Assembly: GCA_021805445.1 (NCBI GenBank) | Contig: JAJZFH010000047.1 | Location: 62,001 to 126,000, forward strand | Source: Pseudomonadota bacterium | Lineage (GTDB): Bacteria > Pseudomonadota > Gammaproteobacteria > Burkholderiales > Ferrovaceae | Direction of reading: 5' to 3' | Length of the DNA: 64,000 nt | Shown here: positions 1-64,000 of the stretch, piece by piece | Numbering within the stretch: position 1 is the first letter of the stretch | Layout: each line of letters opens with the position of its first letter | The notes under the pieces: model-generated | Database searches by the model: none | Seen by the model: only the letters and a program-made list of their open reading frames with translations | What the model was told of the DNA's origin: nothing | Program-made: the position numbers and the translations under genes

Positions 1-1
1 T

Positions 2-1339
2 CCCGCTCCCTTGGAAATGTTTGAAACCACGGTCCAGTTCAAGCCCCGCGACCAGTGGCGTCCAGGCATGACTCCAGAGAAGTTGGTGGCGGAACTTGAT
101 CGCACGGTTCGTATTCCCGGACTGTCCAATTTCTGGGTTCCACCCATTCGCAACCGCATCGACATGTTGGCCACAGGAATCAAGAGCCCCATCGGAGTGA
201 AGGTTTCAGGACCGGATCTGGCCACGGTGGAATCCGTCGCCATGGCTGTGGAAAAGGTGGCGCAGTCAATCCCGGGCGTGACCTCCGCCTTTGCCGAGCG
301 TCTGACCGGAGGGCGATACCTTACGGTGAATATCGATCGTGTGGCAGCAGCGCGTTATGGTCTCAACATCGATACCATTCAAGCCGCAGTGACCACTTTG
401 GTCGGTGGTGACGCCATCGGAGAAACTGTCGAGGGAACGGCACGTTTTCCTATCAATGTGCGTTATCCCCGTGCGGATCGGGATTCATTGCATGCTCTGC
501 GCCAATTGCCCCTGTTCACGCCCAGCGGGCAGTGGATCACCCTGGGAACGGTGGCCCAGGTAAACTACAGCCAGGGCCCCCCCATGCTGAAAAGTGAAAA
601 TGCGCGTCTGGCGAGTTGGGTTTATGTGGATGTGCGGGGACGAGATCTGGCTTCGGTGGTGGGAAACTTACGCCGAGCGGTGACGCGTGAGATCCCCCTG
701 CCTGCCGGAGTGAGCATGACTTACTCCGGTCAGTTCGAGTACATGGAACGCGCCAATGCACGACTGAAGATTGTGGTCCCGATCACCTTGCTGATCATTT
801 TTGTATTGCTCACCCTGATATTCGAGCGGTTGGACGAGGCGGCGCTGATCCTGCTGACATTGCCCTTTGCCTTGGCTGGAGGAATTTGGCTGCTCTATGG
901 ATTACATTACAACTTCTCCGTAGCCACGGGAGTGGGGTTCATTGCGTTGGCTGGAGTCTCCGCCGAATTTGGCGTAGTGATGCTGATCTACCTGCGCCAA
1001 GCACTGGATGCTCGCTTGAGCGGGGGCCAAACGCTCACCCGCGCATTGCTTCTGGAAGCGATTCGCGAAGGGGCCGTCTTGCGGGTCCGCCCCAAAGCCA
1101 TGACCGTAACTGTAATTCTGGCTGGTCTCATGCCTCTTTTGTGGGGACAGGGCACAGGATCCGAGATCATGAGTCGAATCGCCGCGCCCATGCTGGGCGG
1201 AATGGTGACGGCGCCACTACTGTCCATGTTTATCATTCCGGTGGGCTATTTATTACTGCGCCAACCCCGCAGATTCGGCAGGCACTGGCATTTCTTCAAC
1301 CGCAACACCTCCACTACTGAAAGGAACAGATCACCATGA
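2..1339 (+). CDS. cusA: CusA-type heavy-metal RND efflux pump, C-terminal part (5' end outside window)
   Basis: Inner-membrane proton-driven pump of the HME-RND family, which exports Cu(I)/Ag(I) with CusB and CusC. The reading frame is open from base 2 and reads [17 protein letters not shown], a conserved internal CusA segment, so the gene starts upstream of the window and the TTG at base 11 is not a start. The visible 445 residues hold the second periplasmic porter half ([11 protein letters not shown] and FSGQFE-like segments) and five membrane segments, including the [20 protein letters not shown] helix and the RVRPKAMT loop. It overlaps cusF by ATGA, so the two are translationally coupled. 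Family assignment is firm; Cu/Ag rather than Co/Zn/Cd rests on the following cusF and overall CusA-like wording. Confidence 0.93.
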
Positions 1340-1704
1340 ATACGCTTCGCATCACGACAATGGCTCTGGCTTTGCTCTCTGCCACTGATTTGGCTTTGGC
1401 TGACGGTATGAACAGCATGAACATGAAAGACCTGTCGATGTCGGGCCAGAGGACTGACAAAATGACAGGAAAGGTTCACCATGCAACTGGGATTGTAAAA
1501 AAAATGGATGCATCTGCCGGTCAGGTAACAATTTCGCACGGCCCGATCAACAGCATTCCATGGCCTCCCATGACCATGACATTTGCCGTGAAGGACAAAC
1601 AGATGCTCCGTCAGGTAACCACCGGGGAAAAAATTGATTTCGACCTTGTACAGTCGGGTAAAGACCAATACACCGTGACCAAAATCAGTCCGGCCCATGA
1701 CTGA
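1336..1704 (+). CDS. cusF: CusF-like periplasmic copper/silver-binding protein
   Basis: Small periplasmic metallochaperone that hands Cu(I)/Ag(I) to the CusCBA pump. The 122-residue protein has an N-terminal signal peptide (hydrophobic [14 protein letters not shown], probable cleavage near residue 22) and a Met-rich linker ([13 protein letters not shown]). The C-terminal OB-fold domain carries the CusF metal site as His68, Trp76, Met79 and Met81 ([16 protein letters not shown]); this spacing matches the H-W-M-M ligand set known from E. coli CusF, including the tryptophan that gives a cation-pi contact to the metal. The start ATG overlaps the cusA stop. It is probably the last gene of a cus operon that begins outside the window. 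Confidence 0.93.
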
Positions 1705-1808
1705 TGAAATATATCAACGCTGGGTCGTTACATCAGATACTCAACCACTTTGAGCCGTTTGATTTACTCGCCACTACTTGAATTGTATAAAATTTTTATG
1801 AGTATGGA

Positions 1809-1846
1809 AAACGGGTCAGCAGAAAAACTGCTGACCCGTTTGTTTT
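1809..1846. terminator. Bidirectional rho-independent terminator between cusF and the tRNA genes
   Basis: A perfect 14-bp stem (1809-1822 pairs with 1828-1841) with a 5-base A loop. A T-rich tract (tttgtttt) follows on the + strand and TTTT on the - strand. It lies after cusF (+) and directly after the 3' end of tRNA-Asp (-), so it can end both convergent transcripts. Confidence 0.85.
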
Positions 1847-1848
1847 GC

Positions 1849-1925
1849 TGGCGGAGTGGACGGGACTCGAACCCGCGACCCCCGGCGTGACAGGCCGGTA
1901 TTCTAACCAACTGAACTACCACTCC
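1849..1925 (-). tRNA. tRNA-Asp (GUC)
   Basis: Read on the minus strand, a 77-base cloverleaf: acceptor GGAGTGG pairing with CCACTCC, D arm AGTTCAGTTGGTTAGAA, anticodon loop with GTC, T arm GGGTTCGAGTCCC, and encoded CCA. It closely resembles E. coli tRNA-Asp. It lies 30 bases after tRNA-Val and just before a terminator, so it is probably made as part of a hupB-tRNA-Val-tRNA-Asp transcript. Confidence 0.97.
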
Positions 1926-1955
1926 TTGACTTTTGACTGACGAATGACCCGGTTC

Positions 1956-2031
1956 TGGTGGGTGCTGAGGGGCTCGAACCCCCGACATTCGCCTTGTAAG
2001 GGCGACGCTCTACCAACTGAGCTAAGCACCC
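1956..2031 (-). tRNA. tRNA-Val (UAC)
   Basis: A 76-base minus-strand cloverleaf: acceptor GGGTGCT/AGCACCC, D arm TAGCTCAGTTGGTAGAGC, anticodon loop CTTACAA (anticodon TAC), T arm GGGGGTTCGAGCCCC, discriminator A and encoded CCA. The 5' end lies only 8 bases after the hupB stop codon, which leaves no room for a separate promoter. It is probably processed from the hupB transcript. Confidence 0.97.
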
Positions 2032-2039
2032 AAAGACCG

Positions 2040-2312
2040 CTAGTTTACACTATCCTTGAGCACTTTGCCAGCCCTGAATTTGGGAACTTTGGCGGCTTCG
2101 ATCTGGATGGTCTCCCCAGTGCTGGGGTTACGCCCAGTGCGTGCCGCCCGTTTCCCTACGTGGAACGTCCCAAACCCGACCAGAGAAACCTGCCCTCCTT
2201 TCTTGAGCGTCGACTGAATGGCGCTGATAGCCCCTTCCAGAGCCCGCCCCGCAGCCGCCTTGGAAATATCTGCTGCCTCAGCCATCTGTTCGATCAGTTC
2301 ACTTTTGTTCAC
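2040..2312 (-). CDS. hupB: DNA-binding protein HU
   Basis: Nucleoid protein that binds and bends DNA as a dimer. It has 90 residues, the usual HU length. Seen are [21 protein letters not shown], the [18 protein letters not shown] beta-arm with its intercalating proline, and the C-terminal [12 protein letters not shown]. The start is GTG with an aaggggt ribosome-binding site about 8 bases upstream. The gene lies directly downstream of lon, the usual proteobacterial position, but has its own strong promoter, and it runs on into two tRNA genes. IHF is excluded because the wording matches the homodimeric HU-beta type and ihfA is found elsewhere in the window. Confidence 0.96.
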
Positions 2313-2390
2313 CTGGAATACCCCTTATTGTTAGTTAGGAACAACAACAGACCTCTTCACTCTCATCCTGCACGGGGGATGCTTCAGTTC

Positions 2391-2426
2391 AGGACGCATC
2401 GCCCTTTATAAGGGGCAATGCGTCCT
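2391..2426. repeat. Imperfect palindrome centred on the hupB -10 box
   Basis: Arms 2391-2407 and 2410-2426 (aggacgcat at one end, atgcgtcct at the other, with GCCC/GGGC inside) are nearly perfect reverse complements around the hupB -10 hexamer. There is no T run, so this is not a typical lon terminator. Operator function is inferred from its position only. Confidence 0.7.
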
Positions 2427-2433
2427 CTGTCAA
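2405..2433 (-). promoter_or_regulatory. sigma-70 promoter of hupB
   Basis: On the minus strand TTGACA (2428-2433, perfect -35) and TATAAA (2405-2410, -10) are separated by exactly 17 bases, with the hupB start about 95 bases downstream. A long imperfect palindrome (2391-2426) is centred on the -10 box; see findings. Confidence 0.8.
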
Positions 2434-2459
2434 CCATTTTTCAGTGAGTTGTTACAAAT

Positions 2460-4898
2460 TCAATGCGTGATGCCTACAGGGGGGACTACTGCTTCCCCAT
2501 GGGGCTTCAAGGGAGTCGCCGCCGCAGGAATGGGAGGAAGAGGTTCCCCTGTGCCCGCCTCCGGTAAAGGCACCGGTGCGCGTTCCAATGCCAGGGCCAG
2601 AACCTGATCGATCCAACGTACCGGATGTAATTCCAGGCGCCCCTTGATGTTGTCCGGGATTTCCACCAGATCCTTGCAGTTTTCCTGAGGAATCAAAACG
2701 GTCCGAATCCCCCCCCGATGCGCAGCCAGTAATTTTTCCTTGAGACCACCGATGGCCAACACTTCACCGCGCAATGTGATCTCACCGGTCATGGCCACGT
2801 CGGCCCGCACCGGTATGCCTGTGAGTACGGAAACCATGGCGGTGGTAATGGCCGTCCCCGCACTCGGTCCATCCTTGGGGGTCGCTCCCTCGGGTAAGTG
2901 GATATGAATATCGGATTTTTCATAGAAATCGGGAGGAATGCCCAGGCGTGTGGCACGACTGCGCACCACGCTGAGCGCAGCCTGGATGGATTCCTGCATG
3001 ACCTCCCCCAGTTTCCCGGTGGTGGTCATTTTTCCTTTTCCACTCACCCGAGCCGCCTCGATGGTCAATAATTCCCCCCCTACTTCGGTCCATGCCAAAC
3101 CCGTCACCTGTCCCACCTGATTGGTTTTTTCCGCCACGCCAAAGGTATAGGGACGAACGCCCAGATATTTTTCCAGATTGCGTGAAGTCACCGCCACCTT
3201 TCCGGTTTTCTTTGACAGAAGCAGGTACTTGACCACTTTCCGGCAGATCTTCGCGATTTCGCGATCGAGCGCACGCACGCCCGCCTCCCGTGTGTAGTAT
3301 TGGACGATATAGCGCAGGGCACCCTCTGCCACCGAAATTTCATCTTCCTTCAATCCATTGGCCTTCAACTGTTTAGGCAGGAGATATTGACGCGCAATAT
3401 TGATCTTTTCATCCTCCGTATACCCCGACAGTCGAATCACCTCCATACGATCCAGCAAAGGAGATGGAATGTTCAGAGTATTGGCCGTCGCGACGAACAT
3501 CACATCGGACAGGTCATACTCCACCTCCACATAGTGATCGGTAAAGGTATGATTCTGTTCAGGATCCAGAACCTCGAGCAAAGCCGAGGAAGGATCTCCC
3601 CGGTAATCCTGCCCCATCTTGTCCACTTCATCCAGAAGAAACAAAGGATTGCGCACTGCCACCTTGGTCAGACTCTGCAGGATTTTTCCGGGCATGGCTC
3701 CGATATAGGTCCGACGATGTCCGCGGATCTCCGCTTCATCCCGCACCCCTCCCAACGCCATGCGTACAAATTTTCGATTGGTGGCGCGTGCGATGGATTT
3801 TCCCAAAGAAGTTTTTCCGACTCCCGGAGGCCCCACCAAACACAGGATGGGTGCCTTGACCTTATCCACCCGTGCCTGGACGGCCAGATATTCGACGATC
3901 CGTTCCTTGACTTTATCCAACCCGAAATGATCCTGGTCCAATACCTTTTCGCAGTTTTCCAAGTCAGAACTGACCCGGGTTTTCTTTTTCCAGGGCAGAC
4001 CCACCAAGGTGTCGATGTAGTTACGCACCACCGTGGCCTCTGCCGACATGGGCGACATCAAACGCAATTTCTTGAGTTCCGATTCGGCCTTGGACTGAGC
4101 TTCCTTGGACATGTGTGCCGTACGGATCTTTTTTTCCAGGTCCTCGATATCCGCACCATCCTCGTTGTCTCCCAACTCCTTCTGGATGGCCTTGACCTGT
4201 TCGTTGAGGTAGTATTCACGCTGGCTTTTTTCCATCTGGCGTTTGACGCGCCCCCGGATGCGCTTTTCCACCTGCAGGATGTCGATTTCACTTTCCAACA
4301 GTGAAAGCAATTGTTCGATACGCTTACGGACATCGAACAGGGCCAGGATATCCTGTTTTTGTTCCAGTTTCAGGGGAACATGGGTAGCAACCGTATCTGC
4401 CAGTCGTCCCGCCTCTTCGATACTGGAAAAAGAACTCAATACCTCCTGAGGAATCTTCTTGTTCAGTTTGACGAATTGCTCAAACTGTCCCAGCAAGGTA
4501 CGACGCAAGGCTTCCAGTTCCGGATGCTCACCGGAGGATTCCTGGATGGGAGTCGCCACTCCAAGAAAATGGGATTGATTGGGTTCAGTGACCTCACTCA
4601 CCGTCACCCGCTGGACCCCCTCCACCAGAACCTTGACCGTACCATCCGGCAGTTTCAGCAATTGCAGGATCGTGGCAATGCTCCCCACGTCATATAACTC
4701 GTCCACCCCCGGATCATCATTGGAGGCAGATTTCTGTGCCACCAGCAGGATGTTCTTGCCCGCTTCCATGGCCAGTTCCAAAGCGCGAATGGATTTGAGG
4801 CGGCCCACAAAGAGAGGAATGACCATATGGGGAAAAACAACCACATCCCGCAGGGGGAGCAGAGGTAATTGCACGGATTCCTGAGTGACTGTACTCAT
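2460..4898 (-). CDS. lon: ATP-dependent Lon protease
   Basis: Cytoplasmic AAA+ serine protease that degrades misfolded and short-lived regulatory proteins. It has 812 residues (E. coli 784), with the extra length mostly in a Pro/Ala-rich C-terminal tail. Order: N-terminal substrate-binding LON domain (about 10-205), coiled-coil section (205-290), AAA+ domain with Walker A GPPGVGKT at 356-363 and Walker B FLLDEVDK, then the protease domain with the catalytic serine in PKDGPSAG (about residue 680) and the catalytic lysine in [14 protein letters not shown]. It follows clpX, clpP and tig on the same strand but has its own sigma-32-type promoter. The ATG has a GAGG 8 bases upstream. Confidence 0.98.
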
Positions 4899-4905
4899 AA
4901 GAGAT

Positions 4906-4955
4906 AACCTCTGAAAGTTGAACCTAACAACAGATGGGGGGAATCCTCAGAGGTT
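4906..4955. repeat. Inverted repeat flanking the lon promoter
   Basis: A perfect 9-bp inverted repeat, aacctctga (4906-4914) and tcagaggtt (4947-4955), separated by 32 bases. One arm lies in the spacer and edge of the -35 element and the other in the leader just before the lon ribosome-binding site. It could be a pair of operator half-sites or chance. Confidence 0.55.
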
Positions 4956-4960
4956 TCAAG
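4932..4960 (-). promoter_or_regulatory. Heat-shock (sigma-32) type promoter of lon
   Basis: On the minus strand CTTGAAA (4954-4960) is followed after 14 bases by CCCCATCT (4932-4939). This matches the sigma-32 pattern CTTGAAA-N11..16-CCCCATnT almost exactly, and the lon start lies 34 bases downstream. Lon is a classical heat-shock gene, so position and function agree. Confidence 0.85.
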
Positions 4961-4969
4961 AGGGACAGC

Positions 4970-6226
4970 CTAAACCCCCACGACCTTTTGTGTATCGGCA
5001 TAGATCAGCAAGGGAGCGCCATCCGACAGGATGCAATTTTCATCCACCACCACCTTGCTGACATTCTGACGGGTAGGCAATTCAAACATGGTATCCAGGA
5101 GCGCGTGTTCAATGATGGAGCGCAGGCCGCGAGCCCCAGTCTTGCGTTGCAAGGCCTTGCGTGCAATGGCCTGAAGTGCGCTGGGACGAAATTCCAGTTC
5201 CACGTTCTCCATGGAAAACAATTTCTGAAACTGGCGGGTCAGTGCATTCTTGGGTTCCGTCAAAATCTGGATCAAAGCCTCCTCATCCAGTTCCTCCAGG
5301 GTGGCCAGCACCGGCAAGCGTCCCACGAATTCCGGAATCAGGCCGAACTTGATCAGATCTTCCGGTTCCACTTCTGACAATGCCTGGGTCAACCCTCGAT
5401 CGTCCTTTCCCATCACCTCTGCACCAAAACCGATGCCCGACCGATCCGAACGATTTCGAACGACTTTGTCGAGCCCGCCGAAGGCTCCGCCACAGATAAA
5501 CAGAATATTGGTGGTATCCACCTGCACAAATTCCTGATTGGGGTGCTTGCGCCCACCCTGAGGGGGCACGGAAGCCGTAGTCCCCTCGATCAGTTTTAGC
5601 AGGGCCTGTTGCACCCCTTCACCGGAAACATCACGGGTGATGGAGGGATTATCGGACTTGCGTGAAATCTTGTCGATTTCATCGATATACACGATTCCTC
5701 TTTGCGCCTTGTCCACATCGTAGTCGCATTTCTGCAACAACTTCTGGATGATGTTTTCCACATCCTCACCCACATAGCCCGCTTCGGTCAGGGTAGTGGC
5801 ATCAGCGATCACGAAAGGAACATTGAGCAAACGCGCCAGAGTCTGGGCCAGCAAGGTTTTTCCTGAACCCGTCGGGCCGATCAGAAGAATGTTGCTCTTG
5901 GACAACTCGATTTCTTTGTCCTTTCCATGATGGCGCAAGCGTTTGTAGTGGTTGTACACCGCCACCGCCAGGATTTTCTTGGCCCGTTGCTGATGAATCA
6001 CGTACTGGTCCAGTATATCGGCGATTTCCTGAGGGGTAGGCAAATCCGCCTTCACCTGACGCGCATCGGCATCCTGAACTTCCTCACGAATGATGTCATT
6101 GCATAATTCGATGCATTCATCACAAATGAATACCGAAGGACCTGCAATCAACTTGCGCACTTCATGCTGGCTCTTGCCGCAGAAGGAACAATAAAGTAAT
6201 TTTTCGCCGCCGTTTTTATCGCTCAT
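4970..6226 (-). CDS. clpX: ClpX, ATPase subunit of ClpXP protease
   Basis: Unfoldase that feeds tagged substrates to ClpP. At 418 residues it is full length. The N-terminal zinc-binding domain has four cysteines (CSFC...CDEC, residues about 13-40). The AAA+ domain has Walker A GPTGSGKT, Walker [10 protein letters not shown], an RKSDN segment, the pore-loop GYVGED and the ClpP-docking IGF-type loop (SGIGFGAEV). It lies 37 bases after clpP on the same strand, the usual clpP-clpX pair. No separate promoter was recognised, so co-transcription with clpP is likely. Confidence 0.98.
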
Positions 6227-6263
6227 TTCCCTTTACCCGCTCTCCGAATCCCTATCAACTCGT

Positions 6264-6878
6264 TCAAGAACTCGCCATTTCCCCACGTCGACTCAATACC
6301 CGATCCACCAAACCATAGTCAAGTGCTTCCTGCGCATTCATGAAGTTATCACGATCCGTATCCTTTTCCAAGTCCGCTACCTGTTTGCCGGTATGATGCG
6401 CCAATATCTCATTCAAGCGATGACGGAGGTACAGGATTTCCTTGGCCTGGATCTCGATGTCGGAAGCCTGTCCCTGCGCTCCGCCGGAAGGTTGATGGAT
6501 CATGACCCGGGAATTGGGCAACGCATAACGTTTGCCCGGGGCTCCGGCGGCCAGAAGAAAAGCGCCCATGCTGGCCGCAATGCCCATACATGTGGTGCTG
6601 ACACTGGACTTGATGAACTGCATCGTGTCATAAATGGCCAACCCGGCAGAAACCGACCCTCCGGGCGAATTGATATACAGGTGAATATCCTTGTCCGGAT
6701 TTTCAGACTCCAAAAACAACAACTGAGCCACGACGATGTTGGCCACGCCATCATTCACCGGACCCACCAAAAAAATCACCCGTTCCTTCATGAGGCGGGA
6801 AAAGATGTCGAAGGCCCGTTCGCCGCGTCCACTTTGTTCTACTACGGTGGGGACCAACCCCAGCCCTTGAATATCCAT
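6264..6878 (-). CDS. clpP: ClpP, proteolytic subunit
   Basis: Self-compartmentalised serine peptidase forming 14-mers capped by ClpX. The catalytic triad is visible: Ser in [14 protein letters not shown], His in [10 protein letters not shown], Asp in [10 protein letters not shown]. The chosen ATG gives a 204-residue protein starting [15 protein letters not shown]. The in-frame ATG 12 bases upstream (6890) has no ribosome-binding site, whereas GGGGGA sits 4 bases before the chosen start. The gene lies between tig and clpX, the classical tig-clpP-clpX order. Confidence 0.97.
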
Positions 6879-6958
6879 GTATTCCCCCATGTTGATTGGT
6901 TATGACGGGTTTCCACCCCGGATTCGGAGGTTGGACCGCCCGGGACTTAAAAAATTCC

Positions 6959-8263
6959 TCAACCCGCTTGAACTGTTCTCGTCATGTCTTCAAAAGAAGA
7001 CACCACATCCTTGACCGAGACCTGATCGCACACCCAACGCACCACCGCTTCCTCCAGTGCCAGATTTTCCACTTGCTGGCGTTGGGCCGGGTTCTGGGTA
7101 TACCATTGCACCACTTCCTCGGGGCGCTCATAGGCCGACGCCATTTCCTCGATGAGTTCCTGAACCTGTTGCGCACCGGCAGAAATCTCAGCCCGTCCGA
7201 CCAATTCAGCCACGATCAAACCCAACGTCACACGCCGCCGGGCGGAAGCCTCAAACAGGCTATCGGGCATGTCAGGCAGTTGTCTTTCGGGTGTCTGGTC
7301 CTGCATTTCTTCCCGGGTATTCTGACGCATGCGCTGAATTTCGTTATACACCAATACCTGCGGAACAGGAATGGGTGCGACCTGGAGCAGAATTTCCATG
7401 ACCTGTTCCTTGACCAGCGTACGAATCTTCTGACGAACTTCTCGTTCCAGATTCAAACGCAATTCCTGACGCAACTCTGCCACGCCCCCTTCCGTAACCC
7501 CAACGGAACGCAAGAAAGCATCATCCAGTTCAGGGAGGACAGGCGCAGCCACTTCACGCACCCGCGTATGAAAGGACACTGTTTTACCTGCCAGTTCAAC
7601 TGCTGAATAATCGGCGGGAAATTCCAGAGGAAAGGTTTTCTCTTCCCCTGCACTCATCCCCAGCAAGGCCTGCTCAAAGTCGGCCAGAAAACGTCCATTA
7701 CCCAGAACCAGTGATACGTCTTGCCCCTTGCCCCCAGCGAATTCCACCCCCTCCAGAGTCCCGGTAAAATCGATCCGAACCCGATCCTCGTTCTGAGCGG
7801 CCCGTTCCACGGCCTCATACCGAACCCGCTGGCGCCGCAGGACATCGAGGGTACGCTCGATGTCCTCTTCGCTCACCGTGACGACCGGTTTCTCAATGGT
7901 GTATCCAGTCCACTCCCCCACCACGACTTCGGGGTAGACCTCAAAAATGGCTGAAAATTCGAAGGTATCGGCCTGTTCCGTTGGCATCGCCTCAAATCTG
8001 GCGGGACCGGCCACCCTCAATTCCTGAGAACGGACCGCCTCGCCAAAGTGGCCCTGCGCCATCTCGTTCAGTACTTCATCCTGAACCTGTGCGCCATACT
8101 GCTGGACCACCAGACGATAAGGCACTTTACCGGGACGAAACCCTTGCATACGCACCGTCCGTGCCAATTTTTTGAGACGTTGTTCTGCCAATGTACGTAC
8201 AGTAGCCAAGGGTAATGCCAATTGCAGACGACGTTCGAGGGGATGTGTGTGCGGGGTGTCCAT
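6959..8263 (-). CDS. tig: Trigger factor (ribosome-associated chaperone and prolyl isomerase)
   Basis: Chaperone docked at the ribosomal exit tunnel (L23). It has 434 residues (E. coli 432). Order: N-terminal ribosome-binding domain with the signature GFRPGKVP (about residues 41-48), central FKBP-like isomerase domain (about 150-245, EDRVRIDFTGTLEGVEFAGG), and long helical C-terminal arms. The N-terminus (MDTPHTHPLERRLQ) is divergent from E. coli but of the normal length before GFRPGKVP. It leads the tig-clpP-clpX group from its own promoter, which is seen just upstream. Confidence 0.97.
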   Translation of the reverse strand: MDTPHTHPLERRLQLALPLATVRTLAEQRLKKLARTVRMQGFRPGKVPYRLVVQQYGAQVQDEVLNEMAQGHFGEAVRSQELRVAGPARFEAMPTEQADTFEFSAIFEVYPEVVVGEWTGYTIEKPVVTVSEEDIERTLDVLRRQRVRYEAVERAAQNEDRVRIDFTGTLEGVEFAGGKGQDVSLVLGNGRFLADFEQALLGMSAGEEKTFPLEFPADYSAVELAGKTVSFHTRVREVAAPVLPELDDAFLRSVGVTEGGVAELRQELRLNLEREVRQKIRTLVKEQVMEILLQVAPIPVPQVLVYNEIQRMRQNTREEMQDQTPERQLPDMPDSLFEASARRRVTLGLIVAELVGRAEISAGAQQVQELIEEMASAYERPEEVVQWYTQNPAQRQQVENLALEEAVVRWVCDQVSVKDVVSSFEDMTRTVQAG

Positions 8264-8299
8264 GGTTACCTTGCCTTAGAATATTGACCTGAACCGATC

Positions 8300-8328
8300 A
8301 TTATACGAAAACCTTTCCCCCTTGACCA
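8300..8328 (-). promoter_or_regulatory. sigma-70 promoter of tig
   Basis: On the minus strand a perfect TATAAT (8300-8305) lies 17 bases from TGGTCA (8323-8328, four of six matches to TTGACA), 37 bases before the tig start. This separates tig-clpP-clpX from the ggt gene upstream. Confidence 0.75.
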
Positions 8329-8344
8329 CTCCCTATCCTCGTTC

Positions 8345-10030
8345 TCATGGCAACAGACGAATCACGGTTCCATCGCGCCGCTGATCGGCGACGCCCAGGC
8401 GTTCATGGGTTTGTGGGTTTTCCCCCACCCACTGCACCGAACCCAGGGGTATTTCGCTCACCGTCACGTCATGCCCACGCGCGCGCAACTGATCGACGAC
8501 GGCCGGCGCAAGGGTTTTTTCCACCAGCGTATGGCCCTGGGCATCCATGACCGCATAGCGTGGCAGGCGCAAGGCCGCTTCGGGGGTCAATGCTTCATCC
8601 AGAAAATCCTGGCTCATCTCGAGCACGGTGCTGATGATGCTCACGCCGCCCGGGGACCCATAGGCGGATATCCACTGACCGTCCTTGAAAACCAGGGTAG
8701 GGGCCATGCTGCTCCGGGGCCTGCATTGCGGGCGCACATCGTTGGCTCCAGGGTCCCCAGCCCCGGCTTGGGGTTTTAGGTTGAAATCGGTCAATTCACT
8801 GTTCAGAAAAAAACCATACCCCGGGACCAGAATTCCGCTGCCCCAAGGAGCCTCCACGGTACTGGTCACACTCACCACATTCCCCTCGTGATCCACTACG
8901 GTGAACTGGGTGGTATTCGTCCCTTCGGGCCAGGTACCGGAAAGCATGTCCCCCATCCGTTTTTTTCGTTCCAGACGCTGTGATTGCTGCGCCAGATAAA
9001 ATGGAGAAAGCAAATGTTCGAGAGGAATCGGCGTAGCGGCCGGATCTCCCAGCCAGCGCGCCCGATCCGCCATGGCCAGACGTAGCGCTTCGATGGTCAG
9101 ATGTATTTCGTCCGGATCTCCCGCCCCCAAACCCGGAAGCGTTCCCAATTTGAAAGGGGCCAAGGTTTGCAGCGCCTGCAATACGGCTACGCCCCCCGAA
9201 GAAGGGGGCGGCATGGTCACGATCCGGTACCCGCGATACTCTCCTTCCAAAGGCGTTCGCCACACCGGTTGATAATGCGCCAGATCCTCCAGGGACATGC
9301 GCCCCTGACCGGCCGGTCCCGCCCGGGTTCGACGCTGGGCCGTCACCATGGCACGGGCAATCTCCCCCTGATAAAATACCTTGGGACCCGCGCGCGCGAT
9401 GAGACGCAGGGTATGAGCCAATTCCGGTTGAATCCAGCGTTGCCCCAAGGTACGGACCTGCCCCTGGACATCCCTGGTCAAGGCAAGGGCTTCGGGTTGC
9501 AGCGCGGCCCGGGAACTTTGCAGGGAATGGGCCAGATAGGGCGTAATGACAATGCCTTTCTGGGCATCATCAATGGCGGGCTGCAAGGATTGGGCAAGCG
9601 TCAAGCGCCCCCACCGTTGACGCAGGGCTTCGACACCCGCCAGGGTGCCGGGTACCCCCACCGCGATGCCGCTGGTGGACGCCTCCAGGTACCCCAGGTG
9701 GGAGAACTGGTCCGGGGTATCGTCACGCGGCGCAACTTCGCGGGCATCCAGAGCGTAAACCTGATGGGTCGCCGCCCGGTATACCAAAAAAAACGCCCCA
9801 CCGCCGATTCCCGAGGATTGGGGTTCCACCACATTGAGGGCAAACTGGATGGCTGCCGCGGCATCCACGGCATCCCCGCCCCGTTCCAATGCCCAAGCCC
9901 CCGCCTCGGCTGCCAAGGGTTGAGAGGTGGCAATGACCGCCTCGCCGGCAGACCAACCATATTGCGTGACGATCATTCCCAGCAGCCACTGCCCCATCTG
10001 TTTTCTGAAACGTGGCCAGTTTGGACTCAT
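8345..10030 (-). CDS. ggt: Gamma-glutamyltransferase (glutathione hydrolase)
   Basis: N-terminal-nucleophile hydrolase that cleaves gamma-glutamyl bonds, chiefly of glutathione, normally in the periplasm after autocleavage into two subunits. With this start it has 561 residues. The large-subunit signature GGDAVDAAAAIQFAL and SSGIGGGAFFLVY are visible. The autocleavage/nucleophile threonine lies in TNTTQFTVVDHEGNVVS, and GSPGGVSIISTV and the small-subunit core follow. The start chosen is the ATG overlapping the pssA stop (ATGA); the open frame extends 180 bases further upstream inside pssA without family similarity. A hydrophobic stretch after [11 protein letters not shown] may be a weak export signal. 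Last gene of the ilv-psd-pssA-ggt run. Confidence 0.94.
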   Translation of the reverse strand: MSPNWPRFRKQMGQWLLGMIVTQYGWSAGEAVIATSQPLAAEAGAWALERGGDAVDAAAAIQFALNVVEPQSSGIGGGAFFLVYRAATHQVYALDAREVAPRDDTPDQFSHLGYLEASTSGIAVGVPGTLAGVEALRQRWGRLTLAQSLQPAIDDAQKGIVITPYLAHSLQSSRAALQPEALALTRDVQGQVRTLGQRWIQPELAHTLRLIARAGPKVFYQGEIARAMVTAQRRTRAGPAGQGRMSLEDLAHYQPVWRTPLEGEYRGYRIVTMPPPSSGGVAVLQALQTLAPFKLGTLPGLGAGDPDEIHLTIEALRLAMADRARWLGDPAATPIPLEHLLSPFYLAQQSQRLERKKRMGDMLSGTWPEGTNTTQFTVVDHEGNVVSVTSTVEAPWGSGILVPGYGFFLNSELTDFNLKPQAGAGDPGANDVRPQCRPRSSMAPTLVFKDGQWISAYGSPGGVSIISTVLEMSQDFLDEALTPEAALRLPRYAVMDAQGHTLVEKTLAPAVVDQLRARGHDVTVSEIPLGSVQWVGENPQTHERLGVADQRRDGTVIRLLP

Positions 10031-10836
10031 GAGGAGGCGTCTTTTGGGGGGGCAGCCGCGATTCCGCGCCGGGAATGGCGTTTTTGCCATTGACGAACGC
10101 CCCACAGGACATAGCCGGAAACGGCATAGATCAGGAAAAACCCCCAAAGGATACGGGATTGATCCAAACTCACCACGACAAACAGCAGCAATATCAGCAA
10201 AGCCGCCCAAAAAGGAACGCTACGACGAAAATTGAGATCTTTGAAACTGTAAAAACGAATGTTGGAGACCATGGACAACCCGGCAAACAAGGTGATTACC
10301 CAAGCCAGCCAGGCTACTTGAGCCCCTTCCAACTGGTAGTCGGAGTGCAATACCCATACCATGCCGGCCAGCAAAGCCGCCGCCGAAGGGCTGGGAAGGC
10401 CGGTGAACCAGCGTTTGTCCGCTACACCCAGTTGGGTATTGAACCGCGCCAGACGCAGGGCAGCCCCGGCACAATAGACAAAGGCCGCCAGCCAACCCAG
10501 CTTGCCCATACCGCGCAGCGCCCAGTCATACATGACCAGAGAAGGTGCCGCACCGAAAGACACCATATCCGAAAGACTGTCGTATTCTGCTCCAAACGCA
10601 CTCTGAGTATGGGTGAGACGGGCCACTCGCCCATCCAGGCCATCCAGGACCATGGCGATGAAAATAGCCTGGGCAGCCAATTCAAAATGTCCGTTCATTC
10701 CCTGCACGATGGCAAAAAACCCGGAAAACAGCGAGGCCGTGGTAAACAGGTTGGGGAGCAGGTAGATTCCCCGACGCTGGTGAGTTGCGCCGGGACCCGT
10801 CCCCCCCGAGGGGTCTTCAGGGTTAGGTACATTCAT
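10027..10836 (-). CDS. pssA: CDP-diacylglycerol-serine O-phosphatidyltransferase
   Basis: Membrane enzyme making phosphatidylserine from CDP-diacylglycerol and serine, the first step to phosphatidylethanolamine. The protein has 269 residues and belongs to the multi-pass CDP-alcohol phosphatidyltransferase family. The signature D-G-x2-A-R-x8-G-x3-D-x3-D is seen as [20 protein letters not shown] followed by YDSLSD. About seven hydrophobic segments follow [15 protein letters not shown]. The start ATG overlaps the psd stop (ATGA), and the ggt start overlaps its stop, so psd-pssA-ggt is translationally coupled. The product is the substrate of Psd encoded next to it. Confidence 0.96.
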
Positions 10837-11498
10837 GACGGTTCGGCCTCTGGTTCCGGCCATTCTGCCATGATCGTGGTCGTAGCCTTGACCACATCCC
10901 CCAGAGCAACCCGGATGCGGACCTCTGGGGGAAGGTAGACATCGACCCGCGAACCGAACCGAATGAATCCATACCGTTCTCCGGCACCCACCTCGCTGCC
11001 GGGAGTGACATAACACAGGATACGACGAGCAATCAAACCCGCCACCTGCACGCAGGTCAGGGAACCGTAGGGCGTATCCAGCACCATCGCATTACGCTCA
11101 TTGGCTTCGGAGGCCTTATCCAGATCTGCATTCACGAACAATCCCGGTCGATACTCGATATGACGCACTTTTCCATTGACCGGACTGCGGTTGGAATGCA
11201 CATTGAACACATTCATGAACACACTGACCTTGATGGCAGGACGTTGCAGCCAGGGATCAGAAACCGGCACGATGGCCACGATGCGCCCATCGGCCGGGGA
11301 CAGGATGAACCGCTCTCCCACCGGTACCCAACGGGGAGGATCACGAAAAAACTGCACGACGAAGAGGGTCAGCACCCAGAACGGGAGGGACCAGAAAAAC
11401 CCCAGCCCCCATTCCACACTCAGGGACACCAAGACGATCCCCGCGAGGTAAGGCCACCCCTCGCGGGCAATCAAAGGATGCGGATAGTTGGGATTCAA
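10833..11498 (-). CDS. psd: Phosphatidylserine decarboxylase proenzyme (short form)
   Basis: Pyruvoyl enzyme converting phosphatidylserine to phosphatidylethanolamine at the inner membrane. At 221 residues it is the short Psd form rather than the longer E. coli type. Seen are two N-terminal hydrophobic segments, the FFRDPPR and LSPADGRIV motifs, [15 protein letters not shown], and the self-cleavage site RFGSRVD near the C-terminus, where the serine becomes the pyruvoyl group. It begins 1 base after the ilvC stop and overlaps pssA by ATGA. Confidence 0.95.
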
Positions 11499-11499
11499 G

Positions 11500-12540
<1,041 letters not shown>

Positions 12541-12546
12541 TTAAAT

Positions 12547-13038
12547 TCAAACCCGCATGATCCAGTCACCACGTCCGATCCCGGAGGCTCCGGTGCGCAC
12601 GGTTTCCAGAATCATGAGGGGATCGAGGGCTTCGAGAAAGGCATCCAGTTTATCACGGGGGCCCGTCAACTCGATGGTATAAGTTTGGTCGGTTACATCG
12701 ACGATACGCCCGCGAAAGATATCAGCCGTGCGTTTGATCTCCTCGCGCGCACCACCTTCGGCACGCATCTTGACCAGCATGAGTTCACGTTCGAGGTGAC
12801 GACCCTCATTCAAGTCAAACACCTTGACCACATCCACCAACTTGTTGAGTTGCTTTGTGATTTGTTCCATCACTTCAGCCGAACCATTGGTCACGATGGT
12901 CATGCGTGAGAGAGTGGGATCTTCGGTGGGTGCTACCGTCAGAGATTCGATGTTGTAGCCGCGTGCAGAAAACAATCCAGCCACCCGAGACAGGGCACCG
13001 GCTTCGTTTTCCAGGAGAAGTGAGAGGATATGGCGCAT
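12547..13038 (-). CDS. ilvN: Acetolactate synthase small (regulatory) subunit
   Basis: Regulatory subunit that activates the catalytic subunit and confers valine feedback. It has 163 residues. The N-terminal ACT domain reads MRHILSLLLENEAGALSRVAGLFSARGYNIESL; the second half carries the usual DLNEGRHLERELMLVKM and LTGPRDKLDAFLEAL segments. It begins 19 bases after the ilvB stop. It resembles IlvH of the IlvIH isoenzyme, so ilvH is an equally valid name. Confidence 0.97.
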   Translation of the reverse strand: MRHILSLLLENEAGALSRVAGLFSARGYNIESLTVAPTEDPTLSRMTIVTNGSAEVMEQITKQLNKLVDVVKVFDLNEGRHLERELMLVKMRAEGGAREEIKRTADIFRGRIVDVTDQTYTIELTGPRDKLDAFLEALDPLMILETVRTGASGIGRGDWIMRV

Positions 13039-13057
13039 GGGAGGAACCTTTCAGCGG

Positions 13058-14782
13058 TTACAGATCTTCAGCACCCAGCAGCATCTCGGTGAGACCCTGC
13101 CCGGCTTTGACCATGGGGAAAACGTTTTCGGTGGGATCGGTCATGAAATCGAGAAACACTACCCGTTCCTTGAGAGCAAAGGCCTCACGCAGAGCACCTT
13201 CCACATCGGCAGGGTTCTCGATGCGAATACCCACATGCCCGTAACTTTCCGCCAATTTCACAAAGTCCGGCAAGGCATCCATGTAGGATTCGGAATAACG
13301 ATTGCCGTGTAGAATTTGTTGCCATTGACGTACCATGCCCAGGTAACGGTTATTCAGATTGACGATCTTGACTGGCAAATGGTACTGCTTGCAGGTGGAC
13401 AGTTCCTGAATGCACATCTGGATACTGGCTTCCCCGGTAATGCAAGCCACCACCTGGTCCGGGAAGGCCAGTTGGGCACCCATGGCTGCGGGCAAACCAA
13501 AACCCATGGTTCCCAACCCTCCAGAGTTGAGCCAACGGCGAGGCTTGTCAAACTTGTAATATTGGGCCGCCCACATCTGGTGTTGGCCCACGTCCGAAGT
13601 GATGATGGCATCCCCCTGGGTCACCTGATACAGGGTTTCCACCACGAACTGGGGTTTGATGAGCGTATCACTGCGCTCATAATGCATACACTCCCGTCCA
13701 CGCCATTCCCCGATCTGATGCCACCACTGTTTCAGGGCAACGGGATCGAGGCGTTGCGGGGTCTCGGCGACCAGCCTCTGCATCTCCTGCAGAACTTCCC
13801 GCACGTCACCCACGATGGGAACATCCACCCGTACCCGCTTGGAAATGGAAGAAGGATCGATATCGATATGAATGATGCGCCGCCCCTCCACGAAGAAGTG
13901 GCGTGTATTTCCGATGACCCGGTCGTCAAAGCGAGCCCCCACGGCCAGCAACACATCGCAATGATGCATGGCCAGATTGGCTTCATAGGTCCCGTGCATG
14001 CCCAGCATGCCCACGAACTGGGGATCGGTGGCCGGATAAGACCCCAAACCCATCAAGGTATTGGTGCAGGGCACCCCCAATTCGCGCACCAATCGGGTCA
14101 AAAACTCACTGGCTTCCCCCAGCACCACGCCCCCACCCGCATAGACCATGGGACGGCGGGCTTCGAGCAACATCTGGACCGCCTGACGAATCAAACCGGG
14201 ATGCCCCTTGACCACCGGGTTATAGGAACGCATCTCGATCTGTGCCGGGTACAGGAACTCGGTCACCTGTTGCGAAACATCCTTGGGAATATCTACCAGG
14301 ACGGGTCCCGGACGCCCCGTCGTCGCCACATAAAAGGCTTTCTTCATGGTTTCCGCCAGATCTTCGACCCGCTTCACCAGAAAGTTATGTTTCACGCAGG
14401 GGCGTGTAATCCCCACCGTATCCACTTCCTGGAAAGCATCCAGGCCGATGGCCGCCGTGGGCACCTGACCTGAAATGACGACCATGGGAATGGAATCCAT
14501 GTATGCCGTGGCGATACCCGTCACGGCATTGGTCACCCCGGGTCCACTGGTGACCAATGCCACCCCCGGTCGACCCGTGGCCCTGGCATAGGCGTCCGCC
14601 GCATGCAACGCTGCCTGCTCGTGCCGAACCAGAATATGCTTGACCCTGTCTTGTTGAAACAGGGCATCATAAATGAACAATACCGCTCCGCCGGGATATC
14701 CGAAAATATACTCGACGCCCTCTTCCTCCAGACAACGGATGGTGATTTCTGCCCCACTAAGTTGCATGACCTGTCCACTCAA
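13058..14782 (-). CDS. ilvB: Acetolactate synthase large (catalytic) subunit
   Basis: Thiamine-diphosphate and FAD enzyme condensing pyruvate to acetolactate. It has 574 residues. Seen are the catalytic glutamate region (VRHEQAALHAADAYARATG), the FAD-binding centre (GMLGMHGTYEANLAMHHCD), and the C-terminal ThDP domain, where the GDG-type motif reads GEASIQMCIQELSTCK and ends with LNNRYLGMVRQWQ. First gene of ilvBNC. Only a weak promoter candidate lies between it and gspF, so read-through from the secretion operon is possible. Confidence 0.97.
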   Translation of the reverse strand: MSGQVMQLSGAEITIRCLEEEGVEYIFGYPGGAVLFIYDALFQQDRVKHILVRHEQAALHAADAYARATGRPGVALVTSGPGVTNAVTGIATAYMDSIPMVVISGQVPTAAIGLDAFQEVDTVGITRPCVKHNFLVKRVEDLAETMKKAFYVATTGRPGPVLVDIPKDVSQQVTEFLYPAQIEMRSYNPVVKGHPGLIRQAVQMLLEARRPMVYAGGGVVLGEASEFLTRLVRELGVPCTNTLMGLGSYPATDPQFVGMLGMHGTYEANLAMHHCDVLLAVGARFDDRVIGNTRHFFVEGRRIIHIDIDPSSISKRVRVDVPIVGDVREVLQEMQRLVAETPQRLDPVALKQWWHQIGEWRGRECMHYERSDTLIKPQFVVETLYQVTQGDAIITSDVGQHQMWAAQYYKFDKPRRWLNSGGLGTMGFGLPAAMGAQLAFPDQVVACITGEASIQMCIQELSTCKQYHLPVKIVNLNNRYLGMVRQWQQILHGNRYSESYMDALPDFVKLAESYGHVGIRIENPADVEGALREAFALKERVVFLDFMTDPTENVFPMVKAGQGLTEMLLGAEDL

Positions 14783-14796
14783 AACCGAAACCTTGC

Positions 14797-14825
14797 AGGT
14801 TAGCGAGATCTGACGCTCCGGTCAA
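14797..14825 (-). promoter_or_regulatory. Weak candidate promoter of ilvB
   Basis: On the minus strand TTGACC (14820-14825) and TAACCT (14797-14802) are 17 bases apart in the 64-base gspF-ilvB gap. The -35 is good (5 of 6) but the -10 is poor (3 of 6). No leader-peptide attenuator was seen. Confidence 0.35.
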
Positions 14826-14846
14826 GTACAAGTTCATCAAAGCCGG

Positions 14847-16058
14847 TTACTGAACCATTTGGTTCAAGTCCATGATGGGCATCAGAATGGCCAGCACGAT
14901 CAGACCCACCAACCCTCCCATGACCAGGATCAGGGCGGGTTCCAGCAACGTGGTCAGCAGCATCAGGCGGCGTTCCAATTGCTGTCCCTCATGACGGGCA
15001 GCCTGGGTCAACAGGTCATCCAGGCGCCCCGTCCGTTCTCCCGCCTGAATCAGTTGCATCAGCGTGCGCGGAAAGAGCATGCTCACCTCCAGGGCGCGGG
15101 CCAGTCCACTGCCTTCCCGAACCCGTTCCAGAGCCTCCAGGAGCGCTTGGCGCAAGGCACGGTTATGAACGGCCTGGGCCGCGCCCTGCAAGGCGGACAA
15201 CAAAGGCACGCCCCCGCCCACCAGAATCGCCAGGGTACTGGCCAGACGCTCGGTATCGTGACTCAACATCAGTCGCCCCACCAGGGGCCAACCCAGGACA
15301 TGTCGATCCCAACGCAAACGCAGTGCGGGTTTCTGCCACAAATGCGCCCCTCCCCACGCCAGTACGCCCACGCCTGCCCCACCCCAGATACCCCATTGGC
15401 GAATCTCGTCCGACAAGAAGATCAAGGCCCGCGTCAAAATGGGCAGCGTTTGATGATTGCTGGCAAAGACCCCCACCACTTGCGGCACCACGGAACTCAT
15501 CAGAAACAGAACGATGGCCGTTGCCACCCCCATCAAGACCAGGGGATAGGCCAGAGCACCCAGAACCTTGCCGCTCAGATGGTCCTGCGCTGCCGCATAA
15601 TCGGCCAGACGTTCGAGCACCCACGCCAAACGCCCGCTTTTTTCCCCAGCCGCCACCAGCGCCGGGTACAGACTGGGGAAATCCCGGGGGAATTGTCCGA
15701 GCGCCTGTGCCAGAGGACTCCCCGCCACCACTTCAGCGCGAATTTTCAGGAGCCTCTGGCGCACCCCCTCCCGTTCGGCCTCGGCAGCCACCCCGGCCAG
15801 CGCCTCGTCCAGGGGTACTCCCCCACCCAGCAATACCGCCAGTTGGCGCATGATCAATACGCGCTCTCGTCCGGAAAGACGGCGTTGCGTCCAGTGCCCC
15901 AGCCCCGTTGCCATCACCGGCAATTCCGCACGCACGCGGATCGGACTCAACCCGCGACTGCGCAACATCGTCCGAGCCTGACGGGGAGAATCGGCCTCGA
16001 GGGTACCCTGCTCCCTTTGCCCCGAATCATCCAGGGCTTCAAACCGATAGTGGGTCAT
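14847..16058 (-). CDS. gspF: Type II secretion inner-membrane platform protein GspF
   Basis: Polytopic platform protein of the T2SS that couples the GspE ATPase to pseudopilus assembly. It has 403 residues, the usual length. Two tandem T2SSF domains are visible, each with a GGVPL segment (about residues 78-82 and 280-284) and AGEKSGRL or AGERTGRL, plus three membrane segments, the last being LVGLIVLAILMPIMDL near the C-terminus. The start ATG overlaps the gspE stop (ATGA). It is the last of ten secretion genes on this strand. Confidence 0.96.
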   Translation of the reverse strand: MTHYRFEALDDSGQREQGTLEADSPRQARTMLRSRGLSPIRVRAELPVMATGLGHWTQRRLSGRERVLIMRQLAVLLGGGVPLDEALAGVAAEAEREGVRQRLLKIRAEVVAGSPLAQALGQFPRDFPSLYPALVAAGEKSGRLAWVLERLADYAAAQDHLSGKVLGALAYPLVLMGVATAIVLFLMSSVVPQVVGVFASNHQTLPILTRALIFLSDEIRQWGIWGGAGVGVLAWGGAHLWQKPALRLRWDRHVLGWPLVGRLMLSHDTERLASTLAILVGGGVPLLSALQGAAQAVHNRALRQALLEALERVREGSGLARALEVSMLFPRTLMQLIQAGERTGRLDDLLTQAARHEGQQLERRLMLLTTLLEPALILVMGGLVGLIVLAILMPIMDLNQMVQ

Positions 16059-17485
16059 GAATCACTGGCACCGGTCACACGCCACAATTCCTCGGCAGTC
16101 GTCTGTCCGTCCTCCACCCAGCGCTGTCCATCCATCCGTAACGTACGCATGCCGGAAGCCAGTGCCTGGAGACGCGTTTCAGATTCCGGACACTGCTGAT
16201 GAATGAGGGTCTGCAGGGTCGGGGTGATTTCCAGCAATTCGTAAATCCCCATGCGCCCCCGATACCCGCTCTGCCCACAGACCTCACATCCGCTTCCGCC
16301 ACAGGCGGGGCAGCAGCGCCGGACCAGGCGCTGAGCCAGCACCCCCAACAGGGAACTGGACAACAGATAGGGCTCCACCCCCATGTCGATGAGACGCGTC
16401 AGGGCACTGACCGCATCGTTGGTGTGCAGGGTCGCCAACACCAGGTGTCCGGTCAAACTGGCCTGCACCGCGATCTGTGCGGTTTCCGCATCGCGAATCT
16501 CGCCGATCATGATGACATCGGGGTCCTGACGGAGCAACGCACGCAGGGCACGCGCAAAGGTCAGGTCGATGCGCGGATTGATCGGCGTCTGCCCGATCCC
16601 GTCGATGTGATATTCGATGGGATCTTCCACCGTCAGGATATTGGTGGTCTGGCGATCGAGACGCAACAAGGTGGCATAGAGTGTCGTGCTTTTTCCGCTC
16701 CCGGTAGGTCCGGTGACCAGCACGATGCCATGGGGACGATGCACCAGTCGATCGAACGCCGCCAGGGTATCCCGGGCCATTCCGAGACGGGCCAGATCCA
16801 GTCGCCCCAGATCCTTTTCCAGGAGCCGCAGGACTGCCCGTTCCCCATACCCCGTGGGAAGCGTCGAAACCCGCACATCCACGGCCCGGCCCGCCACCTT
16901 GAGAGAAATCCGGCCATCCTGGGGCAGACGTTTTTCGGCAATGTCCAGTTGGGCCATGATCTTGAGACGGGAGATGAGCGCCGCGTGAAGTGCCCGCTTG
17001 AGTTGTACCACCTCGCGCAGGGTTCCATCCACCCGAAAGCGCACCACGCACTCCCTTTCTGCGGCTTCGATATGGATATCCGAAGCACCTTCCCGTGCCG
17101 CTTGGGACAATAACGCATTGAGCATCCGAATGATGGGCGCCCCATCCTGAGCCTCGAGCAAATCCTCCACTTCGGGCAAGTCCTGCATGAGGCGCGACAG
17201 GTCGGCCTCGTCCTCCACCTCCCCCACCACCTGGGCCGCCTCGCCTTGCTGCGCCCGATAGGCCTCGCTCAAGGCTGCTTGCCACTCCAGCGTGGTAACG
17301 GTATGGCAGATCAATGCCCCGTAACGACGCCCCACCTCCAACACCCCCGTCGGTCGGGTTCCCGCATGAACCCATACCTCGGTGACCCCCGCCTGCTGGG
17401 CCACAGCCAACACACCTTGCGCCCGCGCAAAAGCGAAGGGCAGCAAACGGGCCGCCAAAGGTGTCAGGATGGACGGTCCCAACAT
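16055..17485 (-). CDS. gspE: Type II secretion ATPase GspE
   Basis: Cytoplasmic hexameric ATPase driving pseudopilus extension. It has 476 residues. The N-terminal domain (1-110) is short and divergent. The ATPase core has Walker A GPTGSGKSTT (259-268), Asp box, Walker B VIMIGEIRD (324-332), and a His box around TLHTND. The tetracysteine zinc site is seen as CCPACGGSGCEVCG (391-404). Overlaps with gspF and close spacing to gspD indicate one operon. PilB is less likely because every neighbour is a Gsp gene. Confidence 0.96.
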   Translation of the reverse strand: MLGPSILTPLAARLLPFAFARAQGVLAVAQQAGVTEVWVHAGTRPTGVLEVGRRYGALICHTVTTLEWQAALSEAYRAQQGEAAQVVGEVEDEADLSRLMQDLPEVEDLLEAQDGAPIIRMLNALLSQAAREGASDIHIEAAERECVVRFRVDGTLREVVQLKRALHAALISRLKIMAQLDIAEKRLPQDGRISLKVAGRAVDVRVSTLPTGYGERAVLRLLEKDLGRLDLARLGMARDTLAAFDRLVHRPHGIVLVTGPTGSGKSTTLYATLLRLDRQTTNILTVEDPIEYHIDGIGQTPINPRIDLTFARALRALLRQDPDVIMIGEIRDAETAQIAVQASLTGHLVLATLHTNDAVSALTRLIDMGVEPYLLSSSLLGVLAQRLVRRCCPACGGSGCEVCGQSGYRGRMGIYELLEITPTLQTLIHQQCPESETRLQALASGMRTLRMDGQRWVEDGQTTAEELWRVTGASDS

Positions 17486-17487
17486 GC

Positions 17488-19800
17488 TCAGGGTATCCCT
17501 GCCGGCGCAGGAGCCGCACTGGAATCCCCGCCCGGTAAAGGCGTGGCCGTGGGAAGCGGCGAAGCGTGGATCGGATCCACAAAAGGCGCGCCCGACCCCT
17601 GAGCTGGCGTCAGGGGCATCAAGGATTCGTTGGACAAGATACGGACATTGCGCGGTTCCCCATCCCTCATCTCCTGCGTCCAGCCGTATCGGTCGTTGGT
17701 CAGGGCATCACTCTGCTCTGCCGTACGAATGACATAGGGACGCAGGAACAGCATGAGGTTATCCTTGACACGTGCCTTGGTTTCATAGCGAAAAAGCACG
17801 CCAAGGTAGGGAATCTCCGCCAGCCACGGGGTCTTTTCCATGGAATCCGAATAATTGTCCGACAACAACCCCCCCAGAACGATCAATTGCCCATCATGGA
17901 CCAATACACTGGAATCCACGGAACGTTTGGTATAACTCGGACCGTTGATGTTGTTGAGCGTGGTGGCATCGAGCGCTGAGGATTCTTCATAGATCTGCAT
18001 CTTGACCAACCCCCCCTCGGAGATCTGGGGCCGAATCCGCAAAATCAACCCGATATCCCTTCGATCCACCGTGGTAAAAGGATTGACGGTGCCCGTAATG
18101 CCCGTCTGAGCATAGGACCCCGTCACAAAAGGGACATTTTCGGCAATGATGATCTGTGCCGTTTCGTTGTCCAGAGTCAGCAGATTTGGCGTGGACAAGA
18201 CATTCACGCCACTGATGAGACTGACCGCCCGGACGAGGGCAGCCATCCCCATCACCCCGTTGAAACTATGCAGGACCGCCAGATTGGTGCCCGCTGCCGG
18301 TGTCACCAGGGGAGGCGTGGCACCGGCCCCCAGATTGAGCAGACTGCTGGTCTGGGATCCCAGGGAGACGATGTTCGCCCCGGGGTTGGCCGCATTGAAA
18401 CTGGTTCCCGCAAATCCCTGAGTGGACCCGCCGCCCAACAATCCCTGCAACTGAGTCCCAAACTCTTCGGTCTTGTTGCTGGACACTTCGACGATCATCG
18501 ATTCCACATAAATTTGCGGACGACGCGCATCCAACCGATCGATCACCTCCCGCAAATTGCGATAAACCCGTTCGTTGGCCGTGATGATCAGCGAGTTGGT
18601 GGCCACATCGGCCTGGATCATGCCTGCCGGCAAAGATCCTCCCGCGCCGCCCGCGCTCGCCGTCGTGGCGCCTCCTCCCGCGCCACCTACCCCAGACCCC
18701 CCACTCGCCCCACTTCCGGCTCCTGCACCAAATCCCGTGGCTCCCGAAGAAGATGACGGAGAACCTGAACTCGAGGAGGACGCCGTGGTTCCAGAACTTC
18801 CGCCGGCGCTGCCCGCCGCATTCCCGGCGAAGGGACTCCCCATCGAAGAAAAGGCCGTCTCGCCCGGTGGCGTCGTCAAACCCGCTCCATCGGCGGTCAC
18901 GATACCTCGCAACGTTTTGGCCAACTTGATCGCTTCCGCATTACGCAACGGGACGACCCAGATGTTGCCCGGCTGCGCCGTGGGCGTGTCCAGTTTGTCG
19001 ATCAAGGAATGCAACTGCTGAAGCCGGGTCAGCGTCGGTGCCCTCAGGATAAGGCTGTTGCTACGCGGTTCTGCCAGAGCGAGGGCTTTCAGATTAGGGT
19101 CCCCCCCGCCAGGATCGGCCACATGATTCACCAGATTGGCCAGATCGATGGCCAGGGCATGGCGCAAGGGAATGACCTCGGCCTCCCCCAGTTGCGGTAC
19201 ATCGAGGGAATCGATCAACTTGGCGATGCGCCCCAGATTTTCGGCATAGTCCGTCACCACCAGCGTATTATTGGCAGGGTAGGCCGTGATGGGGTTATTC
19301 GGCGCAATCAGGGGACGTAGAACGGGAATCAGATTGTTGGCTGACTCATAGCGCAGATGAAAAACCCGCGTCACTACCTGACTACCGCCTGCTACGGAAG
19401 TCGAGCGCCGTCCCAGGCCATCGGCATCTTCGGAGACCGCTCCGCCCAGCATCTTGGCATCGGCTTCGGGAACCACGCGGTACAATCCGTCACTTTTGAC
19501 CAGAGAAAACCCCTGCATGCGCAAACTGGCCCCCAACAGATCGAGGGCCTCCGGTCCCGTCACCGGCTTGTCGCTGGCCAGGCTGAGCGTTCCCTTGACG
19601 CGCGGATCCACCAGAATGTTTACCCCCACCGCCTCCCCTACGGCCTTGATCACGCCTTCCAGGTCCGCATTGATAAAATTCAGGGTCATCAGACCGGGTT
19701 GGGCCAGAGGGGTGCTCCTCGCACCCTCCGCAGCCTGGAGCAGAGCCATTTGAGGCCACATCAAAGCCCCGCAAAAAATGTAAAGGAAAAGTTTTTTCAT
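17488..19800 (-). CDS. gspD: Type II secretion outer-membrane secretin GspD
   Basis: Multimeric outer-membrane channel of the T2SS. With this start it has 770 residues, longer than most GspD. A signal peptide (MKKLFLYIFCGALMWPQMALLQAAEG) precedes the N0 domain (LNFINADLEGVIKAVGEAVGVNI), N1-N3 repeats, and the secretin core (VPFVTGSYAQTG, DIGLILRIRPQI, VLGGLLSDN). Unusual is a Gly/Ser/Ala-rich stretch at residues about 320-392 inside N3. An in-frame ATG at 19833 is also possible, but it would overlap gspN and place 11 residues before the signal peptide. No pilotin gene was seen nearby. Confidence 0.95.
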   Translation of the reverse strand: MKKLFLYIFCGALMWPQMALLQAAEGARSTPLAQPGLMTLNFINADLEGVIKAVGEAVGVNILVDPRVKGTLSLASDKPVTGPEALDLLGASLRMQGFSLVKSDGLYRVVPEADAKMLGGAVSEDADGLGRRSTSVAGGSQVVTRVFHLRYESANNLIPVLRPLIAPNNPITAYPANNTLVVTDYAENLGRIAKLIDSLDVPQLGEAEVIPLRHALAIDLANLVNHVADPGGGDPNLKALALAEPRSNSLILRAPTLTRLQQLHSLIDKLDTPTAQPGNIWVVPLRNAEAIKLAKTLRGIVTADGAGLTTPPGETAFSSMGSPFAGNAAGSAGGSSGTTASSSSSGSPSSSSGATGFGAGAGSGASGGSGVGGAGGGATTASAGGAGGSLPAGMIQADVATNSLIITANERVYRNLREVIDRLDARRPQIYVESMIVEVSSNKTEEFGTQLQGLLGGGSTQGFAGTSFNAANPGANIVSLGSQTSSLLNLGAGATPPLVTPAAGTNLAVLHSFNGVMGMAALVRAVSLISGVNVLSTPNLLTLDNETAQIIIAENVPFVTGSYAQTGITGTVNPFTTVDRRDIGLILRIRPQISEGGLVKMQIYEESSALDATTLNNINGPSYTKRSVDSSVLVHDGQLIVLGGLLSDNYSDSMEKTPWLAEIPYLGVLFRYETKARVKDNLMLFLRPYVIRTAEQSDALTNDRYGWTQEMRDGEPRNVRILSNESLMPLTPAQGSGAPFVDPIHASPLPTATPLPGGDSSAAPAPAGIP
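18625..18840 (-). repeat. Low-complexity Gly/Ser/Ala-coding tract inside gspD
   Basis: About 72 codons almost entirely Gly, Ser, Ala and Thr, in the region expected for the N3 domain loop, followed by a return to conserved sequence (AGMIQADVATNSLIITAN). It is in frame, so it is translated rather than a disruption. Confidence 0.8.
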
Positions 19801-19822
19801 CGCGTTGATCCCTGCTGCAGGC

Positions 19823-20575
19823 TCATGGTGCATAGTCCAGTCTCACTCCTTCTCCCTCCGGCTTGCCCAGGATACTCAATAAACCGGCCAGCACGAACCG
19901 TTGTGCGGGATCGGCACTGGCCTGACCCGTAAAATAAAATTTCCCGGACCCTTGCTCCCCTTCCCCACGTAATTGTAACGGACCTTGACGAGTGGTCAGG
20001 GTCAAATGGGTTCCCAATCGGCTCATCACAGCACGCACTTCATAACTCCCCAAAGGAGTGACCGGAGACAGGCGGGAGGTCAACGACTCCAAAAGACACT
20101 CCACTGTCCATGGATGGGTCAATTCCCTGCCTTGCCACTGCGCCGCCCCCCACTGCACACGGACCATCCCTCCCGGATGCAGGGTGCTGAAGGGCATCCC
20201 CAGCCCTTCCAGCAGTTGAGCCGGAAAATACCCCTGCCCGGGTTGCAGGTCCCAAACGCCCCCATGCCAGCGTCCCTGAACCAACACGCCGGCACGGTCG
20301 GTCGCATTGGTCAGACTGAAGCCCAGCCCCGTCCATTGAGGGCGGATTCGCCATTCTATCCGTCCCGGCCAGTCTCCCTCGGTCTGATCGTTCACCAAAG
20401 CCAACTCCGCCGACCCGTGCCACAAGGTTCCGACCTCATTGGTCAGGCGCACGCTTCCCCCCGACCGGGTACTGGCCCAGAGCGACAAGGCGGTGGCAGG
20501 CCATTGCCACAGCATCATGCCCAATAGCACCAGGATCCCCAAGCCCAAAGTTGCACCGTGCAGCATCCGCTTCAT
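19823..20575 (-). CDS. gspN: Type II secretion protein GspN
   Basis: Accessory T2SS protein of the GspN family, anchored in the inner membrane. It has 250 residues, with one N-terminal membrane segment (ATLGLGILVLLGMMLWQWPA) followed by a beta-rich periplasmic part (GSVRLTNEVGTLWHGSAEL, RIEWRIRPQW) typical of GspN. The start ATG overlaps the gspM stop (ATGA), and its end overlaps the outer candidate start of gspD. GspN is found in only some T2SS operons and its exact role is not settled. Assignment rests on domain wording and position between gspM and gspD. Confidence 0.85.
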   Translation of the reverse strand: MKRMLHGATLGLGILVLLGMMLWQWPATALSLWASTRSGGSVRLTNEVGTLWHGSAELALVNDQTEGDWPGRIEWRIRPQWTGLGFSLTNATDRAGVLVQGRWHGGVWDLQPGQGYFPAQLLEGLGMPFSTLHPGGMVRVQWGAAQWQGRELTHPWTVECLLESLTSRLSPVTPLGSYEVRAVMSRLGTHLTLTTRQGPLQLRGEGEQGSGKFYFTGQASADPAQRFVLAGLLSILGKPEGEGVRLDYAP

Positions 20576-21063
20576 TCGCCCGATTCCAGCGTCAAATGCA
20601 CGGTCACTCCCTGGCCCGGGAGCCGTTCCACGTCAGCCTGTACCACGGTCACCTGGGCTGTGGAAGCCACCGTATCCAGCCAATGGGCAAGAACCGAAAA
20701 ATCCGCACCCGTCCACACCATTTCCACGCCCTTGTCCCGTTTCGTGAATTGCACCAACCCGGCGTCCAAAAACCGCCCCTGATGCTGCAATACATCGAGC
20801 AAGGCTTCCGGGTGTAGTAGCCGGGGGGACTGGACGGGTGCGATCAACCCTTGCAAACGTTCCAGATCATGGCGCATTCCCGGCAGTTCCCGGTCCAGTC
20901 GAACGACTCCTTCCCTGCCCCAGTTCCACAGGAATTGCAGAACGGCCAGCAACACTACGCCTGCCAGTATCCCCAAAAGTTGGCGTTCCCTTGGCTGGCG
21001 AGCCCCCCAGCCTTGCTCCAGGCGGACACGCAGGGTATCGATGTATTCCCTCGGTGCACTCAA
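20572..21063 (-). CDS. gspM: Type II secretion protein GspM
   Basis: Inner-membrane assembly-platform protein that partners GspL. It has 163 residues. A short cytoplasmic N-terminus (RVRLEQGWGARQPRERQ) is followed by one membrane segment (LLGILAGVVLLAVLQFLWNWG) and a small periplasmic ferredoxin-like domain. The probable start is a TTG overlapping the gspL stop (TTGA); no suitable ATG lies near the correct N-terminus. Tight overlaps on both sides suggest coupled translation with gspL and gspN. Confidence 0.88.
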   Translation of the reverse strand: MSAPREYIDTLRVRLEQGWGARQPRERQLLGILAGVVLLAVLQFLWNWGREGVVRLDRELPGMRHDLERLQGLIAPVQSPRLLHPEALLDVLQHQGRFLDAGLVQFTKRDKGVEMVWTGADFSVLAHWLDTVASTAQVTVVQADVERLPGQGVTVHLTLESGE

Positions 21064-22214
21064 GGCTGCACCTCTTCGAGAATCCAGATATCCTTCCCCT
21101 CTTTCTGCCAGCGCAAATGCTGACGGTTCGCTGCCTCGCTCAATCCTGCGGCTGTCGCCCCCCCCCCTGCCGGGAAATGTACTTCCAGATGGTGGGGACG
21201 ATAAACCAGCCCCACAGGGACCAAACCCGGTTGTTGCGCCAGCAAGTTCACCAGACGCCCGGTCAGGCGCGGAAATTCACCCTGCAAGCCGTCCTGTGCG
21301 GAAGGTTGGGAATGTTGTACCCAGACATGGACCCATTCGGCGACAGCGCCATGAACGGAACCGGACAAGCCCCGTTGCGCCAGAATCCGGTTTTCCTCCA
21401 CCAGCAGATCATGGGCAGACCAGGCCAGCCTCCCCCATTCCAGGAACAACCCCACAAAGGCCACTAAAACCGCCGTCCCCACCGCAGTCAAGGCCCCCTT
21501 CCAGGCCGGCCCCCAGCGCGCCAAACCGCGTGCGGCCCATTCAAACTGACACAGATCGAGAAGAAAAGGAGTCGGGATTGGCTGCGCCAGGCGCTCCATG
21601 AGCGTGATCGGCGATGGATCCAACCCCTCCTCCCAAGGCAATGCCCCCATCTCCTCCCGTCGTCCGCGTACGCCGCCTCCACTCCCGGCGGCATCCCGCC
21701 ACCACCGCAGACTCCCCTCTTCCGCAGGGTCCAGCACGGGGAAAACCCACTCCCCCCAGCATCCGATTGGGGTCCAATCATGACTGGAAGACAGGATCAG
21801 TCGTCCCGTCCGGCCGGAAAATGCCCCATGAACAAAATTCATCCAGGAACGCTCCATCACTGCCACGACCCATCTGCCCAGAGCGTCCGGGGCTGACGCG
21901 AGGGCGCAATGACACTCTTCCACCGGCCACAACACCTGAGGCTCGAGCAGATTGGGCAGGGCTTCACGCCAGCGTGCCCGAGGAACCCCGGCCAGCAGGG
22001 CCTCCGTCACAAAGAGACAGGTGACTGCCGCTGCGGGCAAAATCCATTCATGGCGGCGGGCCTCTGGCAACTCATGGGGCAGCGCGTATCCTGAGCGCAG
22101 GACCTGGCCCTCCCCCCCCAGCAGACAAAACGGTAACGGAACCCAGCGCCATTCAGTGACGGGCAGATTCAAAGGTTTATGGGGTAGCACCACCCGACAG
22201 ATCGTCACGCTCAT
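21060..22214 (-). CDS. gspL: Type II secretion protein GspL
   Basis: Bitopic inner-membrane protein that recruits GspE through its cytoplasmic actin-like domain. It has 384 residues with the ATG that overlaps the gspK stop (ATGA). The large cytoplasmic part includes LLVGVPRARWREALPNLLEPQ-like wording typical of GspL; one membrane segment (GALTAVGTAVLVAFVGLFLEWG) sits near residue 255, and a periplasmic GspL-C domain ends the protein. It is divergent from the E. coli protein, so placement in the operon carries part of the weight. Confidence 0.86.
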   Translation of the reverse strand: MSVTICRVVLPHKPLNLPVTEWRWVPLPFCLLGGEGQVLRSGYALPHELPEARRHEWILPAAAVTCLFVTEALLAGVPRARWREALPNLLEPQVLWPVEECHCALASAPDALGRWVVAVMERSWMNFVHGAFSGRTGRLILSSSHDWTPIGCWGEWVFPVLDPAEEGSLRWWRDAAGSGGGVRGRREEMGALPWEEGLDPSPITLMERLAQPIPTPFLLDLCQFEWAARGLARWGPAWKGALTAVGTAVLVAFVGLFLEWGRLAWSAHDLLVEENRILAQRGLSGSVHGAVAEWVHVWVQHSQPSAQDGLQGEFPRLTGRLVNLLAQQPGLVPVGLVYRPHHLEVHFPAGGGATAAGLSEAANRQHLRWQKEGKDIWILEEVQP

Positions 22215-23251
22215 CCGCCCCCTGTCAAATCGATGCCGGACATCCAACCCATACGCCATTCCAGTACCTGAGTCATCTGTCCGACCCCCGGATGACGTGC
22301 CACCAGAGCCTGACGTCGTTGCACTGCACCAGGGCGGCGCAACTCCTCCACCACCCAGAAATAGTCCGAACTGACCCCCAATTGGCCGGACGGAAAGGGT
22401 CCAAGGTTGGGCAGCAAGGTATTCACCTGCCGTTGCAGATCGGCCGTATCTCTGAAGGCCTGCTGCTGACGGGCCTGAAGCAAGCCAGCCAAGGCTCCGG
22501 GGTCCACGCCCAACACAGCGCCCAGCACACTGGCCGAGGCCGTGTTGGCATTCACTCGGGTGGGGCGAGGCAAGAGCACGAGGCAGGATTCCAGCCGAGC
22601 CAGCGTCGATGCATCGGCATCCGGAAACCAGGTACGTACCTCACCCACGACGCCCAGCGGCAAGGGAGTGCCCACACTCTGATCGGTGACCTGACGGGCA
22701 GGGAAAGGGTCTGGCGCAGAGGCAGTCCCAGGGGTAAGTGGCGCAGTGAAACGACTCGCCAGTACCTGGGCAGCAATCGCAGGGGCAACGGCCGGATCCA
22801 GTCCCAGCAACTGCAACAACCGCTGAAAAACAGCCACGCCCTCGGGATCGATGGCCGTAGCCCCGACCCAGCCCTGATCGGTGCCAGCGCTCGCCCCCTT
22901 GACCAGAGACATCAGATTGAAGCGGCTCTGGGCATCGAGAATGCGCCCAGACAGACGGATACCCGACGCTCCGCCGCCCGCCACACTTTCTAAAGGAATG
23001 TCCGTGATGGGCACGGCCCATACCTCGCCCAGATGGTCCACCGCACCCGTGTGCAACAAATCCTCACGCAGAATGAGCCGAGCCCAGTCCAGCGCCCCCA
23101 CCCCCACCTGCTCCGCTTCATCGCGCACCCGCTGGTTTTCGAGCAATTTCACTCGCCTTTGTTCGTCCTTCATCATGCCGCTGGCCAACACAGCCACCAG
23201 AATGGCCAACAGCAAGGCCATCAACAGTGCCGCGCCTCGTTCCCTTCTCAT
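22211..23251 (-). CDS. gspK: Type II secretion minor pseudopilin GspK
   Basis: Large minor pseudopilin that caps the pseudopilus tip with GspI and GspJ. It has 346 residues. The prepilin-type start RRERG|AALLMALLLAILVAVLA lacks the usual Glu at +5, as is typical of GspK. It is followed by ENQRVRDEAEQVGVGALDWARLILREDL and a helix-hairpin-helix-like helical domain (RVNANTASASVLGAVLG). The ATG overlaps the gspJ stop by one base; the open frame upstream lies inside gspJ and is not family-like. Confidence 0.93.
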   Translation of the reverse strand: MRRERGAALLMALLLAILVAVLASGMMKDEQRRVKLLENQRVRDEAEQVGVGALDWARLILREDLLHTGAVDHLGEVWAVPITDIPLESVAGGGASGIRLSGRILDAQSRFNLMSLVKGASAGTDQGWVGATAIDPEGVAVFQRLLQLLGLDPAVAPAIAAQVLASRFTAPLTPGTASAPDPFPARQVTDQSVGTPLPLGVVGEVRTWFPDADASTLARLESCLVLLPRPTRVNANTASASVLGAVLGVDPGALAGLLQARQQQAFRDTADLQRQVNTLLPNLGPFPSGQLGVSSDYFWVVEELRRPGAVQRRQALVARHPGVGQMTQVLEWRMGWMSGIDLTGGG

Positions 23252-23850
23252 CAATCCTGCCCAGTCAGACAAACCTGACGCAAGGGGGCCGCCGTTCCCC
23301 CCAAAAAAATCTCCAAAGCCAAGCCGCGCACCCGTACCGGTTGCACGTCCAGAGCCGGGTCCTGCGTGGCATCGATCCAGCCTTGTCCCCCCAGCCATGC
23401 CTGACCCTGCAGGTCCACTCCCCCCGCCACGGCAGGGTTACTCTCCCGCCCTCCGGGATTCTGCGGTAACTCACCTTGCAGTACCGCCTGCCATACGCCA
23501 TTCAATTCCCCGCGCGTCGTGAGGGCGGAAGATATCGCCCGCTGCACGACTCCTCCCACCAAGGCGTAACTGACCACCCGCACTGCCCCACCCTCATGCA
23601 CCACCCAGGCCATCTGGCGGATTCCCAGATGAACCGGCACCCCCAGAACCCACTGGTCGGGGGGGAGCAGCGCGTGACAATCCTGTTGCCACTGGTTGAA
23701 AAGTGCCTGGGTATCCTCCACCACCAATCCCCGCCCATGCAGGACGGACTGAGTGCGCACCATCGACTCCAGCACGCGCCACGACATGAGCGCCATGATC
23801 GACATCAAAAGGGCAACGATCATCACTTCCACCAAGGTAAAGCCACGCAT
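23251..23850 (-). CDS. gspJ: Type II secretion minor pseudopilin GspJ
   Basis: Minor pseudopilin of the tip complex. It has 199 residues. The prepilin peptidase site is MRG|FTLVEVMIVALLMSIMALMS, with phenylalanine at +1 and glutamate at +5. RVLESMVRTQSVL and the Asp/Gln-rich WQQDCHALL segment follow, as in the GspJ family. It starts 1 base after the gspI stop. Confidence 0.92.
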   Translation of the reverse strand: MRGFTLVEVMIVALLMSIMALMSWRVLESMVRTQSVLHGRGLVVEDTQALFNQWQQDCHALLPPDQWVLGVPVHLGIRQMAWVVHEGGAVRVVSYALVGGVVQRAISSALTTRGELNGVWQAVLQGELPQNPGGRESNPAVAGGVDLQGQAWLGGQGWIDATQDPALDVQPVRVRGLALEIFLGGTAAPLRQVCLTGQD

Positions 23851-23851
23851 C

Positions 23852-24250
23852 CTACAACACCTGAGCCGGATTGAGAGGCACTACAGTACTGACCCGCGCC
23901 AGGGCACGTCCTTCCCCTTCCAGAAACACGGTCACTTCAACCAGACGAAAGGAGGGATTGGGGGTTTCCTGTACATTTTCGTGGCAACTCAGCACAAAAC
24001 GCCCCTGCGGACAGGCAAAGTCGCTTCCCCCGACAGAGGGCCATTGCCGACCCAAACGCAACTCGTTCAGGGCATTGGTCGCACTCCACTGCGCCGCCAG
24101 GCGTTCCGGCACCGCCTCCCCGAGATGGGTCACTCCTCCCAGAGCGCGCATACCCGCCGCCAGCGCCACGGCCAGCACAAACAGAGCCACCAGCACTTCG
24201 ATCAGGGTAAAGCCCCGCTCAGGAGTCCCAGTTGCCGATATCGGCATCAT
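23852..24250 (-). CDS. gspI: Type II secretion minor pseudopilin GspI
   Basis: Minor pseudopilin. With this start it has 132 residues. The cleavage site is ERG|FTLIEVLVALFVLAVALAAGMRA. A second ATG lies 3 bases further in. The longer open frame upstream runs inside gspG. The start overlaps the gspG 3' end by about 32 bases, so translation is probably coupled. The family signature NALNELRLG is present. Confidence 0.92.
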   Translation of the reverse strand: MMPISATGTPERGFTLIEVLVALFVLAVALAAGMRALGGVTHLGEAVPERLAAQWSATNALNELRLGRQWPSVGGSDFACPQGRFVLSCHENVQETPNPSFRLVEVTVFLEGEGRALARVSTVVPLNPAQVL

Positions 24251-24647
24251 TGCCTTCTCCTCCCGGCTGTCCATCTGCGCCCAGACTCCAGACATCGATC
24301 TCGCCATGCTGGCCGGGATTGGCATAATGATAGGGATGTCCCCAAGGATCCTTGGGCAAGGTATCCAGGGTTTGCATCCAATTGCCGGGTACCGGTTCCT
24401 GCACGGGTTGTTTGACCAATGCCTGCAACCCCTGTTCGGTCGTGGGATAACGCCCTACATCCAGTCGATACAACTTCAGGGCCTGCACGAGGCTGGCAAC
24501 ATCCTGACGAGCCGCCAACTTACGCGCCTGATCCGGTCGATTCATGACACGCGGCACGATCATCCCGGCCAGGATGGCAATGATGACCATCACCACCATG
24601 ATCTCGATCAAGGTGAAACCACGCTCCCGAAGACTTCGAGATTCCAT
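24219..24647 (-). CDS. gspG: Type II secretion major pseudopilin GspG
   Basis: Main subunit of the T2SS pseudopilus. It has 142 residues. The cleavage site is ERG|FTLIEIMVVMVIIAILAGMIVPRVM. The calcium-loop region and C-terminal motif PKDPWGHPYHYANPGQHGE with GADG are the hallmark of GspG. A strong ggggggt ribosome-binding site precedes the chosen ATG; the frame is open to 24770 but upstream residues are not pilin-like. No gspH gene lies between gspG and gspI. Confidence 0.96.
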   Translation of the reverse strand: MESRSLRERGFTLIEIMVVMVIIAILAGMIVPRVMNRPDQARKLAARQDVASLVQALKLYRLDVGRYPTTEQGLQALVKQPVQEPVPGNWMQTLDTLPKDPWGHPYHYANPGQHGEIDVWSLGADGQPGGEGNDADIGNWDS

Positions 24648-25023
24648 ACCCCCCTTCCTCCACGCCGTCATTCGTTGTTGGATAAGTCCGTAACCTGCTG
24701 TAAATAATCGGGGGTCAGCCGCCGCTCCGATTTGGTGACTCGACGTCGTCAAAAACGTTCCACAACCCAAAGGAGAAGAAGAGATGCCCGGATATTGATA
24801 ATAACTGGAACTCTAATGCATTCGCGGACTTTTTCCAACATCTCAAAGGCATCCATCTGCGCGATATAAATTAAATGCAAAACCCCTTGACATGGAATCC
24901 GATTTGCGAGGTCGCTGCGCTACTCGCTCGGGGTTGTTTTTTTGAGTGGGTCCTCTGTACGGTTACTCGAAAGACGGAAACACAGGTCTTGGCATCGCAA
25001 AAACTTTCAGGTAAGGTGCCCGG
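24648..25023. other. Divergent spacer between gspG and gspC
   Basis: 376 bases without a gene. A perfect TTGACA (24887-24892, + strand) has no acceptable -10 at 16-18 bases. A short inverted repeat (gcgag at 24906, ctcgc near 24923) is followed by a run of seven T ending near 24942, terminator-like on the + strand. It must hold promoters for both directions, but I could not assign them. Confidence 0.5.
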
Positions 25024-25470
25024 ATGAGGAAAATGAACTTCGAGCGTTCCCGCCAGTTACTGCCCTACGGGGTAGAGGTCGGGGGATGGCTGATCGTCGT
25101 AGCCCTGACGGGCTATTGGGGCATGCAGTTGGCGCGCCCCTCGCCTCACTTGGCCCCCCGCTCCGGAACCTTGCCCCCCGTGACCGATGCGCACCGCTGG
25201 GAAACGGTACTTTCTGCGCCGGTGGCGCAGATTCCCGTTCAGGTGCGGGGAATCATCACTTCCGTCAGCGGCGGGGTGGCATTGCTGGCCCCGGAAGGGG
25301 CCCCGGTTCGCGCCTGGCAGGCAGGCCAGGAAGTATTGCCCGGCGTGTATCTGGTGCGAATGGACCGGCACAGCGTCACGTTGACCCGGGGCGGCCAGGA
25401 GGAAACCCTGATCTTGAACGTGCCCTCGCTCCCCAAAGGAACTGCATTTGCCCCGCCTCGCCTACCTTGA
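25024..25470 (+). CDS. gspC: GspC-like T2SS inner-membrane protein lacking PDZ domain
   Basis: T2SS protein that links the inner-membrane platform to the secretin. It has 148 residues. A short cytoplasmic N-terminus and one membrane segment (GGWLIVVALTGYWGMQLA, about 18-36) precede a proline-rich linker and a homology-region (HR) domain, with IPVQVRGIITSVSGGVALL and the WQAGQEVLPGVYLVRM segment. Classical GspC is about twice as long because it adds a C-terminal PDZ or coiled coil; none is present here. AAGGTG lies 5 bases before the ATG. It is transcribed divergently from the other gsp genes, and its 3' end overlaps the next gene. Confidence 0.78.
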   Translation: MRKMNFERSRQLLPYGVEVGGWLIVVALTGYWGMQLARPSPHLAPRSGTLPPVTDAHRWETVLSAPVAQIPVQVRGIITSVSGGVALLAPEGAPVRAWQAGQEVLPGVYLVRMDRHSVTLTRGGQEETLILNVPSLPKGTAFAPPRLP

Positions 25471-26152
25471 CCGGGGACGGGGTCTGGCCATCGTCATGAT
25501 GGTGCTCTTTCATGGATGCTATGACGCCACCTACTTCGGATTTGCCCATTTCTCCCTGCTGGAATCATACTTCTGGACCACTTGGCGTACCCTGATCGTC
25601 ACGCTCTTCGTGTTCTTTTCCGGGATGAGCCTGGCCCTCAGCGCCCACCATCCGATCCAGCGGAGGCGCCGCCGTCTCTTTCGACTGGGCGTGAGTGCCC
25701 TGCTGGTCAGTGGGGTAACCCATGTGTTGTTCGGTGTACGCTGGATCTATTTCGGCGTTCTGCACTTCTACTGGCTCGCCACCCTCATCAGCCGCCCCTT
25801 GCTCGGATTGCGCGGAAAATTGCTGCCCCTGGGGCTGTTGGCGCTGGTGGCCGGGCAATGGGGAGTGACGGCCATGGACCCACGCTGGCTCAACTGGATC
25901 GGACTCGCTGCCCATAAACCGTCTACAGAGGATTATGCCCCGCTCCTGCCCTGGATAGGGGTCCTGTGGTTGGGCATGTGGACGGGGATCCAGCCCTGGT
26001 CATCCCGTCCGCAAAGCGATCCTGCTTCCTGCTCGGTGCCCGACCGGGGGATTCAATGGATGGGACGCCATGGCTTGATTCTTTATCTCGTACATCAACC
26101 CATACTTTTTGCGTTGTTTGAACTGACCCGGCGAATTTACCCCGTTCGTTGA
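25448..26152 (+). CDS. DUF1624/HGSNAT-like multi-pass membrane protein (putative acyltransferase)
   Basis: 234 residues with about six hydrophobic segments. The opening YLDRGRGLAIVMMVLFHGCYDATYFG resembles the small bacterial DUF1624 family, which is related to the catalytic part of heparan-alpha-glucosaminide N-acetyltransferase. The histidine in the first segment (LFHGCYD) and the final GRHGLILYLVHQPILF motif match that family. Its substrate is unknown. The likely start is TTG at 25448, overlapping gspC by 23 bases, which implies coupled expression; an internal ATG is possible. Its 3' end overlaps the convergent permease gene by 16 bases. Confidence 0.75.
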   Translation: MPRLAYLDRGRGLAIVMMVLFHGCYDATYFGFAHFSLLESYFWTTWRTLIVTLFVFFSGMSLALSAHHPIQRRRRRLFRLGVSALLVSGVTHVLFGVRWIYFGVLHFYWLATLISRPLLGLRGKLLPLGLLALVAGQWGVTAMDPRWLNWIGLAAHKPSTEDYAPLLPWIGVLWLGMWTGIQPWSSRPQSDPASCSVPDRGIQWMGRHGLILYLVHQPILFALFELTRRIYPVR

Positions 26153-27108
26153 CCCTGGACTACTTCGCCTTCGTCTCCCACGGGCGAAGATCGCCCCGCC
26201 CGGCGACTGTTCAACCACCCGATAAAAGCCAAAAAAGCGAGGCCGGAACCGATCAGTAAAATCCCGCCCACCTCTGACCGATGAAAAGACTCCCCCGTCA
26301 TCCAGCGCGAGGACAGGATAGCCACCACGGGCGTACCCAACACCGACAGACTGGCTTCCCAGGCAGGGACCCGGTCCAGGATATAGAGCCATAACCACCA
26401 GCACAGTGCCGTACTGGCCAGAGACATGAAGGCCAGAATGCCTCCGTAGGTCCAGGTCCAGTGCGTCGCCCGCTCCGGAATCAGAAGGGCCGCACACACC
26501 AGAGGAATGGCCCCCAACGCCATTTGCCAGGCCGTCAGATTGAGCAGGTCCACGTCATGATGCTGGCGCAACCGCTTGACCAACAGGGTTCCCACCGCCC
26601 AGCAAAAGGCCGCCAGCAGCCCCAGACATTTGCTGATCAAACTGGTATGCATTTCCCAGGGTTCGATGATGAGCAGCAACCCGCCCAGGGTCAGGAGAGC
26701 CGCAATCCATTGGGCTCCCTTGATCGGTTCGCGCAGCACCAGACCGGAGAGAAGGAGTGTCCAGACGGGCATGGTAAAGATCAATACCGCCGTTTTTCCG
26801 GGGCCCCCGGTCACCAGCGCCCAGGTTTGGAAAAGCATGAAGCCGAAAACCTGAACGAGCCCGATGAGCAGTGTTTCCCTGGGCAATTGCCAACGCCAGG
26901 GACGTCCCGTCAGGGGAAGCAGTGCGAGCAGAGCCAGCCCCCCCAAAACAGAACGTTGCGCCGCAAAATGAAGCGGTCCGGCAAAACCCAACCCTTCCTT
27001 GGCTGCCACCCAACTGTACCCCCAGGTAAGGGACAGCACCACCAGGCCCAATATCGGACCCCAACCACGAGAATGCTTCAAATATGGATCATCCCTTGGC
27101 GCGCTCAT
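26137..27108 (-). CDS. DMT superfamily (EamA) permease
   Basis: Inner-membrane transporter of the drug/metabolite superfamily. It has 323 residues and about ten transmembrane helices in two EamA repeats (first from LGLVVLSLTWGYSWVAAKEGL, second from LGLLAAFCWAVGTLLVKRL), ending in WLNSRRAGRSS. The N-terminal TWGYSWVAAKEGL box is typical of the YedA/RhtA-like group that exports amino acids or metabolites, but the substrate cannot be read from sequence. Its 5' end overlaps the DUF1641 gene by 20 bases. Confidence 0.85.
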   Translation of the reverse strand: MSAPRDDPYLKHSRGWGPILGLVVLSLTWGYSWVAAKEGLGFAGPLHFAAQRSVLGGLALLALLPLTGRPWRWQLPRETLLIGLVQVFGFMLFQTWALVTGGPGKTAVLIFTMPVWTLLLSGLVLREPIKGAQWIAALLTLGGLLLIIEPWEMHTSLISKCLGLLAAFCWAVGTLLVKRLRQHHDVDLLNLTAWQMALGAIPLVCAALLIPERATHWTWTYGGILAFMSLASTALCWWLWLYILDRVPAWEASLSVLGTPVVAILSSRWMTGESFHRSEVGGILLIGSGLAFLAFIGWLNSRRAGRSSPVGDEGEVVQGQRTG

Positions 27109-27694
27109 CCCGCATCTGCTGGCTCAAGGCCGTCAGAAATTGCAGGGCCTGTTGGGTTTCCCGTTGAGTCATGAGGTTCCACAACCCCCCCAATCCCCCC
27201 CCGGACGGAGTCTGTTTGACCGTACGGGCAGCCTCCAGACCATCGAGCAAACCGACCACCCGGTCCAGTTTATCGAGCAGCGCAGGCAGACTCTGGACGA
27301 TTCTTTCCAAAGCACCGGTGGCTTCCAGACGCTCCAGCATATGCAGCAATCGCCCGCCGCCACCCCGATGGAAACGGTCGAGCATGGACAACCCCTCTCC
27401 CACCGTTTCTGCCAGTCGCCCCACCATGTCGTCGGTCAGGGCATCCTGAAATGCCTGGTAGACTCGCGCCAATTGGGAAATCCTGTCCAGATCCCCGTTA
27501 TCGACCATGTCGGCAAGAACCGGAATGGCCCGGGTAAGACCGGAGCGCTGGACCCGATCCATCAGATCCATCCCCTCGCTGCAAAAACCCGCGAGACGAC
27601 TGACCATTTCGTCGCTCAGGGCGTCCCGAACCGCAGTCACCAGATGTTCTGCTTCTGCGGCTGAAAAATCTTCTGATTCCTTGAGTTCTGTCAT
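27089..27694 (-). CDS. DUF1641 family protein (SQR-associated)
   Basis: 201 residues, cytoplasmic and largely helical. It contains repeated amphipathic elements built on a D-x-M-x-x-R-L pattern (LSDEMVSRLAGF, LTDDMVGRLAETVGE) and a Gly-rich GGGGLGGLW-type tail, typical of DUF1641 proteins found beside sulfide:quinone oxidoreductase-like genes. Biochemical role is not established. Three ATGs occur in tandem (27700, 27697, 27694); the third has AGAGG at 7 bases and is chosen. It follows the SQR-like gene by about 16 bases and overlaps the permease gene. Confidence 0.8.
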   Translation of the reverse strand: MTELKESEDFSAAEAEHLVTAVRDALSDEMVSRLAGFCSEGMDLMDRVQRSGLTRAIPVLADMVDNGDLDRISQLARVYQAFQDALTDDMVGRLAETVGEGLSMLDRFHRGGGGRLLHMLERLEATGALERIVQSLPALLDKLDRVVGLLDGLEAARTVKQTPSGGGLGGLWNLMTQRETQQALQFLTALSQQMRDERAKG

Positions 27695-27710
27695 CATCAT
27701 GCCTCTTTGC

Positions 27711-28844
27711 TCAAAGCAAACCACGGGCAGAAACCCAGTAGAGTTTATTGTAGGCTGTCTTGAACCAGTGCACCGCCTTGGTAGGAGGCTGGGGAGAAGG
27801 AGGGGTCTGGTAGTTGAACATGGCATAGGTCGCACGATCCCTGCCCGTCTCGATGAAACAGAAGACCTTGCCATCATATTCACGTACCGGCGCCCCTATC
27901 TTGATCAGGGCAGCGATATTCTCCCCCAGGGTGTCCGCCTGAAAGTGAGCCGTGGAACCGGCCTTGCTGATGGGAATATTGGTGGTATCCCCCAGCACGA
28001 AAACATTCTCGCGGCCTTCCATGCTGAGTTTTCCCCGGTGGGTCGGGATCCAGCCATTCTTTCCCAGATCGTTCCTTTCCAGGACTTCCATTCCGCGATG
28101 AGCAGGGATGGTGATCAGCAAATCATAAGAGATCTCAGTCCCCTCCTCACTATGCACCACTTTTTTCTCGCCATCCACTTCCTTCATGTTGAAAAAGGTT
28201 TCATACGTGATGCCCCGCCGATCCATTTCCGGCGCGGCCCATTTGGCCACGTTTTCAAGACTGTGCACGCGGTTGATGGGGTAGGTGTAATGCAGTTGAA
28301 CCTTGTCGAGAAGACCGCGATCCTTGAAATAATCGTGCAGCATGAAGGTGATTTCGAGGGGAGCCATGGGGCATTTGTGGGGAAGGCCCACGGCGATCAC
28401 CACTTTTCCACCTTCAAAGGACTGCAAGCGCTTGAACATCTTGAGCGCCGAGGCTTCCGTGTAAAAGGTTTCGGCATGCTCGGCCAGACCCGGAATTTCT
28501 TCCGGATACATGCGCGAACCGGTGGCAATCACCAGAATATCGTAGGCATGGATTCGCCCACTGCGCGTTCTGACGTGTTGATCATCGAGGTGGAACTCTT
28601 CCACCGGATCCACATGAAAATGGATGCTCGATTCCAGCAAACCGGCCTGATCCCGGTACAACTCATCGGGGGTCATGCGTCCCACAGCCAGATACAATAA
28701 ACCCGGCTGATACATGTGCTTGTCCGAAGCCGACAGCATCGTGATTTGCGCCTTGCCCTCCTTCAATTCCGGAACCAGACGACGCGCCAGATTATTTGCC
28801 AGGATCGTCCCCCCCATTCCGCCACCGACAATCAAGATCTTCAT
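27711..28844 (-). CDS. SQR-like FAD-dependent pyridine nucleotide-disulfide oxidoreductase
   Basis: Membrane-peripheral flavoprotein of the sulfide:quinone oxidoreductase / flavocytochrome c sulfide dehydrogenase family. It has 377 residues. The N-terminal FAD-binding Rossmann motif is ILIVGGGMGG; the second nucleotide-type motif LVIATGSRMYPEEIPG sits near 104-119, and the FAD-contact VFVLGDTTNIPISKAG at 281-296. Two cysteines, Cys158 (PHKCPMAP) and Cys329 (VFCFIETG), match the pair that carries the polysulfide chain in SQR; the third cysteine of type I SQR (near 128) is missing. It probably oxidises sulfide or a related sulfur compound, reducing quinone. The upstream open frame overlaps tusA and was trimmed to the ATG with GGAGGATAC before it. 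Confidence 0.85.
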   Translation of the reverse strand: MKILIVGGGMGGTILANNLARRLVPELKEGKAQITMLSASDKHMYQPGLLYLAVGRMTPDELYRDQAGLLESSIHFHVDPVEEFHLDDQHVRTRSGRIHAYDILVIATGSRMYPEEIPGLAEHAETFYTEASALKMFKRLQSFEGGKVVIAVGLPHKCPMAPLEITFMLHDYFKDRGLLDKVQLHYTYPINRVHSLENVAKWAAPEMDRRGITYETFFNMKEVDGEKKVVHSEEGTEISYDLLITIPAHRGMEVLERNDLGKNGWIPTHRGKLSMEGRENVFVLGDTTNIPISKAGSTAHFQADTLGENIAALIKIGAPVREYDGKVFCFIETGRDRATYAMFNYQTPPSPQPPTKAVHWFKTAYNKLYWVSARGLL

Positions 28845-28887
28845 GTATCCTCCCGCCTTAAAGTATGTTGGAAACCGTGCGGCCCGG

Positions 28888-29118
28888 TTATTTGGTCTTG
28901 CGCACCACGATATGCCAGACACCATCATTTTCTGTCGTGGAGACATAGTCATGACCCACCCGGCGCACCCACTCGGGAATATCGTCGGCCGACCCCTTAT
29001 CCGTGGACAACACTTCCAACTCATCCCCAACCTGACTGTGCTTCAGGGCCACAATCAGTTCCATCAGCGGACCCGGACAAAAACTCCCTCTGCCATCCAC
29101 GATTTTTCTTTCCGTCAT
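28888..29118 (-). CDS. tusA: TusA-family sulfur carrier protein
   Basis: Small cytoplasmic sulfur-transfer protein (76 residues). The family motif CPGP, with its persulfide-bearing cysteine, is at residues 14-17 (GSFCPGPLMELIVAL), and the second half carries the usual GDELEVLSTDKGSADDIPEWVRRVGH wording. Located between the DsrE-like and SQR-like genes, it more likely carries sulfane sulfur in sulfur oxidation than serving tRNA thiolation, where TusA normally works with TusBCDE. The function in this locus is inferred from context. Confidence 0.9.
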   Translation of the reverse strand: MTERKIVDGRGSFCPGPLMELIVALKHSQVGDELEVLSTDKGSADDIPEWVRRVGHDYVSTTENDGVWHIVVRKTK

Positions 29119-29178
29119 AGTGCCCCCTCGAATCAGTTATTCAACTTGGTCAGATTCAGAACAGAGATGATCCCCGGA

Positions 29179-29571
29179 TCAAAAAGTCCAGACCTGTCCA
29201 TCCTGAACCTCGGTCAGCAATCTGCTCAAACCGGTGGCTTCCCCCAGATAGTCTTCCAGTTGTTCGGAACCGATGCCCAACACATCCATGGCCATGGAAC
29301 AAGGATAGAGACGGGCACCCCCCAACTCTATGGCCTGTTCGAACAACATTTTGAATTCCGGGACATTCCTGGCTTTCATCAGATCGCCCATGGGTCCTTC
29401 GTGCGGCGCCTCTGCCGTCGATCCTTTGATAAAATGGGGCAGAGCATTCATGGACAGAAAGACCCGGACTTCCTGTCCACTCACCGCCGCCACCGAGGCC
29501 AGCATGGCCGCCGCCTGCAAACGTTCCAAGGTGCCCGAGATCACCACGACACAGATTTTCTGACCGACCAT
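29179..29571 (-). CDS. DsrE/F-like sulfur-relay family protein
   Basis: 130 residues, DsrE/PrmC-like alpha/beta fold. Seen are VVVISGTLERLQAAAMLASVAA, SGQEVRVFLSMNALPHFIKG, and a conserved cysteine in ARLYPCSMAMDVLG, the probable persulfide carrier as in DsrE2-type peroxiredoxin-like proteins. AAGGAG stands 6 bases before the chosen ATG; the longer frame runs into folC. First gene of a dsrE-tusA-sqr-DUF1641 set. DsrE2 proteins with TusA are known persulfide donors in sulfur oxidisers; this assignment is by family and context. Confidence 0.85.
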   Translation of the reverse strand: MVGQKICVVVISGTLERLQAAAMLASVAAVSGQEVRVFLSMNALPHFIKGSTAEAPHEGPMGDLMKARNVPEFKMLFEQAIELGGARLYPCSMAMDVLGIGSEQLEDYLGEATGLSRLLTEVQDGQVWTF

Positions 29572-29603
29572 TTTTTTCTCCTTGATCCGCATTCTCCCAT
29601 GCC

Positions 29604-30941
29604 TCAGGGAGAGTTCTGTCTCATTTCGGGCAAGCCTCCATGCAACGCCAGGATCTTGCCCACCGTCACAAAGGACCCGCACACCACCACCCGGTCTTCC
29701 GCGACTGCCGCCGCACAAGCCGCGCCATAGGCCTGCTCGGGAGACGGATGCCATTGCACGGTCCCCCGTACCCCCCGGAGCGCCGGTTCCATCTCTTCCC
29801 GACAGGCCCCACGCTCCTCATGAAGGTCGGCCAGATACCAGTCATCCACCTGGGTATCCAGGGCCCGGACCACCCCCACCCGATCCTTGTCACGCAGCAT
29901 GCCCAGAACCAGACGCGTCCGTCCGGCGCAGGGCACCTCTCCCAGATTATGCGCCAGTTCCTGAGCCGCTTGTGGATTATGGGCCACATCCAGAATTACC
30001 TGAGGCGAAAAACGCAAGGTCTGAAAACGCCCAGACAGCACCACATCTGCGATTCCGCGTCGGCCCTGTTCCGGCGTCACCCGCACAGCCGTGCGCTGAA
30101 GCGCTGCCAGTGCCAGCGCGGCATTGCGGTACTGAAAATCTCCAGACAAGGAAGGAGCAGGCAGGTCGGACCACGTCTGGTGAGGCATGTTCAGGGTCCA
30201 AGTCCCTTGCGCCTGTCTTTCCACCGTAAAATCCCGCCCCCATAACCAAAGCGGGGTTTCCAGTTCAGCCGCGCGCGCCAACAGGCTGAGGGGTGGGTCC
30301 GGATCGGCACAGAGCGCAGGAACCCCTGCGCGAAAAATCCCTGCCTTTTCAGCGCCGATCGCTTCACGGGTGGAACCCAGCCACGTTTCATGGTCCAGGG
30401 CGATTCCAGTCAGCAGGGATACCGTCGGCTCGAACAGATTGACGGCGTCCAGACGCCCCCCCAACCCCACCTCCAGCACTGCCACGTCCACCGGGGTGCG
30501 TTGAAAAATATCCACCGCCGCCAGGGTACCGAATTCAAAAGGCGTCAGACTGATCCCCTGGCGGGCCGTCTCGATCCGGGCAAAGGCAGCACAGAGTTGG
30601 GCGTCGGAAACGGGGATCCCATCCACGACCACTCGCTCGTTGTAACGCACCAGATGAGGAGAGGTATAGGTTCCCACCCGATAGCCCGCAGCCTTCAGAG
30701 TTGCCCTCAAATAAGCGCAAGTGGACCCCTTGCCGTTGGTGCCCGCCACCATCAGAATCGGAAAGGCGGGAAAAAGACCGAGCAGGTCGCGTACCCGCCC
30801 GACCCGTTCCAAGCCCAGGTCCATGGAACGCGGGTGAATACGATCCAGGTAGGCCAGCCAGTCGGCCAGCGTCATCGGCAGGGAGTTTCCTTCCCGGCGC
30901 ATTGGCCCCCGTTGCGCAATTCCGATATCCGATGAGTCCAT
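29604..30941 (-). CDS. folC: Bifunctional folylpolyglutamate / dihydrofolate synthase
   Basis: ATP-dependent Mur-ligase-family enzyme that adds glutamate to dihydropteroate or folates. It has 445 residues. The ATP loop GTNGKGST is near residues 67-74, followed by GYRVGTYTSPHLVRYNERV, the conserved LEVGLGGRLDAVN, and the C-terminal LDVAHNPQAAQELA. AGGTGA lies just before the chosen ATG. It is not next to accD, its usual partner, but precedes the sulfur genes. Supply of polyglutamylated tetrahydrofolate fits a serine-cycle organism, though this link is only inference. Confidence 0.95.
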   Translation of the reverse strand: MDSSDIGIAQRGPMRREGNSLPMTLADWLAYLDRIHPRSMDLGLERVGRVRDLLGLFPAFPILMVAGTNGKGSTCAYLRATLKAAGYRVGTYTSPHLVRYNERVVVDGIPVSDAQLCAAFARIETARQGISLTPFEFGTLAAVDIFQRTPVDVAVLEVGLGGRLDAVNLFEPTVSLLTGIALDHETWLGSTREAIGAEKAGIFRAGVPALCADPDPPLSLLARAAELETPLWLWGRDFTVERQAQGTWTLNMPHQTWSDLPAPSLSGDFQYRNAALALAALQRTAVRVTPEQGRRGIADVVLSGRFQTLRFSPQVILDVAHNPQAAQELAHNLGEVPCAGRTRLVLGMLRDKDRVGVVRALDTQVDDWYLADLHEERGACREEMEPALRGVRGTVQWHPSPEQAYGAACAAAVAEDRVVVCGSFVTVGKILALHGGLPEMRQNSP

Positions 30942-31023
30942 CCGTCACCTGTCGCAAAACCAAAACCAGAGGGAGGAATTATCGCTTGCTTCGCCCCCCC
31001 CGGGAACCCCCTTCCCCGAAATT

Positions 31024-32307
31024 TCAACGAATGAGAAGCGCACGAAAATCATTGACATTGGTGAGGGTAGGCCCCGTGATCACCAGATCGTCCAACGCCG
31101 CAAAGAAACCATAACCATCATTGTTGGCCAGATAGTCGGCCGCCTTCAGGCCCAGACGTTCCGCGCGCGCCCAGGTATCCGGCATCACCAGGGCCCCGGC
31201 GTTATCCTCGGTTCCATCGATGCCATCCGTATCGCCTGCCAGCGCGAACACCCCTGGTTCGCCCCGCAGGGCCTGGACCAATGCCAGCAGGAACTCGACG
31301 TTTCGCCCTCCGCGCCCCTTGCCTCGTACGGTCACCGTGGTCTCCCCTCCCGACAACAGGACACAGGGACATGGGACCGGTTGTCCATGACGCCTCACCT
31401 GGTGGGCAATCCCCGCCATGACCATCGCCACTTCACGCGCCTCGCCTTCGATACTGTCGCCCAAGATCAGGGGTGTGACACCGGCCACCCGTGCGACTGC
31501 CGCAGCCGCCTCGAGGGAATGCTGGGGGGTGGCGATGAGATGGGTCAAAGTACGTGCCAAACGAACATCCCCCGGTTTGGGCGTTTCCTCCCGAGCCGCG
31601 CAGAGGTGGGCATAGGCCCGTGTCTGGTCCTGCAGTCCGTATTTTTCCACGATGGCGCGCGCCTCGGCAAAGGTGGTGGGATCCGCCACCGTGGGTCCGG
31701 AAGCAATCACGGCGGGGTCATCGCCGGGCACGTCGGAAATCAACAGGGTGACCACATTGGCGGGGTGACACGCCAGGGCCAAACGCCCGCCCTTGAGACT
31801 TGAAAGATGCTTGCGTACGCAATTCATCTCGGTAATGGTGGCGCCACTCCTGAGCAGGCTCCGGTTCATGGTCTGCTTGTCCGCCAGAGTCAACCCGGGG
31901 GCCGGTGCTGCCAACAAGGCAGAGCCTCCGCCAGAGATCAGACAAATCACCAGATCTTCCGCCGTCAGTCCCTGAACGGCTTCGAGGATCCGCCGACCTG
32001 CCCGTTCTCCAGCCTCGTCTGGCACTGGATGGGCGGCTTCGAGCACTTCGATGGAACGGGTGGGTACCTTATGACCATAACGTGTCACCACCACGCCACT
32101 CAAGGCACCCGTCCAATGCTGTTCCAGCGCTTGAGCCATGGCCCCGGCCGCTTTGCCGGCCCCCACCACCACCGTACGCCCGCGTGGAAACGCTGGCAGA
32201 AATGAGGGGAGTACCCGGTGAGGGTCCGCTGCAGCCACTGCAGAGTCGAAAAGGGAACGCAGGAACATGCGTTCATTTGCGAAAGAAGAGATGGTATTAT
32301 TTTTCAT
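31024..32307 (-). CDS. gckA: Glycerate 2-kinase (MOFRL family)
   Basis: Phosphorylates D-glycerate to 2-phosphoglycerate; in the serine cycle this follows hydroxypyruvate reductase. It has 427 residues. The N-terminal DUF4147 domain contains VVVGAGKAAGAMAQALE and LISGGGSALLAAPAPGLTLADK; the C-terminal MOFRL domain contains LLSGGETTVTVRGKGRGGRN and ALAGDTDGIDGTEDNAGA. It is divergent from the glyA operon and separated by 99 bases. The alternative name hydroxypyruvate reductase (TtuD) is sometimes given to this family, but the next-door hprA makes the kinase role the natural reading. Confidence 0.92.
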   Translation of the reverse strand: MKNNTISSFANERMFLRSLFDSAVAAADPHRVLPSFLPAFPRGRTVVVGAGKAAGAMAQALEQHWTGALSGVVVTRYGHKVPTRSIEVLEAAHPVPDEAGERAGRRILEAVQGLTAEDLVICLISGGGSALLAAPAPGLTLADKQTMNRSLLRSGATITEMNCVRKHLSSLKGGRLALACHPANVVTLLISDVPGDDPAVIASGPTVADPTTFAEARAIVEKYGLQDQTRAYAHLCAAREETPKPGDVRLARTLTHLIATPQHSLEAAAAVARVAGVTPLILGDSIEGEAREVAMVMAGIAHQVRRHGQPVPCPCVLLSGGETTVTVRGKGRGGRNVEFLLALVQALRGEPGVFALAGDTDGIDGTEDNAGALVMPDTWARAERLGLKAADYLANNDGYGFFAALDDLVITGPTLTNVNDFRALLIR

Positions 32308-32324
32308 AACAGGCGTTATAAATT

Positions 32325-32353
32325 TTCACAGAAGGGTCAAAAGTCGCTAGAAT
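32325..32353 (+). promoter_or_regulatory. sigma-70 promoter of the glyA serine-cycle operon
   Basis: TTCACA (32325-32330) and TAGAAT (32348-32353) are 17 bases apart, each one mismatch from consensus. They lie 54 bases before glyA in the 99-base divergent spacer with gckA. Confidence 0.72.
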
Positions 32354-32406
32354 AGAGGCTTGGCGCTTAAAATGATAGTCATTGTTCATCTCTTGGAGGG
32401 TTTGTC

Positions 32407-33654
32407 GTGTTTGATTCCAGAAAGTTGCTTGCCGATACGGACCCGGAATTATGGGAAGGCATCCAGAAAGAGTACCGTCGGCAGGAAGACCATATCGAAT
32501 TGATTGCATCGGAAAACTATACCAGCCCGGCAGTCCTGCAGGCGCAAGGTTCCGTTCTGACCAATAAATACGCAGAGGGCTACCCCGGCAAGCGTTACTA
32601 TGGCGGCTGCGAATTTGTCGATGTGGTCGAACAACTGGCCATCGATCGCGTGAAACAGCTCTTTGGGGCCGAATACGCCAATGTCCAGCCCCATTCCGGC
32701 TCCCAGGCCAATGCCGCCGTGTACATGGCCATGCTCCAACCGGGCGATACGATTCTCGGCATGTCCCTGGCCCATGGCGGTCACCTGACCCATGGGGCTT
32801 CCGTCAATTTCAGCGGCAAACTCTACAAGTCGGTGAGTTATGGTCTTCATCCCGATACAGAGCGGATCGACTACGATGAAGTGGAACGCCTGGCTCAGGA
32901 ACATAAACCCAAGATGATCGTGGCAGGCGCCTCGGCCTATTCCATGGTCATCGATTGGGCTCGTTTTCGTGCCATCGCCGATACCGTGGGCGCCTATCTC
33001 ATGGTCGACATGGCCCACTATGCCGGTCTCATCGCTGCGGGCGAATACCCCAGCCCCGTCGGTATTGCCCACTTCGTCACCTCCACCACCCACAAGACCT
33101 TGCGCGGCCCGCGCGGGGGAATCATCCTGTCCTCCGCCGAGTTCGAAAAACCCATCAACTCGATGATTTTCCCGGGCATTCAAGGGGGCCCCCTGATGCA
33201 TGTCATCGCAGCCAAGGCCACCGCCTTCAATGAGGCGCTCAAACCCGAATTCAAATCCTACCAAAAGCGCGTCAAAGCCAATGCACAAGCCATGGCAGAA
33301 ACCTTCATCGAACGCGGTTTGCGCATCGTTTCCGGGGGCACGGAAAGCCATCTCTTCCTGATGGACCTGCGGGCCCGTCAGATCACCGGCAAGGCCGCCG
33401 AAGCGCTGCTGGGACGGGCCAATATCACGGTCAACAAGAATGCGATCCCCAATGATCCGGAAAAACCCTTCGTCACCTCCGGAATCAGGATCGGCTCGCC
33501 GGCCCTGACCACCCGTGGTTTTGGTCACAACGAGGCACGCAAAGTGTCCCACCTGATCAGTGACCTGCTCGAGGCTCCGGAGGATGAAAGCGTACTGCAA
33601 CGTGTTCTCGCAGAAGTGGGAACACTCTGTCAGCGTCACCCCGTCTATCGCTAA
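32407..33654 (+). CDS. glyA: Serine hydroxymethyltransferase
   Basis: PLP enzyme that joins glycine and methylene-tetrahydrofolate to serine, the entry of C1 units into the serine cycle. It has 415 residues. The substrate-binding region reads [17 protein letters not shown], and the PLP lysine lies in [14 protein letters not shown] (about residue 226). The start is GTG with GGAGG about 8 bases upstream. First gene of a co-directional run glyA-sgaA-hprA-mtkA-mtkB-mcl. It could also serve housekeeping glycine synthesis; a second copy elsewhere cannot be excluded. Confidence 0.97.
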
Positions 33655-33683
33655 CCGCTCAAGCATTCGTTTCAGGAGTCATC

Positions 33684-34880
33684 ATGGCAGGTCATAATTT
33701 TCTCTTCGTTCCGGGCCCTTCCAACGTTCCCAACCGCGTTCTGCGCGCCATGGCGGTCCCCATGGAGGATCATCGCTCGGTCAAATTTCCCGCTCTGACG
33801 CAGGAGATCCTGGCTGGCTTGAAAAGGATCTTCAAGACAGAGTCCGCCGCTCCCATCGTCTTTCCTTCCTCCGGGACGGGATGCTGGGAAGCGGCGCTGA
33901 CCAACTGTCTGAATCCCGGAGACCGGATTCTGGCTTCCCGCTTCGGACAATTCAGTCACCTCTGGTGTGACATGGGAAGACGCCTGGGCTTCGACATGAA
34001 CATCATCGAAGTGGAATGGGGCGAAGGCGCTCCGGCCGAACGCTATCGAAGTGCATTGGAGGCCGATGCGCAGCATCAGATCAAGGCGGTACTGGTCTGC
34101 CAAAACGAAACCGCCACCGGCGTAACCAGCGATGTTGCGGCAATCCGCCGGGTGCTGGACGATTTGGGTCACCCTGCCCTGCTCTTCGTGGATTCAGTCA
34201 GTGCGCTGGCCAGTATCGACTTTCGCATGGATGAATGGAAGGTCGATGTCTGCGTCGCCGGTTCCCAAAAAGGTCTGATGTTGCCGGCCGGCATGGGAAT
34301 CACCTGCGTCAGCCAGAAAGCCCTGCAAGCCGCACAAAACAGCCGTCATCCCCGTTGTTACTTCGATTATTCCGACATGGTCAGGAGCAATGGCACCGGC
34401 TACTTCCCGTATACGCCCTCCATCCCCATGCTCCACGGTCTGCGCGAAGCCCTGGTCATGCTGGAAGAAGAAGGACTCGAAAACGTCTTCGCCCGTCATC
34501 ATTATCTGGCCGAGGGGGTCCGGGCCGCCGTTACCCAGGGATGGAAATTATCCCTATGTGCCAAAGCGCCCCAGTGGTACTCGGACTCGGTTTCGGCCAT
34601 CGTGGTTCCCGCCGGGTTCAACGCTGCCGAAGTCATCGAACGAGCCTTCCGCCGTTATAATCTGGCGCTGGGCACCGGGCTTTCGAAAGTGGCTGGCAAG
34701 GTTTTCCGTATCGGACACCTGGGCGACCTCAACGAGGTGATGCTGATGGGGGCCATTGCGGGTGCCGAGATGGCCATGCTGGACTGTGGCATCCCTGTCA
34801 CCCCCGGAAGCGGTGTGGCCGCTGCCGCCCAATTCTGGTGCGCCCATGAAGCCCCGGTTGGCCTGGGAGTGAGGGTATGA
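33684..34880 (+). CDS. sgaA: Serine-glyoxylate aminotransferase
   Basis: PLP class-V aminotransferase turning serine plus glyoxylate into hydroxypyruvate plus glycine, the second step of the serine cycle. It has 398 residues. The N-terminal LFVPGPSNVPNRVLRAM is characteristic, and the PLP lysine lies in GSQKGLMLPAGMG (near residue 200), after DSVSALASIDFRMDEW. It starts 29 bases after glyA with GGAG before the ATG, and its stop overlaps hprA (ATGA). Alanine-glyoxylate and phosphoserine aminotransferases are relatives, but the neighbourhood favours SGAT. Confidence 0.95.
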   Translation: MAGHNFLFVPGPSNVPNRVLRAMAVPMEDHRSVKFPALTQEILAGLKRIFKTESAAPIVFPSSGTGCWEAALTNCLNPGDRILASRFGQFSHLWCDMGRRLGFDMNIIEVEWGEGAPAERYRSALEADAQHQIKAVLVCQNETATGVTSDVAAIRRVLDDLGHPALLFVDSVSALASIDFRMDEWKVDVCVAGSQKGLMLPAGMGITCVSQKALQAAQNSRHPRCYFDYSDMVRSNGTGYFPYTPSIPMLHGLREALVMLEEEGLENVFARHHYLAEGVRAAVTQGWKLSLCAKAPQWYSDSVSAIVVPAGFNAAEVIERAFRRYNLALGTGLSKVAGKVFRIGHLGDLNEVMLMGAIAGAEMAMLDCGIPVTPGSGVAAAAQFWCAHEAPVGLGVRV

Positions 34881-35827
34881 GCGGACGCGTGGTCTTTCTT
34901 GACCGCGCCTCTCTCAAGGCGCAGGTTCGTACCCCGGACTTTTCCGACAGTTACGTCGAGCATGAGCAGACGACCCTCGCACAGGTGGTGGAACGCTTGC
35001 GCGGCGCTCAAGTGGCCATCACCAACAAGGTGCCCTTGCGCGCCGAAACCCTGCACCAATTACCCGATCTCAAAATGATCGCCGTGGCCGCCACGGGATA
35101 CGATGTGATCGACATTCCCGCCTGCCAGGCTCGAGGCATTCGCGTGGCCAACATCCGCAATTATGCCGTCCATACGGTGCCGGAGCATGCCTTTGCCCTG
35201 ATTCTGGCTCTGCGTCGCAATCTGCTGGCCTACCGCCAGGACGTGGAGAACGGGGTCTGGCAAACTTCCTCTCAATTCTGTTTCTTTGAGCATCCCATCG
35301 GTGATCTGTTTGGAGCCACCCTGGGCATCATCGGTGAAGGGGTCCTGGGTCAGGGAACAGCGCGCATCGCGGCAGGCTTTGGCATGAAGGTCCTGTTTGC
35401 CGATCATGAGGGCCCCAAGCATGAGGGAATCCTCTATACACCCCTGGAGGAGATCCTCGAACAGGCAGATGTTCTCTCACTCCATTGTCCGCTCACGGTC
35501 AACACACGCAACCTCATCGGCGAAAAGGAACTGCGTCGCATGAAACCCACCGCGCTCCTCATCAATACCGCGCGCGGTGGTTTGGTGGATGAGGCTGCGT
35601 TGGTCCGCGCACTGGAGGAAGGGTGGATCGGAGGCGCGGGATTTGATGTCCTGACCATCGAACCGCCCACTCAGGGCCACCCACTCCTCGACGTGCGCCG
35701 TCCCAATTTCATTCTGACCCCCCACGTCGCCTGGGCATCCGATGGTGCCATGCAATTCCTGGCGGATCAACTGATCGACAACATCGAAGCCTGGCAGCGC
35801 GGTACGCCCCAAAATCTGGTGGTTTGA
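34877..35827 (+). CDS. hprA: NADH-dependent hydroxypyruvate reductase
   Basis: D-2-hydroxyacid dehydrogenase reducing hydroxypyruvate to D-glycerate. It has 316 residues. The NAD-binding Rossmann motif is seen as [20 protein letters not shown] (about 150-170). Catalytic Arg ([15 protein letters not shown]), Glu ([11 protein letters not shown]) and His (TPHVAWAS) are in the usual order. The ATGA overlap with sgaA links the two consecutive serine-cycle steps. The product glycerate is the substrate of GckA encoded divergently. Confidence 0.95.
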
Positions 35828-35940
35828 GGTCTGCCACGGCGGTAACATCCGAAGCCCCGCCCGCCCGCGGTCGGGGAGGGCGAGAGTCGTATTTTGGACC
35901 ATCTCCTGTTATCATCGCGAAATTATCGACAGGAGGTGAC

Positions 35941-37110
35941 ATGGATATTCATGAGTATCAGGCCAAGGAATTGCTGGCGCAACGTGGAGTTCCCATCCCG
36001 CGCGGCAAGGTGGTCTATACCCCGGCTGAGGCTGCCCAGGCCGCGATTGAACTCGGGGGCGAACTGTGGGCCGTCAAGGCCCAAATTCACGCCGGTGGAC
36101 GCGGCAAAGCGGGGGGAGTGCGTCTGTGCAAGACTCCTCATGAAGTCTCCAAAGTCGCCGAAACCCTCCTCGGCACCACCCTCATCACGCACCAGACTGG
36201 CCCTGAAGGCAAGATCGTGGAACGTCTGTACGTTGAGGCAGCCGAACCTTTCGAGCGGGAAATCTATCTGGGGTTCGTCCTGGACCGCAAGACACAACGC
36301 ATCCGGATCATCGCCTCCGCCCAGGGAGGAATGGAGATCGAAGACATCGTCAAGACCCATCCCGAAGCCATACTTCAGATCGAGATCGAGCCCGCCATCG
36401 GCCTGCTGGCCTTTCAGGCACGCGAACTGGCCTTTGGTCTGGGCGGATTGACCCTGAAGCAGGTCCAGAAATTTGTCACCCTCACCCTGGGGTGTTACCG
36501 CACCTTCCGTGATCTGGATGCATCCATGGCGGAAATCAATCCCCTGGTGGTGACCCGGGAAGGACAATTGATCGCTTTGGACGGCAAGATGTCCTTCGAT
36601 GACAACGCCCTCTTCCGTCATCCCGAACTGCACGAAATGCATGACCCCGCCCAGGAAGACCCGCGCGAGGCACAGGCACACCTGCATGGACTGAACTACG
36701 TGGGCCTGACCGGCGATATCGGCTGCATCATCAACGGAGCCGGGCTGGCCATGGCCACCATGGACATGATCAAGTACGCCGGTGGCGAACCCGCCAATTT
36801 TCTGGATGTCGGTGGCGGAGCATCCCCCGAACGCGTCGCCGAAGCCTTCCGTCTGGTTTTGTCAGACCCTAACGTCAAGGCCATCCTGGTCAACATCTTT
36901 GCAGGCATCAACCGCTGTGATTGGGTCGCCCAAGGCGTCGTCCAGGCCGCCCGCGAACTGAAGGTGCCTCTCATCGTCCGACTGGCAGGAACCAACGTGG
37001 AAGCCGGGCAAAAGATCATCCAGGAAAGCGGTCTGCCCATCATCAGCGCCGATACCCTGGCAGAAGCTGCCGAGCGCGCCGTAGCCGCAGCCCATGGCAA
37101 AACCGCGTAA
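35941..37110 (+). CDS. mtkA: Malate thiokinase (malate-CoA ligase) beta subunit
   Basis: ATP-grasp subunit forming malyl-CoA from malate, CoA and ATP. It has 389 residues and is homologous to succinyl-CoA synthetase beta. The N-terminus [18 protein letters not shown], the ATP-grasp [16 protein letters not shown] and the [18 protein letters not shown] metal site are seen. GGAGG lies 5 bases upstream of the ATG; the longer frame from 35824 lacks family similarity. SucC/SucD and MtkA/MtkB cannot be told apart by motif alone, and the call rests on the adjacent malyl-CoA lyase and the serine-cycle run. The 113-base gap before it is GC-rich with no clear promoter. Confidence 0.9.
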
Positions 37111-37134
37111 CGCGCATTCAGGAGACACCGATTC

Positions 37135-38022
37135 ATGAGTATTCTTATTGATGAAAACACCAAGGTCATCGTTCAGGGATTCACGGGCGACAAGGCCACT
37201 TTTCATGCCACCGAAATGATCCAGTACGGAACGAATGTGGTAGGGGGCGTCACCCCGGGCAAGGGGGGAATGAAACACCTCGAACGCCCCGTCTTTGACA
37301 CCGTGCGACAAGCCGTAAAATCCACCGGGGCTGAAGCCAGTCTCGCTTTCGTCCCTCCGCCCTTTGCCGCCGATGCCCTGATGGAAGCCGCCGAAGCGGG
37401 ACTGAGGTTGGTCTGCATCATCACCGATGGCATCCCCACTCAGGACATGATGCGGGTCAAACGCTACCTGCTTCGCTATCCAAAGGAAACCCGAACCCTG
37501 ATCGTGGGCCCCAACTGTGCCGGAATCATCAGTGCCGGACGGGCCATGCTGGGGATCATGCCGGGACATATCTACAAACGTGGTCATGTGGGCATCGTCT
37601 CCCGTTCCGGCACGCTGGGCTATGAAGCCGCTGCCCAAATGACCGCCCTGGGCATCGGTGTCTCCACCAGCGTCGGGATTGGTGGCGACCCCATCAATGG
37701 CAGTTCCTTTCTCGACCATATGGCGCTTTTCGAACGGGATCCGGACACCCATGCCGTAGTCATGATCGGCGAAATCGGCGGTCCCCAGGAAGCCGAAGCC
37801 GCCCAGTGGATCAAGGAAAACATGAGCAAACCCGTGATCGGTTATGTCGCCGGACTCACCGCGCCCAAGGGCCGCCGTATGGGACATGCCGGTGCCATCA
37901 TTTCCGCCGAGGGAGATACAGCCGGCGAGAAAGCCGAGATCATGAAATCCTATGGCCTGTTCGTTGCGCCCAGTGCATCCGAGTTGGGTAGCACCGTGGC
38001 TCAGGCCCTTGCCACCCTTTAA
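37135..38022 (+). CDS. mtkB: Malate thiokinase (malate-CoA ligase) alpha subunit
   Basis: CoA-binding subunit partner of MtkA. It has 295 residues and is SucD-like. The CoA-binding start is MSILIDENTKVIVQGFTGDKATFHA, with VGPNCAGIISAGRAMLGIMP in the middle. The active-site phosphohistidine lies in KGRRMGHAGAII (about residue 250). It begins 24 bases after mtkA with a GGAG site, and mcl follows 18 bases later. Substrate preference for malate is inferred from context. Confidence 0.9.
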   Translation: MSILIDENTKVIVQGFTGDKATFHATEMIQYGTNVVGGVTPGKGGMKHLERPVFDTVRQAVKSTGAEASLAFVPPPFAADALMEAAEAGLRLVCIITDGIPTQDMMRVKRYLLRYPKETRTLIVGPNCAGIISAGRAMLGIMPGHIYKRGHVGIVSRSGTLGYEAAAQMTALGIGVSTSVGIGGDPINGSSFLDHMALFERDPDTHAVVMIGEIGGPQEAEAAQWIKENMSKPVIGYVAGLTAPKGRRMGHAGAIISAEGDTAGEKAEIMKSYGLFVAPSASELGSTVAQALATL

Positions 38023-38040
38023 AAACTGGAGTTCCCATTC

Positions 38041-39018
38041 ATGAGTTTTACCCAGATTACCCCCGCCACCGCCCGTCTGCATCGTTCCGAACTGGCCGTG
38101 CCGGGATCCAACGTCAGTCTTTTTGAAAAAGCCGCCCGCTCCAAAGCCGACATCGTTTTTCTGGATCTGGAAGATGCGGTTGCGCCGGATGACAAGGCCA
38201 CGGCACGCAAGAACATCATCCAGGCCCTGAACGACATCGATTGGGGCCACAAGACCCTGATGATTCGCATGAACGGGTTGGATACGCATTATGCCTACCG
38301 CGATGTGGTGGATGTGGTGGAGGCCTGTCCCCGTCTGGACATGATTCTGGTTCCCAAGGTTGGGGTTCCTCAAGATCTGTATGCCATGGATATGCTCGTC
38401 ACCCAAATCGAGAATGCCATGGGACGAACCAAACGGATCGGCTTTGAAGCCCTCATCGAAACCGCTCTGGGTCTGGCCAATGTGGAAGCCATTGCCCAGG
38501 CCAGCCCGCGTTTGGAGGCCATGAGTTTCGGTGTCGCCGACTATGCCGCCTCGACTCGTGCCCGGACCACCATCATCGGCGGCGTGCACAAGGACTCCGG
38601 GGTACTCACGGACAAGGATGAAAATGGTCATCGGGACTATTTCTGGACAGACCCCTGGCACGCGGCACAAACCCGCATGCTGGTAGCCTGTCGGGCCTAT
38701 GGTCTGCGCCCCGTCGACGGCCCCTTTGGCGACTTCAGCGATCCCGAGGGGTTCATCGCTGCCGCCAATCGGGTGGCTGTGTTGGGCTACGAAGGAAAGT
38801 GGGCCATTCATCCTTCCCAGATCGACCTGTGCAATCAGGTCTTCACGCCCAGTGAGGCCGAAGTCCTCAAAGCCAAACGCATTGTGGAGGCCATGGAACA
38901 GGCCGCGCGCGAAGGGCGCGGTGCCGTCTCGCTGGATGGTCGCCTGATCGACATCGCCAGCATCCGGATGGCCGAAAGCCTGCTCAGCAAGGCGCGGACC
39001 ATGGGTCTGGACGCCTGA
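38041..39018 (+). CDS. mcl: L-malyl-CoA lyase
   Basis: Splits malyl-CoA into acetyl-CoA and glyoxylate, returning the acceptor to the serine cycle. It has 325 residues, citrate-lyase-beta / HpcH-HpaI family TIM barrel. Seen are RSELAVPGSN, the metal-binding FLDLEDAVAPDDK, MIRMNGLDTHYAYRD, the Glu in GFEALIETALG and the Asp in SFGVADYAAS. The C-terminal KWAIHPSQIDLCNQVFTP lid segment is typical. The usual companion ppc (phosphoenolpyruvate carboxylase) is not next to it; coaBC follows instead. Confidence 0.95.
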   Translation: MSFTQITPATARLHRSELAVPGSNVSLFEKAARSKADIVFLDLEDAVAPDDKATARKNIIQALNDIDWGHKTLMIRMNGLDTHYAYRDVVDVVEACPRLDMILVPKVGVPQDLYAMDMLVTQIENAMGRTKRIGFEALIETALGLANVEAIAQASPRLEAMSFGVADYAASTRARTTIIGGVHKDSGVLTDKDENGHRDYFWTDPWHAAQTRMLVACRAYGLRPVDGPFGDFSDPEGFIAAANRVAVLGYEGKWAIHPSQIDLCNQVFTPSEAEVLKAKRIVEAMEQAAREGRGAVSLDGRLIDIASIRMAESLLSKARTMGLDA

Positions 39019-39031
39019 GGGGGATTTCCGG

Positions 39032-40267
39032 ATGGCCGATTCGGCCCTTCCCTTCACCCCACCCCACCCCCTCCAGCGCTGGATTCTGGGGGTCACGGGG
39101 GGAGTGGCCGCTTACAAGGCGGCCGAACTCACCCGCCTGATGGTCAAGGCAGGCCTCGAGGTTCAGGTCGTCATGACCGAGGCGGCCACACGTTTCATCA
39201 CCCCCCTCACTTTCCAGGCGCTGTCCACTCGCCCGGTGGCGACGCACCTGTGGGAACCCCTGCGCAAGGGAGGCATGGATCACATCGATCTGGTCCGTCG
39301 TGCCGATGCCCTTCTGATAGCCCCCGCCAGTGCGAACTGTTTGGCCCACATCGCTGCAGGATTGGCAGACGACCTGCTCACCACCCTCGTCGCCGCTCGT
39401 ACCATCCCTCTCTTCGTCGCCCCAGCCATGAATCAGGCCATGTGGCAAAATCCCGCGAATCAGCGCAACGTAACGCTGTTACAGGAAGACGGTGTCGTAT
39501 TCCTGGGTCCCGCCATGGGATCTCAGGCCTGTGGAGAATCGGGCCTGGGACGTTTTCTGGAACCCAACGAGATCATGTCGCATCTGTCCCCCCATCTCGG
39601 CTATCATCCCCTGCCCTGTTTGCAAGGAAAAAAGGTCTTGCTGACCGCCGGCCCCACCGTGGAAGCCATCGACCCTATCCGCGTCCTGTCCAATATCAGT
39701 TCCGGAAAGATGGGGTACGCCCTGGCAGAAGCCGCCCTCGCCAGTGGAGCCGAGGTCGTCCTGGTCAGCGGCCCCACGTCCCTGGCGGCCCCCGCCGGTT
39801 GTCGCCTCATTCCTGTGCGCAGCGCTGCCCAGATGCGTGATGCCGTCCTATCCGAGGTTCCACAGACGGATCTGTTCTTTGCCGTCGCTGCCGTGGCAGA
39901 CTATACCCCGGCCTCTCCCAGCGGGCATAAGATCAAAAAAAGTGGTGAACCCCTGACCCTGACCCTGGTCCCCACCCCGGATATCCTCGCCACCGTGGCT
40001 TCCTTGCCAAATCCTCCATTTTGTGTGGGGTTTGCAGCCGAAAGTCAGAATCTCGAGGAGTACGCCAAACATAAGCGTCTTGCCAAGAAGATACCACTGA
40101 TCGTGGGTAATCTGGCCCAACGGGCGCTGGGACGGGAAGATAACGAAGTCATTCTGTTCGATGACCACGGATGCCACCCTCTCCCGCCTGCCTCCAAAAT
40201 CGAATTGGCCCGACAGATCCTGAGTCACGCCGTAGCCCTGATGACTCATCGTGGAATTTCTTCCTGA
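39032..40267 (+). CDS. coaBC: Bifunctional phosphopantothenoylcysteine decarboxylase / synthase
   Basis: Two consecutive steps of coenzyme A synthesis. It has 411 residues. The FMN-dependent CoaC decarboxylase domain (1-190) opens with [18 protein letters not shown] and has the catalytic Cys in [12 protein letters not shown]. The CoaB synthetase domain (about 195-400) has [21 protein letters not shown] and the KIKK substrate lysine. It lies 13 bases after mcl on the same strand, so it may be read through from the serine-cycle promoter, then dut. Confidence 0.96.
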
Positions 40268-40283
40268 TTTTATTGAGGCCATC

Positions 40284-40733
40284 ATGATCCCCCTGCAGGT
40301 AAAAATTCTTGACCCACGTCTACGAGACAACCTTCCCACCTATGGAACTGCAGGTGCGGCAGGCCTCGACCTACGCGCCTGTCTGGAGGAACCTTTGTTC
40401 CTCTACCCTGGGCAAACCGAATTGATTCCTGCCGGTCTGGCCATCCATATTGGCGATCCAAACTTTGCCGCCATGATCTTGCCTCGTTCTGGATTGGGTC
40501 ATAAACATGGCATCGTTCTGGGCAATCTGGTCGGCCTGATCGACTCCGATTACCAGGGACAGGTGTTGGTCTCTCTCTGGAATCGTGGACACGAAGTCTT
40601 CGAAATCAAACCTATGGAACGTATGGCCCAACTGATCGTCGTCCCGGTGGTTCAGGCACGCCTCGAAGTGGTCGAGTATTTTTCCCTGAGTGACCGGGGT
40701 GAAGGGGGGTTTGGCAGCACCGGGAAGCATTGA
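40284..40733 (+). CDS. dut: dUTP diphosphatase
   Basis: Hydrolyses dUTP to dUMP and pyrophosphate, keeping uracil out of DNA. It has 149 residues. The five trimeric dUTPase motifs are seen: [26 protein letters not shown] and the C-terminal [10 protein letters not shown] arm. The start [10 protein letters not shown] is chosen over the upstream MEFLP because the latter overlaps coaBC. The usual coaBC-dut order of gammaproteobacteria is kept. Confidence 0.96.
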
Positions 40734-40734
40734 G

Positions 40735-41100
40735 ATGCTCCAGGGAATCCTGCTCTTTGCCCACGGAGCCCGTGATCCGCTCTGGGCCAGACCCTTCCTC
40801 GACATTCTGGATAAAGTCCGTTCCCTTCGTCCGACCCATGAGGTCGACCTGTGTTTTCTCGAATTGATGCCTCCTTCCCTGGACCAGGCGGTCCATGAAC
40901 AAACCCGTCGAGGGGTCACCGATCTGACCATTATGCCCCTGTTCATGGCACAAGGAGGGCATTTGCGGCATGACCTTCCCGTCCTGATCGACGCCTTGCA
41001 TCGCCAGCACCCCGCGCTCAAAATCAGAGTCACCACTGCCTTGGGAGACTCCCCCGAGTTGCTCGATGCCATCGCTCAGTGGGTCATCACCCAGGTGTGA
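40735..41100 (+). CDS. CbiX-like small sirohydrochlorin chelatase family protein
   Basis: 121 residues, the short CbiX form. The N-terminal catalytic motif LLFAHGARDPLWARPF holds the metal-binding histidine; a second histidine lies in QGGHLRHDLP. Family members insert cobalt or iron into sirohydrochlorin for cobalamin, siroheme or heme d1 synthesis. The start ATG is 1 base after the dut stop region, so it is coupled to dut. Metal specificity cannot be told from sequence, and no other cobalamin gene lies nearby. Confidence 0.82.
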   Translation: MLQGILLFAHGARDPLWARPFLDILDKVRSLRPTHEVDLCFLELMPPSLDQAVHEQTRRGVTDLTIMPLFMAQGGHLRHDLPVLIDALHRQHPALKIRVTTALGDSPELLDAIAQWVITQV

Positions 41101-41138
41101 CCCTGAAGCATCACGCACCGGACCGGGTCAGGGGCCTT

Positions 41139-41507
41139 TCACTGCTTCGGGAGGAATTCGGCTATCGTGCTGGCAAAGGAATTCACATCGATGGGTTTGT
41201 CGATATAGCCGTCAAAGCCGCTGGCCAAGAGCAGTTCGCGTTCTCCCTTCATGGCACTGGCCGTCAATGCGATGATGGGAATGTGCCGCGTCAACTCGTT
41301 GGCCTTGATATGCTTCATCGCATGTTTGCCATCCATCACCGGCATGCGCAGGTCCATGAGAATCAGATCCGGCGGTTCCGATTCTGCGATCTCGATCGCG
41401 TTCCTGCCATCCGAAGCGCCCAGAGTCTCGTGTCCGGCCAGTTCAAGCGCGATGCAGGCCAACTGCAGATTCAGCGCATTGTCATCAACCACCAGAATCC
41501 TGCTCAT
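41139..41507 (-). CDS. Single-domain response regulator (receiver only)
   Basis: 122 residues containing only a CheY/DivK-type receiver. The acidic pair is Asp8/Asp9, the phospho-acceptor Asp52 (LILMDLRMPVMDG), Thr in IIALTASAMKGE and the Lys in GYIDKPID. Its start overlaps the stop of the large hybrid kinase (ATGA), so it is its probable phosphotransfer partner or output. No DNA-binding or enzymatic output domain is present. Last gene of the minus-strand signalling group. Confidence 0.93.
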   Translation of the reverse strand: MSRILVVDDNALNLQLACIALELAGHETLGASDGRNAIEIAESEPPDLILMDLRMPVMDGKHAMKHIKANELTRHIPIIALTASAMKGERELLLASGFDGYIDKPIDVNSFASTIAEFLPKQ

Positions 41508-44500
41508 GATTCCCCCTCATCGGAGCATATGCAACGATCGCCGCCAGATCTCGAGGCAACCGCCACGCGCGCGTTCAGTTGTGTCACCAGACCTTCGGGG
41601 GTGAATGCACCAATACCGAATTGCACACACCCAAACGAGGCGGTAAAGTTTCCGACCTCACCACCCGAAAGGGGAAATTTGTGGATGCGAATGCGCAATC
41701 GCAACTTCTCAGCCACCCGTTCGGCCACAGATTGCGCGGTGCCGGTCAAAATCAGCATGAAGGACGCTTCACTGGAGCGAACCAGTACATCCCCCTCGCG
41801 GGTGACCGCATTCACCAATTCGACGATTTCCTTGAGCGCAGCCACGCCCCAGTGCTGACCATATTTCTTCGCATAGACATCATAGGCATCCATCTGCCAG
41901 CCCACCAGTGAAAAAGTCTGACCGTAACGTTCGGCGCGGTTGCATTCCTGCGCCAGACGAAGTTGCCTGTAACGCAAATTGTAGCAACGCAACGCCCTGT
42001 CCATCAGTCGTGCCTGCACCGGATACAACAATTCCATGGAGCGCAGTTCTCGCAACAAATCGGCGCGACCGGTGGCCCCTTTGGTCAATACCTTTTCCAC
42101 TTCCTGGCCAAGCCGCATGACCTCTTCGCGCGTCAAGTCCTTGGCCGAGAAAATGACGACCGGAATATCGCGGGCCGTGGGATGACGCTTCAATTCCTCC
42201 ACCACCTCAAATCCACTGATGCCCGGCATCATCAAATCCAGTATGATCAGATCCGGATCGTGTTCGATGGCTGCCCGGATGCCATCGCGTCCACTGGACG
42301 CCAGCAGGAGACGATAGCCCTGGCCGCGGAGACATTCCCTGATGTATTCGCGCACACTGACCTCATCATCGATCACCAGCACCGTCATGCCTGGCGCATG
42401 CGGACTGTGACGCCCGTGACGACTGATCAGATTCACCAGATCATTCTTGCTCACCTGCTTGTCCATGGTATCAACGGTACCGAGTGAGAAACTGGGTGAC
42501 TCGGCGTCGCCGCCAAGCAACACGAGCGGAATATGGCGGGTGGCCTTGCGCGAACGCAGCAGGTGCAATTGACGATAAATGTCCACGGGGTCGTCCGGTA
42601 TGCCGACGATGATCAGGAAAGGACATTTTTCTTCCGCCAGAAGTTCGACATGGCTCAGATCGGTCATCTCACCCAGGTATCCTTCTTCCCGCAACAAGGA
42701 GGATACTGCGGCAGCACGAGCCTTGTTGTCATCGACGATCAGAATGACCGGCAACTCCACCAACCCGGGGAGGTCTTCCTCAACCACTTCCATGAGCGCC
42801 CGGGATTCAGCCTGTTCCGCCAGCCCCTCTGTGGGTATCATCATCACCTCGCCTTCAGCCGTCACCATCTGCACCGGGAGCGTAAAGACGAACAGACTGC
42901 CTGTGCCCGGCTTGCTCTCCACCCGGATGGCCCCCCCCTGTATCTCCAGCAAGCGACGCACCAATGTCAGTCCCAGCCCTGTGCCGCCGAACTCGCGCGT
43001 CAATCCGCCCTCACCCTGGACAAATGGCTGGAAAATACGCTCGATATCGGCCGGCTCGATGCCTATACCGCTGTCTCGCACCCAGCCTTCGAGCATGGCA
43101 TGGGTATCGTCGCCCCTGATGGCAAAGCCCACCTCGATGCTCCCCCCATCCGGCGTGAACTTGATGGCATTTCCCATCAGGTTGACCCACACCTGCTGCA
43201 ATTTACCGGCATCGAGATATGCCGTGCGATCTTCTTCAGGCAAGACGAGACTGACTTCCAGTTTCTTCCTGTCCAGCAGCGGCCTGAGATGATTGACCAT
43301 GAATTTGAGGATAGTGCCCGGAATTGCAGGTTCCTGATGGATCTCCAGCATGCCTGCCTCGATCTTGGACAGATCCAGCAGACTGTTGATCAACTCCAGC
43401 AAGCGCTTGCCGCTGACATTGATGTATTCTACATATTCCTTGTGTTTGGCCGGTAATTCCTTCGATTTTACAAGAAGCAGGTCGGAAAAACCGATAATTG
43501 CATTCAAGGGCGTACGCAATTCATGACTGGTGTTGGCCAGGAATTGGTTTTTTGCCTCGCTGGCATGGCGCAACTCGTCATTCATCAATTCCAGTTCGAT
43601 TTCATGGCCTCGCAGCAGGCGGTTGGCGCTATTGAGTTCACTCGTGCGCGCGGCCACACGATTTTCCAGTTCGGCATTGGCTTCCTGCAAGTGCTCGAAC
43701 TGTCGTGCGTTGGACAATGCCACGGCGCAACCCGATGCCAGCATTCGCACTGCCGATTCATCATCATCAGAAAATGGCCCCCCCCCTTTCTTGTCCGTCA
43801 GATACAACGCCCCGATCATCTTGCCGGCAAACTCGATTGGAACACCGAGGAATGTAGTCATGTGCGGATGACCTTCCGGATAACCGATGGATTTCGAATG
43901 GTTGGCAATATTTTCCGCACGTACCACCTGACGGTCATTCCACAGGAGCCCGAGCAAACCCAGTCCCTGTGGCGAATGACCTTTGAGTTTCTCCAGTTGG
44001 ACATGGTCCATCCCCAAGGGAACGAACTGCTTCTCGCCATCCTTCAGGTAGGACAGCATGGCATAACGCGCATCCGTCAATTGCATCGCCAGTTCACCGA
44101 TCTTCCTGAGCACCACCTCGTCGACCAATTCGCGGGACAGGCCGATGATGGCTTCGTAAATGATCGCCTGCTGGATCGCCTTTTGCTGCAGGTGGCTCAC
44201 CAGTTCGTTGAACATGTTCGCGAGACTTCCCAGTTCGTCGGTACGATCCAGCGTCACGCGGTAGGAGTGGTCCCCCTCCAGTTCGATCTTTTTTGCGCCG
44301 GCCTGTAGCAGACCGATGGGCCGGATCACCTCGCGGTTCAACAACCACAACAGCAACACCCCCGTCAACAGGATGACCGCGGCAACCGACCAGAAGATTT
44401 TGCTGCGTTGATCGGCAAAGGCCTGGGTCAAGGCGCTTGTCGGCACGGACAATTCGAGCACGCCGCGCACGGGATTCGCGGGGGTTCCATCATAGCCGTG

Positions 44501-44995
44501 GCATTGTAGGCAAGCATCCTCGATACGGATGGGAAGCAGCAGGGTCAGGCGACCGTCTTCGATGACCCGCGTCTCGGTTCCGGCGGTGGCCGCGATGAAC
44601 GATTTTCTGAGGGACGGTGGCAAGGTTTCCGGTTTGATCTCCCGATCATGGTGTGCAAAGCGTTTCTTGCCCAGCCAATCGTCAACACGATCGATGGTGG
44701 CGTTGTCCACGAAAGCCTCGGTACCGTCGCGGCGGTAGATGCGTACATCATTAAAGTCGGTGGTCTGCCTGACACGCTTCAACCAGTCGTGCGCAATCGG
44801 ACCCTCGCCGGCCAGCATGATGGATTTCAGGCTGGCTTCCAGCGCCAGCGCCGATTGATCGGTGGATCGCTCTGCCTGCTCCATCATGTACTGGCGCTCG
44901 CTGTGGTCGAGCCAGGTCAGTCCGCCGACCAGCAGCAGGGTCAGGACTGCGCCCAGAATGGCGCTCAACCGCAGGCCCAGCCGTGATCTAAACAT
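41504..44995 (-). CDS. Hybrid histidine kinase with periplasmic c-heme sensor, GAF, two receivers and degenerate GGDEF
   Basis: 1163 residues. In order: membrane segment 8-27; periplasmic domain of about 170 residues resembling the DUF3365/Tll0287 heme sensor, with a c-heme site CLQCH (162-166); second membrane segment 200-219; HAMP (220-275); GAF (280-435); coiled coil; HisKA with His491 in NTSHELRTPLN; ATPase (NAIKFTPDGG, DSGIGI, GGTGLGL); receiver 1 (750-860) in which the phospho-Asp position reads FLIIVGIP, so it lacks the acceptor; receiver 2 (872-985) with Asp920; and a C-terminal GGDEF-like domain (990-1155) whose motif is SSEAS instead of GGDEF. The ATG overlaps the HTH-receiver stop. 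It likely senses redox state or a heme ligand in the periplasm. Confidence 0.88.
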   Translation of the reverse strand: MFRSRLGLRLSAILGAVLTLLLVGGLTWLDHSERQYMMEQAERSTDQSALALEASLKSIMLAGEGPIAHDWLKRVRQTTDFNDVRIYRRDGTEAFVDNATIDRVDDWLGKKRFAHHDREIKPETLPPSLRKSFIAATAGTETRVIEDGRLTLLLPIRIEDACLQCHGYDGTPANPVRGVLELSVPTSALTQAFADQRSKIFWSVAAVILLTGVLLLWLLNREVIRPIGLLQAGAKKIELEGDHSYRVTLDRTDELGSLANMFNELVSHLQQKAIQQAIIYEAIIGLSRELVDEVVLRKIGELAMQLTDARYAMLSYLKDGEKQFVPLGMDHVQLEKLKGHSPQGLGLLGLLWNDRQVVRAENIANHSKSIGYPEGHPHMTTFLGVPIEFAGKMIGALYLTDKKGGGPFSDDDESAVRMLASGCAVALSNARQFEHLQEANAELENRVAARTSELNSANRLLRGHEIELELMNDELRHASEAKNQFLANTSHELRTPLNAIIGFSDLLLVKSKELPAKHKEYVEYINVSGKRLLELINSLLDLSKIEAGMLEIHQEPAIPGTILKFMVNHLRPLLDRKKLEVSLVLPEEDRTAYLDAGKLQQVWVNLMGNAIKFTPDGGSIEVGFAIRGDDTHAMLEGWVRDSGIGIEPADIERIFQPFVQGEGGLTREFGGTGLGLTLVRRLLEIQGGAIRVESKPGTGSLFVFTLPVQMVTAEGEVMMIPTEGLAEQAESRALMEVVEEDLPGLVELPVILIVDDNKARAAAVSSLLREEGYLGEMTDLSHVELLAEEKCPFLIIVGIPDDPVDIYRQLHLLRSRKATRHIPLVLLGGDAESPSFSLGTVDTMDKQVSKNDLVNLISRHGRHSPHAPGMTVLVIDDEVSVREYIRECLRGQGYRLLLASSGRDGIRAAIEHDPDLIILDLMMPGISGFEVVEELKRHPTARDIPVVIFSAKDLTREEVMRLGQEVEKVLTKGATGRADLLRELRSMELLYPVQARLMDRALRCYNLRYRQLRLAQECNRAERYGQTFSLVGWQMDAYDVYAKKYGQHWGVAALKEIVELVNAVTREGDVLVRSSEASFMLILTGTAQSVAERVAEKLRLRIRIHKFPLSGGEVGNFTASFGCVQFGIGAFTPEGLVTQLNARVAVASRSGGDRCICSDEGES

Positions 44996-45608
44996 ACCCG
45001 CCCCCCCCCTCATTGCTGCGGTACTCCTGCGGTTCGTCAGGGCAGACGACCGGCGAAGCCAGGCACGCGCCGACGATGTCCAGAAGCCGGCGTGCTTCCA
45101 CGGGTTTGGGCAATAGGGCGGCCACCCCGGCGGATCGCGCAGCCTGCACGACATCAGACCGATCAAAGAGCGCAGTGACCACAACGATGGCCATGTCATC
45201 GAGATCGGGGTCAGCCCTGATGCGGTTCAGCACCTCCAAACCGTCGATGCCGGGCATGAGAATGTCCAGCACCAACATATCCGGTCGCCACGCGCCAATC
45301 CGCATCAACCCCGTGTAGCCATCGTGGATGCATTGGATATTCAAAGGGAAGTCGGCCTGTTCCAGTACGGCCCTGAGCAATGTGCACTCGGAAGGGTCGT
45401 CATCAATGATGAGCACGCGCGCCGGTGTCGTCTTGCGCCTGCCCGGGATCGACAGGCCTCTCGCCCGCATGAAGGCGTAAAGATCGTCTTTCGAAATGCG
45501 CCAGTGACCGCCAGGGGTGCAAGCACCCCGCAAGTCACCCTTGTTTATCCAGCGTTTGACCGTATTCAGACCTACGCCGAGCATGCGCGCTGCCTCACCA
45601 GTTGTCAT
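44988..45608 (-). CDS. Response regulator with N-terminal excisionase/MerR-type helix-turn-helix
   Basis: 206 residues. An N-terminal DNA-binding domain of the HTH_17 (excisionase) kind (TTGEAARMLGVGLNTVKRWINKG...HWRISKDDLYAFM, residues 2-47) joins a receiver (64-185) with acidic Asp69-71, phospho-Asp115 in MLVLDILMPGIDG, and Lys in LLPKPVE. This is the reverse of the common receiver-then-HTH order. It overlaps the kinase gene downstream by 8 bases, so the kinase is its likely partner. Expressed from the divergent spacer shared with the chemoreceptor gene. Confidence 0.9.
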   Translation of the reverse strand: MTTGEAARMLGVGLNTVKRWINKGDLRGACTPGGHWRISKDDLYAFMRARGLSIPGRRKTTPARVLIIDDDPSECTLLRAVLEQADFPLNIQCIHDGYTGLMRIGAWRPDMLVLDILMPGIDGLEVLNRIRADPDLDDMAIVVVTALFDRSDVVQAARSAGVAALLPKPVEARRLLDIVGACLASPVVCPDEPQEYRSNEGGGGYV

Positions 45609-45649
45609 ATACCCGACCCATGTTCATAAAAATTTGTCAAAGTTTACAC

Positions 45650-45664
45650 TCAAGCGCCTCTTGA
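45650..45664. promoter_or_regulatory. Palindrome TCAAG-N5-CTTGA in the divergent signalling spacer
   Basis: TCAAG (45650-45654) and CTTGA (45660-45664) form a 5-5-5 palindrome in the 136-base spacer between the HTH-receiver gene and the chemoreceptor gene. It could be an operator for the HTH regulator; the site is short and could be chance. No confident promoter hexamers were found in this spacer. Confidence 0.35.
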
Positions 45665-45744
45665 ACACAGTATAACGAATAATATGGACATTTTGGACAG
45701 ATCATGGGTAGAATGCCCCCACTCGATCGGGATGTTCGAGCAAC

Positions 45745-47388
45745 ATGAACAAAACGTCCAACGGTTTCCTAAAACGAGATCCCATGAAAAAACACGCCAT
45801 TGCATTCAAAATCCAACTGGCTGTTCAATCCATCCTGATGTTGGTCGGCATTGCCGTCGCGGTATCTTTCTACAGTGTCGAAAAGGGTTCAATGCGTCTG
45901 GGCGAGCAAAGCAGGATCGAGGTATTGGCCGATGGCGTGATCAACGGAGCCAACATGCTCATGCTCAACGGGATCATCAGCGATGTGGAGCAGAGGAAAC
46001 TCTTCATCCGGAAGATGGGTTCGAGCGAGAACGTCAAATCCCTGCGGCTGATCAGAAACAAACTGGTACAAGCGCAGTTCGGCACGGGATTGCCGGAAGA
46101 GCAACCCGTCGGAGACGAAGAAAGACTGTCCCTGGATGACGGAAAGACGCGCTTCAGGGTCAACGGCAATCTGTTGCACGGGATCGTTCCTTACACCGAG
46201 AGCCACAATTTCAGGGGGACCGACTGCCTGATGTGCCACGTCGTACCGGTTGGCTATCACAATGGCGCTTCGGTCATCGACCTGGACATCTCGGCCGACC
46301 AGACCAAACTGGAACGGCTGGCCTGGACCTCCGTTGCCGTCGTGGTCATCGTTCAGGGCCTCCTATGGCTGCTGATCCGCTTCATTCTCACCGTGCTCGT
46401 GTCGGCGCCCGCACACAGAATGCAGACAACGATCCAGGAAATCGCAAAGACCGGCGATTTCACGATGCGCGTCGATGTGCATTCCGAAGACGAGATCGGG
46501 CAGACAAGTCGTGCATTCAACGATCTCATGGCGAACCTGCAGCAATCATTCCGTCAGGTGCATGAAGGCATCGAGAAACTGGCCGAATCGTCTCATGCAC
46601 TTTCGGTGTCGTCGCATCAGGTTGCGACCGGCTCATCGCATCAAAGCGAAGCCACTGCCGCGATGGCGGCAACCGTGGAGCAGATCGTGGTCAGCATCAG
46701 CCACATTTCCGAAGGGAGCCAGGAGGCAATGAGGTTTTCACAGCACTCCGGTGAACTTTCCGAGCAGGGGAGCAAGATCATTCACCGCGCTTCGGAAGAA
46801 ATGAAACGGATTGCCGACGTTGCGAAGGCGACTGCACAGTCCATAGAAAACCTCGGAAAGCAGTCGACCAAGATTTCATCCATCGTCGAGGTCATCAAGG
46901 AAATCGCGGACCAGACCAACCTGCTCGCCCTGAACGCCGCCATCGAAGCGGCGCGAGCCGGAGAGTTGGGAAGAGGTTTTGCCGTAGTGGCGGACGAGGT
47001 TCGTAAACTGTCTGAAAGAACCAGTTTGGCGACTGCCGAAGTGGCACAGATGATCGACACCATGCAGCAGGCTTCCAAAATATCCGTAGACAGCATGGCC
47101 ACCATGGTCAATCAGGTTCACGAAGGCGTGAAATTGGCCGATCAAGCAGGCGAAGCCATCAATCAGATCAAGACGGGGTCCGGGCAGACGGCCGACACGG
47201 TCGGTGAGATATCCACTGCCTTGAACGAGCAAACCGCCGCAAGCAACGACATCGCCACACATATCGAAAGGATCTCGCAATTGACGGAGAGAAACAGTAC
47301 CGCAGCAGGAACCGCCGCAGACGCCGCAGATTACCTCGAACGACTGGCCGATGATATGCGCACCACAATCAACCGGTTCAAAATTTGA
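45745..47388 (+). CDS. Methyl-accepting chemotaxis protein with periplasmic c-heme (CXXCH) sensor
   Basis: 547 residues (534 if the ATG at 45784 is used). Membrane segment 26-43, periplasmic sensor about 44-190 with the c-heme motif CLMCH (161-165), second membrane segment 193-216, HAMP (to about 270), then the cytoplasmic signalling domain with the hairpin [20 protein letters not shown] and [18 protein letters not shown]. No C-terminal pentapeptide for CheR was seen. Heme-bearing chemoreceptors are known as oxygen, redox or gas sensors. It is followed at overlap distance by an HD-GYP regulator and lies divergent from the c-heme hybrid kinase. Confidence 0.9.
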
Positions 47389-47402
47389 ACCCGACAGAGA
47401 CA

Positions 47403-48497
47403 ATGGGGATGACATCCTTTGTGGGAACCTTGGCGGACGATACCCGGAGCCGGGTACTCGTCGTGGATGACGATGCGCAGACCCGTCATCTGCTCGAGGT
47501 CCTGCTTCAAAGCGAAGGGCTCGAAACGGTTCTGGCTGAAAATGGGCAGCAGGCCCTGGAAATCGTAAAGACCTTCAAACCCCACCTGATCCTTCTGGAT
47601 CTGATGATGCCTGGCATGACGGGATTCGAGGTGGTCAAAAAACTCAAAAGGGATTCGGATACCCGATCGATCCCGATCATCCTGGTCAGCGCTTTGGAAG
47701 ACAGGGCTTCGCGTTTGCAAGGACTGAAGGCTGGGGCCGAGGAATTCCTCACCAAACCCATCGACCACACAGATCTGCAAATTCGTGTACGCAATCTGCT
47801 GCAACTGAAGAAATTCAACGATTTTTTGGAAAGCCACAACCAGATACTGGAAACCAAGGTGCAGGAGCGCACCAATGCGTTACGTGAATCTTTCGTCGAA
47901 TCGATATTCACCCTTATCCGCGCAGCGGAATTTCGCGATGACGAAACTGGCGAGCATGTAAAGAGGATCAGCCATTACAGCCAAGAACTGGCAAAACAAA
48001 TGGGACTGGACAAGGAATTCTGTGACCTCATTTTTTACGCCAGCCCCATGCACGATATCGGAAAAATCGGCATTCCCGACCATATCCTGCTGAAGACCGG
48101 GAGTTTGGAGCTCGCCGAATGGACGATCATGAAAAGTCATACCACCATTGGAGCCAAGATTCTGGCGAATAATTCCTCCCCTTTTCTGAAGATGGGGTAC
48201 GATATCGCCTTGGGTCACCACGAACGCTGGGATGGCAGCGGTTACCCCGACGGCCTCAGGGGAGAGGCAATTCCCTTGCCGGCACGGATCATGCAACTCG
48301 CGGATGTCTACGATGCCCTGCGCAGCAAACGTCCCTACAAGCCTGCGTTCGAGCATGAAAAGACCATTGACATCATTCTTAACGGGGATGGTCGCACCCT
48401 GAACTCTCATTTCGACCCGGCAGTATTGGAGGCATTCCATCGCCGGGCAGACACCATGGAAGAAATATTTGCCGGCAGCGGTGAACATGCACTGTAA
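47403..48497 (+). CDS. Response regulator with HD-GYP cyclic-di-GMP phosphodiesterase domain
   Basis: 364 residues. Receiver at the N-terminus with phospho-Asp66 (LILLDLMMPGMTG) and Lys in FLTKPID; a short coiled coil (about 135-170); then HD-GYP with HD at 217-218 (MHDIGKIGIPDHILLKTG) and HHERWDGSGYP (272-282) followed by RIMQLADVYDALRSKRPYK. All metal ligands expected of an active phosphodiesterase appear present. A TTG at 47385 overlapping the chemoreceptor stop is an alternative start. It probably lowers cyclic-di-GMP in response to a kinase not identified by sequence, perhaps the neighbouring c-heme kinase. Confidence 0.92.
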   Translation: MGMTSFVGTLADDTRSRVLVVDDDAQTRHLLEVLLQSEGLETVLAENGQQALEIVKTFKPHLILLDLMMPGMTGFEVVKKLKRDSDTRSIPIILVSALEDRASRLQGLKAGAEEFLTKPIDHTDLQIRVRNLLQLKKFNDFLESHNQILETKVQERTNALRESFVESIFTLIRAAEFRDDETGEHVKRISHYSQELAKQMGLDKEFCDLIFYASPMHDIGKIGIPDHILLKTGSLELAEWTIMKSHTTIGAKILANNSSPFLKMGYDIALGHHERWDGSGYPDGLRGEAIPLPARIMQLADVYDALRSKRPYKPAFEHEKTIDIILNGDGRTLNSHFDPAVLEAFHRRADTMEEIFAGSGEHAL

Positions 48498-48548
48498 AAC
48501 AGAGTGGGAGCACCGGGCCTGTTTGCTTCAACGTCACGAAGCGACGAG

Positions 48549-48651
<103 letters not shown>

Positions 48652-48671
48652 AGTTTTCTATTATGACACAG

Positions 48672-49142
48672 TCAGCGCGAAAGGAGAAGCAGGATTTCCT
48701 TCAATTCCGCTCGCACTGTTTCGCCCATGAGGCTTGTACGGGTGGATGAGGAGTCGCCAATGCTCGGTTCGGCGGGAAGGTCTCGAACCAAGGTCAGGGA
48801 AGTGTCCCTCTCTTCAGAGAAGGGAGTTTTTTCCTCGGGGAAGCGGGAAACCGATTGCCGGTCATCTTTCCCCAGATGAGACAATTCATGACGCGCACCC
48901 GTGATGGTAAAACCTCGTTCATAGAGCAGCGAACGGATATGCCGGATCAGTTCCACTTCACGAGGCTGATAATAACGACGGTTCCCGCGCCGCTTGACCT
49001 GGCGAAGTTGCAGAAATTCCTGCTCCCAGTAACGCAGGACATGAGGTTTGATGTCGCATAACTGGCTCACCTCCCCTATCGTGAAGTAATGCTTGGGAGG
49101 AATGGGCGGAAGATCGCGTTCAGCGCGCTGAAGCCTTGCCAC
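48672..49142 (-). CDS. MerR-family transcriptional regulator
   Basis: 156 residues. The N-terminal winged-helix DNA-binding domain reads [26 protein letters not shown] and [32 protein letters not shown]. There are no metal-binding cysteines and only a short C-terminal tail, so an inducer cannot be named. This is the conserved MerR-like gene found after ihfA in many beta- and gammaproteobacteria. Its start overlaps the ihfA 3' end by 23 bases. Confidence 0.93.
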
Positions 49143-49425
49143 GGCGTTCCTCTACCATGGACTTCAATTTCTGGCTGGCGTGAAAAGTCACCACGCGACG
49201 CGCAGTAATTGGAATCTCTTCACCCGTTTTTGGGTTGCGTCCCGGTCGCTGGGGTTTTGAGCGTACCTGAAAGTTACCGAAACCCGAAAGTTTTACTTCC
49301 TCACCCGCCTCCAGAGAGAGACGAATTTCTTCGAAAAAGGATTCCACAAACGCTTTGGCCTCCCGTTTGTTCAAACCCACCCGCTCAAACAACTGTTCTG
49401 CGAGTTCTGCCTTGGTCAACGTCAT
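49120..49425 (-). CDS. ihfA: Integration host factor alpha subunit
   Basis: DNA-bending protein working as a heterodimer with IhfB. It has 101 residues. Seen are [33 protein letters not shown], the beta-arm [34 protein letters not shown] with its intercalating proline. It follows pheT by about 10 bases, the conserved pheST-ihfA operon. Confidence 0.97.
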
Positions 49426-49435
49426 ATTTCACTCC

Positions 49436-51811
49436 CTATCTCAAGACCGCACCGAAACGTTGTTCTGCAACCCGTATCAACTCCTGGCAAATCTGCTCCA
49501 ATTCCCCTTCGGTGGAAGAGCGTTCCGTATCCTGGATTTTCACACAAAACGCCAAACTTTTCTTTCCTTCGTCCACTCCGGCCCCTTGATAAACATCGAA
49601 CAACAGGATGTCCGTGACATTTTTCCGGGCCGCTGCACGCAGGGCGTCCAAGACGGCCATGGCCGGAACACCCTCTTCCATAACCAAGGCCAGATCGCGC
49701 CGCACAGGCTGAAAACGCGGCGTAGGACGATACTCGGGCCACGCTTCCCGGGTCAGGGGAACCCATTCTAACTCAAACAACAAGGGCATGCGGGAAAGGT
49801 CGAAGGAGGGACCCAAACGGGGGTGCAACTCCCCCACCCAGCCGATACTTTGCCCATTCCACCGGACTTCGGCAGAACGCCCGGGATGCAAGGCAGGATG
49901 TTGGGTCGAAACAAAACTTGCGCCAGGGGGCAAGAGTTCTTCCACGACCCCTTTGAGATCGAAAAAGTCGGCGGGTTCGCTCTTGATCCCCCACTGTTCA
50001 GGAAAACGGGTCCCGTACCACAAGCCGCCCAGACGCACGGGCTGGGCGCAAAGTCCGTCCGTATCCCGTGCAGGAAGAAAACATCGTCCCCATTCAAAAA
50101 TCCGTACCTGTTCCTGTTTGCGCTTGAGATTGAACACCAGGGTTTCCATCAAGCCCACCGACAAGGTGGAACGCATGACAGCCAGATCCTGCGACAGGGG
50201 ATTGAGCAACGCAAGGGGCGACGGCTGCATGGCCAGACGCTGCTCCCCTTCTGCCGGGACGAAACTGTAGGTGATGACCTCCTGGAATCCGTGCGCCTGC
50301 AAATGCTGGGCGACAGTCTGCCGGGAGCGTTGCCGTTCCGGCAGGTGGAGTGCCCTCAAGGGGGCCTTGGGCACCTGCATCGGAATCTGGTCATAGCCTA
50401 CACAGCGCGCTATTTCTTCCACATAATCCACTTCCTGTTCCAGATCCACACGCCAGGTAGGCGCCGTGGCGGTCCAGTCCGCACCGTTCCCTTCCAGGCA
50501 AACGCCCAACCGGGTCAGAATTTGTTGCATCGCCTCCACGGTGATCTCAAAGCCCAACAAACGGCGCACACGGTCAGGACGAACCCGTACCGGGAGGCGC
50601 TGCGGCATTTTTTCAGGGTGAACGAGATCGAGAATGGGACCCGCCTGACCTCCGCCGGCACAGTCCAGCAACAGTTGGGTGGCCCGTTCCAGTGCTTCCT
50701 GGGTCAGACGGGCATCCACGCCCCGTTCAAACCGAAAAGCGGCCTCTGACGCCAGTCCCAGGCGACGGGCGCGCCCCGCCAGCGCCACGGGAGAAAACCA
50801 GGCCGCCTCGAGAAAAATATCCTGGGTTTGCGCAGAGACCGCAGAATTCTGGCCCCCCATGAGACCTGCCAGGGCCTGGGGCCCTGTTTCATCGGCCACT
50901 ACCAGCAGATCCGCAGTCAATGCGAAAGTTTGGCCGGAAAGCACGGTAAGGGATTCCCCTTCCCGCGCCCAACGCACCTCGAGGTTTCCGGTCAGTGCCG
51001 CATCGGAAAAAGCATGGAGGGGTTGCCCCAATTCCAGCATGACATAGTTGGTCACATCCACGACCAGCGCCTTGGCACGCAGGCCGGCGCGTTCCAGACG
51101 GCGCACCATCCAGTCCGGCGTGGGCAGATCCGGCTGTTCGAGATGGACCAAACGCCCACAATAGCGCGCGCATCCCTCGATCGCATCGACCCGGACGGTG
51201 CGGGTACTGAATTCGGGATTTGTCTTCCTGGGGATGAAACTCAGCGGACTGAGCGGACTCTGAGTCAATGCGGCCACTTCGCGGGCCACACCCCGCATAC
51301 TCAGACAGTCTGCCCGGTTGGGGGTCAGTTTGAGCGTGAATTGCTGATCATCCAGATCCAGCCAGACACGAATGGATTGACCCACCGGGGCATGCGCAGC
51401 GAGCGCCAGCAATCCGTCGCTTTCTTCGCTCAACCCCAGTTCCCGAGCCGAACACATCATGCCCTGCGACTCGATCCCCCGCACCTTGGCCGCCCTGATG
51501 GTCAGATCCCCGGGAAGAATCGCCCCGACCAGGGCACAGGGGGCTTTCATCCCCACCTCGACATTGGGAGCGCCACAGACGATGGGTAGGGGCGTTGAAG
51601 TACCCACATCCACCCGCAGACAATTCAGTCGATCGGCTTGGGGATGTTTTTCCACCGTCAGAATCTGGCCGATCACCACCTGCTCGAAAGAGGGCGCGCA
51701 GGGGCTCAAGGCTTCCACTTCCAACCCCCCCATGGTCAGAACATGGGCCAACTCGGCAGCGTCGAGTTCCGGATCGACCCAGGTTCTCAACCATGCTTCA
51801 GAAAATTTCAC
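49436..51811 (-). CDS. pheT: Phenylalanine-tRNA ligase beta subunit
   Basis: Large subunit of the (alpha-beta)2 synthetase. It has 791 residues (E. coli 795). Order: N-terminal EMAP/OB tRNA-binding domain (VVIGQILTVEKHPQADRLNCLRVD), B3/B4 editing module (about 210-395), B5 domain, inactive catalytic-like core and the C-terminal anticodon-binding FDX domain (YRPTPRFQPVRRDLALVM). It begins 10 bases after pheS. Confidence 0.98.
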   Translation of the reverse strand: MKFSEAWLRTWVDPELDAAELAHVLTMGGLEVEALSPCAPSFEQVVIGQILTVEKHPQADRLNCLRVDVGTSTPLPIVCGAPNVEVGMKAPCALVGAILPGDLTIRAAKVRGIESQGMMCSARELGLSEESDGLLALAAHAPVGQSIRVWLDLDDQQFTLKLTPNRADCLSMRGVAREVAALTQSPLSPLSFIPRKTNPEFSTRTVRVDAIEGCARYCGRLVHLEQPDLPTPDWMVRRLERAGLRAKALVVDVTNYVMLELGQPLHAFSDAALTGNLEVRWAREGESLTVLSGQTFALTADLLVVADETGPQALAGLMGGQNSAVSAQTQDIFLEAAWFSPVALAGRARRLGLASEAAFRFERGVDARLTQEALERATQLLLDCAGGGQAGPILDLVHPEKMPQRLPVRVRPDRVRRLLGFEITVEAMQQILTRLGVCLEGNGADWTATAPTWRVDLEQEVDYVEEIARCVGYDQIPMQVPKAPLRALHLPERQRSRQTVAQHLQAHGFQEVITYSFVPAEGEQRLAMQPSPLALLNPLSQDLAVMRSTLSVGLMETLVFNLKRKQEQVRIFEWGRCFLPARDTDGLCAQPVRLGGLWYGTRFPEQWGIKSEPADFFDLKGVVEELLPPGASFVSTQHPALHPGRSAEVRWNGQSIGWVGELHPRLGPSFDLSRMPLLFELEWVPLTREAWPEYRPTPRFQPVRRDLALVMEEGVPAMAVLDALRAAARKNVTDILLFDVYQGAGVDEGKKSLAFCVKIQDTERSSTEGELEQICQELIRVAEQRFGAVLR

Positions 51812-51821
51812 CGCGCATCTC

Positions 51822-52844
51822 CTATTGAAAGTGCTTCAGAAAACGCAGATCATTCTCGTAAAAAGTACGCAGGTCATCCACGCCGTACCGGATCATGGCC
51901 AGACGTTCGACGCCCATGCCAAAAGCCAGTCCCACATACCGTTCACTGTCGATACCCAGGGGTTCCAGGACATTGGGGTGAACCAAGCCACACCCCAGCA
52001 CTTCCAGCCACCCGGTATGGCTGCATACCCTGCACCCATGCCCATGACAAATGACGCAGCCGACATCCATTTCAGCCGAAGGTTCGGTAAAGGGGAAAAA
52101 CGAAGGGCGAAAACGAGTCGGCAAGTCTTCCTGTTCAAAGAAGTGGCGCATGAACTCGCTCAACAATCCTTTGAGGGCTGCCAGGGAAACCCCTTCTTCC
52201 GCGACCCAGAGCCCTTCCACCTGATGAAACATGGGGGTATGCGTGACGTCGGAATCACAGCGAAACACTCGCCCCGGAGCAATGATGCGAACCGGCAACG
52301 CATGGGATTTCAGGTAACGGACCTGAACGGGAGAAGTATGAGTCCGCAACACCACCCCCGGCGCCAGGTAAAAGGTATCGTGCATGGCCCGCGCCGGATG
52401 ATCGGCCGGAATATTGAGCGCAGTAAAGTTATAGTCGTCACTTTCGACTTCCGGCCCATCCGCCACCTCGAATCCAAGACTTCGAAACAAGGTTTCCATG
52501 CGTTCCAGGGTACGGGTCACCGGGTGGGTCGCTCCCCTTCCAGGGTGCCGTCCCGGCAGCGTCACATCCAGAACCGAGGCGCGCAATTCTCGCTCCTGCT
52601 GGGCCAGGACCAGCGCCTCGCGGCGTTGCTGCAACGCCTTCTCCAGCACGCCTTTGACCTGATTGATCGCGGCCCCCGCAGACTTGCGTTCTTCGTGGGG
52701 AAGTGCACCCAAACCCTTGAGGTGTTCCGTCAACGCCCCGGTCTTACCTAGATAACGGGCCTTGGCTTCTTCCAGCGCATGGGGAGAGTCGAGACGGGCA
52801 AAAAGGGCCAACGCCTCTTCCTGCAATGACATCAAAACTTGCAT
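51822..52844 (-). CDS. pheS: Phenylalanine-tRNA ligase alpha subunit
   Basis: Catalytic subunit of PheRS. It has 340 residues. An N-terminal coiled coil (1-90) is followed by the class II core: [19 protein letters not shown], motif 2 [27 protein letters not shown], and motif 3 [22 protein letters not shown]. The gene follows rplT after a terminator-like hairpin. I saw no Phe-rich leader peptide of the E. coli attenuation type. Confidence 0.98.
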
Positions 52845-52860
52845 GGACGATCCCGGAATA

Positions 52861-52892
52861 GAAAACCCCCCGTGGGAGAACCACGGGGGTGG
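52861..52892 (-). terminator. Rho-independent terminator/attenuator between rplT and pheS
   Basis: A perfect 9-bp GC-rich stem (52867-52875 with 52881-52889, loop gagaa) followed on the minus strand by TTTTC. It lies 12 bases after the rplT stop and just before pheS, so it would end or partly attenuate the infC-rpmI-rplT transcript before pheST. Confidence 0.8.
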
Positions 52893-52901
52893 ATTTCAAC
52901 G

Positions 52902-53261
52902 TCAGGCAGACAAAACGGTACGAGCCGTTTCCACCATTTGACCAAAGGCCGGTTTATCGAAAACCGCCAGATCAGCCAAAACCTTACGATCGATCTCGAT
53001 ACAGGCTTTTTTCAGGCCATTCATGAATACGCTGTAGGTCATGCCGCATTCCCGTGCTGCCGCATTGATCCGGGCAATCCACAAAACACGAAAATCACGC
53101 TTGCGGCGCCGGCGATCCCGATAGGCGTACTGGCCGGCCTTCATCACCGCTTCCTTGGCAATCCGATAGACATTCTTGCGCCGACCGCGGTACCCCTTGG
53201 CCTGATCCAGAATTTTCTTGTGACGGGCGTGGGCCGTTACTCCCCGTTTGACTCGTGGCAT
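52902..53261 (-). CDS. rplT: 50S ribosomal protein L20
   Basis: Large-subunit assembly protein binding 23S rRNA. It has 119 residues, family length. The very basic start [30 protein letters not shown] and [26 protein letters not shown] are diagnostic. It follows rpmI by 12 bases. In E. coli L20 represses rpmI-rplT translation; such control here is plausible but not visible by eye. Confidence 0.98.
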
Positions 53262-53273
53262 GGACGGTTCTCC

Positions 53274-53471
53274 TTAAGCGTAGGGCAACATGGCTTTGAC
53301 CGAGCCCATGTTGGTGGAATGAATTTCTGCCGTCCCGCGCAATTGACGCTTGGTCTTGGTACTTTTTTTGGTCAGAATATGGCGTTTGAATGCCTGGGAG
53401 CGCTTGATACTGCCACTCCCTCGCACGCGGAAGCGTTTTGCTGCGCCGCTTTTGGTTTTCATCTTGGGCAT
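53274..53471 (-). CDS. rpmI: 50S ribosomal protein L35
   Basis: Small large-subunit protein. It has 65 residues from the start [24 protein letters not shown]; the ATG-containing frame 12 bases further upstream (MELFMPK) is an extension not found in the family. [16 protein letters not shown] is the family signature. It is located between infC and rplT as usual. Confidence 0.97.
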
Positions 53472-53563
53472 GAAGAGCTCCAATCGTTATAGTAATCCGC
53501 GTCGGGTGAACAGGCTACGCGCCTGATGCTTGATGACCCGCCGCGCCTTGTGGGCACTGCTTG

Positions 53564-54154
53564 CTACGCATCTACTGCCGTCGACGTAGCATCGACTTTG
53601 TTTTCCTTGACGGTTTTGCCGACCACTTCGACTTTTTTACGGGGGGCCAGCACCATCACCATCTGACGTCCTTCCATCTTGGGAAACTGCTCGACGACTC
53701 CATGGGCCGCCAGATCGGCTTCTACCCGCTTGAGCAGGTTATATCCCAATTCCTGATGCGTCATCTCACGGCCACGAAACCGCAAGGTCACCTTGGTCTT
53801 GTCGCCCTCGGACAGGAAGCGGATCAGATTTCGCACCTTGATGGCGTAATCCCCATCATCGGTGCCGGGACGGAACTTGATTTCCTTGACTTGAATCTGT
53901 TTCTGTTTGACCTTGGCTTCGTGTTGTCGCTTGCTCTCGCGGTACTTGAACTTGCCAAAATCCATCAGGCGACAGACCGGTGGATTTGCCGTCGGGGCAA
54001 TCTCCACCAGATCGACGTCGGCTTCTTCAGCCTGACGCAATGCGTCATTCAGACGCATGATCCCCAATTGTTCTCCCTCTATCCCCACCAACCGCACTTC
54101 TGCGACGGTGATTTCCCCGTTGATCCGGACTTCCTTATCCTGAGCGATCGCCAT
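53564..54154 (-). CDS. infC: Translation initiation factor IF-3
   Basis: Binds the 30S subunit and checks start codons. The protein has about 195 residues: N-terminal domain [43 protein letters not shown], the short [21 protein letters not shown] linker, and a C-terminal domain with [28 protein letters not shown]. The ATG given (54154) is the outer bound: GGGAG stands only 2 bases before it but exactly 8 bases before an in-frame ATC (54146-54148). A rare AUU/AUC start used for autoregulation is known for IF-3, so the true start may be the ATC; see findings. Confidence 0.96.
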
Positions 54155-54162
54155 TTCTCCCA
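54146..54162 (-). promoter_or_regulatory. infC ribosome-binding site and candidate ATC start
   Basis: On the minus strand GGGAG is followed by aa, ATG, GCG and ATC. Spacing from GGGAG is 2 bases to the ATG but 8 to the ATC, so the ribosome-binding site fits the ATC better. Confidence 0.5.
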
Positions 54163-54216
54163 AAAAAAAATAACCAACCAAGACCTGACCAGATCTTGAT
54201 CCCAAAACCTTCGATT

Positions 54217-56136
54217 TCAGTCGGTGGGTTCGCCTTTGGCCAGAATTTCAGCCTTCATGCGGGACACGACGACCTCCACAGGCTGTGCGCCCAGGTCTTT
54301 TCCTCCCCATAAGCGCACCGACACCTGACCAGAGACCGCTTCCCGATCACCCATCACCAGTTGATAGGGAACCTTCTGCAAACTGTGCGACCGTATTTTA
54401 TAACCGATTTTCTCATTACGCAAGTCCATCTCCACACGCACCCCTTCTGCGCGCAATCGTTGGGCCACGTTTTCCACAGAATCCCGCTGGGCTTCACTGA
54501 TATTTGCCACTACGGCCTGTACGGGCGACAACCACAAAGGCAGTGCCCCCGCATAGTGCTCGATCAAAATTCCAATGAACCGCTCCAGAGAACCCAGAAT
54601 GGCGCGATGGAGCATGACGGGGGTCTGACGGCTGTTGTCGGCCGCCACAAAGGTCGCACCCAGCCGTTCCGGCATGGAAAAATCCGCCTGGATGGTGCCA
54701 CACTGCCAGGTACGTCCCAGACTGTCGCTCAAATGAAATTCGATCTTGGGACCATAGAAGGCCCCTTCCCCGGGCAAGGTTTGAAAATCCACTGCGTTGT
54801 GCTCCAGCGCAGCGCGCAGCGCATCTTCCGCCTTGTCCCAAATGGCTTCGGAGCCGACCCGTGAAGTGGGTCGGGTCGCCAGTTTGTACTGAATCTCTGT
54901 GAATCCGAAATCTGCATAGACCCGTCGCAGCAACTGGATGAAGGCCGACACTTCTTCCAGTATCTGGTCCTCGGTGCAAAAAATATGTCCGTCATCCTGG
55001 GTGAACCCGCGCACTCGCATGACCCCGTGCAGGGCACCGGAGGGCTCATTGCGATGGCAGGAGCCGAATTCGCCGTAACGGACGGGCAATTCCCGATAAC
55101 TGCGCACCCCCTGATTAAAAATCTGGACATGCCCTGGACAGTTCATCGGCTTGATGGCAAATTCCCGCTCTTCCGACAAGGTAGTAAACATGTTCTGATG
55201 AAAATGTCCCCAGTGCCCTGATTTTTCCCATAGACCACGATCCAGGATCTGTGGGCAGCGCACCTCCTGGTACCCGTTCTCCCGGTAGATGCGGCGCATG
55301 TACTGCTCGATCTCCTGCCACACGGTCCACCCCTTGGGATGCCAGAAGATCATTCCCGGCGCTTCTTCCTGCAAGTGAAACAAGTCCAGTTCCCGTCCCA
55401 GACGCCGGTGATCGCGCCGCTCGGCTTCCGCCAGTCGATGCAGATGGGCATCCTGATCCTCGCGCGTTGCCCAGGCTGTTCCGTACACCCGAGTCAGCAT
55501 TTCATTCTTCGCATCTCCCCGCCAGTACGCACCAGCCACACGGGTCAGTTTGAACACCTTGAGTTTTCCCGTGGAAGGCACGTGGGGGCCGCGACACAGA
55601 TCGACGAAATTGTCCTGTCGATAGAGGGAAATGGGCTCATCCGTGGGAATGGCCGCGATGATCTCCGCCTTGTATTTTTCTCCCGATCCCTCAAAAAACC
55701 GCACAGCCTCGGCCCGTGACATCAGTTCCCGTCGTACGGGCAGATCGCGGCGCACGATCTCTTCCATGCGCTTTTCAATACGTTCGAGATCTTCAGGGGT
55801 AAAGGGACGCAGGTAAGAGAAATCATAATAAAAACCGTTCTCGATCACCGGACCGATGGTCACCTGTGCTTCAGGATAGAGTTCCTTGACGGCGTGCGCC
55901 AACAGATGCGCGGTGGAATGGCGCAGGATATCCACCCCCTCCGGATCTTTTGCCGTCACCAGCGCCAGGGTGACGTCCTGTTCGATCAAGGTCGAGGTGT
56001 CCACCAGACGTCCATCCACTTTGCCGGCCAGGGCAGCCTTGGCCAGCCCGGACCCGATACTTTTGGCCACCTCAGCCACGGTCAGGGGAGTTGGGTAGGT
56101 ACGATGGGAACCATCGGGCAGTTGTATAGTAATCAC
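54217..56136 (-). CDS. thrS: Threonine-tRNA ligase
   Basis: Class II synthetase. It has 639 residues from the GTG chosen (E. coli 642), with AAGGA 6 bases upstream; the ATG at 56151 would overlap der and separate the start from the ribosome-binding site. Order: TGS domain ([14 protein letters not shown]), editing domain with the HxxxH-type [11 protein letters not shown] and the Cys/His pair in [12 protein letters not shown], the catalytic core with [10 protein letters not shown] and [14 protein letters not shown], and the anticodon-binding domain from PVQAVVANI. It joins the translation block to der. Confidence 0.97.
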
Positions 56137-56147
56137 GGAGTTTCCTT

Positions 56148-57581
56148 TCAACGTTTCCCAAACAGTTTACGTCCCCGCCGCCGTTGACGGCGCAGACTGT
56201 TTTCCTCGGACACGGTCAGGGGCTTGGGTTTGCGGTCGGCAAAGGGGTTATGTCCCTGCCGAAACTCGACCCGCAGTGGAGTCCCGCGCAATTCAAAGGC
56301 CTCCCGAAAAGTGTTTTCCAGATAGCGGCGATAGTTGTCCTGGATATGGGCAACCGCCGATCCATGGATCACCACGATGGGCGGATTGTGCCCCCCCTGG
56401 TGGGCATAACGCAGTTTCGGACGGAACGGGCCCGCCTTGGCAGGCTGATGCTTCTGCACCGCCGCCTGAAGCGTCCGGGTCAGACGTGGTGTGGGCAAAC
56501 GTGCCATGGCAGCCTGATAGGCGGCATCCACCGCTGGCAGCAGCCCCTGGACACCCAATCCATCCAGTGCGGAAATGAACAGATGGTGGGCAAAATCGAG
56601 AAAGCCCAATTTGCGTGCAATATCCTGGCGCAGCATGTCACGCCGATGGGCATCGAGCCCCTCCCATTTGTTCACCGCCAATACCACCGCCCGCCCTGTG
56701 GTCAGGACATGCCCTGCAATGTGTGCATCCTGATCCGAGATGTCCTGGCGCGCATCCAGAGTCAGGACCACGACATTGGCTTCCTCGATGGACTGCATGG
56801 TCTTGAATACGGAAAACTTTTCCACGGCCTCGAACACCTTGCCCCGACGCCGTAACCCGGCCGTATCGATCAGGGTGTAAAGACGCCCGTTTTCTTCGAA
56901 ATCCACCTCGATACTGTCCCGCGTCGTGCCCGGCTGGTCAAAAGCAATGACTCTCTCTTCTCCGAGCAATCGGTTGACAAGGGTCGATTTGCCCACATTG
57001 GGACGCCCCACGATGGCGATTCGTGGACGATCCGGACGTTCCTCGGAAGAAGTGGAGGATTCGGGGATCGGAATCCCCTCCAGAACCTCGTCCATGAGAT
57101 CCCCGATCCCTTCGCCATGAGAAGACGAGATGGCCAGGGGGTCGCCCAGCCCCAATTCATGGAATTCGGCGGTTACCATGGCGCGCGCCATGCCTTCCAC
57201 CTTGTTCACCGCCAGAGTCACCTGTTTCCCTCTTTGGCGCAGGCGTTCGGCAATGGTGCGATCCCCGGGAGTCAACCCGCTGCGTCCATCGGTCAAAAAG
57301 ATGACCCGGTCCGCCTCATCCAGTGCCTGTTCCGTCTGGCGTGCCATTTCACGCAGGATACCGTCCTTCGCCACGGGTTCGAAACCGCCGGTATCGATGA
57401 CCAGATAAGGCAACTCTTCCCAGACGGCACGCCCATAGTGGCGATCCCGGGTCAAACCCGGCAGATCCGCCACCAGGGCGTCCCGGCTACGGGTCAGACG
57501 ATTGAACAGGGTGGACTTGCCCACATTGGGTCGTCCCACGATAACCACGGTGGTCAGGGGGCGGAAATCAATGGGTTGCAT
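56148..57581 (-). CDS. der: Ribosome-associated GTPase Der (EngA)
   Basis: Double-GTPase needed for 50S assembly. It has 477 residues. Two G domains are seen, each with GRPNVGKST (near residues 15-23 and 195-203), DLPGLTRD or DQPGTTRD, and NKVEG or NKWEG. A C-terminal KH-like domain and basic tail ([23 protein letters not shown]) follow. It overlaps bamB upstream by 14 bases, and thrS starts just after it. Confidence 0.98.
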
Positions 57582-58695
57582 GGGCTGTCAACGCAAACAT
57601 TTGACCTGTACGATTCACCACCAGTACCCGTTCATTCCCCAGATAAACAGGAGCCTGAACGATGGGGGTCGTGTCGGTGGCGATTCTTCCCACCTCGACG
57701 CCATTCTCTCGATTGATGAAATGCACCACGCCTTCCGCATCCCCCAGTACGACGTAGGAAGCCGTCACAGTCGGCGGAGACAGATAACGTCCCTCGAGAT
57801 CGCTCATTTTCCACATCACTCCTCCGGAACTGCGATCCAGCGCCATGACATCGGATTTGGCCGTGGTCAGCACCAACTGGGAACCCGCTTCGACCAAGGG
57901 GCCCAAAGCATCCACATCACGGGACCAGACCATTTGGCCATGTTCACTGTCCAGACACGCAGCCCGTCCTTGATAACTGGCCGTACACACCATACCGTCT
58001 CCCACCAGGGGGTCGCCCAACACATCATTCATTCGTTCCAACTCCGTTGCACCGTGCGGTGAAGAAACCAACGACTCCCATTGAATGGTGCCATCGGACA
58101 GGTTCAGAGACATCAGTTTTCCTCCCGGCATACTGACCAGCGCCACGCCATGCCCCAGGGTCATCCCGCCCACCCCCCGCAAAACCAGAGCCGGCATGGG
58201 GCGCGCTTGCGTCCACAAGACCTTGCCCTCCGCTTCACTCAGTCCCATCACTTTGCCTTCCGCCGTCCGCACCACCACGATACCATCAGCACCTTGCGGT
58301 GCCGCCAGCAATTCACTGGAAATGGAGGTGCGCCACAAAAACTGCCCTGTTGGCAACCAGGCCAGCACTTCTCCTTTCTTGTTGCCCAGCAATATCTCGT
58401 GCTCCCCCACGCCAATACCCGCCGCAAAGAATTCTCCGGTTTTCAGATCCCACTTGGTCTTCCCGGTATCCGGGTCCACGGCCCTCAATTCGCCCTTCTC
58501 TCCGGCAACATAGAGCAAGTGGTCGTGCAGGAGTGGCACCAGAAAGCCCTCTTCGGTCTCGCCCAGAGAAAGTTTCCAGTCGACCTCCACCGCCACCGTG
58601 GGTTTCAGAAGCGGCATGGGGGCGATGGGCAACTTGTCTGCACATCCCGCGCCCAAAGCAGCCAGGGCAATGCCCAGCCATTGGATTTTCTTCAT
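57568..58695 (-). CDS. bamB: Outer-membrane assembly lipoprotein BamB
   Basis: Beta-propeller lipoprotein of the BAM complex that inserts outer-membrane proteins. It has 375 residues. A signal peptide with lipobox ([13 protein letters not shown], lipidated Cys at residue 14 or so) is followed by repeated PQQ-like blades ([45 protein letters not shown]). The chosen ATG gives a normal signal peptide. Part of the yfgM-bamB-der order. Confidence 0.95.
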
Positions 58696-59324
58696 CGTCC
58701 CCCTCCCAGGGCTTCCCATTTGTTTTGTGCCAGTTGATGCAATGCATCCATCGGCTGCGATTTTTCCATGGCGCTCCGGTAGGCCGCGCGGGCCTCGGCC
58801 AAACGATTCAGTGCCAACAGGATATCACCGCGCAAATCCAGCGTCAGGGCAGCAAAGTCCGGCGCGTGATTATCATCCAATAACCGCAGGGCTTGCTCGA
58901 ACTTTTTCTGATCCGCCAGCAGACCCGCCAGACGCAAACGTGCAAGGTCGACCAATGCCGGTTCCTGGGAATGCTGGATGACCCATTCCAACTCCCCCTG
59001 AGCGTTCCCTTCATCGCCATGGGCATGGCAAATCGCCGCCGCAATCAAGGCGCCCCGGGTGGCCAGGGCGCTGTCGGGCTGCTGGGACTGCAATGCGCGG
59101 GCGGCTCCCAGAGTGGGCGTAACCGCTCCCGTGCGGGCCGCCACCCGTACGGCTTCAAAAGCACGTCCGGCTTCTGCTGCCTGCCGTTGTCCATACCAGA
59201 GCCAACCGTTGTATCCCCCGACTCCCAGCAGGGCTGCCACAGCCCCTCCCATCACCCACTTGCCATACTGACGCCACCAGGCTTTCAGGGAATCGATTTG
59301 TTCCTGTTCTTCGAGATCGTACAT
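58692..59324 (-). CDS. yfgM: YfgM-like ancillary SecYEG/chaperone protein
   Basis: 210 residues. A short cytoplasmic N-terminus (MYDLEEQEQIDSLKAWWRQYGKW) precedes one membrane segment (MGGAVAALLGVGGYNGWLWYG) and a periplasmic TPR domain. E. coli YfgM (AncA) sits with SecYEG and PpiD and links to periplasmic chaperones. It overlaps bamB by 4 bases and follows hisS by 4 bases. Confidence 0.93.
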   Translation of the reverse strand: MYDLEEQEQIDSLKAWWRQYGKWVMGGAVAALLGVGGYNGWLWYGQRQAAEAGRAFEAVRVAARTGAVTPTLGAARALQSQQPDSALATRGALIAAAICHAHGDEGNAQGELEWVIQHSQEPALVDLARLRLAGLLADQKKFEQALRLLDDNHAPDFAALTLDLRGDILLALNRLAEARAAYRSAMEKSQPMDALHQLAQNKWEALGGGR

Positions 59325-59328
59325 GAGT

Positions 59329-60597
59329 TCACTCACTTGACTTGATTTGTTGGATCGCTTCCATGACATCCAGTGTCGACTGGGTCCCCTGACCACGCAG
59401 CGGCTTGAGCGAAACCTTCTGGTGCGCTGCCTCCTCTTCGCCCAGAATGATGGCCCAACCCGCACCGCTGGCGTCGGCACGTTTGATCTGGGATTTGAAA
59501 TTTCCTCCGCCCGCATGAAAGTACACGTCCAGCCCGGAGGAACGTAACGTCTCTGCCACGCGCAGAGCCCAGGCTTCCTGACGCTGGTGCATGACATACA
59601 CCTCAGGATGAACGCTGAACCGTTGCGCCCAATGCGGTTGCTGTTCCAGCAACGCCAGGAGCCGCTCCATTCCAAGGGCGAAACCACACGCCGGGGCGGG
59701 TTTCCCGCCCAACTGCTCCAGCAGTCCGTCGTACCGTCCACCGCCACAAATGGTGCTCTGTGCGCCCAGCAAGGGAGTCATCCATTCAAACACCGTGGCA
59801 TTGTAATAGTCCAACCCGCGCACCAGGCGGGTATCGATCTGGTACGCCACGCCATTCTGCTGCAACAACCCCTGTAATGTCTCGAAATGGATGCGGGACT
59901 CCTCGTCCAGATCGTCCATGAGACGGGGGGCCTTCTCGATCAAGTCGGTCATGGCCGGGTTCTTGCTGTCCAGGATACGCAAGGGATTGGTGACGAGACG
60001 GCGCCGTGAATCTTCATCCAACCGGTCCATGTGGGCGGAAAAATACGCCTGCAGACGCGTGCGATGACGGGCCCGGGTGGCACTGGAACCGATGGTATTG
60101 AGATGCAGGGAAACGTCGCTCAACCCCAGACGCTGCCATAGTCTGGCGGTCATGAGGATCAGTTCCGCGTCCACCTCCGGACCGGCAAAGCCCATCGCTT
60201 CCACACCACATTGGTGAAATTGCCGGTAGCGTCCTTTCTGGGGACGTTCATGGCGAAACATGGGTCCCATGTACCACAGTCGTTGAGGTCCGTCGTACAA
60301 CAGATGATGTTGTATGGCCAGTCGGGCACAGGAAGCCGTTCCTTCGGGCCGCAAGGTCAAGGCCTCCCCGTTGAGGGAATCCACGAAACTGTACATCTCT
60401 TTTTCCACGATATCCGTCGCCGTCCCAATGGAACGAACGAACAGACCAGTGGGTTCCACCACAGGAAACCGGACTTCCCGATAAGCATACGCACGCAGCC
60501 ACTGGCGAATTTCTTCCTCGAGAAATGCCCACTGCTCGCTCGCTCCGGGGACCACGTCGTTCATCCCCCGGACCGCCTGAAACTGTTCGGCTTTCAT
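59329..60597 (-). CDS. hisS: Histidine-tRNA ligase
   Basis: Class II synthetase of 422 residues. It starts [23 protein letters not shown]; motif 2 region [25 protein letters not shown], the HisA signature [15 protein letters not shown], and motif 3 [15 protein letters not shown] are visible, followed by the anticodon-binding domain. The open frame upstream to 60918 lies inside ispG. It overlaps ispG by 4 bases. Confidence 0.97.
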
Positions 60598-61835
60598 ATT
60601 CCCACTCCGTAGCGCCGGGCCACATAAGTTTCCACCAGCGCTTGAAACTCTTCCGCAATCCGCTCGCCCTTGAGGGTCACGGTCTTTTCTCCGTCCACAT
60701 AGACGGGGGCCACCGGACGCTCGCCCGAACCGGGGAGGCTGATACCGATGTTGGCCAACTTGCTCTCGCCGGGGCCATTGACCACACATCCCATCACCGC
60801 CACCTGCAGATGCTCCACTCCGGGATATCGATGCCGCCAGAGAGGCATTTGACGGCGCAGGTACTCCTCGATTTGTTGAGCCAGGGACTGGAAATAGGTG
60901 CTGGTAGTCCGTCCACATCCGGGACAGGCCGTCACCTGCGGCGTAAAGGCGCGCAGCCCCTGAGTCTGAAGGATTTCCTGGGCTACCCGTACTTCCAGGG
61001 TACGGTCGCCGCCGGGCTCCGGCGTCAAGGATACCCTGAGGGTATCCCCGATCCCTTCCTGCAGCAGCACGGCAAGCGCCGCAGTGGACGCCACGATCCC
61101 CTTGCTCCCCATGCCGGCTTCCGTCAAACCGAGATGCAGCGGGTAGTCACAGCGTCGGGCCAGATCTCGATAAACGGCGATCAGATCCTGCACCCCACTC
61201 ACTTTGCAGGAGAGGAGAATACGCTCCCGTGCCAACCCCCAGGCCACCGCCTGCTCGGCACTTTCCAGCGCCGAGGCCACCAGCGCCTGGCGCATGACCC
61301 AGGAAACCGGGTGTGGCTCGGCCAAACGGGCATTTTCATCCATGCAACGCGCCATGACCTGAGGGTCCAGGCTACCCCAGTTCACGCCGATCCGAATCGG
61401 TTTATCGTAGGTCCGCGCAAGTTCGATCAAACGGGCAAACTGTTCGTCGCGCCGGGAACCCTGCCCGACATTGCCGGGATTGATGCGGTATTTGTCCAGT
61501 GCCCGGGCACAGTCGGGAAACTCGCTCAACAGTTTATGTCCGTTGAAGTGAAAATCGCCCGCCAGAGGAACGGCATACCCGGACCGGTCGAGGGCCTGGC
61601 GCAATTCGGGGATCCGGCGAGCGGCTTCTGCCGTATTCACGGTCACCCGCACCAATTCCGAACCCGCCTGCGCCAATGCCTGAATCTGGTGGAGGGTCGC
61701 CTCGAAATCCGCAGTATCGGTATTGGTCATGGATTGCACGACGATGGGCGCATCCCCACCGACCCATAGATGACCCACCCGGACCGGACGAGAATGACGG
61801 CGCTGGATGCCGCCTTCCTGCAGACTGCCGCTCAT
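60594..61835 (-). CDS. ispG: (E)-4-hydroxy-3-methylbut-2-enyl-diphosphate synthase
   Basis: [4Fe-4S] enzyme of the MEP isoprenoid pathway. It has 413 residues. A TIM-barrel domain ([23 protein letters not shown]) and C-terminal iron-sulfur domain with cysteines in [10 protein letters not shown] and [10 protein letters not shown] are seen. It overlaps rodZ by 4 bases and hisS by 4 bases, a coupled rodZ-ispG-hisS unit. Confidence 0.97.
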
Positions 61836-62485
61836 GGCTGCCTCGTCACCGATCCCTGCGGGGGCACGGCCAGAACGGCGGACGACAAGGGAATCCTGTT
61901 TTCTTCAGGGGGCTTACCGCCAGGAAGGATTTGCACCGGTTCTGTCTGAACGGGCGCGGGCTCCAGAGGAGGAAGCGCATTGGAAAACGAGGATCGTGGG
62001 GATGCCGTATGCACCAGGGTCATCACTTCCGGGGGGTTCTTTCCCGAAAAAACGCCGGTTTGCCAACCCACCATGCCGGCCGTCCCCAGGATGACCACGA
62101 TCAGCAGCATGCCCGCCGAGAACGCGCGCGGCACCTGTTTCCAAAGAGTCGAAAACTCCTGACCCCAGGACCGATGTTTCCTGGGCAGAATGGGCACGGA
62201 AAGCAGCGGCGTGAGATGCGGGGGGCGTGCATCCTGTCGTTCCTGCTCGAGTTGGGCCAGCAAGGCTTCGGGAGATTCTCCCAACTGACGGGCATAAGTA
62301 CGCACCAGGGCACGCACGAACATGATGTCGGGCAAGGCGTCAAAGTCCCCCGCTTCCAGCAACTGCAACTGGTGCGAGGAAAAACGCAATCGTTGAACCA
62401 TATCCTGAAGTGTGAGCCCCTCCCGCTCGCGCAATGCGATGAGGCGTCGCCCTACGTTGAAGGGCTCGCCGGTTTCCTCATTCAT
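61832..62485 (-). CDS. rodZ: RodZ-like cell-shape protein, short form
   Basis: Helix-turn-helix bitopic protein that links MreB to the membrane. It has 217 residues, against about 337 in E. coli. The cytoplasmic HTH_25 domain ([24 protein letters not shown]...[15 protein letters not shown]) is intact, with a membrane segment at about 125-145 ([17 protein letters not shown]). The periplasmic part is only a Pro-rich tail and lacks the usual DUF4115 beta domain. No frameshift was seen; the stop overlaps ispG normally. pilF, which often stands between rlmN and rodZ, is absent. Confidence 0.9.
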
Positions 62486-63564
62486 ATCCGTTCTTCCTCG
62501 CGTTTCTCGTGCCGCCGACTGCGATCAACCACTTTTCCTGCCAGTTGACCACAGGCGGCATCGATGTCATCCCCACGCGTCCTGCGCACCGTCACGATCA
62601 GTCCCGCAGCCATGAGAATGTCACGAAAACGGGAAACTCTTTCCGGTAAAGATCGTCGATAATCGGACCCAGGAAAGGGGTTGAAAGGAATCAGATTGAA
62701 CTTGCAGGGGATGTCTCGTACGCAATCGATCAATTGCCGCGCCTGCAGGTCAGAATCGTTGACCCCGGCCAGCATCACATATTCGAAGGTAATGAAATCA
62801 CGGGGCGCCGTCTTCAGATAGCGCCGACATGCCGCCATCAAGGCGGCCAGGGGATATTTCCGGTTGATCGGCACCAACCGGTTGCGCAACTCGTCGGTGG
62901 GCGCATGCAGGGAAACCGCCAGAGCCACCGGGATGCGTTCTCCCAAACGGTCCAGGGCCGGAATCACGCCCGAGGTGGACAACGTCACACGGCGCCGTGA
63001 CAGCCCATAGCCAAAATCATCCAGCAAAATATCCAGGGCCATCACGACCGCATCATAATTGAGCAAAGGCTCGCCCATGCCCATCAGAACGACATTGCTG
63101 ATGACCCGCTCATTCGAGTGATTGGCGCCCAACGCCTGGTTGGCCCACCAAACCTGCCCAATGATCTCGGCCGTCGTCAGGTTACGATTGAACCCTTGCT
63201 GCCCGGTAGAACAGAAAGAGCATTCAAGGGCACAGCCCACTTGAGAGGAGATGCACAGTGTCCCCCGATGGGCTTCAGGAATGAAAACCGTTTCGATGGC
63301 ATTCCCGGGCCCCAGGGAGAGAACCCATTTGCGCGTCCCATCCGCGGCGGTGTGCTCGGAAACCAGGGCGGGCACCTCCACATGGGCATGTTCTGCCAAA
63401 CGTTGACGGGCTGTTTTGGACAGATCGGTCATTTGACTGAAATCCGCCACGCCTTCCTGATGAATCCAGCGCATCACCTGCCGGGCACGAAAAGGCTTCT
63501 CACCCAATCCTGTCAAAAACTGGGTGAGCTCAGCGCGATTCAAGCCCAACAGATTGAGGGTCAT
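62482..63564 (-). CDS. rlmN: Dual-specificity 23S rRNA/tRNA adenine-C2 methyltransferase RlmN
   Basis: Radical SAM enzyme methylating A2503 of 23S rRNA and A37 of some tRNAs. It has 360 residues. The iron-sulfur motif C-x3-C-x2-C is seen as [11 protein letters not shown], followed by [15 protein letters not shown]. The methyl-carrying C-terminal cysteine lies in [14 protein letters not shown]. It lies between ndk and rodZ, overlapping rodZ by 4 bases. Confidence 0.97.
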
Positions 63565-63575
63565 CGTTCATCAAA

Positions 63576-64000
63576 TCAACGGGAATGAATCTGGGATGCC
63601 GGGAAAAAGTAAGCGATTTCCACCGCCGCCGTCTCCGCACCATCAGAACCATGGACCGCATTGGCGTCGATGCTTTCGGCAAAGTCCGCACGAATCGTGC
63701 CTGGAGCCGCTTTTTTGGGATCGGTGGCGCCCAGCAGATCACGATGCTTGAGGATCGCGTTCTCCCCTTCCAATACCTGAATCATCACCGGCCCCGAGGT
63801 CATGAACGCAACCAGATCCTTGAAAAAAGGACGTTCGCGGTGGACGGCATAAAAGCCCTCGGCTTCACTTTGGGACAGCCAAGCCATGCGGGCGGCAATC
63901 ACCTTGAGACCGGCCTTTTCAAAGCGCGAGTAAATTTCACCGATCACGTTCTTGGCAACGGCATCCGGTTTCAGAATGGACAAGGTTCTCTCGAGGGACA
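63576..64000 (-). CDS. ndk: Nucleoside diphosphate kinase (start codon cut by window edge)
   Basis: Balances nucleoside triphosphates. The visible frame reads [21 protein letters not shown] up to the window end, preceded by the bases TG, so the true start ATG most likely misses only its first base beyond 64000, giving about 141 residues. The active-site histidine lies in [21 protein letters not shown]. The apparent TTG start at 63983 is internal. Confidence 0.95.

Follow-up and report, generated by a model that had tools for sequence, protein, structure and literature searches.

A conserved four-gene locus encodes a putative sulfide:quinone reductase, two sulfur carriers and a DUF1641-family tandem-repeat protein

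Most descriptions of sulfide:quinone reductases (SQRs) present them as monotopic enzymes with independent access to quinone. The locus described here, in which a gene for an SQR-like flavoprotein follows those for two sulfur carriers and precedes that for a DUF1641-family protein, raises the question of what the four products might accomplish together and, in particular, what the last of them might contribute. It lies within a stretch of 64,000 nucleotides (the window; positions 62,001 to 126,000 of contig JAJZFH010000047.1) from a bacterium related to Ferrovum, a group of acidophiles that oxidise iron. The four minus-strand open reading frames that the first-pass annotation had grouped as a compact set at 27089-29571 were all confirmed in place:

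29179..29571, minus strand: dsrE, a DsrE/DsrF-like sulfur carrier of 130 amino acids with an invariant Cys 91 (codon 29299-29301)
28888..29118, minus strand: tusA, a TusA-family sulfur carrier of 76 amino acids with an invariant Cys 14 (codon 29077-29079)
27711..28844, minus strand: SQR-like flavoprotein of 377 amino acids with Cys 158 (codon 28371-28373) and Cys 329 (codon 27858-27860)
27089..27697, minus strand: DUF1641-family repeat protein of 202 amino acids, predicted to be all-helical and proposed to couple the SQR to quinone and the membrane

The intergenic gaps, taken in the order dsrE-tusA-sqr-DUF1641, are 60, 43 and 13 nucleotides, and a purine-rich, ribosome-binding-like sequence lies upstream of each reading frame. 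Promoter and terminator scans gave nothing above shuffled sequence, and Rfam yielded no match within 26000-32500. The gene order is intact in 78 of the 80 closest SQR loci, more often than chance would give. The two incomplete cases are L031, where a contig edge precedes the DUF gene, and L085, in which no dsrE was found. Farther afield, the same order is complete in 13 of the 16 regions retrieved. Beyond the four genes, no neighbour family (frames of at least 110 amino acids) is found in more than nine of the 80 loci. The EamA, MOFRL, SHMT and aminotransferase neighbours are seen only in Ferrovum-type loci, and folC in these and in L031. A TusA-SQR-DUF1641 set is also present on haloarchaeal plasmids; a plasmid search with the DUF protein of the window gave no match.

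The first-pass annotation had placed the set in an organism with C1 metabolism. The kinship with Ferrovum, the two RuBisCO large chains encoded in the genome and the search for PQQ alcohol dehydrogenase, the C1 enzyme looked for, which found none over its cut-off, do not support this. Nearby genes for SHMT, a class-V aminotransferase and a MOFRL-family protein would fit glycolate salvage in an autotroph.

TusA and DsrE proteins belong to families of known sulfur carriers. The TusA of the locus matches Pfam PF01206 (E 4.6e-21), and its Cys 14, positioned within a CPGP sequence (a CPxP-type active-cysteine motif), is kept in 81 of 81 aligned proteins. The DsrE-like protein matches both PF13686 (E 3.3e-14, 53.5 bits) and PF02635 (E 5.6e-7, 30.2 bits) above their cut-offs. 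With the DsrE2 subtype model NF047629 it reaches 22 of the 210 bits needed, which is below the NCBIfam cut-off. Its Cys 91 is present in all 80 aligned proteins, and Cys 7 in 33 of them. A second TusA is encoded elsewhere in the same genome.

The flavoprotein contains just two cysteines, as had been reported at first pass. Both Cys 158 and Cys 329 are found in 81 of 81 aligned SQR-like proteins, although only 55 of these have exactly two cysteines. The absence of a third, to which attention had also been drawn, is no puzzle because these two are the sole cysteine columns widely common to the 81 proteins. They align with a cysteine pair of human SQOR, which we take to be the catalytic cysteines of that enzyme. 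Human SQOR is likewise the best match in a search of the PDB (E 4.5e-33), followed by 3h8i (1.7e-23), named there an "NADH oxidase" but presumably the Acidianus SQR, and by 3hyv, a sulfide-quinone reductase (1.8e-14). Weaker are flavocytochrome c (7e-10), 4nwz (4.8e-9), which we assume to be an NDH-2, YjlD (6.4e-7) and the "NADH dehydrogenase-like" entries (2.6e-7 and weaker). As judged by these matches, the flavoprotein is nearer to the SQRs than to NDH-2, and a clustering with NADH dehydrogenases, named at the outset as part of the result that would speak against the reading, was not seen. A search of its own genome returned a single strong SQR match and one other at 15.4 bits.

In the SQR tree the protein groups with haloarchaeal proteins, apart from a type II-containing clade, the characterised type III enzymes of Caldivirga and Methylacidiphilum having been left out. 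The nearest NCBIfam model is that of a type III selenoprotein subtype (NF049943; 319.5 bits versus a cut-off of 525), a match that cannot decide the SQR type because proteins of the type II clade score 204-276 bits with the same model (275.7 for one type II protein). Type II enzymes such as human SQOR and the SQR of the Staphylococcus cst operon resemble the flavoprotein in the cysteine pair and in overall sequence; they nevertheless form a separate clade, and the Staphylococcus partners are CstA and CstB rather than TusA or a DUF1641 protein. One relative, in Chlorohelix, is listed with no DUF1641 gene next to it, a point against the unit proposed below.

Aromatic residues flank Cys 329 and are also found near the C-terminus. 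The quinone sites of known SQRs, in the portions of the literature available, lie in these same regions. The idea that DUF1641-partnered SQRs are missing a C-terminal membrane helix was rejected, as the ends are similarly aromatic and basic (YWxxARGLL versus YWxxMLKGLM). The tail following Tyr 345 measures 32-33 residues in DUF1641-partnered SQRs (37 in Natronorubrum) versus 40-47 in type II-clade proteins. With its type II-like aromatic-basic end, the SQR may therefore reach the membrane unaided.

It is improbable that the flavoprotein is instead a different flavoenzyme working through a disulfide, such as a reductase of polysulfide or an oxidase of the persulfides on TusA/DsrE, in either direction. 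Such an assignment would accommodate its failure to pass any NCBIfam cut-off and the loss of the second cysteine in two related DUF1641-paired proteins. It fits less well with the invariance of both cysteines across the alignment, their correspondence to the SQOR pair, the location of the aromatic residues and the behavior of the counterpart in Methylacidiphilum, which the available text describes as upregulated by sulfide (PMC10205796).

The fourth protein is built from a 60-residue tandem repeat, a feature missed at first pass and new here. The modules are:

27446..27625, minus strand: repeat module 1, residues 25-84, from self-comparison
27266..27445, minus strand: repeat module 2, residues 85-144, with 22 of 60 residues identical to module 1

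The best self-offset of the protein is 60 residues, with a score of 102 versus at most 41 in 50 shuffles. The same period is found in 80 of 80 close proteins, each scoring above all 50 of its own shuffles; among distant family members, L142 is an exception with a repeat of 64 residues. The number of modules runs from one (L147) through two (the window protein) and three (L033) to as many as four (L129), and at least 14 changes between two and three are required on the tree, while the SQR changes little. The number of modules therefore probably sets the length of a scaffold or the count of its docking sites.

The assignment of this protein to DUF1641 holds in part. The window protein itself has no match to Pfam DUF1641 (PF07849), yet the model hits the C-terminal part of 54 among 95 relatives at E <= 1 (best E 1.1e-7). 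In L033 the match covers residues 219-256 of 265, which locates the equivalent segment here:

27092..27232, minus strand: C-terminal segment equivalent to the Pfam DUF1641 core; limits approximate, placed from the L033 match, the window protein itself being without one

When an alignment headed by the window protein (A2) is compared with a haloarchaeal protein annotated as DUF1641, the hhalign probability is 95.7 (E 8.5e-9), and a further haloarchaeal DUF1641 profile match has an E of 4.6e-9. These matches span approximately 150 columns, the repeat included. A Comamonas DUF1641 protein is unmatched by the family profiles (probability 0.5 and 0.6), which therefore do not link up the entire Pfam family. 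The profiles also find YjlC and the "NDH-2 membrane coupling protein" (E 1.6e-7 and 3.8e-7 in one search; 1.3e-4 and 3.0e-4, and 3.9e-4 and 9.3e-4, in others), the YjlC match covering profile positions 51-127 plus 39-81. A six-sequence profile reaches ForE1 (E 0.0025) and, weakly, HucM (E 0.0047; 0.034 in another search). By profile homology, then, the protein is a member of the DUF1641 family in a wide sense that takes in YjlC-, ForE- and HucM-like proteins.

An AlphaFold model of the whole protein was poor (pLDDT 51.5), and that of the last 128 residues fair (pLDDT 78.4, pTM 0.40). A Foldseek search of the PDB with this 128-residue core gave nothing significant, the sole row having an E of 6.0. 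VIA, with two chains compared, returned ForE1 as its only row, a weak match (Z 4.1, rmsd 18.8, 91 aligned). Such a result is not evidence for a new fold.

The first-pass annotation had stated that DUF1641 proteins are without a known biochemical role. This no longer holds. The Bacillus subtilis ForCE system, as far as its available description goes, consists of a dehydrogenase with a DUF1641 partner, ForE, that mediates the use of menaquinone without a predicted transmembrane helix. It differs from the present case in that ForCE is a molybdenum enzyme, not a flavoprotein, and in the distance of the sequence match. YjlC and HucM are solved relatives. In PDB entries 9pxk and 9snk, with molecule names "YjlC", "NDH-2 membrane coupling protein" and "NADH dehydrogenase-like protein YjlD", a flavoprotein of the same superfamily as the SQR has as its partner a protein related to the DUF1641 repeat protein, but the enzyme is an NADH dehydrogenase and the YjlC chains are 140 and 176 residues long. 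A literature search for YjlC, by title and the start of the abstract, found no paper on the NDH-2 complex. HucM, of the Huc [NiFe] hydrogenase, is described in the text at hand as an elongated helical scaffold that forms a hydrophobic tube for quinone leading to the membrane; its partner is a hydrogenase, and that text mentions no repeat.

For the other three genes the closest parallel is the type III SQR-TusA-DsrE2 operon of Methylacidiphilum fumariolicum SolV (MFUM_v2_0219-21), in which the same gene types lie side by side. It is reported to be upregulated approximately 1.7-fold with sulfide, which is converted to elemental sulfur (PMC10205796). The comparison covers the gene types, and the portion of that paper available mentions no DUF1641 gene.

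On the basis of these comparisons, the four genes are read as a portable sulfide-oxidation unit, with a probability of roughly 0.6, in which an SQR would pass persulfide to TusA and DsrE and electrons to quinone via the DUF1641 subunit. The sulfide-to-persulfide relay suggested at first pass remains the best reading of the sequences, given the SQOR-aligned pair, the invariant carrier cysteines and the sulfide-induced Methylacidiphilum operon. The FAD enzyme would bind sulfide at Cys 158 and Cys 329 and build a persulfide or short polysulfide there, as suggested by the conserved cysteines and the homology to SQRs, with two electrons passing to the FAD. The sulfane sulfur would then be handed to Cys 14 of TusA and Cys 91 of DsrE in the cytoplasm, in keeping with the invariance of these residues and the known roles of their families. 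Toxic sulfide would thus probably be turned into carrier-bound sulfur, detoxified but kept available and not burnt to sulfate; in profile searches of the genome, SoxB was not found and no DsrA scored above the cut-off. The DUF1641 protein may aid the transfer of electrons from the FAD to quinone, as YjlC, ForE and HucM would for NDH-2, formate dehydrogenase and the Huc hydrogenase, respectively. By analogy with these homologues, it would be a helical subunit with no cofactor of its own, anchoring a peripheral dehydrogenase at the membrane and steering quinone towards it.

Alternatively, the repeat protein could be a docking scaffold, unrelated to quinone, that recruits TusA and DsrE to the SQR, with module number setting how many carriers it binds. 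TusA, and in most cases DsrE, accompanies it in almost all loci seen, and module number varies beside a little-changing SQR, as this arrangement would predict, but we regard such a role as unlikely. Solved structures or names connect DUF1641-family proteins with NDH-2, formate dehydrogenase and hydrogenase, none of which needs a sulfur carrier, and SQR-like/DUF1641 pairs without a TusA listed within 4 kb occur in Comamonas endophytica and in Natronorubrum, the plasmid gene table being incomplete. The repeat also draws Pfam AbiEi_4 matches, in 33 of the 43 members with three modules (best E 2.7e-7) and in six of 35 others. Even together with the missing Pfam DUF1641 match and the unmatched Comamonas protein, this lends very little credence to an unrelated helical or DNA-binding regulator with a short DUF1641-like tail shared by chance, since the YjlC and haloarchaeal matches extend well into the protein, the latter through the repeat, and a regulator would hardly lie a few nucleotides behind sqr in nearly every genome seen.

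If the proposed sulfide-oxidation unit is correct, the SQRs of many environmental proteobacteria and of some haloarchaea would have a dedicated quinone-coupling partner, drawn from the family whose members assist NDH-2, formate dehydrogenase and an atmospheric-hydrogen hydrogenase, and DUF1641 would be a general plug-in for quinone access. A more tentative suggestion is that the repeat protein acts as a modular ruler, its 60-residue three-helix units being gained or lost whole by in-frame tandem duplication of 180 bp. In lengths of one to four units across species, it might bridge the membrane and the sulfide oxidase as a scaffold or path for quinone, or determine how many SQRs can dock. Natural members with up to four modules provide ready material for an experiment on the effect of scaffold length. 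The passages on DUF1641 consulted, mostly table entries, describe no complex with an SQR. In one such table, from Ignicoccus, the DUF1641 protein Iho_0672 adjoins the flavoprotein Iho_0673, and both are raised in co-culture.

The four-gene set proposed in the first-pass annotation is real. All of its members lie on the minus strand, arranged dsrE-tusA-SQR-like-DUF1641-like, as follows:

29179-29571, minus strand: dsrE, supported by a Pfam match
28888-29118, minus strand: tusA, supported by a Pfam match
27711-28844, minus strand: SQR-like flavoprotein, two cysteines only
27089-27697, minus strand: DUF1641-like gene, the fourth in the order

The intergenic gaps are short, and each gene is preceded by a ribosome-binding-like sequence. 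The genome (68 contigs, 1.97 Mb) has Ferrovum as its closest named kin, and the SQR is 97% identical to those of a Ferrovum sp. MAG and of F. myxofaciens P3G. An EamA transporter gene (26137-27108), a neighbor found only in Ferrovum-type loci, begins within the final 20 nt of the DUF1641 gene.

The four genes form a discrete conserved unit. A profile search with the SQR alignment against contigs of 84,980 species yielded 373 relatives, the best 80 of which were taken, and the sample of loci is thus biased toward close SQRs. In 78 of these 80 all four genes occur together and in order, the incomplete loci being L031, at a contig edge, and L085, in which no dsrE was found. Beyond the four genes, no family of frames of at least 110 aa lies near more than nine of the 80 loci. 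When a profile of three-module DUF proteins (see below for the repeat) was run against 369 genomes of the class, matches were observed in 29, including the window's genome, and in 26 of the resulting 30 loci, the window's own included, this SQR type is directly beside the DUF gene. The remaining loci are L130 and L151, which are contig ends, L155, with another flavoprotein, and L156, with no flavoprotein. Wider regions from 16 of the 28 other class-search genomes contain the complete set in 13; L170 and L173 are without a detected dsrE, and L174 has a flavoprotein and the DUF gene only. A strong DUF match (E of 1.7e-58 or better) was present in 11 of 61 genomes picked by kinship, including seven of the eight of the genus. 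Farther afield, haloarchaeal plasmids of Halobaculum and Halomicrobium carry TusA-SQR-DUF1641, Haloarcula carries TusA-SQR and a 132-aa hypothetical protein on which the C-terminal DUF profile gave no detection, and Chlorohelix carries TusA-SQR-rhodanese with no DUF1641 among the listed genes. The SQR, TusA, DsrE and DUF1641 families are already known, and an SQR-TusA-DsrE operon has been published. A literature search, with most subscription journals and all preprints outside its scope, gave no account of a DUF1641-SQR unit and no description of the 60-residue module series.

On the basis of its sequence, the flavoprotein is an SQR. Among PDB sequences it matches human SQOR at an E-value of 4.5e-33 and flavocytochrome c at 7e-10, whereas the likeness to NADH dehydrogenases, which the first-pass annotation had named as the opposing outcome, reaches 2.6e-7 at best. 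The window's protein has exactly two cysteines, as had been noted, and these, Cys 158 and Cys 329, align with the cysteine pair of human SQOR and are each kept in 81 of 81 aligned proteins. Fifty-five of the 81 have exactly two; extras occur in 26, with no extra-cysteine column common to 30%. Also invariant are Cys 14 of TusA (81/81) and Cys 91 of DsrE (80/80); Cys 7 of DsrE is not conserved (33/80). Phe 328 and Phe 330 flank Cys 329, and Trp 360/Phe 361 lie near the C-terminus, all at least 97% conserved. The quinone site described for a type VI SQR is formed by the residues that flank the cysteine on either side, together with a Phe/Trp of the C-terminal helix (PMC9666304). Given the conserved cysteine pair, the likeness to SQOR and the placement of these aromatics, the enzyme looks competent for both sulfide and quinone. 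In a 32-protein tree it groups with proteins from Halobaculum, Halomicrobium, Haloarcula, Comamonas/G254 and Chlorohelix (support 98/97), apart from a clade that includes the Staphylococcus Sqr annotated as type II; the branches are long and the details unsure. The SQR would oxidize sulfide, and the sulfur would then pass to TusA and DsrE. A type III SQR-TusA-DsrE2 operon of Methylacidiphilum rises ∼1.7-fold with sulfide (PMC10205796).

Two SQR-like flavoproteins, at L110 (genome G254, 1462-3087) and L114 (a Comamonas endophytica plasmid, 2682-4345), keep the first cysteine, have alanine for the second, and are each accompanied by a short DUF1641 protein. At L114 the genes listed within 4 kb include no TusA, and the L110 locus is too short to judge. 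These two are probably not sulfide oxidases. On plasmids of Paracoccus, Agrobacterium, Salinivibrio and Cereibacter (L119, L120, L123, L125), SQOR-clade proteins of 434-449 aa are directly followed by a small gene, either DUF5368 or hypothetical, which may encode a further partner subunit of SQR.

Searches of the window's genome gave no SoxB and, for DsrA, no match over the cut-off, so that sulfide detoxification and sulfur recovery are likelier than lithotrophy. The C1 metabolism attributed earlier to the organism found no support: two RuBisCO large chains are encoded, and no PQQ alcohol dehydrogenase scored over the cut-off in this genome. Near the set (31024-34880) lie, side by side, genes for a MOFRL/DUF4147 protein, which we take to be glycerate kinase, SHMT and a class-V aminotransferase, neighbors that would fit glycolate salvage rather than methylotrophy. 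Cytochrome bd genes adjoin the SQR of one cited account.

The DUF1641 label of the fourth protein stands only in the wide sense, through matches of family profiles and C-terminal segments, but the window's protein itself gave no match to Pfam DUF1641. C-terminal segments of the family matched that model at E ≤ 1 in 54 of 95. An annotated haloarchaeal DUF1641 protein was matched over ∼150 columns by the profile of the two-module alignment, which the window's protein heads (8.5e-9), and by the three-module profile (4.6e-9), and a Comamonas DUF1641 protein was unmatched by the two-module and C-terminal profiles. Pfam DUF1641 was detected in one of 299 genomes of a phylum sample, and the repeat profile in 29 of the 369 class genomes; although the two samples differ, this branch seems to escape the Pfam model. 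Longer proteins with a DUF1641-like tail (306- and 451-residue frames) occur at L155/L174 (G466) and L156 (G516), beside a distant flavoprotein (31% to an Alicyclobacillus one) or with no SQR within the short locus, and may have other partners.

Among all PDB sequences, the best matches of the family profiles were YjlC, a partner of NDH-2, and the 'NDH-2 membrane coupling protein', with E-values of 3.9e-4 and 9.3e-4, 1.3e-4 and 3.0e-4, and, for the 95-sequence profile, 1.6e-7 and 3.8e-7. HucM, the Huc hydrogenase partner, followed at 0.034 with the last, and in none of the searches did an unrelated entry score better than 0.12. A profile of six SQR neighbors, of which one is hypothetical and five are either annotated as DUF1641 or matched by its Pfam model, matched ForE1 at 0.0025, HucM at 0.0047 and YjlC at 0.005. 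These profile comparisons show that the fourth protein is homologous to YjlC. At the level of fold, the model of the last 128 residues gave no significant PDB match in Foldseek, and of two chains compared by VIA the one listed, ForE1, aligned weakly (Z 4.1, rmsd 18.8, 91 residues). ForE, a DUF1641 partner of formate dehydrogenase, mediates menaquinone use, and co-purified menaquinone is down to 1.6% without it (PMC8808070). HucM forms a helical scaffold as a tetramer, and menaquinone has been proposed to travel 94 Å from the membrane through its hydrophobic tube (PMC10017518). DUF1641 genes also accompany a Huc-type hydrogenase operon (PMC12976888) and adjoin a flavoprotein gene in Ignicoccus (PMC3149612). 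Since the partners have in common that they are peripheral dehydrogenases in need of access to quinone, the fourth gene is read as encoding a putative quinone/membrane-coupling subunit of the SQR.

The fourth protein is built of 60-residue modules, two in the window's 202-aa protein. In all 80 close proteins (the window's and 79 others) self-comparison scores best at an offset of exactly 60 residues, above all 50 shuffles of each; the one exception, L142 (1426-2238), belongs to the more distant loci and repeats at 64. Across 200 modules, Asp 1, Arg 10, Asp 23, Arg 27 and Gly 44 of the consensus are 98-99% conserved. The helix-modelled stretches are amphipathic, at ∼100-110° per residue, and three helices per unit are predicted in both a poor whole-protein model and a better C-terminal one (pLDDT 78.4). 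Judged by length, and with two contig-truncated proteins excluded, 35 of 78 close loci have two modules and 43 have three. A quick tree built from the set's three other proteins requires at least 14 changes between these states, and well-supported branches force at least 10 of them. Module number may have an effect on function. Among the more distant loci, L129 and L131 encode four modules (starts at 30, 90, 150 and 210), and others encode short proteins (frames of 116-177 aa) with one recognizable module or none. DNA identity over 138 adjacent-module pairs has a median of 57% (49% in the window) and is highest at L130 (180/180 bp), L132 (96%), and L136 and L036 (91%), which indicates in-frame duplication of entire 180-bp units, in some cases recent. 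The identical pair, within 1489-2205 of L130, is either a very recent duplication or, as this locus is at a contig end, an assembly artefact. Of the 43 three-module proteins, 33 also match the Pfam antitoxin segment AbiEi_4 (best E 2.7e-7), perhaps as a helical look-alike.

Follow-up and report, generated by a model that had tools for sequence, protein, structure and literature searches.

A hybrid histidine kinase from a relative of Ferrovum with a pseudo-receiver and a degenerate GGDEF domain that keeps its I-site residues

The kinase and its operon

The window, a 64,000-nucleotide stretch of DNA from a host close to Ferrovum, carries on its reverse strand a hybrid histidine kinase gene set among genes for receiver proteins, a chemoreceptor and an HD-GYP protein. 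The features are listed below by window position, strand and basis of assignment.

41139..41507 (-): stand-alone receiver, 122 aa, a probable phosphotransfer partner (Pfam)
41504..44995 (-): hybrid histidine kinase, 1163 aa (translation, Pfam, motif positions)
41531..42040 (-): degenerate GGDEF domain, residues 986-1155 (Pfam, predicted fold, sequence match to PleD)
41705..41707 (-): K1097, at the place of R390 in the PleD I-site (K in all 26 sequences)
41759..41773 (-): S1075-E-A-S-F1079 replacing GGDEF, dead active site (alignment to PleD GGEEF)
41789..41800 (-): R1066-E-G-D1069, matching R359xxD362 of the PleD I-site (R and D the same in all 26 sequences)
42041..42388 (-): receiver 2, intact, residues 870-985 (Pfam, alignment)
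42410..42754 (-): receiver 1, a pseudo-receiver, residues 748-862 (sequence profiles, alignment)
44498..44512 (-): CLQCH, c-type heme binding motif, residues 162-166 (motif scan)
44988..45608 (-): HTH_17 (excisionase/MerR-like) with an intact receiver, a probable output regulator (Pfam)
45745..47388 (+): divergent methyl-accepting chemotaxis protein with a periplasmic CLMCH heme motif (Pfam, motif)
47385..48497 (+): c-di-GMP phosphodiesterase of receiver-HD-GYP architecture, motifs HDIGK and HHERWDGSGYP (Pfam, motifs)

The kinase runs in the order periplasmic CxxCH sensor, HAMP, GAF, HisKA (His491), HATPase, pseudo-receiver, receiver and degenerate GGDEF. Pfam places the HAMP domain at residues 218-271, GAF at 294-427, HisKA at 481-548 and HATPase at 595-709, and in the C-terminal half a receiver at 872-974 and GGDEF at 999-1151. 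By motif position its conserved boxes are intact (SHELRTP at 490, NLMGNAIKF at 605, DSGIGI at 641 and GGTGLGL at 670), and the H-, N- and G-boxes, together with a true receiver having its D, S/T and K, predict a functional hybrid histidine kinase. The NCBIfam BarA model aligns with residues 436-972, from kinase to receiver, far below its cut-off; BarA ends in an Hpt domain, whereas the window kinase ends in the degenerate GGDEF and has no Hpt by Pfam.

The CLQCH motif at 162 lies between predicted transmembrane windows 4-31 and 197-224, a layout predictive of a periplasmic sensor to which c-type heme would be attached. The Geobacter chemotaxis heme sensors GSU0582 and GSU0935 are likewise membrane signalling proteins with a single c-type heme motif in the periplasm (PMC3460858), and the likeness is one of motif and layout, the kinase sensor matching the Pfam family Mcp40H-20_sensor at E 0.009, below the cut-off. 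Ferrovum and f219, a second family of Burkholderiales, have close homologues of the kinase, and others occur in another class, probably the Zetaproteobacteria. The CxxCH motif is kept in those orthologues having the sensor part, the sensor being present in eleven homologues from the other class, in the Ferrovum proteins and in L005, and absent from two f219 proteins (L007 and L008).

The HTH_17-receiver gene shares 8 nt with the start of the kinase gene and the stand-alone receiver gene shares 4 nt with its end, and the order HTH-receiver, kinase, receiver is kept across classes in many homologues, the operon genes of the other class being recognised by motif and start sequence rather than by Pfam. 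An extra stand-alone receiver, absent in the window, directly precedes the kinase in ten loci (L090, L092, L093, L096-L099 and L101-L103). The divergent chemotaxis protein gene is a neighbour of the kinase in most Ferrovum and f219 loci, and outside these two groups neither it nor the receiver-HD-GYP gene was seen there. Both it and the kinase have CxxCH between two membrane helices. Two CxxCH proteins lying side by side suggests paired redox or gas sensing.

The two receivers

In receiver 1 the acceptor Asp position is occupied by Gly798 (codon 42602-42604), unvarying in 26 of 26 aligned modules, which bears out the original prediction of a first receiver without its phospho-acceptor. The Asp920 predicted for receiver 2 is present and is kept in the same 26 modules, and the remaining functional residues of that receiver (D876, D877, S950 and K972) are in place. 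Assignment of receiver 1 rests on sequence profiles, since the AlphaFold models are poor there (pLDDT 64 for receiver 1 modelled by itself, and a 424-residue model weak over the receivers with a mean pLDDT of 55) and Foldseek with the receiver-1-only model gave no significant match. By sequence the domain gives weak Response_reg matches, short of the gathering score, in nine of nine orthologues (E 0.0003-0.001), and among solved structures its profile picks out response regulators at E 2e-6, the Gly lying opposite the acceptor Asp.

In ShkA of Caulobacter crescentus c-di-GMP lifts autoinhibition via a pseudo-receiver ahead of the true receiver (PMC7010744). The window kinase shares this order, a kinase core being followed by a receiver without acceptor Asp that comes after the CA domain and before a true receiver. 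ShkA itself lacks both a GGDEF domain and a transmembrane heme sensor, and its control by c-di-GMP is established for kinase activity. It could be, then, that the pseudo-receiver is the site for c-di-GMP or another ligand as in ShkA and that the GGDEF part is structural only. The shared placement, the invariant Gly798 and a very low dN/dS for receiver 1 (0.03-0.13 against orthologues) all fit such a role. However the linker between receivers 1 and 2, which reads LISRHGRHSPHAPGMT, does not contain the DDR motif of ShkA, ShkA was not among the matches listed in sequence searches of solved structures, and the receiver-1 model is too poor to place the ShkA ligand residues, so that a ligand site of this kind seems improbable here.

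A GGDEF fold with a dead active site

The C-terminal domain passes the Pfam family PF00990 with 55-60 bits against a gathering cut-off of 23.8. AlphaFold gives it the secondary-structure order of a GGDEF domain, with pLDDT of about 70-90 over the GGDEF-like part, and Foldseek with this model matches GGDEF structures, DosC at E 1.5e-10 with a TM score of 0.81 of the target and 2.7 Å. The GGDEF fold proposed originally is thus the one on which structure prediction, Foldseek and Pfam agree. Receiver 2 and the GGDEF-like tail together resemble PleD, WspR and DgcR in both sequence and fold, but these are active cyclases whereas the window domain is without any catalytic residue.

Residues were mapped onto PleD from a gapless HMMER alignment. 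The GGDEF signature is lost as had been claimed, but the SSEAS first read in its place is one residue off, SEASF being what aligns with the GGEEF of PleD. Beyond the signature, the Mg ligand D327 of PleD has become Q1034, the guanine ligands N335 and D344 have become A1042 and V1051, and the phosphate ligands K442 and R446 have become S1148 and G1152. These PleD functions are in part what we take to be general knowledge of that protein. The catalytic letters at all of these positions and at GGEEF are lost in 26 of 26 modules, and most of the positions vary; only 22 of the 170 domain columns are invariant across the 26. For the other part the PleD functions were assigned from PMC3509222. With its signature and its Mg and GTP residues gone, the domain is predicted not to be an active diguanylate cyclase, in line with the earlier view that it makes no c-di-GMP, every active-site residue tested having been lost.

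The original prediction had also allowed that such a domain might bind GTP, and FimX, with its degenerate GDSIF motif, does respond to GTP (PMC8846402). A residual enzyme or GTP sensor of the FimX type is nonetheless very improbable, as the equivalents of D327, N335, D344, K442 and R446 that would contact Mg, guanine and phosphate are all replaced, most of them by varying letters, and FimX-like sensing was rejected on this loss.

The domain is the weakest match among 23 GGDEF domains in the genome and the only one without [DE][DE]F. The other 22 keep their active-site residues, one as EGDEF and one as GGDDF, and so c-di-GMP can be made in the host. Also encoded in it are 17 EAL domains and three proteins of HD-GYP type. 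A 411-residue protein of the same genome (L081, 823-2058) has two HD stretches, of which the C-terminal one is HD-GYP.

A sequencing error or a decaying gene can be given next to no weight. Twenty-five relatives show the same or equivalent changes, and purifying selection acts on both degenerate domains, dN/dS of the GGDEF-like domain being 0.09-0.23 against orthologues, so a sequencing artefact is ruled out, and with it frameshift or gene decay. Nothing in favour of error or decay came to light for the window gene, though its homologue L090 reads in two frames. There (4685-8194) a 310-residue heme-sensor frame is separate from the kinase frame, which may be a frameshift, a real split or an assembly error.

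The retained I-site and the case for a c-di-GMP receptor

The original account did not mention the I-site triad. The residues R1066, D1069 and K1097, equivalent to R359, D362 and R390 of PleD, are fixed in 26 modules that span 43-100% identity, whereas the residues at the dead active site differ widely, and the codon of the I-site Arg has undergone synonymous changes only. A secondary Arg, R313 of PleD, corresponds to R1020 and is kept in Ferrovum but not throughout the family. A degenerate A-site with an intact RxxD is the sequence pattern of the dead-GGDEF c-di-GMP receptors SgmT and PopA, and the invariant R, D and K would make the c-di-GMP binding once suggested for this domain possible. 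Some caution is needed, as R..D...R is common to most GGDEF domains and its retention alone is permissive evidence. The equivalents of R359 and D362 occur in 20 and 19 of 22 sister GGDEF domains, and as they rank with the best conserved positions of GGDEF domains in general they could here be kept for folding. That the I-site stays invariant in 26 sequences while the surrounding active site has drifted adds weight to the receptor reading.

A scaffold role is open to GGDEF domains that lack an A-site, and the domain may instead be a protein-docking or dimerisation module that binds no nucleotide and pairs, for example, with an active cyclase or with partner receivers. The genome holds 22 potential GGDEF partners, and R1073, outside the I-site, is as invariant as the I-site, as are other non-I-site columns. 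Such a module does not predict an I-site R, D and K fixed in 26 of 26 beside a drifting active-site loop, and we regard this account as rather unlikely.

The closest counterpart is SgmT of Myxococcus xanthus, a GAF-kinase-receiver protein ending in a dead GGDEF with an intact I-site, whose isolated GGDEF domain binds c-di-GMP via RxxD without competition from GTP, and whose dead GGDEF has no measured effect on kinase activity and acts in localisation only (PMC3509222). Compared on architecture only, the two share GAF, kinase core, receiver, a C-terminal GGDEF with dead A-site and RxxD, and (probably, in the window) a partner response regulator that binds DNA and is a protein of its own. SgmT lies in the cytoplasm and has only one receiver, and its signature is GGGVF; the window kinase, unlike it, has a periplasmic heme sensor, a HAMP domain and an added pseudo-receiver, has lost the active site far more completely, and lies in a cluster with genes for probable regulators.

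Since the binding site is kept unchanged in relatives and enzyme activity is lost, the kinase probably senses c-di-GMP as well as its periplasmic signal. The reading that we favour, with some confidence, is of a kinase under the joint control of a heme sensor in the periplasm and of c-di-GMP bound to the dead GGDEF, so combining features of SgmT and ShkA; its footing is the domain order, the active-site loss, the loss of the receiver-1 Asp, I-site invariance and gene order, all of them read from sequence. The periplasmic c-type heme domain would sense redox state or a gas, and its signal would pass via HAMP and GAF to the kinase core at His491. c-di-GMP would occupy the retained R1066, D1069 and K1097, and this may alter the packing of the pseudo-receiver and receiver 2 on the kinase, or kinase clustering. 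Phosphoryl groups would then go to receiver 2, to the HTH-receiver transcription factor and to the stand-alone receiver, which are presumed to be co-transcribed and specific partners. The ligand could activate, inhibit or localise the kinase. A dead enzyme domain would seem here to have been kept for its allosteric site.

Compatible with this dual gating is the feedback suggested originally from the HD-GYP neighbour, whereby the kinase would phosphorylate the adjacent receiver-HD-GYP protein and then sense the resulting c-di-GMP. That protein has an intact receiver and intact HD-GYP motifs, and its divergent gene is a neighbour of the kinase gene at the Ferrovum and f219 loci. However a motif scan flagged no HD-GYP gene beside the kinase at 16 other-class loci, which do keep the HTH-receiver and the lone receiver; as a conserved partner the HD-GYP protein was rejected on this ground, and such a loop is doubtful. 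In L005 (1149-2336) a fragment of the chemoreceptor signalling domain is in frame with the receiver-HD-GYP, which would fit a collapse of the receptor gene into the HD-GYP gene.

Probable spread among iron oxidisers

A scan of contigs reached close relatives only, and it was a profile search across the phylum that reached the other class, where full-length modules occur in 19 of 78 genomes. A search for the same architecture, as originally proposed, therefore recovers the module beyond Ferrovum, in f219 and in another class. Over the aligned part L007 and L005 share 78-87% identity with the window kinase, far above the 47-48% identity of PheT between the window genome and f219 genomes. A MutS near the kinase on the L008 contig is 71-94% identical to those of three other f219 genomes and 58-59% to those of Ferrovum, so this contig, its MutS being f219-like, is not mis-binned. 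The kinase identity and the sound L008 contig make horizontal transfer of the kinase neighbourhood (window 41139-48497) between Ferrovum and f219 likely. The L005 contig (87%) could itself be mis-binned, and L087, at 70% over the module, is on a contig of only 8.4 kb. In the tree the Ferrovum proteins fall within the diversity of the other class, but a separate clade is not rejected by an AU test (p 0.14), and transfer may have run in either direction.

The module points to a signalling unit common to acid-mine Ferrovum and to what seem to be marine iron oxidisers. Tentatively, it may be a dedicated operon that has spread horizontally among unrelated iron oxidisers (Ferrovum and, by inference, Zetaproteobacteria), in which a periplasmic redox or gas heme signal and c-di-GMP are joined in one kinase, with the pseudo-receiver and the dead GGDEF as ligand-gated switches, and which would govern attachment or the expression of genes that depend on Fe(II).

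The tree sets two groups, A and B, apart with full support. Group B (L106-L115, all from the other class) consists of related kinases with two intact receivers, a similar linker (YPxxAxLxD), and a half-degenerate R[IVT]DEF domain in which RxSD is intact, and may be an earlier stage of the same active-site decay. Two single-contig genomes of the other class carry the group B paralogue only.
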